Shown: positions 1-64,000 of the stretch, piece after piece | Position numbering within the stretch: the stretch's first letter is position 1 | Layout of the letters: each line of letters starts with the position of its first letter | DNA from: Darksidea phi | Lineage: Eukaryota > Ascomycota > Dothideomycetes > Pleosporales > Lentitheciaceae | DNA length: 64,000 nt | Assembly: GCA_030770425.1 (NCBI GenBank) | Contig: JASJFT010000053.1 | Coordinates: 124,001-188,000 of the forward strand | Direction of reading: 5' to 3' | Notes under the pieces: generated by a model | What the model was told of the DNA's origin: nothing | Database searches by the model: none | Seen by the model: only the letters and a program-made list of their open reading frames with translations | Made by a program: the position numbers and the translations under genes

Positions 1-852
1 ATGGCTCCCTGGCTCGACGGGTAGTACATCCGCTTCGTTGGTGTCTTCGACAGCTTCAAGCACGAACGCCATCACGGTGCTCGACTCCCTTCTCTTTTCA
101 ACAATACGGTACTTCCTCCACGTATTCAACTTGTGCTCCGCATATCCATACAGTCGCGTATGCTGGTCTTCCACTTCCCCTTTATCCAGCCTCTTCTGGA
201 ATTTCTCCCTAATCTCGCGGCCCAATGCTGGCAGAGTGACAATTTACTTCATCATCTCTGCATTGTCTTTCTCGAGGAAGAGATAATACATAATCCTCGC
301 GAGCGTCCATTCCGGACACGGCCGCTCCAGAAGCCGTATCATATCGCCCGCTTGAACGGTCCCTAGCTCTAGGACGCGATACAACCATCCTATTTTAAGA
401 AGTGTCTGCGCGCGGTTGGCCATATTCGCAACTTGGAATCGGTGGTTCAACTTCATGCAAGGCGAGCGAGGCTCCGATATTTCAAGCACAACCTTTCCAA
501 TGGCAATCTTATCTCCAATACACAACGTCGTTTCATCCACCTCTTTGCTGAAAAGATTCTCGCCAAAAGCGCCGGGTTTAAAGAGGTGAGCTGAGTCTGG
601 CAGTTCATTCCGCCAGAAAGAGTAATGTGCGGCGCAATATTGGTGGACGGCTTTGTCTTGGGAACGGTGCTCTAGGAAGGCGTGTTCGTCGCCGGAGACG
701 CCATTTTGGGTGATGGTGACGGCGCCGGTGAGGGCGGTCTTGAAAATCCCGGAGAGTAGCTCGGGCTTGTTGAGAAATGCTTTGATTTTGCCGGTTCGTA
801 GGTGGATTAAGGAAAAGGGCGCGAATGGGCGTGGGTTTTGAGGGTGTCTGGA
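1..852 (-). pseudogene. MOSC domain protein (YiiM-like), interrupted by an in-frame stop, runs off the window
   Basis: The minus-strand frame encodes a MOSC beta-barrel followed by the C-terminal three-helix domain of YiiM-type proteins. MOSC proteins handle sulfur or molybdenum-cofactor chemistry. The conserved Cys lies in SEPRSPCMKLNHRF near 450-470. The frame is broken by TAA at 244-246, directly after ...NAEMMK. The same frame then continues with IVTLPALGREIREKFQKRL and stays open to base 1, so the gene continues outside the window. The 20 bases after AA at the stop could only be an impossibly short intron, so a nonsense change (for example CAA to TAA) is the simplest reading. At the 5' end the frame meets TGA at 853-855, so a first exon or start is unresolved. 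It could be a pseudogene, a readthrough gene or a sequencing error. Confidence 0.7.
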
Positions 853-873
853 TCAGGTGGTGGTGGTATCCAT

Positions 874-1665
874 GCTGACCCAGACATTTCTTCAGAAACG
901 TTGATACTTCTTGTTTAGAAACGGAATATTTCAAGTGTTGAAGAAGTGAGATGCTTCGAAAGATCTTTTCAGTGGCCTTTCCGTGGAATGTGTGATTGCA
1001 GTGGTATCGTCTGGCGTCTGAGCAAGAAACGGCGTAAGCACATCCAACGTCTAGGTTAATCGGTTAGGTAGACAGAGTGCTGCTTACCATGGCTTAATAT
1101 GCGAAGAAGACGAACTCGACAGGAAGGCCTAATATATACAAGCTGTTGTGTAGATGAGCAATGTTCGGAGCTGGAGTCGAGCAGTTCGGAGAGTAGAGAG
1201 GCCGGTTCTTTAAACCGACCATTATAGCATTCCGCCCGGAGCCGAACGGTCGGCCGACGCTAACGCTTCATCTCCGAGTTTGCTTAGGATTCTGGAGTAG
1301 TCCGGTTTGAAAAGGTGGTGAGGAAAAGCGTCCGACTCCGCGATGACTAGTCATGACCATGGCGAACCATCACCATCCTTGAGTGAAAAAGCAAAATGCA
1401 TTGCATTGGGTAGGCCGTACAAAATGTTCCATCTTTCCCCTCAACGTCTGTGTATTGGGAAAGATAAGATCACATTCAACGCCAAGACTCGGCTAAACCT
1501 GCCATGTCGGTGACGTCAACAGCAGCTCACGAATGAGATAGCTCGAGCTCTTCTTCAACCACCTTGTACTCACCCTACGCACCATCGCTGCAATCCTCAA
1601 TCCTATCCACCAATTGCACGCATTACACTTCATCACAAAAACCCAGCCTCAAGCGCTCCAGAACC
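874..1665. other. intergenic region, no gene seen
   Basis: No open frame here looks coding. The stretch separates the minus-strand MOSC gene from the plus-strand gene starting at 1666 and probably holds both promoters. The only recognisable site is a CRE palindrome at 1511-1518. Confidence 0.5.
1511..1518. promoter_or_regulatory. CRE-like palindrome TGACGTCA
   Basis: A perfect ATF/CREB-type bZIP site lies about 150 bp upstream of the ATG at 1666. The match is seen directly; function is inferred from position only. Chance alone predicts about one such 8-mer in this window. Confidence 0.3.
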
Positions 1666-2094
1666 ATGTTTCACTGCAGAGTCTCGCGCCACTTCGCCCA
1701 GCGGGCAGCCATTCAGCGCTCCACCAACTTCCGCCCTTCCACCCTCGCCCTCCCGCGCTTGCTCTCCACCACGCCCACGACGCGCGCCCGAAAAGACACG
1801 CAAGATAAGGACTCGCTCAATCCACAATCGTCCGAATACTCCAAGTCTGCCGACGACGACGCGGCCTCGGGGTCAAGTGCGGCATTCGACCCGAGCACGA
1901 CCAGCCCCGAGAAAGCCGAGAAGACAAACGAGAAAGAGAGCGGTGGCAATGGCCCACTGAATGTTTCCCCTGGAAATCCGGACGTGAGCAAGCCGAGGGG
2001 CGATCAGGAGGGTGGGCCGCAAGGGAGCCCGAAGACAGGTAGTAGAAGTGGGGCTGGGGGCGCACCGAAGTCAGGCGGGAGCAAGAGTGGTTGA
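1666..2094 (+). CDS. small protein with mitochondrial-type presequence, function unknown
   Basis: This is a 142-residue ORF. I chose the ATG at 1666, rather than upstream non-ATG starts, because it begins a basic, Arg/Ser-rich presequence (MFHCRVSRHFAQRAAIQRS...) with Arg at many positions and no acidic residues for about 50 residues. That is the usual look of a matrix-targeting signal, ending near LLSTTPTTRARKD. The rest is low-complexity and probably disordered, rich in Ser, Gly, Pro, Asp and Lys, with a Gly/Ser tail. Short proteins of this layout are common and uncharacterised in Pezizomycotina. No catalytic motif is visible. A CRE-like site sits upstream. Confidence 0.6.
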   Translation: MFHCRVSRHFAQRAAIQRSTNFRPSTLALPRLLSTTPTTRARKDTQDKDSLNPQSSEYSKSADDDAASGSSAAFDPSTTSPEKAEKTNEKESGGNGPLNVSPGNPDVSKPRGDQEGGPQGSPKTGSRSGAGGAPKSGGSKSG

Positions 2095-2414
2095 GCATGG
2101 CTAAGTCATCATCGGTGAGAAGGCGCGGGCGGAGATATATCCGTTGAGCATCGAGGGTCAAGGAGCTGGATTGCATTCTTGCGTTCCTGCATGTATAATC
2201 AAGGCTTTCTCAAGGAGTAGGAACAATCGAGCAACCGGCTCGACTAGTGCACGAAATATCGCCCGAAGCCACTGTTTAAAAGTTGGCGCTTGTCCCTTGC
2301 CGTAATCGCTACACTAATGTTCGATGACAGGATCACCACCACAATTTCCAATTCTCCGAAAACCCTTCCCGTTTCACCCACTCACGCACACTCAGCCCAG
2401 TCTCACTTGTGATG

Positions 2415-4129
2415 TCAAACGCCCCAGGAGCAGCGCGTAAAGCTTGCGGCCCAAACAGTGTTTCCTGACCATGCCACCACTACAGCCGGAATGGCACCCG
2501 TGCTATCCTTGGCCAGGGGATCAGCTCCATGCTGCAATAGTACGCGAATGATGTGTATTGCTCCAGTCTCGACCGCCAATGTAGTGGTGTCGTCTGGGCT
2601 AACACAGTGACAAGGCTGTTTGCAAAGCGGCGTTGAGCATCTTGCTGATCTGATGGCCCTAGTCTTCTTTTCTCTGTCTGTGCAAGTACGGCACAGTTGC
2701 GAGTGTGGATATGTTCACCTCGTTTTCCATCAGTTTCCCGGCCAAAGAGACAATTTCGTCTTTGTTTGGATCAGAATTCGCTACGAAATGTAGCGCTGTC
2801 CAGCCTTCGTCCGTTGCAACCATCGCATTAGCCCCACGAGGCAAGAGGAGCCGGCTTAAATGATGAGCTTCTGCATCTTTACCGGCTGCGAAGATCGGCG
2901 GAGTCCATCCACTTGCCGTATGCTCGTTGACATCGAAATGGGCGTCTAGCAGCGCCTCCGCTATCTCGCACTTACCGTACCCCTCCAACATGCGTACCTC
3001 ATGCAACAGGCCCCCGCCATACCCTTTGATGAGTGCGCCATCTGCTGGCATTACGCCTTTCTCTAGACAGGACTTCAACAACGGTAAGTTCCAGTGTTTC
3101 ACCCACAAATGCAACAGTATATCCCTTCGTGATCCTTAGCATAAACATCCGCCCCATACTCAACCCACAGCCTGACGCCCACGTCATTCGCATGTCGAAA
3201 AATCAATCTGCCAAAACTTCTCCGAGGAGCAATACGCAACGGCGCCCACCCATTCCGTTCTTTAGCACCAACATTCGCGCCCCTTCCCAGCAATCTCATC
3301 GCCTCAATCTCGCACGGCCGAAATGAAACCTGACACACCAATGAACATAGGTTCGCCTTCATACCAGCTTCAAGAAAGACCTCGATGATCCTTGCTACTT
3401 TCTGCGATGGGTTGAGTGTCCAGTTGCCGACGATATAGCAGTCTCTGAAGGTGTTTAGGCCGTTTTGGACGGCAGCGTTGAGCACTTCCTTTAGCATTTC
3501 TTGAGAAGCGAAAACTTGCTAGTAAGGCTGATACGGTCTCGGGCGACTAAAGTCGAGCCCCACTTATTAATGCCCCGTCTTTCTCCTCTTCAATCCTTGC
3601 ATCACTCTAAGCGAGCCTCCCAAGCGGCTGCTTCAAGCAACCCCGCGATCTCCCACTCTCTATCTTCGTCATACTCTTCACATCCCTCTCAATATAACCA
3701 TTACGCTTCACACCAGCATCCCAAAGCTCGCAACTCTTTCCTTTCATACCGCACTGCCATGTGGAGCAAATTCTCTGCCGAGTGTCCGTCGATTTTCCCA
3801 TCCTCGGGCGTTAAAAGCCTCAGGGTCGGCGCCGAGGAGGAGAAGGGTGAGGATGGAAGGGAGTTGGTTACAGGCGATGGCGATCTGACGGGGAGTGCCG
3901 TACATAAGCTCGCCGGGGTCATGGCCGGCAGCTATAAACTCCTTTAAAGTGTTGTATTGCCGCAGCAGGCGGCGTTGTAGAGGTCGTAGGTAAGCGCTTC
4001 GAGGTAGTTGTCGACGAGGTCGGTGGATGGTGGTGGCGTGGCATGCTGGCGGTATGAAATTTTATCGATTGAGCGGACGAGTGGGATGGGGAAATTGATG
4101 CCGAGGAACAAAAGGAGGCTGTGGTTCAT
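2415..4129 (-). pseudogene. ankyrin-repeat protein gene, frameshifted relic
   Basis: Several minus-strand frames carry ankyrin-repeat signatures that follow one another in order but in different frames. From the ATG at 4129 they are: a leader ending ...YDLYNAACCGNT; after a frameshift near 3950, LKEFIAAGHDPGELMYGTP and LTLLLLGADPEAFNARGW; repeats at 3099-3497 (LLGRGANVGAKERNGWAPL, EYGADVYAKDHEG); another shift near 3115; repeats at 2659-3114 (LLPRGANAMVATDEGWTAL); and a last unit IHIIRVLLQHGADPLAKDS before TGA at 2415-2417. Frame changes near 3950, 3720 and 3115, plus internal stops around 3520-3700, rule out one intact product. Introns could explain some of the shifts but not all. Confidence 0.65.
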
Positions 4130-4683
4130 AAAAGAACCCTGAGTGCCTCAAGCAGCGACATGTCGCATCGTGTCGGAGTGACACATTTGCACTCGAGTAT
4201 GTGATATTATAACTCTTGTATATCTATCTGGAGCCTCGACGACCGATACATCAATTCCGACCACAGACTCATTTACACAAGGCGGGGCCCGCCACCTACC
4301 AGAATCCCTAGGTTGCTAAGCCGTATATTCAGGAGCCCACGGTCGATGGCTGAGCGTATTGGTTCGCGGAAGCAGGCAAACTTTTCGCGTCACTAGGCAG
4401 CAGCATTTCGTGGGGCTGTGCAGTGGCCAGCCGCTCGGCGACCCCGCATCCACTACATGATTGGCCGAAAGTTTTCTGAGTGTCAGCATCCCCATTACAG
4501 GAAGCTGATGCGATCTTCTAACTAGCTTTCTACGACACGGACAACTGGGAAGGGAACGCATCATGAATTTTAAGAAATTTCATTTTATTTAGAACGATAT
4601 CTCCCTCATATTTTCATAGCAATATATACGGTCTGAGCCCGATGATTGTAATGAGTGCTCGATACTTCAAACCCCATCTCCCT
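4130..4683. other. intergenic, nothing recognised
   Basis: There are only short, non-conserved-looking frames in this roughly 550-bp stretch. No repeat or RNA gene is recognised. Confidence 0.4.
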
Positions 4684-5139
4684 TTATTCTTTCGGCGATT
4701 CCGCGGCAACACCACTCGACTTTGCATCCGTATTCGTGCCTGGAACATCCGGCCACTGGATCTTATGCGTCACCGCATATTCTCCATTCTCTATCTCCGG
4801 TAACGAACGAAAGAGATTGTTGAACAGACAAACGCTCAAACCATCTTCAGGCAGCGTCGGATACGCTTCCGGTCGCCAATTGTCCAACTCGTCAGGCGCC
4901 ACATCTCTTACTTTAACTCCAAGGATGATGTGGCTGAATGCCGTGCAACCAAGGTCGCCGGCGTTGCAAGTCCATGTATGCCTTTCACCGAAAGTTCTGC
5001 AAGGGACATTGTACCGTTCAAGCTTGCGAAGAAAATGTACCTCTGTTCATAAAGCTGCCTCTAAGCGTGGACGATATTTAACAGAATGGCAACGAGAGAC
5101 TTTTTGCGAGATTGCAGAGGTAAAGACAGTGGCAAACAT
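4684..5139 (-). CDS. possible small secreted-type protein, exon structure unresolved
   Basis: The 3' part (4684 to about 5030) reads as a coherent frame with Cys-bearing text (VPCRTFGERHTWTCNAGDLG) and an acidic, proline-rich end (PEAYPTLPEDGLSVCLFN). It has no ATG of its own and is closed upstream by TGA. A short frame with an ATG at 5139 (MFATVFTSAISQ...) could be a first exon holding a signal peptide, joined by an intron between about 5035 and 5100. I cannot fix the junction. I do not recognise the family. It may also be a gene fragment. Confidence 0.35.
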
Positions 5140-5323
5140 GTGAACAAAAGAGAGACACGCCACTCAACCTTTACGGCCGCCATGAACCGCACAATCCCCA
5201 GCAATTACCTGACCTAAACCGGCAATACAAAAACTTTTTGTAATGAAAAACGTCGATAAATACCGTGTCTGCGAAAGCCGCATGACCTTACATCAAAGGC
5301 CCACTTCTCTTCTCCGCAAACAA

Positions 5324-7938
5324 TCAGGTCGGCATAGGGATGTTGTAATCAAACACCGGCAAAGTCTCAGGCACCATGCTCCTTATGACCCTGTAGTTAG
5401 TATGGAAAGGATCCAACAATAAATCGTTGCGTTGCGTACGCGGAGGGGTAGTCACGCGGAATCCATTCGCCTGCGTGTCGACGTCGAGCTCATTACGATA
5501 CCGCGGGTTCTGGTACACCTGCGGCCTGAAGAGGGCTGCCATTGAGAAACCGTTCAAGTAGCCGTCATTGTAGAGACTCGCCAACCAGTCGTGGATATCA
5601 TCGTACGGCGGACCTGTGGTGCTTGCGGTTGGACCAACCGGGATGTAGTAGTTAGACGGACATGCGTAGACTGATCGATCGTTGTATCCGCTGGTACCGC
5701 TACCGTGCTCGGCTTGACTGACCCGCCAGTAAGGACCATCGTTCAGGCCTATAGTGGCCATCGCGGAGTGAAACATCGATATGGCTGCCTGGTCGCGAGA
5801 TGAGTTAGGACATGCGTGCGGCTAGAGCTCCCTCAGGCGACATTGATGACTTACGACATGGACGTACGTGTGATCGTTAAAAAGGCTGAACATTGGGGCT
5901 TGGGAATTAAAGTGCATGTGAAAGACAACCCATCGCGCACGTATGTTGGAACTTGGTCGGTTTGGTCTTTGGTCTCGATACATGTCGAGACGCAGGCTCT
6001 GATCGGTTTGTGCATCCCACTGCCCAGGAGTCGGCCCGATCCAGTAGGCAAGTTCGAGCATTGGTCTTTGGACTACGCGTCAGTTGAATTCTCGCCAGTG
6101 CTCGCGCCCAGAAATAGGAAATACAGTAGGAGTGAATGGCTAAAGTCCATGAGTCCAGACGGATTATTGGAAAGTGGGTGAGACAGGAGACACTCTTACC
6201 CTGGTTCTTGGCGACCTCGAGAGCCTTGATACCACATCCACCTTGCATAATGCAAACTCAAGTGTCCTGAGATGACCATTAGTTAATCGAGGCTTTTGAG
6301 AAGGAATGTCAACTATGCCATTAAGGCTAAGACTCACCCTGGTGAATACCGGCGACGATGCGTCCGAAGGTGGGGGGTACTATAGCATTGTTGTACACTG
6401 GAGGAACAGGGGAAATATGGGCGTCCGAGAGCAAATATCTTCGCTTGATTCCGGCGGTCGTATTCATGTTGCTCGTCTCATTCCATGACGGCGGCTGTGC
6501 CTGCGATGAGTTGGAGCCCATACCGTCCTGAGCGATTGCATGTCCACCAAAGTCCACACAAATTCGGGATTTCTTCTCGTCTACCATTCTCCGGCTCCAA
6601 GCCTGCATATCGTATACAATCTCGGAAATGATAGCCTCCGGGTCCTCGAGCGGCCGATTCCTGATGTATTCCCTGATTTCAGAGTGGGATAATCCTGGTC
6701 GCCCTCGCGCGACCATGTGGTCAAATATTTCGATTTCCTTGTTAAGCTTTTCCCCGACCATGTGATTGGCTAGCGTGGAAACGAGAAGGAGGGCAACCAA
6801 TGTTCCAGATGTCTCGCATTTCGATTGAAGAGTCGTGGCGGCAGAAAATGGTTCAATATTTTGGGCCAAGGTTTCTAGGGCCACTGCTCCCTTGGGCTGA
6901 TAGCTGCACGATAGTGTCAGCATACTGTCTTCATGCGTGATACAAGTACACACTCTTTAAACGCTACCCAAGACCACGAGGGGCATTGATCGGTTCCACC
7001 ATACTGCCCAAAACTTCATGCTGTCAGCGATGGCACAGAGAGCAGCCGTGTTCAATACTTACAATTCTGCAGCCATTCGGAATTCTGCAACTTCTTTCGT
7101 CCAACTTGGCTCTTTCGGGGGCGGCGGCGGTGGTGGAGCTTCTCCTGCACAACAATACGCTGATTCACCCTTCTTACAACCTGATCGGTGTATGCCCAAC
7201 CTGATATGCCCACGTGGACATGAAGGTTCACAAACATCTTTAGGCATGAGATTCGTTTCCTTGGTATACCAACGGCAATTCTTGAACGCCGATGGCACAT
7301 CTCTACAACAGTAGGCCTCCGAACCTGCAAATATCAGTGAGGCACTGTATGAACGCAGAAAATCACTCACCAGACCTACAAGGCCGATCACCCCCAGACC
7401 CAGAACTTGAGGCGAATACAAAATCGGGAAACCCGCTGGGGCAAGTTGCCGGGCGGCCAGATCTTGCGCAAGACGGTGGGCTACCCGCCCAGGCACAGTG
7501 AGAATAAGCTAGAACTCCGAGTGAAATTGAGCAACATGCGCTCTGGTGAGATTCTTTGCATCCCATACCCAATGTACCCACTTCTACTTCGCTGGGACCG
7601 CAACCGCCTTTACAGATACCGGTGTCTCTGTGTCCGCGCCATGTGCAGACTGGCTGCTGGATTTCAACTGGGCAGCAGAATTGCGATAGACCCACTCCAC
7701 CGCAGTGAGTGTGGTCCCATATCTTTTCGTCTTTAGCGCCCAGATTGCGCGCTACCGGAACGTATCCAGGGGCGCATTGCTCGTTGCAATTTGTCCATCG
7801 GCAGGTGAGGGCAGTAAGATCGATGCCTGCGGTTTGGATATCGGCGAGACTCAGGTCCGGGGTGATGGCTGCGCCCAAAGCTTGAAGAGACGCTTCGGCG
7901 GCTATTAGAAGAAAGAGAATAGACCTCATGATCAGCAT
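5324..7938 (-). CDS. secreted Cys-rich protein resembling the C-terminal region of killer-toxin-like GH18 chitinases
   Basis: The start is at 7938 (or 7929). The N-terminus is a signal peptide (MRSILFLLIAAEASLQALG), followed directly by Cys-rich segments such as LTCRWTNCNEQCAPGY, HCGGVGLSQFCCP and SAYCCAGE with a poly-Pro stretch. Exon 1 is 7371-7938; intron 7325-7370 (46 bp, GTGAGT...GCAG) restores CRSG-SEAYCC. Later exons, joined by consensus introns near 7070, 6330, 6180 and 5800, encode a helical stretch (about 6330-6900), then LELAYWIGPTPGQWDAQTD and RWVVFHMHF, and the last exon (5324-5776) ending PVFDYNIPMPT. In large fungal class V chitinases this part follows a GH18 catalytic domain. 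No GH18 domain or DxxDxDxE motif is present here, so the product is unlikely to cut chitin. A splice near 6950-7060 is unresolved. Confidence 0.6.
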
Positions 7939-10900
7939 GAAGCGATAAGGAGTTAAAACTTCAAGCGTACTCGAAAGCAAGCACCAGGAGTAGCAGGATC
8001 TATAACTGAATATGTATGAGCGCAATTGATTTTACACATAATCGAAAAGTAGCATTTTTTCCCATGGGTGCTGAGGACGATACGTCGTGATTGAGCGGCT
8101 GACCTGACACGGAACCCGTGCGGTACCCAATGTTTGTTGATCAAAATACATACCCGTGTATTGTGCAACCATCGTCCGTCGCGGAGCCAATCTTTGCTAT
8201 TTAGCCGTCGTCACGAGATAGCTCGTTCTATGGACGGGTGTGACGTGACGTCGCAAGAGTCTGCGTAATCTGCGACTTAGCTAGCGAATCCGGAGAGAAG
8301 TTAGTTGCACACGAGATGGAAGTAACCTCACCCATCGCGGGTGTAGTGTGATCGCTCTGTCCCGGCTGCTAGTCCGACCGCAATGCACTGATAACAATAA
8401 AAGCGAACGGTACAAACACATCTACCGGTGAACAAACTGTGCGCATGAGTCGAGTATTGCGGTTGATGGTTGGGCTCGATGCACTCCCACTGTTAACGGA
8501 AGGCCGTTGTGACTTGAAGGCGATGTTCACGTAGTTTATCCGGAGGGAATTAGTGCCTGATATCTCTACCTAGATGATGGCTGTCTCGCGGTTGCGACAC
8601 AATTTTTTTCTAAAATCGGACAGCCGCTGTTGACAAGTTACGCGATTTATGCCCAATGCAAACAAGTCGAAAACACCGTTCTATAATTTTCACGTATGCT
8701 CAAAACTCCAATGAAGATGGTGATGAAAATGTAGTTGATGACCGCCATGACTCCTTCCAACAGCGCCAGTTTTTTATCCCATTAACCCTACACGGTTCCC
8801 ACACCCAGACCGCACAATGAGAGCTTCGTCAAATGCGTGACGGTAACTCTTTACCCGCATCACCCCCTTCAGCCGTCTCCGTGACATTTCCCACCACCAC
8901 TTCCGCTCAATTCCCCATACCCGTTTTCCTGCTTCCATATGGTCACTCACCCGGCTCCCGAACCTAGGTCTGGTAATCAGCATTCCGCTTATCATTGTTT
9001 AATATAGCAAGAAAGCTCAATGGCCAGAGGCAGTTCGTAAGCCAATCGTGATCGCCTCGGGTGGCGGGTCGCCCGTACGCAAAACTCGTCTAAAACCTTA
9101 CCTATAGAAGAAGTCCGGGTTGTGACCACGTTGTGTGCCATAAGCAGCCCCGGGTTGTGTTTCCGCGCGTTACAATTTTAATGGCGTGTAGCTATTTGGA
9201 GAATGAAGGCTGCTCAAAAGCTCTATAGACTGTAGCATCCGGGATGTTGTTCAACCCCGGAAGAACTGGTACACAATCATCTCATGACATTCGATATGTG
9301 CGATACATTAGAAGACCATGAAAGGTGGTTCATGAGAACAATGCGGCTGTGTGAGGGTGTAGATCGAGAGCGTTTACCCGTGAAAGGTAGTGGCCATAGA
9401 TCGCGTCCTCCATTTAGCCAGCGGATGGCACAGAGCACGATGGGTCGACTATCATCGGGGCCACCCGAGACATATGGTGAATTCACTGATGTTGGTCCGA
9501 AATGTCTATTCATATGGTCTGCCTCGTGCTGTTCTGGCTTTTTACCCAGGATCGTAGGCCCGTAGGTTGCAATTCAGGTTAATTTGGGCTATGTTGCCCA
9601 CGGATGGGCTCTGGGTGGCGCTATATTGAAGGATGTTGTATAGGTGAAAAAGAAACGCGCGTTCACCTCGCCGTATTTCGGCTATTGTTTTCAGTTCATT
9701 CTTGCGCACCGATCTTGTACTCCTTTTTCGACTACCGCAAGCGCATGGATGCCACTAGTCTCGGCTGTGCACATTAGGCGACCCGGCGCCTTCCGGCTTC
9801 TGCAGCCCCTTTGAACCAACCTATTTCAACAAGGTCCTTGCACGAGCATCTCTCAAGGCAGGCTTAGACAGGTTATCGTCCATGTCGCCTCCTGACACCT
9901 CTCTCTATCTTCCTTGATAGCACTTACAGTCAGCGCAACGATTGGTAGTGTTCGTACTTGTTTATCGAATATATCACTGTCATTACAGATTGTGTGCATA
10001 GCTTTGTGTTTATTTAGAACCGCCGTCCAACAGTCCATAGCACAGCATCGGGGTAACGCTGTTCTGATTGCTTGCAGGGATAGTCAGGGCGTTTCTTGTC
10101 CGCCACATGCGGTAGGTACGGCGTAGCTTAGTTTCGTTAGGTCCTGGGTGAGACAGTGCAGGGGAGACGGGCCTTTTGCCCTCATATTCATTGCAGGGTC
10201 TGTTCTCCGGGTTAATACGGCGGGCCTCGGGAGATTCCGCCTATCCGCAAATTTCGGCCCCGCGGGGCAGCAGTGTTCTCTTGAAACAGGCCGCCTGGTG
10301 GCCTATCATAGACTGGAAATGGTATGTTGCATGTCGCAGTCGTGTCTCTCCCTAGAGTAGACTGTAGCATGATGCGACCGCCCATGAGTTCGACAAGCTG
10401 TCTGCAAATTACCCGACTTGGTCGGGTACCTCCTTGTAGCCTTGCCGTAGAGCTATCTGCTTGATGGAACGGGTTGAAGAGTGACTCCGTTGTTTCTTTT
10501 CAATACTCGCTTCGCTGTCGTGCACGACAAATTGCATACTGGCAGTTCTAGCGTCTGGTTCAGGCATCTGTACGTTCAGACCAATGCCACCTTGACCTGC
10601 TTGCTGGTATCTATTATGGAAGTGTACCAGCGAAGTACCGTCTCAAGCATCTTGGGAGGGCTGAGCCCGAATCAGCATGCAGTTGTACGTTCCGTTCCAG
10701 CCTTTTGGATAACTTGCTTGATGCGTCTAGTGCGGGACCTTCGTTCCGCAATACGTCCGCCCAAGACTCTGTCATTGCGACTGTGTCATCTGGGTGCATG
10801 GATGCTAACCATCCACTACCAAGGCTTTGGTTCAGTTCCGATAATCGATACCACGATACCGAGAGACTGAGCCTTAGCCATCTGCGTCCCGAGTCACCAT

Positions 10901-11834
10901 GATGTAGGGAATTGTTTCAGCAGTCATCACAGAAGCACTCAGCGTCGGGGCCTCAAATCCCGGACTCGCCTTCAATGATAATCTCCATAAGATCTCGCGG
11001 GATGGATAGGCGATGGAGGGAGATGGAGTTTCAATAGACCATGGAAAGCCATTTACCGTCTCTCAGACTCCGGTTGATGGTTTTGATGTTGGTCGAAGAG
11101 ATCAGGAGTTTCGAGCAAATGTGACTGGAGAACTCCGCTCTTCCCTGCTAGAAGTCAGCGAATATTCGTTTGAGCTCTGATCATAGTAGATGCCTGGTGG
11201 AATCATGCGTGCCCGCTATACCGTTCCACGAGTCGTTTCGACCGACGTAGACATCATTCGCCGCAATGAACACTTCTGCAGCTTCTTCATTCCAGAATTT
11301 GCCTGCTTCTTGAGGGCCTTCACTTGCGGAGAGGTGATAGAGTTGGCTGTAGTCATCTTGCTTGGTGTCATTGGTATTCAGTGTGCACTTGTATTCGAGC
11401 TATTGTGATTGGCTGCTCGGGCCAGCCGATCGTAATAAATAACCGCGCAGTGTGGCCTTCCAGATGTCGCCATCTCGGGATAGGTATTATACAAACGTAC
11501 ATAGTCTTATCTGCTAGCACACATCAAGCCTTCTTTGTTAAGCTTCCTAGTTACGACGCTGCAGCATTTAATGTTCTATAAAGGCCGAAACTACTCCGTT
11601 CGGTCATTGCAATTAATTCACTTACTCGTAACTATAACTATTAAGTGCGCGCTATTTTCTTGTGTCAAAGTGCAACTGAACCAGACGGACATCCCTCCGG
11701 CCGTCGATATAACCCCCGCAGGGGGGTACCATGACGTCAACAGGATAGCCGCGCGTACATAATGTCCACATCCCGGAAGGAAAAGACAAGGGAAAGACCC
11801 CAATTCCTTGTCAATCTCCTTTTCAAACACGAAT
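7939..11834. other. 3.9-kb gene-free stretch
   Basis: No frame in this interval is supported by family likeness, coherent splicing or composition. ORFs of 60-130 codons occur on both strands and look random. No terminal repeats, transposase motif, tRNA or satellite was recognised. A CRE palindrome is at 11732-11739. Confidence 0.45.
11732..11739. promoter_or_regulatory. CRE-like palindrome TGACGTCA
   Basis: A perfect 8-bp bZIP palindrome lies about 95 bp upstream of the start of the decayed DJ-1/Hsp31 gene. Hsp31-like genes are often stress-induced, so the position is suggestive, but no function is shown. Confidence 0.3.
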
Positions 11835-12597
11835 ATGGCTCCACTCAAAGCTCTCATAGCCATCACTTCGGCGCATGCGCCACTCTATGCAGAAGGCAAA
11901 GGGACAGGTATCCTGCTCGCACATCGTAGCAGCCGATAGGCAACCAACTCTCTTGGACTCTTCATCACGGAGGCTCTCCATATTTTTAACGTCTTTAATC
12001 AGCTGGATTCGACGTCGACCTTGTCTCCGAAACTGGCACCTATCAACCTCAATTGGCTGAGCACCACCAAAGACTGGCATTCTGGCGAAGATCGCAAAGT
12101 CCGGAAGACCATAGCTGCGAGTTTCGCGGAAAGCTCGATAAGCTACTCAACCATCCGATGTTAACTGGAAAGACTACAGTCTGTTCTTCACCTCCGCTGG
12201 CCATGCATCTCTCATTCACTATCCGAATGAAAAAGGCCTCCATTCTCTTGACTCTGAGATATACCCAGGGAACAGACATTCTCTCGGCGGTATGCTATGG
12301 CGGTGCTTTCTTCCCGGGTATCCTCGACCCCGAGACTAACAAGTCGGTCATCTCGGAGACACGTGTGACTGGCTTTACCGCAAGGGAGAGGAATAAGAAG
12401 GCGTGCTTGACACGATCAGGAGCGGAAAACGACCGACAATCGAAGCTAGTGCTGCTAGTAGTGGTGCGCAGTACTTTAGTCCGCCCATTCCTTGGGACAG
12501 TTTTGCGATTACAGAGGGACAGTTGGTGACAGGCGCGAATCCTGCCAGTGCGCACAAGATGGCTGAAGAGGCGCTCAAAGTCTTTGACGCTTTGTAA
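11835..12597 (+). pseudogene. DJ-1/PfpI (Hsp31-like) glyoxalase/chaperone gene, frameshifted
   Basis: The plus strand contains family text in successive frames. The start is MAPLKALIAITSAHAPLY (ATG 11835). Next come GLFITEALHIFNVFN, DVDLVSETGTYQPQ, the nucleophile-elbow segment ILSAVCYGGAFFPGILDP with the catalytic Cys retained, then SAASSGAQYFSPPIPWDSF and the end VTGANPASAHKMAEEALKVF before TAA at 12595-12597. DJ-1/Hsp31 proteins are about 240 residues long and act as glutathione-independent glyoxalases or chaperones. At least four frame changes separate these blocks, and only one (near 11910-11960) could plausibly be an intron. The gene is therefore a relic, although nearly full length. 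Confidence 0.75.
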
Positions 12598-13258
12598 GTA
12601 TTTTCCGTGTGGGTATATTGGAAGAGAGTTCAAAACCATGAGCTTGGTTAAGAGGGTTACGGTAGCCGGATACTGTATTCTTGAATGTTCTTATCCAACG
12701 CGTGAGTGAGCTGTCCGAAGAAGCCGTCAGGTCCGTTCCCCAACGCGTGTCATGTAGCGATCATGGGGGGAGAGGTTGACGGGTTCATGGTCGAGCTGCC
12801 AGACTCGGCTGGGGTGCTTGAGCCCGCTTCTCGCGCCTTACCTTTTTAGTCCAGAAGCCCCACCTCGTGGCCCCTAATTATCTTCTATTCTTCTTCCGGC
12901 TCCTCAGCACCGACGACACCGCCATTCTTTATGTATGGCCACACCAGCGCTAGCAACATGTTTCATACTGTTCGTTTGTTGCACGGCTCCATAGATGCCA
13001 CGATGCACCCCTGGTGCCACGCCGTGAACATTTTGGCGCCTTTTCGGCATTTTGATACTTTAGCCGATCATCGCCAACTACCCCCAATGAGCAAGACAGC
13101 GGGGAGTTAGGTAGCATCCGTCCACCGATTGGACGAACGGCTCCCCGCTGATTTTAAGTACAACGGCAAGTCGCCGGTAGTTTACCTATTTGCACGCGTA
13201 GTTCATGTGCAACCTTTTGAAGGTGAGCCTTCAAAAACACACTCACCGGCTTTATACA
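12598..13258. other. intergenic, nothing recognised
   Basis: There is no convincing frame. The stretch lies upstream of the first beta-lactamase-fold gene and presumably contains its promoter. Confidence 0.4.
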
Positions 13259-15418
13259 ATGCATTGGTCGTTGGAGGTGTTCTTGTTGGTTATCTCATGG
13301 TTGCCCTCGACGCTTTGTGCGTGCGTGCCGGATGTGCCGGAAACACTCCTCCATGACCCCGCTGTGCTTCGACACCCGGCTGTAGTTGCAGCCTTCGAAG
13401 ATGTGGGGCGCAACTTATCGGCGCTTTTTGTAAACACCACTCGCGATGGCATCAGTTTTGCAATTGTAAGCTGTATCGCGAGGACAATGTACCCCGAAGA
13501 GAACGCGCGCTAATCGCCATACATAGGTTCATGCGAGCAAACCGGAACTGGCGTTTTCTCTCAACCAAGGCGTACTCAAGATGAACGAGACGGCTGAGAA
13601 TGCGACTAACAACGACGTGACGAGCGATTCCATCTTTCGCATAGCATCAGTCTCGAAGAGCTTCGCAGCATTCTCGGCTCTTGTCGCAGAAAATAGAGGC
13701 AAGACGCTCGCAGCTGACTTAGAGATCACACTCGACACGCACGTGCACTCTCTGCTTCCCGAGTTCGTGCTTCCGAGAGCAGACTGGAATAACGGTGGCA
13801 GTGAGATCTCTTTGTCGATGCTTGCTAGCCACACATCTGGACTCACGAGAGAAGCGTATATCACGCCTTTTAATATGGTGACGGCGAATGGGAAGGCGAA
13901 TGCAGAAACCATTGGAGCTGCATGGGCGAGTGTCACCCCTGAAAGCGTCATTAAGCACTTCGAGAAGACGAACTTGATGTTTGCACCAGGCCAGCAGGCA
14001 GCATGTGAGCATCTGAAGTACATACGGCAAGGGTTCCACTGACGTTAAGCGATAGATTCAAATGCCGGTATATCTTTACTTGCTAGTAAGTAAAAGTATC
14101 GCCGCAAAGCGTGCTGGCTAGCTGCAAAAACTGACTCTACGGGTATAGGCGCAGTCACTGCATACTACAACAATATAACGCAGTCTGAATTGACTTGGAC
14201 GCAGCTCGTATGCGAAGAGATCTTCGCGCCACTGAACATGACGCATAGCTTCTTTGGCGCCATACCCTTGGAGCTCATTCCATATATCGGCATTCCTGGT
14301 GGTCCGCATTGGGCTGACCTGATAGTAGGCCTGGGGTACGATCCGGCTGCTGGCATGTGGGTAAGTCCACATCCTGTGCAAACCGTCTAAACGTAGAAAC
14401 AGGCACTGATGTGTCAAGCAGAGCTCTGCAAACGACCTTGCAAAATACATCCATCACATCTGGCTAAGTCCGGATCCGAGACCGGAACTCATAACTCTTT
14501 CCCAGCGTCGCCGCAATCTCAAGCCTAGTATTGCATTACCAGATGGAAAGCAGCTTACCGGCCCTGGATGGGAGATTGACCTTCACCGCTTCAAGACCTC
14601 TAACAGGACAGATGGTTTGGAAAAGACCTATGCTTTGTATGGCAAAGCTGGGGACGCAGGTGGATGGCACGCATGGATTGACACAGTGCCAAATCTAGGC
14701 TACGGAATCGTCATTTTGTCGCAGGAGTCTGGACTTTCAGACTACTCTCGTATTGTGCCAACGAACCTACGCGACTCCGTGCATGAGATATTGGTTCCTG
14801 CGTTCGCAAACGTATTGAGTGAACGGATGCAGGAGCGGTTTGGGGGTTGGTACGGTAACGCTAGGGACAGTGGGCTCATTTTGGAACAGGTCCGAAGCGG
14901 CAAGGGGTCAAATCCGACTACGTACGCCAAGCTTGAAGTCAAGGAGGATATACTTTATCTTCGAGCGCTCGTTATCAACGGCACGAGCGCGCTGGAAGGA
15001 CTGGACAAGCTCGACTGGGCTAAAGAAGGTGGGCCGAGGTACTGGTCAACAAAGGAGGGCGTTGTTTTGATGCCTTCAGAGGGAAGCGGGGAGAAGGAAG
15101 AGTTCGGGCCTGGAGCGCAGATTTGGAGGTGGATGTTGCCCGGGCTTGAGACGTGTGATTGGTTTGACTTTGATGGGTATGTGCGACTGTCACCAAGCTT
15201 ATGTGGGGTAGGAAGAAGTGGGATGCTGACAGAATTGCAGATATACCGATTATAATGGTTGGCCGTTAAGTAAGATGGTTTTGGTTGAAAAGGACGAAGG
15301 TGTAGAGCTTCACTACCCACCTTTTGATATCGTTCTCGAGCGCCTCGAAGACTCAAACTCAATCATGACCCCTCCTTATTTACATAACGATCTCGCAGCG
15401 ATGTCTCCGCACAGCTGA
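13259..15418 (+). CDS. secreted beta-lactamase-fold serine hydrolase, copy 1
   Basis: Six exons fit frame and splice consensus: 13259-13465, 13527-14004, 14056-14085, 14149-14360, 14422-15176 and 15241-15418. The N-terminus is a signal peptide (MHWSLEVFLLVISWLPSTLC). Catalytic motif 1, S-x-x-K, is in RIASVSKSFA. Motif 2, Y-S-N, is QAAYSNAG and forms only after splicing into the 30-nt third exon. A C-terminal beta-rich domain follows (FGGWYGNARDSG...) and ends near YTDYNGWPLSKMVL. The family includes class C beta-lactamases, DD-peptidases and esterases (for example LovD-like). The fungal secreted subgroup has no agreed substrate. Many Asn-x-Ser/Thr sites fit secretion. A paralog lies 2.2 kb downstream on the same strand. 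Confidence 0.85.
14056..14085 (+). other. 30-nt microexon carrying the YSN catalytic motif
   Basis: The bases between two consensus introns (14005-14055, GTGAGC...GATAG; 14086-14148, GTAAGT...TATAG) encode the second half of the YSN Tyr codon through SNAGISLLA. Skipping it would remove the active-site motif, and the loss of 10 codons keeps the frame. Confidence 0.75.
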
Positions 15419-17635
15419 TGTCTCATCACAACTTGGCGCATCCTTGACAGCGATTGACGGCACCAAATTCACGAGATCCGCTATCGCATCAGCAAAGCCC
15501 TAAGGCTTCGGGTGATCTACCACTATAGATAAGTTAAACTAGTTCTATGTAGGAATTAGCTATGACCAGATCAATGAGAAATAACAAGCAGGTAAAAAAG
15601 ATGAATCGCCCTACTATGGAAAGTCGGATCAGCTTGTTAATCAGCCTGTCAATGGATCTTTGTTGCCCAAGCTTGCCCTTGAAAGTTATTCGGGCATGGC
15701 ATACCACAATTCGCTATGTCTTCTGCTTGCCAGAATGCAAAGCCCGCTTACGCCCAGCAAAGCCTATGTACGCCCGGCAAGCTCACCTACGCCTAACAAT
15801 GCCCATCAAGGTTGACAACAGTCGCGATTTAAGCTTGCTATGGAAGTGCTACAGCCAGATTCAAAACATGGGAATATGCTACATGCAATACTTTGATCAT
15901 CAGCTTGGCTTTGCCGGCCCATATCTTTCCTATCGTCATATAGCCTCCCTTCATCATCGCTACCTTCTTAATCGCGTCCGCAAACCTCAAACGCACAGAC
16001 GAACGCAAATGCGACGACTCTTCCCTCTGTCTAACAACCTTCCACTGGTGCGATAGATCTACCAACACTGCTCCTATCCAAATAACGTCTACCAGCCAAG
16101 CGAAGGCTCATCTAATAATCGACGCTGGAACGATCCAAATCCAACATTAATATGAAATCGGTCTCTCGACAGCTATCGTCTGGAGTCGAGGACAGACCGC
16201 CCCGACATTCCGGTTATGGTGCGGTGGTGGATGATGGATAGCAAGGAAGTTGAAGGTGTGAGAAGGAGTGTCAAATCAGGTCAGACTGGAACAAAGTAAG
16301 TATAACCTAACATAATTTCCCAGTACGAATATATTTCCCAATCTGCTCTCGCCAAATCTCACCTTCGCTCAGACACGAGGCTATGCAACGGGCGAACTAT
16401 ACATATCCATTTCGCAGTACATAAGCAAGACTCTGGAAAACGGCACCATTGTACGACCGACGGAGGCCATAAAGACATTACGCAGACTTTTTTCGTATTA
16501 AATCAACGAACGCCAAACTGCCTTGACTGTGCAAGAGTCGAAACGAGGCTGACGACTGGAAGCACAAGATGCAGCTTGGGATCGGCCTTGGCGTCGGTTC
16601 GAGCGTCTTTGGTCCCATATCTTATTACATGGGCTTCTGCGCGGTGATGGGCCGGGAGAGAAGTGAGGAAGTATGGCGGAGTGGAGGGGTTAGGTGCGCG
16701 GTGACGGTAGATAGGGTGCTGATGTACCGTTAAATCTCGCTCCATGAGCCAATGGTTCGCAGGGGTTTGGATTTCATTAATACTCAATTCAGTTGGTTAA
16801 GAGCGACTACGCAATGTTTCGGACAGGATACAAAAAATTCAAAGTTGCACTGCCCGTTCTAATAAAAGCAGGGCTGCGGCATGACTCGCACAGGCACCTT
16901 GAATTAAGAGTACGTGACTAAGATATTCTCCTCGGGTGGGGAAAGTTACTGTATTCTGGCAAGCATTAAGGATTCACCAATGTTCCGCCAATCTCCGGTG
17001 GGATGATGTACCATGTTAGCGTAGGCCTACAATGCGCCTAGCACAGCCTCACCGATCGTTTAGTCGTTTGTAACGAGCTGCCAACCTTCGGCACAAGGAA
17101 CGCAATACGGCGAAGTCGAAAAAGCTCAGCAACACGACTCACCGATTGCTTGGTGAGCCAGACTCCGGCGGACAGCTAGCTAAACTGAGATCTCAAAACA
17201 GAGTAGTGTACGAAGAGGTTGTTGTTCTAGTAAGAGAGCGCTAACGCTGTTTTATATCGCGCTAACCAAATTTGTTCTAGGCCTATAGCTCCCACAATCT
17301 GCGTATGCACCTTGTGTCGCTGTGAACTCGGGAAAGAACATCAAGAAACCTCAAAGAGGTGGTTAGCATAGGCCACTAACAAAACAGTAGTTTACAAGGC
17401 ATTATAAGTACTCTAGGAGCATTTTGAATAGATTACGAGATAGCTATCGTATTATTTATTAGCTGTAGCCTATGATATTATCTTCCTGGTATATAGATTG
17501 TGCGTAAGCTTCTCTGGGCGTGCGGGGTTTACGTCCCGAGAATTACGCGGCACGAGGCAACCAAAGCTCAAGGTACAATATAAGATTGCTCTTTCTGATC
17601 TCCACACACTGCATCTCTACCATTAACTCGCAACC
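15419..17635. other. 2.2-kb intergenic region between the two beta-lactamase-fold genes
   Basis: No supported gene. ORFs at 15562-16056 (plus) and 16503-16787 (minus) look like chance frames. About 15747-15810 holds three imperfect copies of a 20-bp unit around TACGCCCAGCAA. The part from 17200 to 17500 is AT-rich. The last 60 bp before 17636 are the likely 5' UTR of the next gene. Confidence 0.4.
15747..15810. repeat. short imperfect tandem repeat, about 20 bp x 3
   Basis: Three adjacent copies centred on CTTACGCCCAGCAAAGCC, TATGTACGCCCGGCAAGCTC and ACCTACGCCTAACAATGCCC can be seen. No function is apparent. Confidence 0.4.
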
Positions 17636-19391
17636 ATGAGGCTCATTCTTCGCGGCGTGCTTCTTTTCACCATATCTCTTGACGTCCTTGCCAATGAGCT
17701 CTGCCCCATCCTCGGGCCCGTCTTTCCCCCATCTAACAACCTCTCCACCTCAGCATCCTTCCAAAAGGCCCTAAGCACTCTCAACGCAGCCATAGACGAT
17801 GCATTTGCCTCAGGTAAAACCATACATGGCCCTATCTCTGGCAAAGACACCCACTCAATCCAGATCTTCTCAACCGCCGAAGATACGCCGTTGTTTGAGT
17901 ACTACCACAATGGACCAAACCTGGCCAACGGAAATGTGGATGGCGATACAGTATATCGACTCGCCAGTGTATCAAAATTGTATGCGGTGTATCTGTTGCT
18001 GATTGAAGCTGGTGATGGGGTGTTTAATGAAAAGGTAACAAAGTACCTGCCAGAGTTGGAAGGGCAGCAGCATTGGGATGAGGTCACTGTGGGCGCGTTG
18101 GCGGGACATGTGAGTGGTGCTGCTTCGGACAGTAAGTAAATCCATATTCAACCCTGCGCTTCTCTAATCAGTATTGTATTTAGTCTTTGATTGGTATTCA
18201 CTTACTGATCATGGAAGCTCTTCCTCACTTCCACCCGGTGTCTACCCACCGCTCGAAGACGACGAGAGATCGCCATGCGTAGTCAACGTAACGCACTGCA
18301 CCCGAACGCAGCTGATTGATACACTTCTAAGCCAGGACCTGAACCATCATCTCCCCAATACCACACCGGCATACAGCAATGTTGGCTTTATGCTCATTGG
18401 ATACATTCTTGAGGCGATTACGGGCCAACTCTTCGAGGAAATACTTGAGCGCTCGCTCAAGGAACCGCTATCCTTGACCCACACATTCGCATCAAAACCA
18501 TCCGACTCGTCAATCGGCGCAATAATCTACAACGAAACGTACTCGGGCTGGGACATTGACATCTCAGAAACAACAGCGACGGGCGGCATGTATGCCTCAG
18601 CCAATGACTTCGCTACCATAGGCCGAGCTATTTTGTCCTCACGTCTCCTCCCATCAAACACGACACGCGCATGGATGAAACCTACAACATTCACGTCCTC
18701 CCTCCTGGGTGCCGTGGGTCGCCCCTGGGAAATCTTCCGCGCTAGTATATCCGAAACCGACACCCGCATCGTCGACCTATACACTAAAAGCGGAAACCTG
18801 GGTGTGTACAACCCGACCATCGTACTCGTCCCGGAATTCAACGCTGGCTGGGTTATCCTGAATGCTAATGAGGAGGGAAGTAGTGCCTGGACCATGTCCG
18901 GCATCATCGCGGACATCCTGCTCCCCGCACTTCAAGAATCCGCTCGCGAAGAAGCTGATGTCATATACGCCGGTACCTATACCGCTCCTTCAGACGCCAA
19001 TATAAACTCCACCATTACACTCACAACCACTCCCGACCGCCCTGGCCTAGGCCTCACACGCTGGATCAGCAATGGCACAGACATGTTCTCGGTTCTCGGC
19101 CAACCGGGCACCGAGTGGCGCCTCTATCCCTCGAACATCGATCGTTCGGATGACAAAGCTGGCACTGAGATGTACTGGAAAGCTAACCCGGGGACTGCCA
19201 TAGGATACGAGGATGTGGGACCTTTTTCGGCCTGTGGTTCGTGGCTCTTGGTCGATAGGCCGCCTTGGGGGCTTTGGGGGTTGGATGGTTTTACATTCTC
19301 GTTGGGAGAGAATGGAAGAGCGGAGGGGGTGGAAATTAAGGCGTTAAAGGTTGTACTAGAGAAGGAAAAAGATTGGCGCGCAGGCACCTGA
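17636..19391 (+). CDS. secreted beta-lactamase-fold serine hydrolase, copy 2
   Basis: Two exons (17636-18131 and 18184-19391) are joined by a 52-bp intron (GTAAGT...TTTAG), giving 567 residues. A signal peptide (MRLILRGVLLFTISLDVLA) begins the protein. The nucleophile motif S-x-x-K is in LASVSKLYA, the Y-S-N motif in PAYSNVGFML, and a C-terminal beta domain follows from about residue 420 (YAGTYTAPSDANINS...). It shares layout and domain order with the gene at 13259-15418 but has a single intron, so the two are diverged paralogs. N-glycosylation sites are frequent, consistent with secretion. The substrate is unknown. Fungal members are found near secondary-metabolism genes, but no synthase is adjacent here. 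Confidence 0.87.
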
Positions 19392-19721
19392 AACGCGACA
19401 AGAGTAAGAGAAGCTTGACAGGAGATACGGGAGTACTGTATTTTACAACCCGAGAGTCGCAGGGGTACATGATCGTCCTGCTGAAAGCATTGCTTAGTGA
19501 ATATAACCGCGCGGTTGAGAAACTATGCCGCAAGATGAAATTGCACACTTGAGTATAAATTTCCATATGAATGAAGCTGTGGACTTGAAAGAAATAATCC
19601 CATCACTATAGGCGTACAACATATCACGAGAACTTTCGATGAGCAAGGCTGCCTCAGTTTCCTCCTCCTCCATCTCTTCATCCTCATCCTCCTCCTCATC
19701 CTCACTCTCATCTTCGCGGCT
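19392..19721. other. 3' region between convergent genes; holds an in-frame acidic extension of the F-box gene
   Basis: This 330-bp gap lies between two converging genes. On the minus strand it continues the F-box frame after its TAA (see findings) and includes the GAG/GAT-rich run at about 19659-19718. Confidence 0.45.
19659..19718. repeat. TCC/TCA-rich simple sequence
   Basis: A run of TCC, TCA and TCT triplets on the plus strand. On the minus strand, in frame with the F-box gene, it reads as a Glu/Asp-rich tail (EDESEDEEEDEDEEMEEEE). Confidence 0.7.
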
Positions 19722-21243
19722 TTATGATGGCGACGGCCACGGTATTGTCATTTCATCAATCAGCTGTGGCAGGAAGACCTTCATGTCTCCCGCACACCTC
19801 TGTGACTTTTTCCCATCAGCGAAACTGTAGTACCCAAGACGGGCCGGGCGGCCTGCGTGCGTGATATACCCCAACGTTATGCTTGTAAGTTGGAGGTTAG
19901 GTATTCTAGAGAGCTCCCTCAATAAGGGTGGCCAAGGACTGAAGCGACCTTCAGTGTCGATCCAGCGAGGTAGTAGCGAGTGGAGTAGCGTGACTTTCCT
20001 GAAAACGATGTTGCGCAGTTTTGAGGACAAATTGGAGATGATTTGCAGAAGAAGCTCTGGGGTTGTAGTTATCATTCCCAACTCGAGGCGCTCGAGGTTT
20101 GGTAGAAGGTTGTTCGTCTTGCTTAGCCGCTCGAATAAATATTGGGTGCCCCCGTGCGGATGGCCCTGAAAGTTAAGCCGTAGGTGTTTGAGCGAAGAAG
20201 TACGAAGAAGAAAGGTTTCCAAGAAAGGGTGCACGTTGTAGATAGGTGGAACTAGATGTAAAGGTACAAGGTTAGCAAAACTCATCTGGAGGTAGTTAGT
20301 GCTGCTCTCTTAAAATAGAGCAGCGATATGGTATGTGATTCGAATGTAATTCGAGAACTAGCGTGCACCACAGAGTTACGTACTGGCTTCAAGGTCGAGC
20401 GTTAGAAGCAATTGCTGTAATCCGTCTAATACAGGCTTCAGATTCGTGTTTGTCGAAGGAATGAAGAAGGCGGAGTCGTTCAAGCCTACACCGCGTCCGC
20501 GAAGGATGACCTCAATGGACGGGACATGCCTGTTTGCGTCGGCAAGCGCTTGGACAAGTAATACGTACACTCTTGACGCGTATTCTGACGAGGCCTTTCC
20601 AAGAGGGATGCCAGTCTCTTGGCACACGGTAGGCGCGCCATAGCTGCGCCACTGGTTGCCCTCCCGTATTCGGCCTTGACCATCGTAGTCACGGATACCA
20701 ATGGTCTCTAGATAGGACAAGTTCCGAAAGGCTTCCACAAGCATTTCGCGGCCACGTCCAGAGCTCTCCAGTGTGAATTGATCAGCTGAGCCGTTGCGGT
20801 AGGCCTCGAGTTGCGCCGTGCTTTCCCAGGTATGTGTCTGTACGGTTGAGGGAGTAACATACTGATCCAAGCCAATGATGACGTGCTTGACAAATGGAAC
20901 TAGGGCGGCATGTCTCGAGATGTTGAGAAGTGCGTCTAGGCTTGGAGTCGTGAGCATGACTACACCCGAAGTCAGTAAAACCGACCCAGAGGGTGTCAGC
21001 ACCTATTGTAGTAGACTAAAAGTGGCATTGTCTCGAGGCTTTCAACAAATTTATAAGGTTTCGACTGCAGAGTTACGTACATTGCTTCTTCGTGAAGAAC
21101 TCTTTGGCAAAGGTATCGAACAGAGCCGTCTCGAGATATTTGCTGGTTAGCCGTAGCGCGCCTAGGTCCTTGGTTGAGAGATAGCTCGCAATCATGTGCA
21201 CGAGCAGCTCCAATGGGATACCAGTGAGGCTTGAGTTGGCCAT
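19722..21243 (-). CDS. F-box protein with leucine-rich region
   Basis: Three exons (21081-21243, 20380-20959, 19722-20301) join cleanly into 440 residues. The introns are 20960-21080 and 20302-20379. The N-terminal F-box is TGIPLELLVHMIASYLSTKDLGALRLTSKYL by position (residues about 6-36), with the conserved Pro-Leu-Glu-Leu and the Leu-Arg-Leu-Thr-Cys/Ser-Lys pattern. Exon 2 starts QFMLTTPSLDALLNISRH, a block often seen in fungal F-box proteins. The rest has irregular leucine-rich segments (LPNLERLELGMI, SLKHLRLNFQG). F-box proteins link substrates to SCF ubiquitin ligases through Skp1. The start lies 236 bp from the divergent PARP gene. After the stop the frame stays open and acidic for about 75 codons. 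Confidence 0.83.
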
Positions 21244-21479
21244 TTTTGCGAGTGAGGAGTTTCTGATGGATTTAGAGTTTGTGCGTGCTAGTATCGACAG
21301 TTGGTGTTCGTGTCGAGTGACGCCCGGCGCGTGTCCCGCAACGTGACGGCGCGTTTTGGGATTGGACCGTGCGCTGTTGCCTAGCCCAAGGAACGCGACG
21401 TCATGCGCGCAACAAAACGCGACCCAGCACCCGCAGTGCTCACCGTCTACATCCTGCCAATCCATCGACAGCACCCAAG
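21244..21479. promoter_or_regulatory. divergent promoter between F-box and PARP genes
   Basis: Only 236 bp separate the ATG of the minus-strand F-box gene from the ATG of the plus-strand PARP gene, so regulatory sequence must be shared or overlapping. No TATA box is evident and the stretch is GC-rich. Confidence 0.55.
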
Positions 21480-23659
21480 ATGGCTCCAAAGAAAGCAAAG
21501 CAACCAAAGCAAGCACCATCGCCGCCGCTTGCCGGCTTCACCATTGCGATTAGCGGCACCTTCGCTGGAACGAATCAAGCGGCAGTCCAGGGAACCATCA
21601 CCTCGCTCGGCGCAGCCGTTGCGAAAAGCGTAACTGCGGACACGAATATCCTCGTCTCAACAGTCGCCGACGTTAAGAAAAGCTCGAAAAAGGTCCAGGA
21701 TGCACGGTCTAGCGATATCCCAATTGTGTCCATTGATTGGCTGGACGAATGCGCCTCATCGCTCCGGCCAATCGACACCAAAGATTTCCTGCTCGTTGCG
21801 CCAACGGCATCAGCACCGCCCCCAACCGCTAAAGGCAAGGGCAAGAAGAGGGCGGCGTCTCCTGATCTTACTCTCGCGCCAGCACAAAAGGCAACTAAAG
21901 TCACTCCGCTAGCGGCTGCACCCAAACTTGAGCCCAAGGTTGGCGAGGGATCAGTATTGAAGTCACGAAACGTCAACGTCCCACTCGACGAAGGCTGCCC
22001 ACTCCAGTTGTACCGTGTTTACGTGGACGATGATGGTATAGTGTACGATGCATCGTTGAACCAGACCAACGCGTCTAATAACAACAACAAATTCTACCGT
22101 GTCCAGGTCTGCGCCTCGTGGCGAGTTGTATTAGACTGCATACTGACGGATGCAGCTCCTTTGGAACCCCGCGACACGTGACTACAAGACGTGGACACGC
22201 TGGGGCAGGGTTGGCGATCGAGGGCAGAACAGCGTGCTCGGCAGCGGCTCTCTTGGAGAAGCCCTGCAGCAGTACCAGAAGAAGTTCAAGGATAAGAGTG
22301 GTTTATCCTGGGACAACCGCGGCGATGACCCGAAGAGTGGAAAATATGCCTACGTTGAGCGCAGCTACGAGCCCGACACAGAGGATGAGGAAGACCAGCC
22401 TGCTGCTATTAAAGGGTACGTGACACTGCGGTACAAGATGTGTCCTGGCCTGCAACACGGCGCGGCTTTTGTTCTTGACATTGGGGGCTAATACTCCTCT
22501 GGTTGAGCTTTGCTGACTTTGTATCATGATATTCAGGGATGGACGCCAGTCTCGTAGCGCATCTCCGGTCAAGTCAGTTCTCGCCGCCCCCATCCAGTCG
22601 CTGATGCAGCTCATCTTCAATCAACAATACATGAACGAGGCAATGTCTGACCTCAACTATGACGCTGACAAAATGCCTCTGGGAAAGCTGAGCAAAGCTA
22701 CTATCAACCGTGGCTTTCAGACTCTGAAGGACTTGGCTGCGCTACTCCAAGGTGCCATCTCCTCTCGTAATGAGATTGAAGACTTGTCAAACCGCTACTA
22801 TTCCCTGATACCTCATAACTTTGGCCGATCACGTCCGCCCATCATCGGGAATACGGACACCCTCAAGCATGAGCTTGACTTACTCAACTCCCTCGGCGAT
22901 ATGAAGGAAGCGGCCGAGCTCATGAAGAAAGACCTCAACAACGCTGAGCAGATTCACTCTCTGGATCGTCAGTTTAAAGGCTTGGGCTTGGAGGAGATGA
23001 CTGTGCTCGATCCCTCTGGCATCGAATTCCAGGAACTGTCCTCGTACCTCGTCAACACTCGGGGTGCAACTCATGGGGTCAGCTACCACGTTGAGAACAT
23101 CTTCCGCATTGAGCGCAGTGGTGAACTTGATCGGTTCCAAAAGAGTGCATTCTCGAAGATCCAGAGCGACCGCCGTCTGCTGTGGCACGGATCCCGAGCT
23201 ACCAATTTCGGTGGCATCCTCAGTCAGGGGCTTCGAATTGCCCCGCCCGAGGCTCCTGTGTCTGGCTACATGTTCGGAAAGGGTATCTATCTCGCTGACA
23301 TGTCATCTAAGTCGGCCAACTACTGCTGTGCGTACAATAGCGGCGGCCACGCCCTCTTACTTCTCTGCGAGGCTGAGCTAGGTCAGCCAATGCATGAGCT
23401 CACTAATGCTTCCTATACTGCTGGCGAAGACGCCCAACAGAACGGTTGCTGGTCTACCTGGGGCAAGGGCATGACGGGTCCCAAAATGTGGAAGGACGCG
23501 GGCTGTGTGCATCCTTCCCTTGCAGGTGTGAAGATGCCTGACACCGGAGTTCTCCCCACCAACACCAACGTTCCAGGTGCCTATTTGCAGTACAACGAGT
23601 ATATTGCGTATGATATCGCCCAGGTTCGTCTTCGATACCTGTTCAGAGTCCGCATGTGA
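21480..23659 (+). CDS. prpA: poly(ADP-ribose) polymerase (BRCT-WGR-PARP)
   Basis: Three exons (21480-22106, 22156-22415, 22537-23659) encode 669 residues. After a Lys/Pro-rich start comes a BRCT domain (residues about 18-110; LAGFTIAISGTFAGTN, IVSIDWLDEC). A basic linker that may be a nuclear signal follows (KGKGKKRAASPD). Next is a WGR domain (TRWGRVGDRGQNSVL), then the PARP alpha-helical regulatory domain, then the catalytic domain. The H-Y-E triad is present in LLWHGSR, GIYLADMSSKSANYC and YNEYIAYD. It lacks the zinc fingers of animal PARP1, as expected for the single fungal PARP (PrpA of Aspergillus, NPO of Neurospora). It would transfer ADP-ribose from NAD+ in DNA-damage signalling and ageing. 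The symbol follows the Aspergillus name. Confidence 0.93.
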
Positions 23660-24105
23660 TCGGTCACGTCCACCTTGCGTCCTTCGGTAGGTTTAGCCGA
23701 GTGTCGGATGCTTTTCCGAAAGGTGTTCTAGGTTCCACGGTGGCGCTATGGGAAAAATTCCTTCCAATTTTCGTGTTTCCATGGTATATGCGCCCTACCG
23801 GTGGAGTACAAACAAAATGCGCTATGTGAGCATGCGCGATATATCATATATAGTCGGTGCATGTCATTGCCTGACACGTCAACAATTGCACTAATCGGAC
23901 ACCAATACATCGTATACAATTCTATGTGTCCTGAGAGTCAGCGTGCGAGCTTGTTGCGCCCGCGTTTAGCCGAGGTAGCAGCCAGTGTTGCTAACTCTCC
24001 GCTAGCTCACTCCAAGAGAGCGGGGTTTTGAGAGGCACACATTGAAAGAAACGAATTTTTCTGCCAGTTATTGTGCACCCCTCCGGCTAAGTCCATCTAG
24101 AAAAG
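23660..24105. other. intergenic, nothing recognised
   Basis: This 446-bp stretch holds the PARP 3' end and the promoter of the next plus-strand gene. No frame is convincing. Confidence 0.4.
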
Positions 24106-24747
24106 ATGCGCAATCTCTATGTTGTCGTCCATCCAGAAGCCACACACCACGTCCAAGGTCTTGTAGGCGGCCAGTACGACTCGCATCTTACACCGTCTGG
24201 AGTAGTCGCGGCAGAGCGTATTGCGGGCGCCCTACGTGCGCAGGCCCCAAAAGCCGCACGCATCGAGGTGTATTCCTCTGATCTAACGCGCTGTCGACAA
24301 ACTGCGCAAGCGATAGCAGAGAAGCTAGGTGTCGATGTGAACACTGATCAAAGACTAAGGGAGAAGAGCTATGGCATCGCAGAAGGCAAACCTCAACACT
24401 GGCTCGATGAACGCTTCATCGCGCCCCCCGCTCCACCAGCTAGCAGCGCGGACCGAATGAACCACTTCGAAGGCATCGAAGGCTCCGAAACTAAATACGA
24501 GTGGGCCTGTAGAATCTATTCGGCAATGCACGATATTCTCAAAAGTGGCTGCGAAGACCAGATTGTTGTTACGCATGGTGGCTCTATTACGTTTGTCCTG
24601 GCGGCGTGGATTGGCATGCCGATTGGATCCGCGGGATATGTTAGTTTTAATGCACCGACGGGGAGTATTACTGTGTTGAGAGAGGATGGGTTTTGGAACA
24701 ATAGGCGCGTTGAAGTTTTGGGGGATATGCGGCATTTGGAGGTATAG
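24106..24747 (+). CDS. histidine phosphatase superfamily protein with HPE in place of RHG
   Basis: An intronless 213-residue ORF with a clear ATG. It has the superfamily layout: an N-terminal catalytic strand (LYVVVHPEATHHVQGLVGG), then LTPSG, the helix VYSSDLTRCRQTAQAI, REKSYGIAEGKP, and the second catalytic block QIVVTHGGSITFVLAAW. In canonical members the first motif is R-H-G-E. Here the His is kept but the neighbouring Arg is Val and the Gly is Pro. This H-P-E-A-x-H-H variant is, to my knowledge, a recurring fungal subgroup, so it is probably functional but with altered phosphate binding. The substrate is unknown. Small phosphorylated metabolites are likely for the superfamily. Confidence 0.85.
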   Translation: MRNLYVVVHPEATHHVQGLVGGQYDSHLTPSGVVAAERIAGALRAQAPKAARIEVYSSDLTRCRQTAQAIAEKLGVDVNTDQRLREKSYGIAEGKPQHWLDERFIAPPAPPASSADRMNHFEGIEGSETKYEWACRIYSAMHDILKSGCEDQIVVTHGGSITFVLAAWIGMPIGSAGYVSFNAPTGSITVLREDGFWNNRRVEVLGDMRHLEV

Positions 24748-25584
24748 TTCGGATAGAATGGGTTAGTACGAGCCACCAAGCATCACTAATAACCCTTATT
24801 GAAGGACCATGATCCCCGCTCTCTTCTTATTTCTTCCATCATCGCGCCAACTGTAGCGGCTATCGACCACAGGAGATGTCGACCGTTCCAAGCACCAACC
24901 TCTTACAATGTAGATTTGAAAGCCCTGAAGGCCATCTTGGGACACCGGTAGGCTGGCTGGTAGCAGAATGCCAGACAGATTACCCTCCTCATGTGGTCTA
25001 GGATGCCATGAAGTCCGATCCGGAGTCGGGTAGCTGGTAATCTCATGGTGGCGGTTAAGTGGGTCGATGGAAATGGGTCTGGCCGGGCGTATGCGGGTTA
25101 TGAGATTCTTATTGCATTTTACATAGGACGAGTTCGACTATAAGTGGAGGGGGCATCTTCCATTCGCGACACTTCCCCGTTCCTAGAACTTTGGTTCGAC
25201 ATGAGACCCAAAGTGTGTCGATCGCTTCCGAGTCCCACAAATCGCAGTATGGACGATAAAATCAGCGAAACGGAAGATTCATGCAGCTCTAGCTCCAACT
25301 CTCCGGAAAACACTCGCATCGCCACCTCAGTGAAGCCATCGTATGACCCGAACATCGAACTTTCGCCTTAAACAACCGTTGAGCCCGCAGAAGCAACTGT
25401 CCATCAGCGCACCTTATGGCAACGCATTAAAAAGCCGGAATCGGTATGACAGCTTTTCTGTTAAACAGGAGAACCCCTACACCTTCTGGTTCAAGAACTT
25501 CAAGGCCTGGATCACAGTGTGGGGAAATGCAAGCTCGGCCGCGACGATGCCAGTCACTTTGCGATGTGTCCTTGATCGCGGCGT
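24748..25584. other. intergenic, no supported gene
   Basis: Short frames at 25144-25371 and 25343-25600 have no recognisable motif. The 3' half may contain further decayed parts of the symporter gene whose C-terminus follows. Confidence 0.4.
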
Positions 25585-25893
25585 ACCTGTCACATCGTCG
25601 TCCGTCTGCTCTCTACGCTCGCATCGATCGGCACAATGCCTATTCCATCGAACAGCTTGGTCCTCACGGCGATGTTTGCACAAGCGGTGGACATTAGAAT
25701 TACCGGAATGTATGCGGCTGTGGCGGCTATCGGTTAGTTTCTCGATCGCTCCCGAACAGTAGTGAAGGTGAGTGGAGAATTGTTTGCCGCGGCTATTATT
25801 ACCGAGGTAAAGGGAATCACGGACGATGATAAGACTCTAGTAGAGGGCGTGCAGATGCGAGAGCCAATGGGGACCAACGAGGATCGTGTTTGA
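25585..25893 (+). pseudogene. relic of a sodium:dicarboxylate/amino-acid symporter (SDF family), C-terminal part
   Basis: One plus-strand frame reads STLASIGTMPIPSNSLVLTA, FAQAVDIRITGMYAAVAAI, then TAG, then FLDRSRTVVKVSGELFAAAI and ITEVKGITDDD, ending at TGA 25891-25893. This matches the last helices of DAACS/SDF transporters, where the small-residue hairpin is followed by W-F-x-D-R-x-R-T-x-x-N-V. The TAG sits exactly where the conserved Trp (TGG) belongs, and upstream the frame is closed by TGA. The N-terminal two thirds, including the NMDGT motif, are not found. The gene is therefore dead. Confidence 0.7.
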
Positions 25894-26638
25894 TGAGAGC
25901 TTCGGCCTAGCTTGGTCGCTCTTCGAAAACACTGAAACAATTTTCATCAACCACACACCATGATTCGACACTAGCCTTAGGCGTGCGCAATCATCGCACA
26001 ACCAACTTACTCAGTACAAGGATTGTGCACTGTGATCGTGCAACTTCCGAAGTGGATGGACTTCGATGCTTTGCACACGGTAGACGGGGATTGAGCAGCT
26101 ACCGGTTGTCGAGCCATCCGGAGCCTCTCAAGCTTCGAAGAGGAGGAGGATACTGGATCCGTGGTAGGTATCAGGTAACGCAATTCACTATTCAGCTCTA
26201 GAGGCCTAGAGTGATCTCCATGACGGTGCATCTCGCACACATGGCCTTCCAATCAATCACGATACACGCGGCATTTGGCAAATTATTTGTTGAGATTAAG
26301 CTTATCCAGACTAGCTTTGTCGTCCGCCTAAACATGAATCCAGATCTGAATACGCCCTGGTGGACGTTGCTGGTACACAAATCTGTCATCCCACACTCTT
26401 CTGAAAGCTTTTGCGCTATTCGGAGCCATTAGGAGTGGGGGTAATACCACGCATCGCGAAATTTTACAAAAGTTATAAAAACAAAACCCATTACCTCCGC
26501 CACTCGACATAGCGCCTAGATGAAGGTCAAGCCTCCGGGAACATAGGAAAAGAGCGTTGGTCATGCCTAGAGAAACCATCCTCTCCTGTCCTTCCACTGA
26601 AGCGGTAGACCATAAAGTTGCTACGATCAAGCGGTGAC
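25894..26638. other. intergenic, nothing recognised
   Basis: About 750 bp with only short unrelated frames. The right edge may contain an optional last exon of the minus-strand gene at 26705 (down to 26639). Confidence 0.4.
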
Positions 26639-26704
26639 TCAATTGCGGTCCGCGACCCTACCAACACTAATTAAGAACTGTACTTTGAATAGTTAAAGAA
26701 AGAC

Positions 26705-28622
26705 TCACCTATTCTTCTTGGACATCGCGAGCTTTTTCTTCCTCAGCTGTATCAGCCGGTGCTGAACCTCCGCCTCCTCAAGCTCAAGTCGCATCGCGTC
26801 GTCCATTTCCTCATCCTGCTCCTCATTCTGCTCACCACCAAGGTAGTTCGTCGGAGCTTCAAAGTCATCGATGGTGATAGGACGGTCCTCAACACCAGGC
26901 TCACGCTTGATGCGCGGTTTGGCGTTCATCATGTGTGGGGTCGAGGCCTCGCGGGGTGTCTCAATGCCTATACCCATGTCCATGCCCATTCCATACATCG
27001 TGCGAGAGGGTGTCTCTTCTTGCGTGGAGACCCGACCTCCGCTCTTGGTGCTGCCGAAAGGGGAGAAGCGGTTGTTGCGTTGGTTGGGATTGGCAGTTCC
27101 ATTCTCGTTGCCATCACTTGTGGGGTTACTGTTCGGATACACGGGGTAACTGCGGAGATCGGCTTCGGTCATTGAAGGTGAAGGGATCACCGACTGATGT
27201 GGGTGATAGGGAGGCATGCCTGGGTAGCCAGGATGGCCTGGCACACCTGGGTTGCGAGGGCCCTTACCCGCATTCTGCGGACCATAGCCGCTATACGGAC
27301 CATATCCATACATGTGGGGAGGAGGGTAGCCCTTCATTTGCGGCGGGAACCCTGGCATAGGATGACCGTAGCCGTTCATCGGTGGGCCATATCCGGGATA
27401 CGGACCGTAACCGCCATAACCATACATTTGCTGATGCGGTGGTTGCGTGTTAGGGACAGGGCGCTTGGGCGATGGGTTGGGCTGCATAGGTTGCTTTGAG
27501 GGTAGACGGGCCTTCGGGGGATAGTGTGGCGCGCTCTGGACGTAGCCGCTCTCCCGCCTGTATCCGCTCTGAAGGTCTTTTTTCGCAACAAACTTTCCGA
27601 AGTCTTCCTCATCTTCGCCTAAGCCTTGCATATCCTCGTCCTCGTCGCTGTCTTGTGCAGGAGCATCCTCATCGTCACTGTCCCTCTCGGAATCCGAACC
27701 ACCGCTACCAACATCGAGGATATGCTCAACATCCTCATCCGTCTGCCGCTCGTCCTTTGGTTGAGCCATGAGGAGGTGTTTGTATCGGATCTGAAAGCTA
27801 TCAGCGCAAGGCCAGTTCTTCACAAGCATGTCTTCGATGACGTCAAAATCGGTAGTGACGAGCTGTGGCTTGCGATTGCCGGTGTTCTTGATGCGGTAGC
27901 GGACCACTTCGCCCATCGCTTTCTTCAGCCAATGCTTGTCGTCCGTAAGCCGAGCGATCATGAGTACGGCCTTCAAGACAGAAGGCAGCCACTTCTTGGG
28001 ATCAGTTTCATGTTCGCGGTAAATGGTCCGTCTACCACCCTTACGTTTCTTGACTAACGGGCGGTGGCACTTGGGGATGTACGACTTGATAAACCCCTTG
28101 CCCCACAGCCTCTCGATCTCACGAATGACTTCTATCTTGGCGTCCATGTCGTTCTTCATGATTGGCTTCACGGCGTATGGCTTAGGGCCAGGCTTCTTGT
28201 GGGATTTCTTGGGTAAGTCCTTGACCGGCTCACGTAGGCGAGGGTGATCCCGTGCAACCACGATAGTGTCAGAGGCAGGGTTGTATGACTCTCGGGCGGC
28301 ACGACGCTTACGGAGGGGCAAGTCGTCCTCATCGCTGCTCAGGCCACGGATGCGGGTATTAGCTGGGGGGGCCATCGAACCCTTGGCGTCGAAGTCCTCA
28401 TGCGGACGGCCATACTCTGGGGTGGGTGGAGGATACTCATGCCCGGGTGAGGGTTCGTCTAGCTCCATATTAACCTGGATGGGTTATTAGTCACTCCTCA
28501 AGCAGTAGCGGGTGCAACGAGCTTACCTTTTGCTGGTCTCCGTCGAAATCCTCGCGGGTGTCAGCGCGGTCCGGCGGAAAGGACTCTTGCGGCTCCACAC
28601 ACGGTGCAGCGTTGTCCTGCAT
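26705..28622 (-). CDS. large disordered, probably nuclear protein of unknown function
   Basis: Exon 1 is 28527-28622 (ATG 28622, MQDNAAPCVEPQESF...). A 52-bp intron (28475-28526, GTAAGC...CCAG) precedes exon 2, 26705-28474. I chose this start because the upstream exon is open in phase and adds acidic Pro-rich text continuous with exon 2. The product is about 621 residues. A basic segment (LPLRKRRAARES; KKSHKKPGPKPY) is followed by a folded-looking region, residues about 120-260 (IREIERLWGKGFIKSY, WLPSVLKAVLMIARLTDD). Then come an acidic run (SDSERDSDDEDAP), a long Pro/Gly/Tyr-rich stretch (YGGYGPYPGYGPPMNG) and a C-terminal charged helix (RLIQLRKKKLAMSKKNR). The family is conserved-looking but unnamed to me. 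The stop overlaps a GTGAGT donor, so an alternative end at 26639 is possible. Confidence 0.75.
28475..28526 (-). other. intron 1 of the disordered nuclear-type protein gene
   Basis: GTAAGC donor and CATCCAG acceptor, 52 bp. Removing it joins ...FDGDQQK to VNMELDEPSPGH in phase 0, which sets the true start 32 codons upstream of the exon-2 region. Confidence 0.7.
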
Positions 28623-28810
28623 TGGAGAAATAGGCTCGAATAGAGGAGATTCGCAGGTTGGCTCGCAGTCTGAGATGCTGCGACCGGGAGTGTTGCAACG
28701 CTCAAGAGGTTCGGGGGAGTACCAGTTCCTCGTGGCGTCTGCCTGCGAGCCTGCTATTGCGACTGTGGGGTGCGAGTCAAACCCTTCCAGTCTGGAGGGC
28801 TCGACACTCT

Positions 28811-28818
28811 TTATATAG
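28811..28818 (-). promoter_or_regulatory. TATA box (TATATAAA)
   Basis: The minus strand reads TATATAAAG about 190 bp upstream of the ATG at 28622. The position suits a core promoter with a 5' UTR of about 150 nt. Confidence 0.4.
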
Positions 28819-29041
28819 GGTTATCAAGGAGAGACAGAGGCGGGCCGTCTATCTGCTGTGACCGCCGGTCAGTATCGAGGAGTGAGATATCCTGAAAGGT
28901 GACCAAGACGAGGGCAGCGAGTATATATAGGCTTTGTGGCCTGGCCTGTCACTAGAAATTAGTAATACCAAAGGCGAGCACGAGAGGTAAGAGAGAAATG
29001 AGGTGAGTGATGCTAATGAGCTGAGGCCGAACAGTTTTCAG

Positions 29042-29218
29042 CAGATTGCAGCAGATTGCAGCAGACTACAGCAGATTGCAGCAGATCGCAGCAGACTACA
29101 GCAGATTGCAGCAGGTTGCAGCAGAATGCAGCAGATTGCAGAAGGCAGAAGGTTACAGCAGATTGCAGCAGATTGCAGTAGGTTGCAGCAGATTGCAGCA
29201 GATTTCAGCAGATTTCAG
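29042..29218. repeat. minisatellite, 10-bp unit CAGATTGCAG, about 17 copies
   Basis: Direct reading shows tandem copies of CAGATTGCAG with point variants (CAGACTACAG, CAGATCGCAG, CAGGTTGCAG, CAGAATGCAG, CAGATTTCAG) and one 17-bp interruption near 29141-29157. As the unit is 10 bp, all three plus frames give the same 10-residue repeat (for example QQIAADCSRL), which keeps the frame open. No start or flanking coding sequence supports a gene, so I call it non-coding. Confidence 0.9.
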
Positions 29219-30655
29219 GGTACTCAAAAAGCCAAAAGAAATACAAGACGGAGAAATAGCCCGAGTAACGGCCATGAGGGGTGCACAAATTCATACCCAT
29301 ATGAGAGCTTGGGGAATGACAAATCAACGCGAATGCACTTCATGGGCGTTGATGACCCTCGATGTCCACCAGAATCCTTCTAGCAGCGCCCATTCCTCAC
29401 ACATGGCACGACAACACCGCGAAACCATCGTCTAGTGCTGCATTGAGAGCGTTGCCCCCTGAACTATGGTAGGGTGGCAGATTCAACGTGTATAAGGCGC
29501 AATGTAACCACATGGCCGAGTGACACTGCACACCGTGTCTAATTCCGCGTCGAGGGTGTACCCGACCCACCTATAGCTATGCGGTTGATTAACATGCGCA
29601 TATAAATATCATGGACTCCACTTTGGAAAGCGTAGAATCTCGATAGTTCGCATATCATCATATGTCCACCGCGTGAGATATTTAGATCAATCAGTTTGCA
29701 TCGCCGTGCGCATAAATGGCTTTCATGATCAAACTTCGAATCCATCGAGTCAATTCTACTGTACTGCACAATTCGGCTTTACTTCTTATACGCACAACTA
29801 CAAGTATATCAATAGCAGCCTCGACCCTCCCAATAAGCATCAAACAGGATATATATTCCAGTTACCGAACACTGCCGGACACTGTATGCTTTACAAGCTC
29901 TGCATGCCTGAGTATTCCAGAGGGCGAAGGACCACACCCATGTCCACGCTCTCCAACCAGAGCGCAGCCCTAAAGGTCTCTGGGTGACCATAGCATGTCG
30001 GCACGAGCACCGTGGGAGTTGAGACGACTACCCTCGCACACCAATCAACCGCCTCAAGTCTCTACGACGCGCCCCGCAATAACGCCTCGGTAGTGCAACA
30101 ATGCCGGCTCTATCCCGTGCGGCACAGGGTATTCGTGATCTACGTCGGTCTCCAGGTACCAACGGCCATCCTTGCTGCGCTTTTCCAATCGGCCTCGCAA
30201 TAGCGTATCGATGTCGACTTCACTCTATGCGGTATACAGTTTCTGTCTTTGATATTAGGCTTCTAGGGGTAGCGTCGCTGCTACTAGAAAACTACGAAGA
30301 AGCACCTACCAATCCCGAGTAGAAAGATAAAGTACACGCAGTAGTGAAACCTTATGAACAATTGACGTCTCCGCAATCTGACGATTTTGGTTTCATCCTA
30401 TCAGGCATAAGGTTCATCATCGCCCTGCAACTAACGAGTCGCTACTTCCATGCTGCTTCTCTAACAGCGAAGGCAGCGGCCTATGACAACGATCAAGCAG
30501 CCGAAGCATCTGCACGCGATTTTAATCAGGTCATAAATAAATGTAGAGAAGATTTTGACTCGGTAGCCTCGAATCTCGTCTAGACTTTCATTTGAATCTT
30601 AAATCTATCAGTATCAGAGTAGTATATACATACGCCTAGCTCAACGAAGTCGCTA
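29219..30655. other. 1.4-kb region without a supported gene
   Basis: One stretch at 30344-30583 (plus) has protein-like composition (FILSGIRFIIALQLTSRYFH, NQVINKCREDFDSVASNLV) but begins at a non-ATG codon just after a stop, and no upstream exon was found. It may be the last exon of a dead gene. Nothing else is recognised. Confidence 0.35.
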
Positions 30656-31060
30656 TCACACGGTCTTCGCCTGAACGGCTCTGCTACCGACGATGAATCG
30701 CTCCAACTGCGTTCTCGAAAACTCTGTATTGCTATCAACTTTCTGCATGTGCCTCTCCCAATTCTCCCTGTGCTGCTTCAATTCCGGCTCCGAGCACCCT
30801 AAACACCTTGGCACATGCCCCCCTTCGGCTTTCAGTCTGCACCAAGTCAAGGCCACAGCGCTATTCCACGGGCTGTGCGTCAGCTCGAACCAGTTCTCCT
30901 CCAGTGTATTCTAGATCTCCTCTTTCGGCTCTCGCGACGCCTGTATGCGAAGTTTGATCTTCTCAAAAATGGCATCTATGTTGTGGAGACGAGCACACAC
31001 TTCCCCCGCCTCATTTCCCCCGCCTCATTTCCAAATAGACCCTCCGTGTGTCTTTGCAAC
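30656..31060 (-). pseudogene. fragment of an unidentified gene with an internal TAG
   Basis: The minus frame reads HNIDAIFEKIKLRIQASRE, then PKEEI, TAG, NTLEENWFELTHSPWNSAV, ALTWCRLKAEGGHVPRCLGC and ends SRTQLERFIVGSRAVQAK. The Trp-, Cys- and charge-rich composition is clearly protein-like and not random. The TAG at about 30911 may replace TGG. There is no start codon. It may be the 3' end of the decayed gene whose other part lies at 31573-32109. I do not recognise the family. Confidence 0.4.
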
Positions 31061-31572
31061 GCAGGAGATTGACCTTGTTTAGTTGGAGTGCGTCTCGCTT
31101 GCTGTTCTTACCAGTGACTCTTCTACCGTCTTTCTAAAAGTAAAGTACGGCTACGGTGATGAATACTGGTGGTAGAGATGCCTTCTTTCGGGGCCTAGAG
31201 CCCTCCGTCGACCCAGACTTAGCTCCGTAACCAAGCCGTGGAGGTTCGCCGCATCAACAGAGGCCATGAAGGCTGAAGGCGGAGCAGGCGGTAGAAGGGT
31301 CCGGTAAGATGGTCTTTGTGGACTCTAATAGTAGTCCGAGATGCTTATCTACTCTTCATATCAAGCGCTGGCCTGGTTGAACGAGACTCAGAAGCGGATC
31401 ATCGAAAAAAGTCTCCTTCTCGCCCTTCTGGTACTGTAGAACCTGGCCACGATCGGAAAGACGCAGATGGATATTTCGGCCAGGAACATTGTTAAGACCG
31501 TATGGCTTTCTTGCCACGTTGCGAACCTTCTCAGTCGTCAGTTCGATTTAATGAGAAACCGATAGAGGATGC

Positions 31573-32109
31573 TTACCTGCCAACAGACCCTGTACATCCC
31601 TCGCCTTTCAACACATTCTTCAAGTACCTTGGCGCTTCCAACTCTAGCGGGTATCGAATGTCGATAGTCTTGACAGTAGCTATGTCTGAATGAAACGCTG
31701 GAATTAGTTCATTAAACCCCTCAAGTGTAGCTCGCAGTTGTACGGAAACAGCTTTGCAGTGTAGTTTCTCTCCTGGTCGGCGAGGGATGCGCTCCTTACT
31801 GATCAGAGCTCTGAGCCTACCACCTAGCTTCACCTGCTCGCCTGGTAGAATTTCTCGCGGAAGCTGGAGGGAGCTAGATGAATGAAACTAATTACATTTT
31901 TCCGACAATGAGACGACGATCGAGGTATGTTTCAGCGATGGCATTGGTCCTGTTTAGCGAACCTAGGTCCACTTGTAGATTTAAGAGCGCTGTCACTTAC
32001 TACAATTTAATACTACGATGCTCTGAATATTGATATTCTCCTCAGGCTCAAATACTCCGTCCTCGACCCCACCAATAATCTCATAGTCGACCACCTTGAG
32101 CGAAAACAT
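31573..32109 (-). pseudogene. fragment of a large fungal hypothetical protein (DUF7932-like), decayed
   Basis: From the ATG at 32109 the minus strand reads LKVVDYEIIGGVEDGVFEPE and ENINIQSIVVLN. A GTAAGT intron follows, then GPMPSLKHTSIVVSLSEKCN, a TAG, then SSSLQLPREILPGEQVKLGG and IDIRYPLELEAPRYLKNVLK. The 'DYEI...EDG.FEPGE', 'GGMPSP' and 'YPL.L..P.YL' pattern is that of the C-terminal domain of long, Gly-rich hypothetical proteins of plant-associated ascomycetes. I recall these as DUF7932, so the name needs checking. The Gly-rich N-terminal part is not seen. At least one nonsense codon breaks it. Confidence 0.45.
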
Positions 32110-32525
32110 ACCGCCTTATGCTTTCATCGACTGTGTTTCATCTCCATCTGAAACAAAAGCCCCAGGCTTCTCTTCGCAGAAGAGGGCAGTCGCCATCTTC
32201 ATATAGAACATGAGAGATGATCGCACGGGTACCCACAGCCGCGACGCATATATGGTTGACAACTGCTACTACCGTGATTCTACCTTTCTGAGGGAGATGG
32301 GTGTTGCGGATGGCCGGGTTGCTGCGAACACTTGAGAAACCTATGCGCTAACGCGTCATCAACCATATCTGAAAGAGTCACGACTCTAGGCCCTACAATT
32401 TGAAGTCCCATCATCACAATCACTAAGAAATAGTTGATAACTCCCTAGTAAACTATCGAAACCCCGGATCTATTAGCAAAAAATTCACCGCATCAAGGCA
32501 TCTATCTTGGCATCGTTACCCGTTT

Positions 32526-35500
32526 CTAGTACACTTCAAGCACATACCTCCCCTCCTCCTTCAACGTCTCGATCTCACGCCTACTATCCACCTTCTTCGG
32601 CTTCGCGTCATCCCTCGTCTTGCTCTTGTACTCGACCTCGACAGCTTCCTGTAGCACCTCAGTGACATCTGGCACCGGCCACGTTGGACCGCACAGGTAG
32701 AAGCTGCCATCCTGCTGCAGGTACGCTTTGCGAATGTCAGACAGGGTCTGCCGCATACGGTCCTGAATGTAGATCTTCTGCGGCTGATCACGCGAAAAAG
32801 CCCGGCCGAGGAGTGTGATGATACCGGCGTCTTGGTACGCCTCCCACTCTTCACCGTAAAGGTACTCCTCACGCTGGTGACGCGAACCCATGTATAGCAG
32901 CACCTCGCCGATCTCGTGGCCTTGTTGTTTTTGGTAAGCACGTTCCTGGACGAAGGCGCGGAAGGGAGCGAGACCCGTTCCAAGACCGGCCATGATAATA
33001 GGTGCTGTAGTCTTGGGTGGAAGCTTCATGACGGACGGCTTGACTGAGACAGTGACGGGTGCGCCAACCTTGAGGCTATTGAGGTAGCGAGTAGCCTGGC
33101 CAAAGCGGTCGCGGCCTTTGGGATCAACCCAGTTGACAGTGACGATTAGGAGGGAGACGGAAGTCGGCGTGACATGCTGCGAGGAAGCAATGGAGTACTC
33201 GCGCCGTTTCATGGGACTGACGATACGGACAATATCGTGAAAAGAGGGGTGAGCCGATGGAAACTCAAGAAGTATGTCGGCAAAGGTGATAGTATCCACT
33301 TCAGCACGACGCTTGAACTCTGCAGCACCTTCTGCGCCTGCCAAAGTAAGTAATTCCTTCTTTTCCCTTTCGTCCTTGGCGAAGTCGGCGAGACTCTCGT
33401 AAAAGCGCTTGGGCGGACGGCCAAAGATGTCGATGTTTTGGATTAGGCTCTGGTAGACGGTGCGGTTCACGAGAACATTGGGGTCTTCGCGGGACGGTAC
33501 CTCGACGATCTCTTCAGGGTTTAGCCCATACCACTTAATGAACTCTTCAACTTCGGCCTTATCGTTCTCAGCATGGATACCGAGAGCCTCACCAATGGCG
33601 TAAGTGAGGCCGGTATTCCCTAGGTCGAACTCAATGTGGAAGATGTTGCGGTCGTACGTCAATGGCGTCAGGCGACGGTGCTCCTTGACGTGAGCGACGA
33701 CCGTCCTGATGCCAAGGTCTGGGCGTAACGCGGATTCAGTACCATAAGCTTCTTTGAATGCAAGGCCCTTGGCGGCAACCTGCCAGGACTGGAGATAGGT
33801 TGGTGGCTCGGGCTCGGTCCGATCGTAGCCCAGAAAGCCGTTGACGTTGATGTCGGAAGGAAGCTGAATGGACATGCCGTCTTCTTCAACCGTAGTCCAC
33901 TGGACGGGGCACTCGATCTCGCGGAGAGCGGTTTCTAGCTCCCCGGCTAGCTTCTCGAGCACTTCGGAGCTACTATTGATCGCAGCTAGCTTGGACAAGC
34001 CAGAGGTCAGGAGATCTTCGCGAGCAATTTTCAAGAAAGCTAGCTGGATGAGATAGGTCTCGAGTGTAGGGTCTTGCGCGACGCTCTCGGACAGAGTCGG
34101 ATCAAGTACGAAGAGCTCGATGTCCTTGTCAACGATGGTCTTTCGTAGAGCTGGAGACAGCTTCTTCTCAATGTCCTCATTCTTCACGCCGGGTAGCTTC
34201 ACGAGGATGGAGCTGTCGCACTTGACGCTGTTCAAAATGTCGAATTCTTTGAAAAGCGTCTCATCGCCAATGAAGGCGACATCAGCCTGCTCAACAGAGT
34301 AAGGTGCCTCGATGGTGTAGTCGGCGTTGCGGATGTCGGTGCGAATAGTACCGCCACGAACAAGGTTGTCATGCCCACTGCGAACGAAAACGTTCTTCGA
34401 AGAGTCGGCGGAGAGGAGCTTGCTGATCGCAAGAGGCGCAGCAACCGCTGGCGACTCACCCAGGTCCCAGAAAGTATATTGCTTGACATCGGCCGTGTTG
34501 AGGATATCCACGTAAGAGCGGACCTCCTCAGACGTCTTTTCGCCATAAACTTGCTGGAAGACGTCCAGGATGTTGCTGGGGGTCCAGACTTGCTCACGTG
34601 AGTATTTGATGTCAGTGACTTCGACATTCCAGCCAAAGGCGAACTGGACGGTAGCCAAGACGTCAGCGTAAAGCCTAGAGTACTCAGCTGCGTCAAAGAC
34701 AGCGGCCTCGTCTTTGACCTGTCCAAGCACGGCTACGTTCTTTGTGCTCTTGGGAAGCACCTCAAGGAACGCCTCTTCGACGAATGGGCGGTAGACACGG
34801 ACATTGATGACGCCGAGCCGGTCGCCGTCCTTTGCGAGCGCGTTGGCAACCTGCGCAGTCAAGGAAGCTTCTACAGTACCAAAGACGACCAGAACGCTTT
34901 CTGGTTCCTCATGCCCGTAGTAGTCGAATAGCCTGTAGTCTTCGCCAAACTCGTCGTTGAAGGCTTGCAAGAGACGAACGGCGCGTCCTGCATGGTCCGA
35001 GTGCTTCTTGTCCACCTCAGAAACGGCCTTCAGCACCGCCTGGTAGCTGTTGTAGAGTCTCGACTGATCCAAGGTATCAACCAACCGCGCCGTCTCCCGG
35101 CCAACGCTTATACCGTCGTAGGTGTGGAGGGTCGGCAGTACGCTCGAGAGCAGAGTAGCGAAGAGAGACATGTGCTGTGTCTCGAAGATGGAAGGACTAC
35201 AGACTAGGCCGAGGCCAAGGTCTTCGGCTAGTGTCAGGGAGGAGACATAGTCGGTAACGAGGCCAGCGGAGGAATTCGCCGTGTAGTCGACAGCGGCGAT
35301 GTGAGCGGTGAGCGGATTCGCGACCGAGTAGAGGAGCGACAGCTGATCGAGCGAGGGGCGTAGAAAGTTCAGTGTTGCAGAGCTCGCAACGATGGACTGG
35401 GGAATGTGGCGCTTCTTCAGATCGAAGTCTTTGGAGAACATGTACCCCAGCGCAATCGATCCAGCTCCAGTCCTTGTCTCCAGCGAGGTCACGCCTGTCT

Positions 35501-35777
35501 GGTATCCGAAAGCATTCTTCTCTCCCTGCTCCTGCCAGTATCTGACCGCGACATCCAAGTCAAAAGTCTCGGTCGAGTAGGCAAAGATCTTGTCTGAGAG
35601 CGCGTACGCAACCTGCTGGACGAGCGTTTGCGCAGTGAGGTATGTCGGTCCGCTGATCGATTTGAAGGAGATGTCTTGTCCGAAGGGCAGACTGGACGAC
35701 TTTTGCGCGAAGCTCTTGGGCTGCTTCTGCTGCGCTTCGGCACCAGGGCCTGCCGACTCAGTTTGCTGGAAGTGCAT
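32526..35777 (-). CDS. MET10: sulfite reductase (NADPH) flavoprotein alpha component, Met10
   Basis: An intronless gene of 1083 residues. The ATG is at 35777; an upstream GTG at 35783 is not a start. The N-terminal half resembles the pyruvate-ferredoxin-oxidoreductase-like domain of Met10 (SISGPTYLTAQTLVQQVAYA, TRTGAGSIALGYMFSKDF). The C-terminal half is a ferredoxin-NADP+ reductase module. FAD binding is marked by RREYSIASSQH, and NADPH binding by IIMAGLGTGLAPFRAFVQER, LLYMGSRHQREEYLYGEE, FYLCGPTWP and the terminal EEGRYVLEVY. With the haem/FMN-bearing beta subunit (Met5) it reduces sulfite to sulfide in cytosolic sulfur assimilation. The length agrees with the family, and no frame damage is seen, so this is probably an essential housekeeping gene. 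Confidence 0.95.
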   Translation of the reverse strand: MHFQQTESAGPGAEAQQKQPKSFAQKSSSLPFGQDISFKSISGPTYLTAQTLVQQVAYALSDKIFAYSTETFDLDVAVRYWQEQGEKNAFGYQTGVTSLETRTGAGSIALGYMFSKDFDLKKRHIPQSIVASSATLNFLRPSLDQLSLLYSVANPLTAHIAAVDYTANSSAGLVTDYVSSLTLAEDLGLGLVCSPSIFETQHMSLFATLLSSVLPTLHTYDGISVGRETARLVDTLDQSRLYNSYQAVLKAVSEVDKKHSDHAGRAVRLLQAFNDEFGEDYRLFDYYGHEEPESVLVVFGTVEASLTAQVANALAKDGDRLGVINVRVYRPFVEEAFLEVLPKSTKNVAVLGQVKDEAAVFDAAEYSRLYADVLATVQFAFGWNVEVTDIKYSREQVWTPSNILDVFQQVYGEKTSEEVRSYVDILNTADVKQYTFWDLGESPAVAAPLAISKLLSADSSKNVFVRSGHDNLVRGGTIRTDIRNADYTIEAPYSVEQADVAFIGDETLFKEFDILNSVKCDSSILVKLPGVKNEDIEKKLSPALRKTIVDKDIELFVLDPTLSESVAQDPTLETYLIQLAFLKIAREDLLTSGLSKLAAINSSSEVLEKLAGELETALREIECPVQWTTVEEDGMSIQLPSDINVNGFLGYDRTEPEPPTYLQSWQVAAKGLAFKEAYGTESALRPDLGIRTVVAHVKEHRRLTPLTYDRNIFHIEFDLGNTGLTYAIGEALGIHAENDKAEVEEFIKWYGLNPEEIVEVPSREDPNVLVNRTVYQSLIQNIDIFGRPPKRFYESLADFAKDEREKKELLTLAGAEGAAEFKRRAEVDTITFADILLEFPSAHPSFHDIVRIVSPMKRREYSIASSQHVTPTSVSLLIVTVNWVDPKGRDRFGQATRYLNSLKVGAPVTVSVKPSVMKLPPKTTAPIIMAGLGTGLAPFRAFVQERAYQKQQGHEIGEVLLYMGSRHQREEYLYGEEWEAYQDAGIITLLGRAFSRDQPQKIYIQDRMRQTLSDIRKAYLQQDGSFYLCGPTWPVPDVTEVLQEAVEVEYKSKTRDDAKPKKVDSRREIETLKEEGRYVLEVY

Positions 35778-35882
35778 TCTCACGGCCTTCTACCCGAGAA
35801 AGCTTCAAAGGAAGCTATTGGTTGACTTCCTGTGAGGTTGAAAGAGAGCAACTCTCCCTGCGGGTCACGGAGGGAAGGCAAG

Positions 35883-35942
35883 ATGGCTCGCAGCCAGCAA
35901 AAGTCTCGCGGGAAGGGCGATGTCGGCGCAACGACGGCCGAG
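35883..35942 (+). other. possible orphan first exon divergent from MET10
   Basis: An ATG at 35883 opens a 20-codon, basic, start-like segment (MARSQQKSRGKGDVGATTAE) that runs exactly into a consensus donor GTGAGT at 35943. No convincing second exon follows before the AT-rich stretch at 36.3 kb. It may be the head of a gene truncated by rearrangement, or chance. Confidence 0.25.
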
Positions 35943-36079
35943 GTGAGTTTGGATTGCGCAATTGATGGAGGAGGACATGATTGGGCCTTTTCTTTGCTGT
36001 TAATTCCTTTGGGGAGGTTCCGTGATAAAAATGTTGTTAGCGCAGATTGCGTGCTCGCGATGGATCTGAGTTGGAAGTA

Positions 36080-36712
36080 GCTCGGAGAAGTCGCGGGGCT
36101 CGGCGTCCGCACGTGATTCACGATGAACGACTGGTTCGTGCGCCCGCCTTCGCTCCGAATGTAGCAGCCAGCGCTCACCGGATGTTTTATCGATCCTCGG
36201 CCGAGTTCGCGGGGCTGTATATTGTTGGTTTAGTACCTGCTGAGGCGTTATGTTGTCTCTCGAAGGCTATTCGGGGCGCTTCTCAAGCTTCTTTGCTTGG
36301 CCTGTGATTCCTCCGATTGCCAGTCTGCTCTTAAAATAATGCGGCGATGAACCTGTATTATCTTATTTAATAGTCTAAATTATGAGCTATATATATGCTT
36401 CTTTTTAAATCTAGTAGCTAGTAGTACTATTAAGGTATCGCGCGTGTACTATTGGTGATAGTATATTTTGGTAGGGGCTTGGGAAGAGAGGCGGCATACC
36501 CGTGTGGGCAGCATGCCTATGAGGTACGTTATAAAAATACTTTTTATAGAAGTAGAGCCTCTTAGACCAATCGTCGATAAATGCGATCACGACTACGCAG
36601 ACAAAGGTAGTGCTGACATGAAGCTGACAGACGGCATTAGGAGCGTGTTCTCACACATTATCAACATGTACGAAAGCTTTAAACTCGGAATTGTCATAAT
36701 ACACCCCTAATT
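36080..36712. other. intergenic, includes an AT-rich island
   Basis: No gene is seen. The stretch 36330-36480 is strikingly AT-rich with TA-dense sequence (for example around GAGCTATATATATGC), unlike the flanks. It looks like a small RIP-type AT island or remnant of a repeat. Confidence 0.45.
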
Positions 36713-38471
36713 CTAGTCCATGGTCAATGTTGCCTCCTTCAGCGCCACGGCGAGTTTTTGTCGCCGAGCACTAAAAGCAGCCCGGAATCTCGGACTTTTC
36801 ATGAGCCGCACTTTCCTGGGCCCAGGATCCGTTGCAACGAACTGGGTCGCCAAAGGGTCTTCCGTTCGGCTGGCAATTACAGGTTCCAGCTTCCAAGTCA
36901 AGGCCACAATCTTCAGAGTCGGTCCTTGCAACCCTTTCATATTGAGTAATGCTTCAAGAAATTCTTCAGGCTCTAATAAGTTGCTTTTCCTCATGCAAGC
37001 CTGGAGCATGGTAAAGTCCAAAACAATCAACAAACACTTCAGGCCCTGTACGCTTTTCTGTAGGAGCTGGAGCCATTTTTCCATGGGAAGAGGCGACTTG
37101 AAATGTCTTGTTGATATTGGATTTACACCTGTGGAGAGCACCGATGGATTCAAATCCATTGCTTGAATCACTAGGCTAGCCAAGACATCTTCGATATCAG
37201 ATATGTCCTCATTCGAAATGGACATAGGAAGCACCCATATTGCTGGAAGCGATGTTTGGAGGACCAAGTCCAAGAGGCTGACGGCAAAATCGCGAGAACT
37301 GGTTTTGATTCCATGGGATTCTCCGATCAAAATCGAAGATTCTTTGCTGTCGAACCACGTCTTCAACGTGTTCATATCTCTATGCGATAACGAGCACGGC
37401 ATTCGTATTCGGCGTCGGCGAGTCATTGACCTGCAGTATTGAAGTGTGTCTTCATGGCTTGTTATCTTCCGAAAGACTGGAAGAGATTGAATGAGTTCAA
37501 TCTGAGACCCCTCGTAGTTTCCTCGTTGACTCGTGAGATCAACTGCCATTTGATTTTGAAGCGACTGGGTGGCTATTTGCAGTTAGTTATGGTCCAAACC
37601 CAATCCGAGCTACACAGGCGTACCTAACGTGATCTCTGTTAATTTTTTAACTTGGATATGAAGATCTCTAATTTCCGCCTTCAAAGCCGAATTTGCTAGT
37701 TCATCAACGCGGCGCGAAGCTTCTCTAATATCATCTAAGATAGGTTTGTACTTCAAATCGAATGGTGTTTTGACCGCAGCTATAGATTTGGCAATCCGAC
37801 TCTTCTTATAGTACTTGACGGCTGATTGAATAAATTGAATTATCTTTGCATATAACTCTGATAGAGCAATTTTCATGCGCTCTGTTGGATAGAGGATGGA
37901 TAGCAGCTCGGCTCGGGGCAGAACGTCGGCAATCTTAGTGACAGCTTTGGAAATCTCTACTAGCAATTCTTCGTGATTCATTACTGCCTGCCTAAGTCAG
38001 CATCACTGCAAACACCATTTTAAATACGCAAGTGATGTCATAAGAGAAAACGGCCAAGGGTTCTCAGTGGACCTCTGAAGATAGGGAGAGAAGTACGCTT
38101 ACTATGAAGAGAAACTTTAAACCTCCCCAGGCGAAAGATGCGTACTCAGGGCAGCCTTGAACCATAACATCCATGACGTTTCCATAGTAGATAATTCTTG
38201 AAGCGCACCGGCTCAACCACTCTCTGGCTTTAGATTTGCGTGACGAGGACTCATAATCGCTCCGAGCTTGTTGAATTGCCGATTGAACATCTGAAATAGT
38301 ATGCTTGTCGTCGAGCCATATCCTTTTGCACTCATCCTTCGTGAGCTCTTTTTTGAAAATCCGTATTGCTTCCTCGTAGGCTTCGCGAGCAGGGTTATTG
38401 TCGCTATGAAAATTGTCAATTTCTAGTTCGGAGCACTTATACGAAGGCGAGGTGCCACAGGTTACACGCAT
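36713..38471 (-). CDS. DUF7708 domain protein (fungal STAND/NLR-like N-terminal type)
   Basis: Three exons (38103-38471, 37624-37987, 36713-37572) give 530 residues in continuous phase. Exons 1-2 carry the DUF7708 helical domain (IIYYGNVMDVMVQGCPEYAS, then after splicing WGGLKFLFI-AVMNHEELL, and ADVLPRAELLSILYPTERM, LDDIREASRRVDELANSAL). DUF7708 often forms the N-terminal effector-like part of fungal NACHT/ankyrin STAND proteins. Here the third exon has a reduced nucleotide-binding-like region (SSILIGESHGIKTSSRDFA with no canonical GKT/S; CLLIVLDFTML as a Walker-B-like strand) and no repeats. It may work in non-self recognition by analogy only. The AAA+ gene lies 0.8 kb away, divergently. Confidence 0.7.
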
Positions 38472-39234
38472 ACCTAGACGAACTGTCGCCAGTATACCAG
38501 ACTTCCAAGTTTTGAGCTGGAAGCTGAACGAGAGGGTATGCTGGCCGTAGTGTATAGTCTGCTAAAAGCAAATCGAGGGGCAGCGAAGATCTAGTCCGAG
38601 TTGCAACCTCCATGACGAGTTACGTGATGAAGACAAAGCTACGAAGCCATGCTCATTCTCAGCAGTATATTATGTCCAGCACCGTAATCACGGCAGTTAG
38701 TGACTAGAGGTTTGTGCCAAGAGCATCAGCATCAGAACCTCAGAGGAAAAAGGTAGGTCATCCAAACCCAGCGTTCATCCGGTGAAGGAATTAATGGGAA
38801 GGCACCCATCCAGTGAAGAAATTGATGGAGGGGCCCTTCCGGTGAAGGAATTAATGGAAAGGCGCCAGGTTGGAAGCGAACGAGGCTGTGCGAACGGAAG
38901 GGGGCAAAGGTCAAATACCGGCGCTCAAGGTCCTGATTCGAGCGAATCGATGTAATCCTCCAGAGTTTAGCCACAAAGCCCCCTGCAACAAGACGCAACC
39001 AGGCCCCAACTGCATGCACAGCGCCATTGTCCTCAGCCGTCCATGCGCCTCGCCCCGCCAAGGTCTTGCGTTTGCGCTCGCCTTTTCACAGCGCTATGTC
39101 CCGAACAAATGTGCGCTTACACTTTTCCAACCGTACCTCTTCCTGCGCTGCCACTGTCGCGGTGCGTAACTTTGACGTCGACTTGAGCAGCTCCTATTCC
39201 GTCTCGACACTGTCAGATACCACTAATTTCTACG
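38472..39234. promoter_or_regulatory. divergent intergenic region between DUF7708 and AAA+ genes
   Basis: This 763-bp spacer between two head-to-head genes contains a three-copy tandem repeat (38777-38866) and no supported ORF. The minus frame at 38732-39061 merely reads through the repeat. Confidence 0.4.
38777..38866. repeat. three imperfect copies of a 30-bp unit
   Basis: Copies start at about 38777, 38808 and 38837 and share ATCCGGTGAAGGAATTAATG followed by a GGAAGGC-like end; the middle copy is more diverged. The repeat lies in the spacer between two divergent genes. Confidence 0.7.
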
Positions 39235-42200
39235 ATGAATTATTCGCCGCCAATAAACATGGCTCCGCCACCCGAAGGCGCTTCAGCCGTAGGAGTAGCT
39301 AGCCTTTCTACTATATCGAAGGATGCCACTCGAGGACATGCTGGCGAGGAGATGCAAATTTTATCCGAACTCGCAGACAGAGCAAGAGCATCTCAAACGT
39401 TTGGCAAAGGAGCGGGCAATCCTTCTCCTATACCAATACAAGGTGGCTCGCAAAGTGTCACTCCGGGAATGGAAATTCCCCAAGCGTCTAGGCATCTGCC
39501 CCCACCTCCTTTGCTACCACAAAGCGTAGATGGTGGGAAAACAAGTAAAGACAGTGTTGAAGAAGGCTCAGACGACGATCTTCCCCCGCTCCTATTCGGT
39601 ACACGGCTATCCTACCTAGTCTCTGCGGCCCGAAATAATGTAGCACCGACGGTACCCCTGAATTGGAAGCCTACCTGGTCGTCGGCTTACGAGACTGCAC
39701 CAGGGCAAGAAACTAATGAATTACGCTCTGAGGTGCACACTACGACATCTTTGCAAGAACAAAAGCCATTTCAAGGAGTAGGGAATGACAGTCACGAATA
39801 CCAAAGTGTTGAAGGATTGCCGCAAGGCTTTGTTCCTGGAATAGAGTTATCCCAGAACGGGTATCAAAATGTAAGCAGCATAAGAATGCACTGTATCAGC
39901 TATGAATTCAAGGGGCTGATCACTTAATTAGGTATCTTCCACGTCAGGATTGACGCAAACATTGGCTCAAACGGTACAAGCTAGGTTAAAGTATGATTTG
40001 CTTGGAAACAGCAACCAGTCAGCCCTGTTTAGATTCCTCCTAGACAGCATTGAGAAACTCGAGTGGATGAATATTGCATTGAACGAGGAGCTTGCCCAAC
40101 GATCAACCGCAGCGGAGCAGTGTGCTCAACCTACCGCAGACGATCTAGACTCAGGCAGTAACACTCCTGCACCGACAATCTGCATACAGACTCTCCATCA
40201 AGTGTTTTGTACCAACTATCGGCACAACCATAACGGTGCACTATACGCTGATCAGCCTACTTTCAGAGAAGTTCAAGCTCAGGCCTCAAATCAACGAACA
40301 AAGAAACTGGAAGGCTTCAAACGCATCAATCAAGTTGAAAGATATCTTAAATCAAGGCCTGAGATAGCTTTTGTCATATTCAAAAGCCATGTTTGCGAAG
40401 ACCAGCGAGATGCTTCGATAGGCTGGTTTCAGTCTCGGTCGAGGAAGTGTTCCTGTCGAAACTGTGTACAAAGTGAGCTGATGGGACGAAAGCAGTCGTT
40501 TCAGCTGCGTACCGAGCAGCTCAGGATTATCTCTCCTCAACTTAAGAAAGCTCTTGGAGGACTGGGCAAATGTCGAATGGACGGATTCGTTGAAGGCCCG
40601 GAAGGAGATCCACACATGCCCGCTCCATACTTATTTTTGTATCATCATCGCACTGAGATAGCCGACAAGCTGAAAGAGGAGGATAGCGAGGAGAACGGCC
40701 ATCTCCAGCTTCTTAAAGACTGGGTAGATACGAATTATAAGAAGGAGTACGATGAAGCTGACGAGCTCTTCGAAAAAGGAATCGTCTCGAAGACACATCT
40801 GGCGAAATTGTTCAAGCCCAACCAGGTTATTATCAAGAAAAATTCTAACGGTGATATGGCTGCGTATGCTGCTCATTGGTGGCCTTGTTTGGGGGATCCA
40901 GGGCTTACAATTCAGGTGTGGTCTTGGGATTTTGACGGCTTTGACTTGACGAGAAAGGCAGAGCAGTTATCTCTGACCTATGATACCCATAAGGACGTTG
41001 CAATTACGGATCTCGAAGCTTATCCGATGGAATACGCCCCAAAGGAACTGCTTAACACACTTCTCGTACGGGGGAAGAAGTTTTGGAGCATGAGGAATGG
41101 CCACTTTGCAAGCTATTCCGGCCTCGACAGCCTGAGAGAGGAGTCCTACGTAAGTCTGTCTCTATCTTGGAAAGAAGAGTAAGGATTTTAAGCTTCTCCA
41201 GCAAGGCAATCGCTTTATGATAGACATCAAGACTCATGCCCGAATGCACCCGGACTCGAGACAGTCTAATGGGATTAACCCTGCCTGTACGATAACAGAC
41301 TCTGTAGAGTTTGATACTTGGCCAACGAAGATACCGGCTTCATCCACAATAAAGGACGAAGTTTCAATGATGCTGCCGTATGAAGTTCCTGGGTTCGAGA
41401 TGGAATCAAAGAGATGGGGTATGCTACTCACTATCCGTCATTCTCTACCTAGACTGACACTCTCTTCAGTCAAGTTGAATATCATGCAGATCGAGCGAGT
41501 GTCGTGGAATAAAAAAGCATTCAATCGGTTAGTTCTAGATCAGCAGAGCAAAGAACTGATAAGAGCCCTGGTGTCGGTTCACCTGGGAAGCAAAACTACC
41601 GGAGACATCATTGCAGGGAAAGGGAATGGGCTGATCATTCTCTTGCATGGAAGCCCGGGAGTGGGGAAAACCTTGACGGCAGAAAGGTTCGTTATTTTAC
41701 CCTCGTCCAACATTCATCTATTTGTTATACTAAGAGTTTAACAGTGTTGCCGAGCTTGCTGAAAAGCCTTTATACCGTGTTACCTGTGGAGATATTGGTA
41801 ACAAACCCGATGAGGTGGAAAAGTATTTGCGCATGGTTCTGTATCTAGGCAAGATATGGGATTGTGGTTAGTCACAAGTCACAGTTTGGATGATTACTGC
41901 TGACGATCGCTTAGTCCTCCTTATTGATGAAGCCGACGTGTTTCTCGAGGAACGAACAATGACAGATCTGCAAAGAAACAGCTTAGTGTCAGGTATGGTA
42001 GCCTATAGTGCTTGCTATATGGATATTGACTCGCTTAGTGTTCCTCCGTATTCTCGAATCGTACGATGGCATCCTGATTCTCACCTCTAACCGTGTGGGT
42101 ACGTTCGACGAGGCTTTCAAGAGTAGAATCCAAGTAGCTTTGCACTACAAGCCATTGAACCGAAAGTCTAGGAAACAGATCTGGCACAATTTTTTCGAGA

Positions 42201-42460
42201 TGATCGGGGAACAGGATGATGACGTGGATGTCGACGAATTTGAGAGCCGACTTGACGAGCTCGCTGCAGAAGATATGAACGGAAGGCAGATCCGCAACTG
42301 TTTACAAACAGCTCAACAGCTCTCAAAGTTCAAAGGGGAGCCTCTAAGTTGGAATAGCTTGTCTCAGGCGCTGAAGACAGCGTTGGATTTCCAGCGATAC
42401 TTGAAAAACATACACGGGCATAATGACGAGACTTGGGCAAGGGAAGAGCGGCTAAGATAG
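39235..42460 (+). CDS. AAA+ ATPase with fungal N-terminal domain (DUF7025 type)
   Basis: Seven exons fit consensus and phase: 39235-39870, 39932-41149, 41202-41418, 41470-41686, 41745-41866, 41915-41992 and 42039-42460, giving 969 residues. The first 250 residues are disordered and acidic. The middle (residues about 400-620) matches the DUF7025 region found before AAA+ modules of fungal proteins (FRTRL-like texts; PMEYAPKELLNTLLVRG, RFMIDIKTHARMH). The AAA+ core has Walker A LLHGSPGVGKTLTAE, Walker B VLLIDEADVFLEE and the sensor segment GILILTSNRVGTFDEAFKSR, followed by a helical lid. Family members look like BCS1/CDC48-related ATPases but substrates are unknown. All key residues are intact. 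Confidence 0.88.
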
Positions 42461-43024
42461 GTAGTTGACTGGTAGCGAGAACCTAGTGGTTGAGTTTCTT
42501 TAGCATGCGGGGTCCAAAATGCACAACCCTTCTTCCGTCGAACTTTGCTTCAATGCTCGAACTGGTGAAATTTGATTGGCAAGTTCTAGCACACTAGTCA
42601 CTATCCATTTTATCTGCGGCTAGAATCGAGGAATCCAACGGTGATCCAGTGTGGTAGAGGAATAGAGTGCTGCGTATGATGCCCTTGACCTGGTGCAAAA
42701 GATTCCTCCAGACTCCCCTTAGTATTGGCAGCAGGCGACATAAAATTAACGATTTCAAATATATCCACACTCAAGAATGCCATCTTTCGGCCTTGTCTGA
42801 TTGTTGCAAAAAGCATATCCCATTCGCGTTCGGAGAGAGGTGGCAGCCAGGTCATTCCGAACTATAAAATAGGATGCGCAATAAGAAGAACATTGAAGGC
42901 CGAGCTGCTCCCTCGTTGGTGAGCAGAGCTAAAATTATGGTGGGCCGAGCTGCTCCCTTCATTCGGGCGGCTATCGTCACAGGGTGGCGCGTCAGCCACC
43001 ACGGCAGTCGGCAGTAGGCAGCGA
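42461..43024. other. intergenic, nothing recognised
   Basis: The stretch holds the 3' end of the AAA+ gene and then mixed sequence. At 42890-42960 an imperfect duplication of GGCCGAGCTGCTCCCT is visible, two copies about 52 bp apart. Confidence 0.4.
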
Positions 43025-43830
43025 TTGCTGGTTGTGCACCGAGTGCTGTGCCCGCAGAGCACCCCGTTCCTTGACCAACCGCAGCTGTTCGGGGGCGACA
43101 ACAGGGCAAGCCGGCCGCGCGGGCCGCGCGAAGTATGGGTCAGCTTCGTAGTGGTGCGGACGTACGATTGCATCGCGTACCACCGAGACATCGAAGAGGA
43201 TTTCGTACGGGTGCTGCCGACGGCTGACGTTCTAGTGGACCAGGCGGAGCCGGCACAGCCGAACGCCGCTACAATTCGCCCAGTAAGAGGCGAGCCTACT
43301 GCTACCTTACTTGCAGGTTTTATCACACGAGGGCGCGGACGCGTATACTTATCTAGGAGATTCTAGATGAGTGGCCGGGTGCCCACGTCCTGCTCCTTGA
43401 CTATATCGAGGAGTCGTTTGGTTCGAATATCTAGAGGCTAACACTTTGTTCAAACAGGGACTTGTGGCGCTACAACATTTGGATATACTCTTCGGTCCAA
43501 AAGAAATCATCGGGACGATCGAGGATGGGGAACCAGTGGACTATAATCCAGGTCCCTAATCCTCGCTATAGAGTTGACTTGACGACTTACGGGGAGCTAC
43601 ACACGAAAGTACGGAGCGATACGGCAGGGAGCACATGCGCTTCGAGACCCCACCCGAGGATCTATTCGTGTTACTGTTGCCGTCGAAGATTTTGGGACAC
43701 GGAATTATGATGAGCAAGTTGCAAGCCGTCGGTCGAGTTGTCCATAGCAAAAAAAGGTTAGGCAGGTACCTTACACTAGTCCAACCATCACAACCGATCT
43801 ATCTCTCGACTATAGAGTTACTATGGTAAT
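43025..43830 (+). pseudogene. unidentified decayed coding region, GC-rich at its 5' end
   Basis: Successive plus frames carry protein-like text. At 43025-43366: SFVVVRTYDCIAYHRDIEED, VLPTADVLVDQAEPAQPN. At about 43330-43560: EGADAYTYLGDS, LEANTLFKQGLVALQHLDIL and FGPKEIIGTIEDGEPVDYNP. At 43635-43829: MRFETPPEDLFVLLLPSKIL and GHGIMM. They are separated by stops and frame changes. The 5' third is clearly richer in G+C than its surroundings. I do not recognise the family, and no transposon hallmarks were found. Confidence 0.35.
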
Positions 43831-44142
43831 GTCAAACCAAAAGCGCGCCCATACGTTCACTACAACATGTCCCATCACCTATATGAACAGCCATACCTGC
43901 ATCTCCGCCTGTACTGCACGCTGACATGATCCGTCCATGTTGGGCCGAGCATTGCATATAAGGTGCATATTATTCCTATTGATGTTGTTCAGTTCGGCTC
44001 GAAGAGAACTTATGCATAGATGTGTAGATTGTTCCTGGCTTTCACTTTGAGTCGCGAGAAGCTGTCTGTGCAAAACCAAACGCTAGTCTCCTCGGTTCTA
44101 TATCAAATCCATCCTCTGCATGAACCACCGTCTCGATTATGT
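43831..44142. other. intergenic, nothing recognised
   Basis: About 310 bp of unremarkable sequence downstream of the tautomerase gene (minus strand). Confidence 0.4.
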
Positions 44143-44589
44143 CTAGTCCTTCTGCCACGGTACAGCTCTGTTTTCCTTCGCCCACATCTTCTCCTCTTCG
44201 CTCTGAAACGCCGGTGGAACCAAGCCATTGATTTTCCATAATCTTCTATCTGTCTCGTCGACATGGTACTCCCAATCGTATCCTTTGTCTGCAACATGCG
44301 GCTTCAAGGCGTTATCCACGCCAGTCGTTACCCTCCTGTAAGCTTCGTCTTCATTCGGCTGGACAACAGCGACGTGGTTGATTACAACGCGGATGAATGG
44401 TTTTTCTTTGTTCGGTTTGTTGCCTCCCACCCACATAGTGTTACCAGACATTTTTATGAAGTCGACGACGACGTAGAAAGCGGGAAGGCCAAGGCTCGTG
44501 TAGAGATTCGTAACATCTATAGATAAGGCTTCTTTAGAAGTGTCGTCCACGAATGTGCCATCAGGATGAAAAATCAACCAAAGAGGCAT
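44143..44589 (-). CDS. tautomerase superfamily protein (cis-CaaD/Tautomerase_3 type)
   Basis: 148 residues. I chose the ATG at 44589 because Pro follows directly (MPLWLIFHPDGTF), and tautomerases use the N-terminal Pro exposed after Met removal as catalytic base. Upstream in-frame codons would bury it. The length and motifs (FYVVVDFIKMSGNTMWVGG, KPFIRVVINHVAV, a C-terminal WKINGLVPP) fit the fungal Tautomerase_3 family, related to cis-3-chloroacrylic acid dehalogenase. It would act on small unsaturated or keto acids in the cytosol. The natural substrate is not known. It lies 585 bp from the divergent Gre2-like reductase. Confidence 0.85.
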   Translation of the reverse strand: MPLWLIFHPDGTFVDDTSKEALSIDVTNLYTSLGLPAFYVVVDFIKMSGNTMWVGGNKPNKEKPFIRVVINHVAVVQPNEDEAYRRVTTGVDNALKPHVADKGYDWEYHVDETDRRLWKINGLVPPAFQSEEEKMWAKENRAVPWQKD

Positions 44590-45174
44590 TGTGGTGTTGT
44601 AAAAAGATCTCTGTGAAGAAGACTTGCAGTAATGAGAGTAGATGATATTGTTGTTCGACGGGCACAGTAATGAAAAGCATAGCAGGAGCAAGATCAAGCC
44701 GTAATGTTATATCATGGCAAAGTTAGACCGGCCGAATGCACCTGTACAAAGATGACTTCACCTGACACCACGATGATTAGTATTCTAACGGAACAGGATG
44801 TTTTGAATTGTAGAAGAGCAAGTTTGCTGCATTACACTCGGCCCTCTATCGTGGCATGGGGTGGTGACTCGCTAACGAGTGATTACTATTCTTTGGTGGA
44901 ATTCCACCTTCAAAGGATTACAAACCTGCCAAGAGTTTCATACCGGTACTTGTTCTTATCCATACGGACGAAATCGAGATTAATATACAAAATAAGCCGC
45001 ACATTTATGTTTAATGATCGGCCCCGGCGCATAGACAGACCGCGTCACATTTCAAATAACCACGCCAACATCGCCAGATATAAAGAGCACACCATTTCCC
45101 ATCAGCTAGAAGCATAGCAAACAACCAATCCTACCACTCAGTTATACCTACCCACCACGAATTCAAGCGTTACA
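44590..45174. promoter_or_regulatory. divergent promoter region between tautomerase and reductase
   Basis: A 585-bp spacer between head-to-head genes. TATAAA at 45079-45084 lies 91 bp before the reductase ATG. No other gene is seen. Confidence 0.5.
45079..45084 (+). promoter_or_regulatory. TATA box of the Gre2-like gene
   Basis: The sequence GATATAAAGAGC lies 91-96 bp upstream of the ATG at 45175, followed by a CT/AC-rich leader usual for ascomycete 5' UTRs. Confidence 0.5.
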
Positions 45175-46266
45175 ATGCCTCAGCCCATCATATTCATCAC
45201 CGGCGCAACTGGCTTCATAGGCTCACATGTCGTCTCTCAAACCCTCGACGCAGGCTACCAAGTCCGTCTAAGCGTGCGCAAAGAATCGCAGATCGATGGC
45301 CTGAAAAGTCTCTTCTCAGAGCATGCGGCGAACCTTGACTTCGTTGTCATTCCGGAGTTGAACAAATCAGGCGTTTTCGATCAGGCACTCCAGGGTGTCG
45401 AATACGTCTTCCATGTAGCCTCACCAATGCCGGGTAAGGGCTCCGATTTCAAGAGAGACTATGTTGGCCCGGCAGTGCAAGGCACAACCACGCTTTTAGA
45501 TGCCGCGAAGACGACCAGCACAGTCAAACGCATCGTGATTGTATCCTCAACGCTTTCTTTGGTTCCTTTAGGCGCGTTAGACACTGGAAAGTTCCATGCT
45601 ATAGGTAAGAGGCCCCAATCATCGAACAATCTTATTCCATCCCTTTCCCCATTGCAGTCTAAGTGTTTAGATCTAACATGTCATGTAGAAGGAGCAAATC
45701 CGACCATTCTCGTCGACCCTGAAATGGAGTTCCCTGCCGATCCCGTGGTCAGTGCTGGCTTGAAATATCACGCCTCCAAGATCCTAGCCCACGGCGCCAC
45801 CCTTGACTGGGTGCAGAAACACAAGCCACACTTCGCTGTCATTACTCTCCACCCCTCTTTCGTTTACGGTAGCAGCCTCATCCAGACCTCCGCTGATGGG
45901 CTCGATGGTACGAACGGTCTGCTCTGGGGTGCACTCTTCTCGGAGAAACCTCCGGTGGCATCAACATCTGTTGATGTCAAGGATGTTGCTTTGGCACATC
46001 TGAAAGCACTGAAATTGAATGTAGGAGAGGGCTCTGAGGTGGAGGAGTTTTTGCTAAATGCCAGAGGTTGGACATGGGATCGTGTGGTCAACTTTGTGAA
46101 AGAAAAGTATCCAAATCTCGGAGTGAAGTTAGTAGGGCCATTTAAGGAGGCTGCGATGGTGGAGACGAAGCGCGCAGAAGAACTGTTAGGTATTCAGTGG
46201 AGGAAGATGGAGGATACCCTTTCAGACTTTTTGGACCAACAACTCAAGTTGAGGTCCCAACTTTAG
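45175..46266 (+). CDS. NAD(P)-dependent epimerase/dehydratase, Gre2-like aldehyde/ketone reductase
   Basis: The N-terminal Rossmann motif is ITGATGFIGSHV (G-x-x-G-x-x-G), and the active-site Y-x-x-x-K is YHASK with an upstream Ser in IVIVSSTLS. This fits the extended SDR subgroup of yeast Gre2 and dihydroflavonol reductases, about 335 residues. The bases 45605-45688 (84 bp) have a GTAAGA donor and TGTAG acceptor and contain non-conserved text. Removing them joins FHAI to EGANPTILVDPEMEF, so the mature CDS is probably 45175-45604 plus 45689-46266 (335 residues). The intron is a multiple of three and has no stop, so retention gives a 363-residue isoform. It probably reduces aldehydes or ketones with NADPH. 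Confidence 0.88.
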   Translation: MPQPIIFITGATGFIGSHVVSQTLDAGYQVRLSVRKESQIDGLKSLFSEHAANLDFVVIPELNKSGVFDQALQGVEYVFHVASPMPGKGSDFKRDYVGPAVQGTTTLLDAAKTTSTVKRIVIVSSTLSLVPLGALDTGKFHAIGKRPQSSNNLIPSLSPLQSKCLDLTCHVEGANPTILVDPEMEFPADPVVSAGLKYHASKILAHGATLDWVQKHKPHFAVITLHPSFVYGSSLIQTSADGLDGTNGLLWGALFSEKPPVASTSVDVKDVALAHLKALKLNVGEGSEVEEFLLNARGWTWDRVVNFVKEKYPNLGVKLVGPFKEAAMVETKRAEELLGIQWRKMEDTLSDFLDQQLKLRSQL

Positions 46267-46846
46267 ATCTCTAGAGATTCAAGACATTGTATCTATACAT
46301 TCCGAATTCCCTTTACTTAGATTTATACAGCTTTTCTTCGCCCGGATAACCTCGCTGTGGCTAGCCCATAATGGACTACATCGCGATAGCGTCCCAATAC
46401 ATCGTCTGGACTTTAGTTTGACAGGCAGCAAGGCTGGCTTAAAAAGCATTGCGAAAACCACTGAAAAATGCACGCTGACTTCGAGACAAGAAGTGCTGGT
46501 GCCATAACACATACTACCTTAACAAGTGATATTCAATGCACTAATATCTACGGGTTGTAAAAATACTATAGAATCTCGTTGCATATGTAGATATATTTAC
46601 GTATGTACGTAGAGCTCAATAAATCGATTATTAAAGAGAAGCAGGCCAGTTGTAAGATATGCGCAATGCTGGGGTAATGTTTCAATTAGAGTTTCAAAAA
46701 TTATCCATACGCTGGCACTACCTTGAATAAGATATACCCCGCACGAAACACCGACATATCTCCGTATGGTTCTGCGTTAGCATCTTCCCTCACTCCATCT
46801 ACTCTTCCTGCTGCACCAGAACTGCAACGTGCCCGATAACGCCATC
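46267..46846. other. intergenic, nothing recognised
   Basis: An AT-rich 580-bp spacer between two plus-strand genes. No ORF is supported. Confidence 0.45.
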
Positions 46847-48458
46847 ATGTTACGCAACTTGACTTCGACGATTTTCACAGGTCTTCTGACCAGCGCGGAG
46901 GCTTTCTCTTTCCAGAGCAAATGCTTGTCATTCGATCCCACTCTATTTCTTATCAATACTACCATCCGCGTTCAGGAACATGTTCCAGCCAATACAACTA
47001 TTCAACTTCCGGGCATGGATGAATCATGCAACAGATCAAGCCAAAAAATTCCTGTCGAGGCGTGTCGCATCGCTCTTACCATCCCTACTACAAACCGCTC
47101 TTCAATCATCTTCGAAGCGTTCTTTCCAGAAGAAAGTACCTGGGCGGGCCGGCTCTTAGGCACCGGGAACGGCGGCATAGACGGTTGTATCAAATACGAA
47201 GATATCGCCTATGGCCTTGATCATGGCTTCGCCGTCACAGGAGCTAACAACGGTCATAATGGTACTGGTGGCGAGGCATTCTTGAACAATCCTGATATCA
47301 TAACGGACTTTTCCTGGAGAGCGTTGCATACCGCTTCCGATGCTGGCAAGGCTCTGACAAAAGCGTTCTATGGCGAGGCACCGGTAAAGAGCTATTATAT
47401 GGGTTGTTCGGGCGGGGGAAGACAGGGGATTCAAGCGGCGAGCTTGTTTCCTAATGACTACGATGGAGTGCTTGTTGGAGCACCGGGGCTCCATTTCAAC
47501 CAGATGTCTGCATGGCGAGCTAGTTTCTATATCATCACGGGCTCAGCTAATAGCTCAGAGTTCATCGGCCAAGAGTTATGGCAAGGAATTATTCACAACG
47601 AGGTCTTGAATCAGTGCGACGAGCTGGATGGTGTACGAGACGGTATACTGGTCGATCCTGGGCTCTGTGCTACTATATTTCGACCTGAAGCGCTGCTCTG
47701 CAGCGACGGCAATAGCAGCGACTGCCTGACCGCACGCCAGGTCGAAGTCGTACGGAAAGTGTTCACGCCCCTCTACGGCATCGACGGCGAAATGATCTAT
47801 CCAGCCCTTGCTCCAGGTGCTGAAGCTCAAGCGACGCAGCGCTTGCTATCCGGAACACCTTTCCCGTACTCAGTAGACTGGTATCGATATGCGGTATACT
47901 CTAACCCTTCCTGGAATCCCAGTTCTTGGACGTTACAAGATGCAGTAGCGGCAGAAGCAAAAAATCCAGGAAATGCACGCACATGGCCTTCCGATCTTTC
48001 TTCCTTCCGCAATAACGGAGCGAAAATGATCATCTACCATGGCGGCGCCGATCATCAAATAACAGGTTTTAATACGGAGCGGTGGTATAACTACTTGTCG
48101 CAGGAAATGGGTCTTAACAGCGATGCGCTGGATGGCTTCATGCGATTCTTCCGAGTGCCGGGTATGGGCCACTGTAGTGGCGGTATTGGGGCGTGGCAAA
48201 TCGGTCAAAGTGCTGCTGGAGCTATTGGCATACCATACGATGGAAAACATAATGTCCTAGCAGCTCTGGTGGATTGGGTTGAAAACAACCAGCCGCCAGA
48301 GTCCATTCAAGGGGGTGTATCTCTGGTAAGGCAGCACTGCAGGTAAGCTTTTCGAAGGGTCATCTGGATTAATGAAGTCTAATGGATACAGGTATCCGTA
48401 CAAAAGTACGTTCATGAATGGCGATTCGTTGTTGACAAGGGGCTGGCGGTGTGTATAG
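46847..48458 (+). CDS. secreted tannase/feruloyl esterase family protein
   Basis: Exons 46847-48342 and 48392-48458, with intron 48343-48391 (GTAAGC...TACAG). The product has 520 residues. The ATG is at 46847; the upstream GTG is not used. The N-terminus is a signal peptide (MLRNLTSTIFTGLLTSAEA). The nucleophile lies in MGCSGGGRQG, with the Cys next to Ser typical of the family. The Asp is in IIYHGGADHQI and the His in VPGMGHCSGG, whose following Cys forms the CS-D-HC disulfide that holds the triad. Splicing adds the usual basic/Trp C-terminus (YPYKSTFMNGDS...). Multiple N-glycosylation sites are present. It would release gallic or hydroxycinnamic acids from plant esters outside the cell, which points to a plant-associated lifestyle. 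Confidence 0.93.
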
Positions 48459-48646
48459 CGTTGACGTTAGACCGGGATGCGAGAGGTTAGTGTGCAGTAT
48501 GAGTAGTACATAGATAGTTTTCCTTCAGATCTGGACAATCTATCCCTGAATACCCAACGATGCTCTATACAGCAAGTATAATTTTCATCATTTAGTGAGA
48601 AAATAAAAGTTAGAAATAACCTATGAACTTTCAACGTTACTACTAG

Positions 48647-48931
48647 GTGCTTGATCAGTATGTATTAAAAAGACATTTCGGTAAATCTCAGTACAACAGC
48701 AAGCACAAGAATATTGAGGATGACATTTCGGTTTTTACAATGGAGGATATAGCGAAAATATTTGAAAAGACCAGTTCTCCTGTTCGCTGTGTAGATTGGC
48801 TGGAGCGTGCCGCTGGTTTGGCCAAAAAGCTCTGGTCGCCCCAGTCCATCTTTGTCCAACACATTCTGGACAAGCTGGAGATTATGAAAGTGCAAGGCAG
48901 TGTCGAACAGGGGATTGACCGGCTATGGTAG
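48647..48931 (+). pseudogene. orphan coding fragment, unidentified
   Basis: An open frame without an ATG (it begins after TAG at a GTG) encodes YVLKRHFGKSQYNSKHKN, TMEDIAKIFEKTSSPVRCVD and WLERAAGLAKKLWSPQSIFV before TAG. Composition is protein-like, with amphipathic helices. No upstream exon is visible in the 190 bp after the tannase gene. It is probably the last exon or a leftover of a lost gene. Confidence 0.3.
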
Positions 48932-49308
48932 TTAAATGATGTGTGGAAATAGAAACCTTCAACGCTCGAGTTGGAAGGTGCGTGAGCATGTGCTCCATGC
49001 AAGCCTGCACGTATAGAATAGCTACAAGCGGCTGCCTAAGGTCTTCTAATGTGCAAAAAGACGACTAAAACAGTACATACGATTACTGCGCGACCTCGTC
49101 GTGTAGTCAGACCTGGCCGAGATGATGGCTTGGATTGGACGCTTGTGCCCCGCTTCTGCTGCATTGTCTAATGGATGCCTTAATGCCCCTCTGTAATAGA
49201 TACCATAAGTACTATAAAAGCATTGTTCCCAACAAAAAGCTCTTCGGTTCTTCTCAGCGCGCTATTCTTACTTCGTTGCTACATACTTTTCTAACGCCAA
49301 ACTTCTTC
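48932..49308. other. intergenic with TATA element
   Basis: No gene is seen. TATAAAA at 49213-49219 precedes the next gene by about 90 bp. Confidence 0.4.
49213..49219 (+). promoter_or_regulatory. TATA box (TATAAAA)
   Basis: Located 90-96 bp upstream of the ATG at 49309. Position and sequence suit a core promoter. Confidence 0.45.
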
Positions 49309-50264
49309 ATGGCTGGCCATCCGGTAGCTTCAGCAAAGTGGAATTTCGCTCGACCGGATCCTCCTAATTCCCACGACCAATACCTTCGTAATGATCTGCG
49401 CAATGTTGCTGGCCAGCAGCCGGGTTATGATCTTCCCTGGCAGAATGACATGTATCTAGCCTATCCATCTCAAGACAATCCCAACTGGCCTGCGTTCATG
49501 GCGCACGTCAAGAGACTGAACGAGGAGGCTGATGTACATACGTACTACAAGATTGTGTACATTATGCGTCCTGCCCACAGTATGTATCGTCGCGTTCAGT
49601 GGACAAGCGGAGGTACGGAAGGTGCTCAAAGTGGCAAAGAGAGTGCTCAAAGTGGCAAAGAGCTAACCATATCTCGACAGAAACAAGCGGGGACACTGCT
49701 ACCCTTGACCCATCTATGGACAGTACCGGTGATCAGGAATGCGTCCAGCTGGTAGATAAATTCACCCACGCAATGCAGACCAAGGGCATCCCACCCGCGG
49801 AAGTTATTGTCACATCACCGCTCGCCCGCGCCCTCAGGACTACGCAGCTCGGCGTGGCGCCACTCTTCCCTTCCATATACCCTGCTGTCATCGAGGGGCT
49901 CCGTGAGAGGCTTGATGGCAAGGAAAAGAACAAGCGACATAGTAAGGAGTGGATCGAGCAAACTTTTGCTACCTTTCGAACCGAAAACGTGGACGCTGAT
50001 ATACTTGGGTCAAGATACGTCAAATCTGCCGAGCCATACGAGGATTTGTGGATGCGCGTGCAAGGTGCATTCCATTACATATTTGAGAGCTTCCCAGGTG
50101 CTCTGGTTATTGCGCTCATGTCGCATTGCCATGTGGAGCAGACTATTCAGCGTGAGATTACTGGGTGGGACGTGCCTGAGTCGGAGCGGAGAGACAAGGT
50201 AGAGTTTTATGTTGGAAACGCCAGGGTTTATGCAATAATTGTCAAAGGAGTGCGCGAGGAATAG
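49309..50264 (+). CDS. histidine-phosphatase-like protein with lost catalytic His (putative pseudoenzyme)
   Basis: Exons 49309-49612 and 49681-50264 are joined by a 68-bp intron (GTACGG...GACAG), giving 295 residues (QWTSG-ETSGDTATLDP across the junction). The layout is that of fungal Pmu1-type phosphoglycerate-mutase-like proteins: a long N-terminal region with LAYPSQDNPNWPAFMAHVKR, the catalytic strand YYKIVYIMR, the helix EVIVTSPLARALRTTQL, LRERLDGKEKNKRHS and the late block LVIALMSHCHVEQTIQ. The first motif should read R-H-G-E; it is R-P-A-H, so the phosphorylated His is gone, and about 25 residues after it are missing. The second His (SHC) is kept. The frame is intact, which argues for a pseudoenzyme rather than a dead gene. 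Confidence 0.75.
49619..49660 (+). repeat. duplicated 21-bp unit inside the intron
   Basis: Two tandem copies of GTGCTCAAAGTGGCAAAGAG(A) lie within intron 49613-49680. Lengthening of an intron by local duplication is the simple explanation. Confidence 0.7.
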
Positions 50265-51268
50265 GTAGTAGATGTAAATATACGAGCATGCTATGAATTG
50301 GTTCCTAATTTTATTGTAGCAGCTGCCAGAATGCGCCTTCCCTCGCAACATGTGTCGCCACCTCGCCTGTTGTCCCTTTAGCTAACATCGAAGGTGTAGA
50401 CAGTCGAACTTTTCAACATGGGCACACGTATTACCGACAACGAGCGACCTTGCATGGCATAAGTCAGGGTGCTAATGCCCCTGTGAAAGGTCTATCAGGA
50501 AACCCGCTTACAAAGATCTGATCACGATGGAATGTACAAACGTAACTGGCGCACGCTGTGAGCTCTGCTGTGGACGGTGGCTGGAGAAAGTGCTCAGATC
50601 CCGGTTTCTTGCGGATCCGGTACTCGCAGTCCTCCAGCTGGCGCGAGGCTTCTTGGCGTTCTCTAGCCAGCTGTTCTCGGTCATCCTCCGCCATCCTCTT
50701 GCACAACTTCCAAGTCTGCGTTCAGTACATCATTGCGGCGTACTTCAAGCGAGGATCTTCAGTTTCTGAATCCTGATTCTTCATGCCCTGTGCACCGTCA
50801 CCTATCAAAGATATCGATCAAGCGTTTGCGCTCCTCGTTGTTCTCTTCTCTCTCGTGGTTGCCGAAATAGTGGTACCTTGGATGAGGCGAATAAAGAATA
50901 AACGTCAAGAGAGAACGTTATTCGAGCAAGACGTCGAGAGGAGGTTTGAGATGCGAACGAGCGAAACATGTTAGGTTCCCGGCAATATACCGTCAAAGAG
51001 ATAATATGCGATGCCCATGAAGAGCATCCCCGGGACCCCAAAAGAAGGCTCCATAATCTTAGAAGGCATCCATGAGGCCACATGCAATTCCTGTGGAGTT
51101 GGCTATCGAGTCATGTTGACTGCAGACGACAACCCCTACACTGTAATGCCATCTTCGCCCCGCACGCGCCGTGGCTGTCAGACGCGCGGGTATAGCGCAC
51201 CTGATGGCTAGGCGTCTGGTCAACGCGCTGGTTGTATATATACTATTCTACGCCCAATAGCCTAGTTT
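50265..51268. other. 1-kb region without a supported gene
   Basis: A 63-codon ORF with an ATG at 50783 (plus) encodes one hydrophobic segment (FALLVVLFSLVVAEIVVPW) followed by a basic-charged tail and could be a tiny membrane protein, but nothing else supports it. The minus frame 50464-50706 is charged and helix-like but has no ATG. Confidence 0.35.
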
Positions 51269-53148
51269 CTAGGTTATTCGTACCCTTTTGCGGTTGTTAT
51301 GGTTCGGTGGCGTAGAGCTGGATCCTGACAGTGGCGTAACGGTCAAGTTGTCTTTCGGGGCAAAGTCAACATCGACGATGAACATTTGCTGTCCGAATAC
51401 CTTTTCCTGGGATATTGTAACCTTGAGCGGGGCCTGGTAAGAGGAACCTCTCCAGTCGCGAAACCGTCTCACTTCAGATCGAGGAAGTCTCTGAAAAGCG
51501 TCGTTGTTGAAGTCTTCAAGACTTCGTTCGCCGTCCGGCCATACCATGTCGTCCAAATGACACCAGGCTTTCACTTCACTGTCGTTGATTTCTTGTCGGC
51601 ATCCTAGACAGAGGAAGATACTATGCTTTGGAGGGAGAGGAGATGTTTGGTCCACACAAAGTTCCAGGCTAGCATTCCACCAGCGGCGCCCTTGCTCGCT
51701 GCTCTCACCTTGGAGGATCCTATCCTTCGAGCTCCATGACTCCTTTGGGAAAGCATAAGCGATTTTAAGACCACGGGGGAGGGTTTTGATGAGGAAGCCG
51801 AAGCGTCGGCGAACGCTGTTGGATATGGATGTGATGCGGCTGTTTCTGATATAGACTTCGTCAATGGGCCGGAATTGCGACAGCAACCTCACTGGTAGTA
51901 GACCGACATTAGTAGTTGTGTCCCGAATATACAAATTTGCCGTCAAATGACTCAAGGGGATAACAACTACATTATTAAAATCGTGTGCAACATGGCATCT
52001 CAGTACCGCTGCATGGAGCTTAAACGGAGAGCGGAGCATAACTGGCGATCGGATTGGGCGTATTTCATCGGAATATAGGTGAATCTGCAGCCATATCCTA
52101 AGCCCTCGATGCGTCAGCGCGTATGGAATGGCGGGGTCATCGGAAGCGAATGGTAGGAGGTCTTTTGCTTCGCGGAAGTCTCGCGGATCGCTGGCTAGCG
52201 CATCGCCAGCGGACGGACTAGCTGTGAGCTCGCTGCTCTCCCATGCAAATAGCGTCTCATCCTCTGATATCTTCATGATCTCTTCTTGCAGCCTTCTAAA
52301 CGCTTTAACCTTGCCCTCGCCGTATAGCAGAGGCATGTTGACGTCGAAGATACCGAGCAAGCTGTAGGCAATGTCTTCAGCACGTGTCGCCCGTCGCTCG
52401 GCGGCCCACGACATGCGCATACTGATGCTCGCTGAGCCTAAGCTGCTCGCCCCGGTCAAGTACTCTTCCGCAATTCCGGTAGTAGACGATATTATATCCT
52501 TGAGATCCAACTTGCTGCCCAGGCTCTTCCACTTGGCAGAGAAGAACTCCATGCCTACAAATTTCTGGCCCGACTCCGCGCCTGTGTGAACACTACTCGG
52601 TGCCAACAGCTCTTGAAGGGTCCACGCTCTGGTAAACCACTTGCTACGTCTGACTTCTTCATCTTCGTGACTACTATTCAGCCCCACGCGACTGAGCATC
52701 TTCTCGTCTCCTCTCCGCTCGAATGGGGACCACCTGGTATCCGCTGATTCTTCACCTTCCTTGCCTACATCAGCGAGATATGCGTAGCATTTGGCAGATT
52801 GCTTATACCACGCGAACATGGAGTTGATGGCCTCGCTCAGCTCTGCGCTGCCTTCAAGGGGGGTTGATAGGTCAGCGCGGTTTTTCAGCGTCAATAGACC
52901 TAATATGACGTACTAGTCTTGTCGATGCAACAAGTGTCGATCCAGCACCAGTCGAAGCCATCGCGGACCGCTTGCTCACAAGTTTTGCTGATTTTGTCGA
53001 ACCCCTTCTTCTTCCTTGCGCAGGTCATATCCTGAAAGTCCGCGAAAAGGACTTCTTCCTCCTCCCAGGTATGCGACAAGATAGCATAGCGAGGTATGTC
53101 GTCCAGAAACTCTTCCAGCTTCAAAGTACGTGCATTTAACAGTCTCAT
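51269..53148 (-). CDS. HET domain (heterokaryon incompatibility) protein
   Basis: Exons 52914-53148 and 51269-52851 are joined by a 62-bp intron (GTACGT...TGAAG), giving 605 residues. The HET domain begins at the N-terminus: MRLLNARTLKLEEF, then YAILSHTWEEEEV, then FDWCWIDTCCIDKTS spliced to SAELSEAINSMFAWY, and SKWFTRAWTLQELLAPS. The linker RMSWAAERRATRAEDIAYSL and GIFDVNMPLLYGEG are the conserved end of this class (HET-D/E/R-like, 'MPLLYGEG'). The C-terminal 300 residues have no recognised repeats or NACHT domain. HET proteins trigger programmed cell death on non-self contact. The frame is intact. It flanks the aminomutase/ATP-grasp locus. Confidence 0.92.
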
Positions 53149-53791
53149 TGTAGAGCATGAAGCTTTGACAGTGTCGAAGTTGAGCTGAATTGCGGGACAG
53201 ATTGATTACAATATATAGCCATTTAGCCCGATACTAACCTCTTTGGGTTTAGCTTATTCTGAGTTGCCTACCCGACCCTACTAGCATGTCTTCCGATTGT
53301 AGGAAAAGGTCGGCCGACTATTACTATTTCTAATTAGACTAGAGCGTTCGGAGAACTTCTTCAATGAAACTACAGATCGCTTTCACCCTTGGTAAGGGGG
53401 GCGGGACGCAGGGCACAAGAAACGATCTTCTCTTGTGGGAACATAGTGGCGAGAGAAGACTTCCTGGAAGTATGCGCCAAAGGACAAGGCCGGCGAAATA
53501 GAAAGGTAGCACTGCAACAAGCTGAGATAAATTATCATGATCCACAATTTCGAAGTATAAAGACTCTCGATACATAAGCCGTGGTGAAGCTTATACCTAT
53601 GGGTTGTAGAGCCTGATCGGCTTCAGATGAAAAAGCCTTAAGTGTGGCACGCATGCCAGTGATCTCAGCAAGCGTAGAATGATTGAAGTGGGTGAAGGGT
53701 AGTAGCGTAGGTGACGGAGGACAAACAGTAAGCTGGATCTGCTCGATTGATTAACGTTCTATAACCCGGCTAATTTAAGGATGCGTAACAT
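53149..53791. other. intergenic, nothing recognised
   Basis: A 640-bp stretch between the HET gene 5' end and the transporter 3' end. Short frames only. Confidence 0.4.
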
Positions 53792-55797
53792 CTATCCTTG
53801 ATCCTTTTCACTCACAGGCCTAACCTCCGCTGATGTTTCCATATCCGCAACGACTTTATCTGTTTTCCAGTGCACATCAAAACTTCGAAAGACTGTGAAA
53901 AATGCCACCCCACTCAGAACCATTGCGCCCGCGAGCGCCGCATACATGGCCACAAGCCAAGGATCCTTGGATACTGGTCCAAGAGCCATACCAAGCGCCG
54001 CTCCCAACGCCGCCGTGAACTGCTCGAAGGCTTTCACCAGCGCTTTCATGTTAGTCGGAGCCTCCGCGTACGCGAACTCATTTAAGGCCACGAAGCCAAA
54101 GATCTCACTTGTGGCCAGAAAGATGTGCAAGGGGATTTGGGCCCAGATGCTGACCTCGTTAGGCCGGTGATGGGTCGTTTCCCCCTCCGTAGCAACAATG
54201 GCAGCTTCGCAGGAAAGCGGGCGAGAGAAGCATGGTGCGCGACTGTAAATGATCTTTTGGATGCCGGCCGCGTAGGCCATTGTCAGCGCCATCAGAATGA
54301 ACGCGATTGTCATCCTAGCAATTGGCCCTAATGAGACACGGTGGCGCGAGAGAAACGGAAGGAGGAATATTTGGAGGAGCGGATTAAGAAAAATATAGGC
54401 AATCGCATTGAAAGACTGGACTGTGTCGTTTGAAATCCCAGATAGCTGCATTTGGTTGGCCTGGGAAATGATGTTGTTCATCGACTGGTTGAAACACAAG
54501 TAAAAGAGTGTGAAGCAAACCACCACTCGACAGGCTCGGAGCCCGCGGCGGATCTCCTGCACAAACTGTGAGGTCCATGGTGCGGATCGATTGAAATGCT
54601 GCTTCTGGTACGAAGGATCGGCGGCGCTGAGGTGGAATCCGGCTTGAGTCGCAACGCTTAGAACCCTGGCTGTGTGGGGTAGCACAGTGCCCTGTGGAGG
54701 TAGTTTTCCTAAAAAAAGATGACTTAATGTTGGTGAAGGTTAACGCGATGCGAAGGACTTACTCAGACGGCCATTCCACAATACAAATGGTAAGATGGAT
54801 GCGCTTAGAAAGCACAAGGGTAGTAAATAGGCAGCCCAGAATCCGATCTTCTTCTCCATGAGTGTTGTAGCAAGGGTAGATAAGGCAGCGATATTTATCA
54901 TCCTACTCCACCATATCAGCACTGCCTAGAAGACTTACGTGTGGCATTAGCTAACCAATAGAAAGCATTGAACACATATTGGACGGTAAGTTTCCGGTCT
55001 CTCACAACCAGCTCTCCCGTCTTATCACGAACGCACTGGGGACTCTCCTCGGGAATCTGATCCCCTTGGGGAAAAGGTCAGCCCTATAGGTATGCCCTTT
55101 CTATGAGAGGAACTCACCCAGAAAGGGAAATATGACGGCACTTGTACCTCCCTGGCCTAAGCCAATCAACACCATAGACACAATAATACCCCCCAAAGCG
55201 GTGCGTTCATCTTGAATTACAGGTGGTAGAGCCGTTGCAAACAGTACTATTTCACCAGCTACAAAGATGCTGCAAAGAATGAGAAGATGGCGCTAGGGAC
55301 CAAAAGAACACTCACACCAGACTGAGAAGGAGTGTTCTATATCTCCCCACCCATGAATCCGAAATGATCGCAAAGGGCAAAGGTGTTAGGTAGCTGAAAA
55401 ATAAGAAAGCATTGTTGATGATAGTTGCCTTGGACTGGCCGAGCCCAAGCGCCCCTGGGGGTAGTTTGCCGGGTGGGTTCTGTAGATAGTTTTCTGATTC
55501 ATGTTAATTGATAACTTGATACTGGTGGAATACTGGGGCGATCTTACGCCACGGAATGGTGGTACCGTAGAAAGCAAATCGTTGAGCAGCTCCTGTAAAG
55601 GCAACAAGCCATACCATCACAGGCACGTCACCAGCAACATGTCGAAGATTCGCCAATTCCTCCACACTTGCATTTCTCGGGTATGAGGGGCTCCGTCCAG
55701 TATTCAAAGGAGGCCTAGAACTGTTGTTTGACTCCGGGCATGCTATTTCGGCGGCTTGTTGAGACGACTTAGCAGCCATGTGCGGAATGGATGCCAT
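53792..55797 (-). CDS. POT/PTR2-family proton-coupled oligopeptide transporter
   Basis: A multi-exon gene with ATG at 55797. Exon 1 ends FYGTTIPW and is joined by a GTAAGA...ATCAG intron to QNYLQNPPGKLPPGALGLGQ, then NNAFLFFSYLTPLPFAIISD. Further exons hold GGIIVSMVLIGLGQGGTSAV, VQYVFNAFYWL and the long last exon 53792-54700 with several membrane spans. The layout (12 predicted spans, a large loop after span 6 with DPSYQKQHFN) is that of fungal PTR2 peptide carriers. The usual E-x-x-E-R-F-x-Y-Y-G motif of the first helix is weakened to AAQRFAFYG, suggesting altered proton coupling or substrate. It lies divergently from the ATP-grasp gene and may move its dipeptide product. Confidence 0.88.
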
Positions 55798-56282
55798 ATA
55801 AAGTTACTGGAGTTAGATAGAACGCATGAATGAAAGGGACGGAGAAAGCAGGAGATCCACACACTCATAGAACGGAAATCCGTGAGACATTATGTAGCGG
55901 TTTGCCTTGCATTTCCTGCTGAACGGCATGTGGCAAGGACAGTGGATCCTTGATTCCTATCTATCGTTCGCAATACCGCCAAGTCTAGGAAGCGGCACAC
56001 AAAAAGAGGTATCGTTGGCGGGCGAGAGTCCGGTGAGAAGCGGTAGCTCCGAAGGAGCGCCTGCTTACTTGAGTGGTGAGGCACAGCAGCCCCTCCAACA
56101 AGATCTGACACATCGAGTGTGGGCATCATCTCACCTGCAGTCATGATCCTTTATTCACAAAACGAAGGAAGTCGACTGGGAGTGTCGTGAACCCCATTGA
56201 TTAATTAGGGCTTACTGTTACCACTGAACATGGTGGGATTCGACGAACGTACAACTCTGCGGACGAGGTCTTAACACTGGTT

Positions 56283-56290
56283 TGACGTCA
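56283..56290. promoter_or_regulatory. CRE-like palindrome TGACGTCA
   Basis: A perfect 8-mer about 485 bp from each divergent start codon (transporter and ATP-grasp ligase). A bZIP factor could co-regulate both; this is inference from position. Confidence 0.35.
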
Positions 56291-56541
56291 TCTTACCAAG
56301 TATGTGGCACAGCGAACCAAGAGCTACGCCGCAGGCAGCTATTTTGGAAACCTTCGTTTTCATGCCGCCATTCGCGCGTACTATTTTGCCGGTAATATAC
56401 GCCTTGTGCTTGAGAAAATGTGCGAAAATAATTGCCGGTACATGCGGCCCCCACACGAGAATGCATTCGGCCCGAACAATATGACCACCCGGACCCGAGT
56501 CCATCTGAGGCCAGGAGCCAACTTTGCAGGATGATGCATAT

Positions 56542-56607
56542 GCATGTAACCTTAGAGCTTCCGGACGATACGTATGTATACAACCTTGGAACTACCAGAC
56601 GATAGGT
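56542..56607. repeat. two imperfect 34-bp direct repeats
   Basis: Copies share [GT]ATG-TA-ACCTT-GA-CT-CC-GACGATA-GT (56542-56573 and 56572-56607). They sit in the divergent promoter and could be a duplicated regulator site. Confidence 0.5.
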
Positions 56608-56772
56608 ATGTATGCATTTAAATTTTCTATGAGATTCCATGGTCCATAATCAGAGACATTGCCCACTGCATGTGAAGATTCCGGTATTCGGATAACGTCA
56701 AGGTATTGACCGAATTCCGCTGCATTGAGAAATCCTTAGAAGCATGCGATTAACGGTCGGGGAATTTAGACG

Positions 56773-58762
56773 ATGGCAAGCTATAGTTGCCTATTGTCGG
56801 TTTGCCTAAGAGGCAAGGAGCGTATGTGTTGAGGTCGTTCTATCATACCGATTCACTCACAGAGGAACAGTGACTCTTCCAGCACGTTGGACACTCAATG
56901 CCAACGTGGCGCAACGCTGCTGTTCGACCTTGGATTTGATAATCGACCGCGCGACTGAAAACATTAACAAGGCGAACCTCGAATCGGTACCGCTCAATAT
57001 TGAGAGCAGCCTTAAGTGGTCTGCCTTCCTCACAAATAGTCTCCGATGCCTGGAACAACCTGGAGCTCGTGATCGCTATATCGCGATCAAATTTATCCTT
57101 CCAGACCGCCCAGGCTTCTGTAGCCGGTCGGATTTCTTGGAGCGGCGTCTGGAAGGACTCGACACCGTTGTGGAAGTAGAAGGCTTCCTAGAACCTCGAC
57201 AAGAAATCAGGCCCGCAATTCTTCCAAGCACCAACAGTCTCGATGGGTCGCAGCTCCTTCAGATCCTGTCGTATGCGTTGGGCGCAATGGTCGCCAAAGA
57301 CGTTGATTTTTTGGACGAGATCGAAGCAGAACTAGGCAACCGTTTGTCCTTCCCTTGGATCTCTTCTACCCCTCCCCCCTTGAGGCGGATCGCTTACGTG
57401 AGAGGGAGATACAACATAGATCACAGTAAGCGCATATGGGAATCAGCCCGGACGCTAGGTATCGCTGTTGTCATCATCGACAAGGAAGGCCATTGGCTAC
57501 AACACCCTGAATGGGCTCATCTGCGGGAAGCCTTCATTCCTGCGAATCTTGACCCGGACGAAGGTTTTGTCGACCGACTTGTCGATGCCATTCGAAACTA
57601 CGGCAAACCGATACATGGTATCACTACCGTCAGTAACAAACGCATGGTCGGGGTTGCGCGAGCGTGTGAGAAGCTTGGACTGCCCACTTCACCGTCGGAA
57701 GCTTTCACCATCGCGGCAGATAAATTCAGATCGCGCGAGATCGAGCCACCCACGGACATCACTTCATTCCGGGTGCAAAACATCGAAGAGCTGAGAGCGC
57801 GTCTGTCTTCAAACCAGTTTGCCCCCGTTCAATACCCGGTAGTTGTAAAGCCCTGCATAGGCTGGGCTAGCGAGTGTATCTCCAAAGTCCATAATCAGGG
57901 TGAGCTTATCCAGGCGGTTGAAAGGGCGTCGGAACGACATCGCACGTCTCCCATTCGGCGTAGCGATGTTATGATAGAGTCATACGTCGACGGTCCCGAA
58001 ATCGACGCCAACATTGTCCTCCTGGATGGCGAAATAGTGTTCTTTGAGGTCGCAGATGATTTTCCGAGCTTAGCAGATCTTACTCGCAACAAGTGGAATG
58101 ACCCGTTCCAAGAAACGTCGATGGTTCTGCCGTCTCAATTGCCCCAGGATGAGATCGATATCATTCGGGCTTCTCTGCATCAGACGCTATTAAGACAAGG
58201 CTTCAAACACGGCGTATTCAACTGCGAGGGACGCGTGCGGCACTCTCGCATGAGATATGGCATCCGCAACGGAGAACAAGATCTCGTCGAGGCAGAGCCG
58301 AGTCAAGACGAGCCCAAGGCACCGAGTTTCTACCTCCACGAGATTAATGCCCGGCCCCCAGGGTACTATGGGAATGTCGCATCCAACATCACTTATGGCG
58401 TCGATTACTATGCCCTGGATATCCTATACGCCGTTGGGGACATGGAGCGATATCGTTCGCTGGCGCACCCTTTCGAGCGAGGGCCACAGTGGTGGCTAGT
58501 AATCGTCGTATTGCCGGAAGAAAGAGAAGGGATCATGGTAACAGAGGACGCATGTGGAGAATTTCTTGCAAAGCATGAGGATCTCCGGGCTTCGGTGCCG
58601 GATTACATGACTTGGAAAAGAGGGCAAAGTAGACTCGAGGGGCCCGGTGCTAGTCAATTGGGTTTTGTAGGTTACTTCTCCGTCATCAGTCGCAAGAATC
58701 GTGAAGAGGCTTTGTATTTGGCTGGTAGGATTAGGAAAGAGTTTGGTTACCAGCTTGCGTAG
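56773..58762 (+). CDS. ATP-grasp amino-acid ligase (carnosine-synthase-like)
   Basis: Exon 1 is 56773-56821 and exon 2 56871-58762, split by a 49-bp intron (GTATGT...AACAG). The long frame itself has no ATG before residue 150, and this splice supplies one in phase (MASYSCLLSVCLRGKE-LTLPARW). The product is 646 residues. An N-terminal region precedes a preATP-grasp domain (LRRIAYVRGRYNIDHSKRIW). The ATP-grasp fold has the nucleotide-binding Lys (about residue 343) in YPVVVKPCIGWASE, the strand MIESYVDGPEIDANIVLLDG, and the metal-binding E-x-N-x-R motif in LHEINARPPGYYGN (Glu near 507). The enzyme would activate a carboxylate as acyl-phosphate and join it to an amine, as carnosine synthase does with beta-alanine and His. 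The neighbours, an aminomutase and a peptide carrier, suggest a beta-amino-acid dipeptide. Confidence 0.87.
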
Positions 58763-59739
58763 GGGGAGCTAGCCAATCGGTTTTCGAAAGTGGGCTTTAC
58801 CTTGCACCTAGACCCACTGCAGGCCGTGTGCATTATCACAATGTCCCACGGTAGATTAACATGGTCATTGCTTTTATTCGATAGCCGCTAAGTAACGGGG
58901 CTGGCCAGTTTCCTGGGACCGCAGGCTGAGCAATCTGTATTGTTGTTGCCCCCACAGTTAGATAGATGAAGAGGGGTTACGCCAAATCCTCGCTTCGGAT
59001 TTATTAATATATGGACCCGCAGCCCTTGCAGGCCCCGAAATATCCCGGACCAATGCAAGCCTTTTTGAATATACCGATGAGTGCGCGATCCTTCTGGCGA
59101 ACGATAACAAGTCAAAATGGCCAACTAGCCAGCCCATGTTCAAGCTTACAAGCGCATGGTAGCTTATACCTGACATTATTTCAGAGACACTTCCTCAACT
59201 TAGCATCATAGCGAAAGAGTAAAAAGGTCAATAATAATCGCGGTGATGAAGCCGTTTGCTCGTCTTCTGTTTGAACCCTGAATGAGATTCCCGAGGCTAC
59301 GGGTCACTTTCTTATCGTACGGTGTTGCCTAACGCGGCAAATTAAGCCGCACATGCGCCGGAGTTCATCTTATAGAGAGACCAATTATCGTCCAAGTCTG
59401 CTCGGGACGGTTCCACTATGCATACAGGTGCGTCTCGGTATACATAGGTATTGGTGCACCACAGGATGAAGTCCGAGCTGCATTGGGTCCCAACGGAAGA
59501 CATTAGCCTAAACACGGGGAAGGCTCTAGCTCCCGTGTGATCTACGCCCGACTGAAACGCTGAAGCGTTTGCGGCTCCGAACCCGCACGACAATCTCGAT
59601 TCGGTATCCACCTGTGGGGTTGATCTCAGGATGCCTAGGCAACATCTATGTATTGAAGGGATTGCCGTCAGGTCTAGCTCGGGGACGGAAGTGAGTGACG
59701 CAGAAATCATTCCAGTACAGCTGATCTTTAGTTCGCCCA
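58763..59739. other. 977-bp spacer between ATP-grasp and aminomutase genes
   Basis: No supported gene. A minus-strand ORF (59342-59863, 173 codons) overlaps the aminomutase start and has no recognisable motif, so I treat it as chance. Confidence 0.45.
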
Positions 59740-61325
59740 ATGAACTGTTTCCGAGAGCCACTGTTGCTAGCCAGGTCAAAGCACATGCTTTACCCCCGGA
59801 GTAATTGCCGCGACGGCGTTCAAAAACTGAGGGCAGCATCGGCACGCCGTTTTCTCTCGGCATCTAGGGGCACGGCCGCTCATCAAAGCTACTGGAACCG
59901 GATACCTGCCTGGTCCGATATCAGTGAAGAGAGCTTTATAAGCTACGAATGGCAGGTAAGGTGGTTGTGCCCACGGCTGGGCCACCTTATTCCGCTGATA
60001 CCACTTAGACAAAGAACTCAATCCACAATGCTCCTCAGCTCTTTCAACTCATGCGAGAAGTTCTTCCTGAAGTACTCCCTCAAAACGGCACACAAAAGCT
60101 AGACCCTAGAACAGCAAATGAATTCATCGACGATGTCAAGAATGGGATCCAGCGGGCGCCCATGGCCATTAGACTTACCCCACACATACTCAGCTTGATG
60201 AACTGGTGCGATCCACTTCGGGATCCTCTGATACGCCAATTCGTGCCCTTGGCATCTCGAATCCTTCCGGATCACCCAAAACTCACTCTCGACTCGCTGG
60301 ATGAAGTCGGGGATTCTCCGGTAAAAGGTATCATCCACAGGTATCCAGACAAGGCCGTATTTCTGGGTATGGTCCTGTTCCATTGACAACCCCTAAGCAA
60401 TTGCTAATGATAAGAATTTTAGCGACCTCTGTATGTCCCGTGTATTGTCGCTACTGCACGCGGTCGTACACCGTGGGAGCAGACACCCAAGCCGTTAACA
60501 AGACACGTTTTCTCCCCATCCAGAAGAAATGGGACGTCATGTTTGATTACATCTCGCGCACCCCAAGCCTCGCGGACATCCTCGTCTCCGGCGGCGACGC
60601 CTATACATTGAGCCCGGACCAACTGCGCGCCATTGGGAAACGTCTCCTTGAAATACCGCACATCCTCCGGATCCGAATCGCTAGCAAAGGCGTGGCGGTT
60701 TGCCCGAGCAGGCTGATCGACCCGAAGGACAAGTGGACGAGCGTCCTGATCGATCTCGCGCGGCGGGGTAGGAAGATGGGGAAGAGCGTTGCGCTGCACA
60801 CGCACTTCAATCATCCACAGGAGATCACTTGGATCACGAAGTTGGCAGCGCAGAGGCTGTTCGAGGAAGGTGTTGTGGTGAGAAACCAGACCGTGCTGCT
60901 CAATGGCGTCAACAACGACGTGAATACCATGAAGGAGTTGATCAAACAGCTTGCATCGATCAATATTCAACCGGTATGACTTGAACCCTCCTTTCGCATA
61001 TCGGTGTCCGCTTTGACTCAAGCGCTGACTGCCAAAGTACTATGTATTCCAGAACGATATGGTTCGTGGGGTGGAGGGTCTGCGAACCCCCCTGCACGAG
61101 ATTCTTGGGCTCGAAGCGGCGATCCGAGGCTCGACGGCGGGGTTCATGACTCCCAACTTTGTCGTGAATTTACCGGGTGGTGGGGGCAAGAGATTGGCGT
61201 GCTCGTACGACTCGTACGACAGGAGTACTGGGCGATCAACATTCGTATCCCCTGGTAGTAAAGATGCGGGCCGTAAATGGGAATATTGGGATCCGTTGTC
61301 TTCGCTCCCTCAAGCGAGCAATTAG
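59740..61325 (+). CDS. radical-SAM/PLP 2,3-aminomutase (lysine 2,3-aminomutase family)
   Basis: Four exons (59740-59955, 60009-60366, 60423-60973, 61038-61325) give 470 residues in unbroken phase. The first 45 residues are basic and Ser/Ala-rich (KLRAASARRFLSASRG), probably a mitochondrial presequence. That suits an oxygen-sensitive Fe-S enzyme. The C-x-x-x-C-x-x-C cluster motif is SVCPVYCRYCTRSY (Cys196, 200, 203), formed exactly at an exon border. DILVSGGDAYTLSPDQL and KSVALHTHFNHPQEIT are KamA hallmarks. The PLP Lys is K426 in LPGGGGKR. Of the two Asp residues that bind the lysine epsilon-amine in bacterial enzymes, the first is kept (D382 in YYVFQNDM) and the second is Asn (N419 in FVVNLPGGGGK). 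It moves an alpha-amino group to the beta carbon. The substrate may differ from lysine. Confidence 0.93.
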
Positions 61326-61519
61326 CAAAATGACTTAATTGGAATGTTAATAGATACGCGGTACCGTAATCGTTCTGCCCACCGCACTGTGTACCCGTCT
61401 TGGTCCCAGCTTCTTCCTACAGGGTCTGTGTCCCTACTCTCTTCATCTAAGTGGGTGAGATTGGTGGTGCGTAAAAGACTGTGCGATGTAGTAATACTCT
61501 ATATTCATCTCCAAAGTCC

Positions 61520-62995
61520 CTAATTATAGCTTCCGTTGAAGAACCTCGAGCCACTAGATACAGCCGACGCTTCCGCAATGACTACGTCGACATCTCGCTG
61601 CTGGTGGATCACGCTCTCGGTAAGCCCCGTAGTACTGGCGTGATCGCCGGCTATATTACCCTCGATTTCATTGTGGGTCGTCGTGGAGAGACCTAGGCCT
61701 CGTAACGGTGCATGAAGTACGCGCGGTGATTTACCGAGGCTCTTGTTAGACGATCGCCAAGGAGCCAACTCGAAGGCATTGTTTGAGCTATAGTTCCGAG
61801 GAATGCCGGAGTCGATAAGGCTAGACTGTAAGCTATCGAAGAAGGGCTTTATGGACGGTACGCAGGCCGTTATAACGCTAAGATGTATCGTTACCCTGTA
61901 GCTCAATTAGTACCTATATCTAGACTAAACTTGGACAAACTGACTGATTCCACAAGGTAGGTACGAGGTAGTTCCCTTTAGCGCGTTAGGAAATGTGAAC
62001 GTATGCATATACGATGTTATTTGACTTACAGGTTGGATCATCACCGGAAAGGTATGGCCCGATGGCGCCGAGTCGCATTCCGGCGGTGACGCACACACTG
62101 GGTTTTTGTAAGAAAAGAATTGACGAATTTCATGTCGATATTACCACAGCCTAGCCCAAAACAACCCCAAAACGAGGAGTCTTTGCTGCCTTTCGATTTG
62201 GACCTTCCATACGATAAAAACAGGAACGAATGCAATGAAGAAGTCGGTTAGGATATTTATCGTTCCGTGAGCGAAGAGAAGACCCCCCTGGAATTTTTTG
62301 GTTAGTCCCACGCGCTAGGTATGGCGAGGGAACAGAGTGAACGCACCTCGCTAATGCAGTGGCTGTCAAAGGCTCTCATAGGTACTTGAGCTCCACATTG
62401 AAACGACAGAGAGAAGACGTATGAAATACACCACAATATGTTGAATACTACAAAGTAGGAGAAAGTGACCCCTGCCGTCTTGGAAGGGGTGATGTGGCTG
62501 ATCAAGTGGATCAATGAAAGCTTGGAGAGAACAAATACGAAGATGGACAAGAGATCGGTTGCAAAGATTGTCTTGTGCGCTGTCAGTGATGGAAGGCTTG
62601 GATGCCCTGGGAGTATCATACCCTGTAATAAGAGCGTACGTGTTTCTTGTCGAGGGTGCTGAAGTGCTTTCCCAACCCGTATCGTACGGCTTCGCTGGCG
62701 GAGATGCTTTGGGCAATTGCGAAGCACTAGGATAGGCGCGTCAGGGCGTGTCAACCAGATGATGGGGCGGCTACGTATTCCGTACCAGGGCGGCCACAAT
62801 CAATCCATTATCCAATCCGAACCGTCGCGCGGTCCAAGTCCGCAGAACGACGCGGACGAGGACAAACAGCACAGATATACAGGCAAAAATCCAGGTGGTG
62901 ATGATGACATATGAACCGTGGTCGTCGTTGGTGATGACGCCGTATGGAGGATAGGTCCCGCCATGGTAGGGCGAAGACGGGCTGGCAGACGCCAT
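61520..62995 (-). CDS. rhodopsin-like integral membrane protein (fungal rhodopsin/PTH11-related domain)
   Basis: The start is at 62995 (MASASPSSPYHGGTYPPYG); an upstream in-frame ATG at 63133 would add atypical residues. Exons: 62786-62995, 62622-62726, 62347-62571, 62145-62287 and 62030-62097, all in phase with consensus introns. They encode typical family blocks: VITNDDHGSYVIITTWIFAC, AIAQSISASEAVRYGLGKHF, LSKLSLIHLISHITPSKT, GLLFAHGTINILTDFFIAFV and CVTAGMRLGAIGPYL...DDPT. The C-terminal exon (61520 to about 61905) encodes VTIHLSVITACVPSIKPFFD and a Ser-rich cytosolic tail. The junction 61905-62029 is not clean: an extra exon WNYLVPT with a weak acceptor is possible, or the gene is damaged there. 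The family has seven spans and may sense surface cues. No ligand is known. Confidence 0.75.
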
Positions 62996-64000
62996 GGATA
63001 GCTGGGGTTGGAGGAGCAAAGTCAAGACAAAACCGTGGCTGTGATTATATCGGACAATTGGGCAAGAGATGTAGGCAAATGTGGGCAGTCGAGTAGGCCC
63101 GTCACCTCGTCGACCAATTCGATCGACAGACATAGCTGCCGAGGCCGCGACGGGTGCTACGTTAGGTTCCGCCGTGTCGGGCCTGGAGTGGTCTGAGTCG
63201 ATGCCAGAGTGATTGATGAGTGGACGGATGAACGGGGATCCAATCGTGGGCTAACCAAATGGGCCAACTATGTTTGAAAGTCATGTCTACGATATCAGGC
63301 ATGTCGCGGCCTTTGACCGAAGCCCGAGTGCGAGAATATTCAGCTGGAGAGGATGTGAGGATGGAAAGGACGAAAAAGGTCGAGTATGGGCTCCAAGCGC
63401 AAGGTAGACGGGACGGGTAACGCTTCCTACGCGCTGCGGCTGCTACACCATGTGTTGGTCTCGATTGGCGAGGCGTTAAAACGGCGAATACTGTGGTTGC
63501 AGGGGTAAATATTGTCACTTGCCACACCGAGCAGTTCCCGCGGGTCCACTTAGGTCTAAAAGATGATTGGACGGAGAGTTGCTTCGTAAGAGATGCACCT
63601 AGTATAATTGGTCCTTTCAACTTTGTGGGGCTGCTCGGGGGGCGGGGCGACATTATTTATCCCTGCAACCACATTAGTAGTTGGTTGGGTTGCCCGTGGT
63701 GGTTGGTTGCCATACAGATGTTTGATGGTGGTAGTGTGCTGCGTACTACTGCGTGCGCGTTGCACCTTACTACTCCTGAGGTGTTCTCCCTCGCGTACGC
63801 GTTGCACCTGCCTTGCCCTAGCTAGCCGAAGACAGATGGACCGTCGCTGCTTCCACATCGGAGATAGACCTTCCGCATCTGGGATAAGCCCTCCGGCTGG
63901 CCATGCCAAGGCGGGTCGTTATCCGTCATGCCACGCGTCGTCCGATACTTATTGCCGTCGCATCCCCGCCAATCCCACGCACTCCCACGCCGCCCGAGGG
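62996..64000. other. window end, no supported gene
   Basis: The first 100 bp are the promoter of the rhodopsin-like gene. Minus ORFs at 63162-63653 and 63556-63909 and a plus ORF at 63493-63825 overlap each other and lack protein-like features. Two near copies of a 13-bp GCGTTGCACCT motif lie at about 63757 and 63802. Confidence 0.4.

What the first reader, a model, noticed from the sequence alone, without database searches (positions are those of the whole stretch)
53792..61325. Candidate NRPS-independent pathway: aminomutase + ATP-grasp ligase + peptide carrier
Seen: a POT/PTR2 carrier (minus), an ATP-grasp ligase with intact K and E-x-N-x-R motifs (plus) and a radical-SAM/PLP 2,3-aminomutase (plus) lie side by side, with a shared divergent promoter between carrier and ligase. 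Known: KamA-type enzymes make beta-amino acids; carnosine-synthase-type ATP-grasp enzymes join a beta-amino acid to an alpha-amino acid; POT carriers move di- and tripeptides. Inference: together they would make and transport a beta-aminoacyl dipeptide, without any NRPS or PKS. Cluster finders that require a synthase backbone would probably miss it. I know of no described fungal pathway with this trio, but I could not search.
Basis: partly seen in the sequence, partly recalled or inferred. Interest (0 to 1): 0.92.

Follow-up and report, generated by a model that had tools for sequence, protein, structure and literature searches.

The report
Fungal three-gene dipeptide cluster with aminomutase
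Three neighbouring fungal genes (an enzyme that moves an amino group, an enzyme that joins amino acids, and a peptide carrier) appear to travel together in several distantly related fungi, so they probably make and move one small unknown peptide-like compound.

The parts
53792..55797 (-). POT/PTR2-family carrier, 581 aa, exons 55548-55797, 55316-55493, 55118-55269, 54956-55064, 54763-54902, 53792-54708
   Evidence: PF00854 over cut-off; gene model; 13 cluster POT rows one branch, SH-aLRT 100
55579..55593 (-). degenerate ExxER proton-coupling motif, reads GAAQR (E1 to G, E2 to Q, R kept)
   Evidence: E2 to Q in 12 of 12 readable cluster POT rows and in 0 of 95 readable other rows; own C5 POT reads ELCER
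55798..56772 (.). 975-bp divergent intergenic stretch between POT and ligase start codons (putative shared promoter)
   Evidence: gene models; no regulatory motif shown
56773..58762 (+). ATP-grasp ligase, 646 aa, exons 56773-56821 and 56871-58762
57848..57850 (+). ATP-grasp lysine codon (VVKPC), invariant in 64 rows
58340..58354 (+). ATP-grasp metal-binding motif E-I-N-A-R; E, N and R invariant in 64 rows
59740..61325 (+). KamA-family radical-SAM/PLP aminomutase, 470 aa, exons 59740-59955, 60009-60366, 60423-60973, 61038-61325; basic N-terminus resembling a mitochondrial presequence
   Evidence: model of relative P0121: residues 5-44 pLDDT under 50
60434..60457 (+). CPVYCRYC, the three cysteines for the [4Fe-4S] cluster
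61047..61058 (+). F-Q-N-D: Phe at lysine-aminomutase position 290 (Tyr in most others), Asp at 293 kept
61167..61169 (+). Asn at lysine-aminomutase position 330 (Asp in most others), specificity switch candidate
61188..61190 (+). PLP lysine of PGGGGK (LAM K337)

Best explanation
A three-gene, NRPS-independent fungal biosynthetic cluster. The KamA-type radical-SAM/PLP enzyme shifts the amino group of an L-amino acid from C2 to C3; the substrate is probably not lysine, because position 330 (Asp in lysine aminomutase) is Asn and 290 (Tyr) is Phe, while Asp293 is kept. The ATP-grasp enzyme activates a carboxylate as acyl phosphate and joins it to an amine, giving a (pseudo)dipeptide that contains the beta-amino acid. 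The POT carrier, which lacks the proton-coupling glutamates, moves the product out of the cell or into a compartment. Shown: intact genes, catalytic motifs, predicted folds, shared contigs in other species, clade-specific residue changes. Inferred: chemistry on a new amino acid, that the beta-amino acid is the ligase's substrate, identity of the partner, direction of transport, and mitochondrial location of the aminomutase.
Against: No expression, metabolite or enzyme data. Contig sharing was read from contig lengths and locus tags, not from fetched fungal DNA, and on multi-megabase contigs it does not prove adjacency. Seven of 21 species have ligase and POT on different contigs. P0127 and P0128 (N330 type) come from species with no listed ligase or POT, so their linkage is unknown. 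At least two of the nine 'other KamA' control species (Aspergillus flavus, Drepanopeziza) have the two proteins named from different strains, so they could hardly match. Asp293 is retained, so lysine use is not excluded. Loss of both ExxER glutamates is not special to the cluster: 27 of 95 readable other POT rows show it, none on a listed ligase contig, and some NPFs without the motif are still proton-coupled. Nothing shows that the ligase takes the aminomutase product.
Confidence: 0.58

Rival explanations
1. POT and ATP-grasp form the functional pair (making and moving a dipeptide or amino-acid conjugate), while KamA is a passenger that supplies a free beta-amino acid or has its own role.
For: POT-ligase pairs are wider than KamA: of the 14 named same-contig species 5 also have a listed KamA on that contig and 9 do not (absence from a list of the best 120 is not absence from the genome). 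The genome's C471 pair sits beside a TPP enzyme instead.
Against: 6 of 6 and 6 of 6 linkage of N330-type KamA against 0 of 9 and 0 of 11 for all other KamA rows; residue changes confined to the linked clade.
Confidence: 0.2
2. A detoxification or scavenging unit: the POT brings in or returns a peptide-like compound, and the ligase tags a small acid or amino acid so that it is harmless.
For: POT carriers are classically importers; amino-acid conjugation is a known way to disarm acids (general knowledge). Patchy distribution.
Against: The cluster POT lacks both motif glutamates; a radical-SAM aminomutase would be an unusual detoxification enzyme; no peptidase domain was seen among the scanned ORFs from 39.9 kb rightwards. 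A beta-lactamase-type (PF00144) protein, a family with some peptidases (recalled), lies at 18168-19388, over 34 kb away.
Confidence: 0.12
3. KamA still makes beta-lysine, and the unit makes a beta-lysyl dipeptide or osmolyte; N330 and F290 only tune the enzyme.
For: Asp293 and Arg134 are kept; the best equivalog score of P0121 is still lysine 2,3-aminomutase, 227.9 bits against 191.7 (arginine) and 192.9 (glutamate), all far below cut-offs. Three of 80 bacterial loci also have Phe at 290 with Asp330.
Against: D330 is present in 80 of 80 fetched bacterial and 108 of 111 other listed fungal rows.
Confidence: 0.1

Closest known systems
L-lysine 2,3-aminomutase (Clostridium subterminale KamA, PDB 2A5H)
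   Different: Asn at 330 and Phe at 290; N-terminal extension like a mitochondrial presequence
Glutamate 2,3-aminomutase
   Same: Asn at the position of lysine-aminomutase Asp330 (recalled, Asn369 in the C. difficile enzyme; not checked by any search)
   Different: Keeps Asp at 293 where the glutamate enzyme has Lys (recalled); NCBIfam cut-off of 650 not reached, 192.9 bits for P0121
BL00235 and BacD/YwfE L-amino acid ligases
   Same: ATP-grasp fold over model residues 167-629; BL00235 is the best match by sequence profile and by fold
   Different: Extra N-terminal region of about 180 residues; 19% identity; substrates unknown
E-64 pathway of Aspergillus (Cp1A, Cp1B, Cp1D)
   Same: Small fungal cluster that builds amides without an NRPS, using an ATP-grasp ligase (PMC12568646: abstract and three sections read)
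   Different: Cp1B is described as having no detectable Pfam domain and resembling homoglutathione synthetase; the four-gene cluster has an Fe/alphaKG oxygenase, a PLP decarboxylase and an ANL synthetase and, in the sections read, no aminomutase
Plant NPF carriers without ExxER (NPF2a, including CrNPF2.9)
   Same: POT-family carriers without the charged motif residues; NPF2a members work in efflux, CrNPF2.9 exports strictosidine from the vacuole (passages)
   Different: Fungal, keeps the motif Arg, transport never measured

Membership tests
KamA radical-SAM family (TIGR00238, 2A5H fold) | CxxxCxxC cluster motif and PGGGGK PLP lysine | tested here: met
   window protein. Among relatives P0122 and P0129 read PGGGMK, and the P0129 gene model lacks the cysteine stretch
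KamA radical-SAM family (TIGR00238, 2A5H fold) | Family score over cut-off 199.2 | tested here: inconclusive
   relatives P0121 208.7 and P0127 202.8 over, P0123 197.9 just under; the whole spliced window protein was not scanned, the frame of its longest exon gave 132.4
L-lysine 2,3-aminomutase proper | Asp293 and Asp330 that hold the substrate's epsilon-amino group (role recalled) | tested here: not met
   Asp293 kept, 330 is Asn
L-lysine 2,3-aminomutase proper | TIGR03820 equivalog cut-off 525.4 | tested here: not met
   227.9 to 239.7 in three cluster-type relatives; ordinary fungal P0174 and P0163 also fail (225.8, 237.3)
ATP-grasp L-amino acid (dipeptide) ligase | ATP-grasp fold, nucleotide lysine, E-x-N-x-R | tested here: met
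ATP-grasp L-amino acid (dipeptide) ligase | Ligates two amino acids with ATP to ADP | not testable with these tools
   needs purified enzyme
POT/PTR2 carrier | PF00854 over cut-off | tested here: met
POT/PTR2 carrier | ExxER proton-coupling motif | tested here: not met
   GAAQR; but only 13 of 95 readable other listed rows have the first Glu, so the motif is often incomplete in this part of the family
E-64-type fungal cluster | Fe/alphaKG oxygenase, Cp1B-type ligase without Pfam domain, ANL amide synthetase | tested here: not met
   ligase carries PF18130 and PF13535; no oxygenase or ANL domain among the 12 other window ORFs scanned, of 74; the paper's description

The most novel reading that the evidence does not exclude
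A class of fungal clusters built on an ATP-grasp dipeptide ligase plus an ExxER-degenerate POT exporter, with interchangeable third enzymes; here the third enzyme is a radical-SAM aminomutase that has acquired a new amino-acid substrate, giving a fungal route to a beta-amino-acid dipeptide without any NRPS.
Probability: 0.4. Interest if true: 0.78.

Novelty: new variant of a known kind. Interest (0 to 1): 0.65.

Why it matters
Cluster finders that look for NRPS or PKS backbones may pass over it (inference). If right, it gives fungi a compact route to beta-amino-acid peptides, adds a radical-SAM aminomutase with a changed substrate pocket, and suggests that POT carriers, known as peptide importers, can serve as metabolite exporters in fungi. 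Each step can be tested with one purified protein or one deletion.

Tried and rejected
Bacterial origin of the whole unit: in 80 bacterial KamA loci (the best 80 of 582; up to 6 kb each side, some shorter) no ligase or POT match at 1e-3 (0 of 80). Single transfer into Pleosporales: a concatenated tree joins the window and Periconia at only 74/72, and weak single-gene trees disagree, so number and direction of transfers stay open. Shared promoter words: about twice the shuffled mean, inconclusive, not followed up. The ligase tree joined long branches of own C323 and C434; their place is not used. The first POT tree held three badly spliced own rows (C100, C1, C450) and was rebuilt without them. 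Residues of glutamate and arginine aminomutases at 293 and 330 could not be checked: no listing pointed to them, and one search gave no match over the family's cut-off in 4 genomes. The genes between the locus tags (ANO14919_074220, GQX73_g4108) could not be read. Literature: ten searches were answered, lists capped at 20-25 rows; I saw no title or abstract start on this trio. One search did not test the aminomutase name (0 occurrences in its 20 listed papers, since the printed name has a comma), and one search returned one unrelated paper. No fungal DNA collection was available for direct synteny. On checking, I lowered two odds slightly (best explanation 0.6 to 0.58, novel case 0.42 to 0.40) and raised the detoxification rival (0.10 to 0.12), because one search showed that loss of both ExxER glutamates is shared with 27 POT rows not on a listed ligase contig.
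Full report
WHAT IS THERE. The window lies in a fungal genome of 51.35 Mb in 477 contigs, contig C427 (fungal by its relatives). At 53792-61325 three intact genes were confirmed. The ligase has a short first exon, 56773-56821, found by spliced alignment to a relative, which explains why its long reading frame has no early methionine. KamA has four exons. POT has six exons on the minus strand. Twelve other window ORFs, of 74 with 130 aa or more, were scanned for Pfam domains; the nearer ones include a HET-domain gene, a histidine phosphatase, a tannase and an epimerase-type reductase, and four gave no match. None looks like a fourth member, but most ORFs were not scanned.

IS IT A UNIT. Protein searches listed the best 120 ligase, 120 KamA and 120 POT relatives (longer hit lists were cut), each with the length of its longest contig. 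Counting named species present in two lists: N330-type KamA with ligase 6 of 6 on the same contig; with POT 6 of 6; all other KamA rows (Asp, Ser or Thr at 330) with ligase 0 of 9; with POT 0 of 11; ligase with POT 14 of 21, the seven misses being Aspergillus steynii, Biscogniauxia marginata, Colletotrichum higginsianum, C. tabaci, Daldinia eschscholtzii, Stachybotrys elegans and Zopfia rhizophila. One further unnamed contig of 74110 bases holds ligase and POT. All three share a contig in five species: Whalleya, Hypomontagnella, Xylariaceae FL0016, Hypoxylon FL1857 and Periconia. The test needs both proteins from one assembly; in at least two of the nine control species (A. flavus, Drepanopeziza) the source names show different strains, so the fair control there is 0 of 7. 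Locus tags tighten some pairs: MMC30_007676/007677 in Trapelia (POT, ligase), GQX73_g4107/g4109 in Xylaria multiplex (POT, ligase), ANO14919_074210/074230 (ligase, KamA). This is indirect synteny: fungal DNA of other species could not be fetched.

THE WIDER MODULE. In this genome four ligase loci were found (a lower bound) and POT matches on nine contigs. Three of the four ligases lie within about 1 kb of a POT gene: the window; C471, divergent as in the window, with a TPP enzyme on the other side of POT; and C323, in tandem, where both POT and ligase carry in-frame stops in the spliced alignment and so seem to be decaying together. The fourth, C434, sits among PKS, aminotransferase, SDR, 2OG-Fe oxygenase and NRPS-like genes, with no POT match on that contig. 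The linked rows are spread over Xylariales, Sordariales, Pezizales, Pleosporales and others (orders looked up for Whalleya, Hypomontagnella, Periconia, Dothidotthia and Wilcoxina; the rest recalled).

THE AMINOMUTASE HAS CHANGED. In 2A5H numbering (alignment), position 330 is Asn in the window and in nine close relatives, Ser or Thr in three further rows, Asp in 108 of the 121 fungal rows and in 80 of 80 fetched bacterial loci. Position 290 is Phe in 10 of 10, against Tyr in 108, Leu in 2 and Phe in 1 of the other 111 fungal rows, and Tyr in 77 and Phe in 3 of 80 bacterial loci. Asp293 is present in every row of these sets; Arg134 wherever the row is readable. That Asp293 and Asp330 hold the epsilon-amino group and Arg134 the carboxylate is recalled from the published structure, not from a call. 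The N330 rows form one branch at 99 in a tree that includes those columns. The genome keeps a second KamA at C423 with Asp330. The simplest reading is duplication and a new substrate. Which one is open; an amide or other uncharged side chain would suit an Asp/Asn pair, but this is a guess.

THE CARRIER. The ExxER motif reads GAAQR in the window. Of 14 cluster rows 12 are readable: E2 is Gln in 12 of 12, E1 is Gly in 11 and Val in 1. Of nine other ligase-linked rows 8 are readable and 8 read G-x-x-E-R. Of 101 remaining rows 95 are readable: E1 is Glu in 13, E2 is Glu in 68, E2 is Gln in 0; 27 lack both glutamates, nearly all with the Arg lost too, and none of the 27 lies on a listed ligase contig. 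So loss of both glutamates is shared with neighbouring POT groups that are not known to be ligase-linked, and only Gln at E2 marks the cluster clade. In plants such loss goes with passive or efflux transport, with exceptions that are still proton-coupled (PMC6288477, PMC12780319, passages only). Export is therefore plausible, not shown.

WHERE IT COMES FROM. The C423 KamA of this genome falls among Pleosporales (a 16-row branch of Pleosporales alone, 99; labels recalled except Dothidotthia), and the decayed C323 POT is sister to that of Lojkania (100; a pleosporalean, recalled). Yet the named ligase rows in the 19-row cluster clade are nine Xylariales and Periconia, a pleosporalean; the other nine are unnamed or the window. 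The 13 cluster POT rows, a group taken from the tree, again form one branch at 100. The spread is patchy, which suits transfer between the two orders or old presence with many losses; the concatenated tree does not decide. The host order rests on these two genes.

VERDICT. A real and apparently conserved, probably biosynthetic unit; a new variant of the known ATP-grasp, NRPS-independent kind. Not shown: product, substrate, direction of transport. In the held library the listings of nine ligase, aminomutase or fungal searches (capped) showed no paper on this trio; two of them were poor tests, and the library lacks most subscription journals.

Noticed in passing
G000 C471:97601-105243 (L018, L019): Second POT and ATP-grasp pair in the same divergent layout, with a TPP-dependent enzyme (best NCBIfam match PRK08327, 448.0 bits, just under its cut-off of 456) beside POT.
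   Followed up: partly
G000 C323:169164-172736 (L020, L021): POT and ATP-grasp pair in tandem, both with in-frame stops in the spliced alignment: a pair that seems to decay together.
   Followed up: partly
G000 C434:98001-117868 (L022, L023): ATP-grasp ligase of the same family inside a cluster with PKS, class I/II aminotransferase, SDR, 2OG-Fe oxygenase and an AMP-binding plus condensation-domain protein; the last frame looks like an ABC transporter by eye (not scanned).
   Followed up: partly
P0130, P0131, P0132 (Bathelium, Xylographa, Hymenoscyphus): KamA relatives with Ser or Thr at position 330, near the N330 clade; one of the three has Phe and two have Leu at 290. Their gene neighbours are unknown.
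   Followed up: no
P0250-P0265 and others, 27 POT rows: A neighbouring group of fungal POT carriers also lacks both ExxER glutamates, mostly with the Arg replaced by Gln; function unknown.
   Followed up: partly
P0034 with P0023, P0025, P0029 and P0031: The Zymoseptoria ligase lies in one 12-row branch (100) with Aspergillus oryzae, parasiticus, flavus and pseudonomiae ligases, another odd species grouping.
   Followed up: no
L031 6001-7368: KamA relative on a contig labelled Klebsiella pneumoniae MAG; the label looks doubtful.
   Followed up: no
window 32532-35789 minus: Long frame with flavoprotein reductase (FAD_binding_1) and a pyruvate:ferredoxin-oxidoreductase domain, like a sulfite reductase flavoprotein (recalled).
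   Followed up: no
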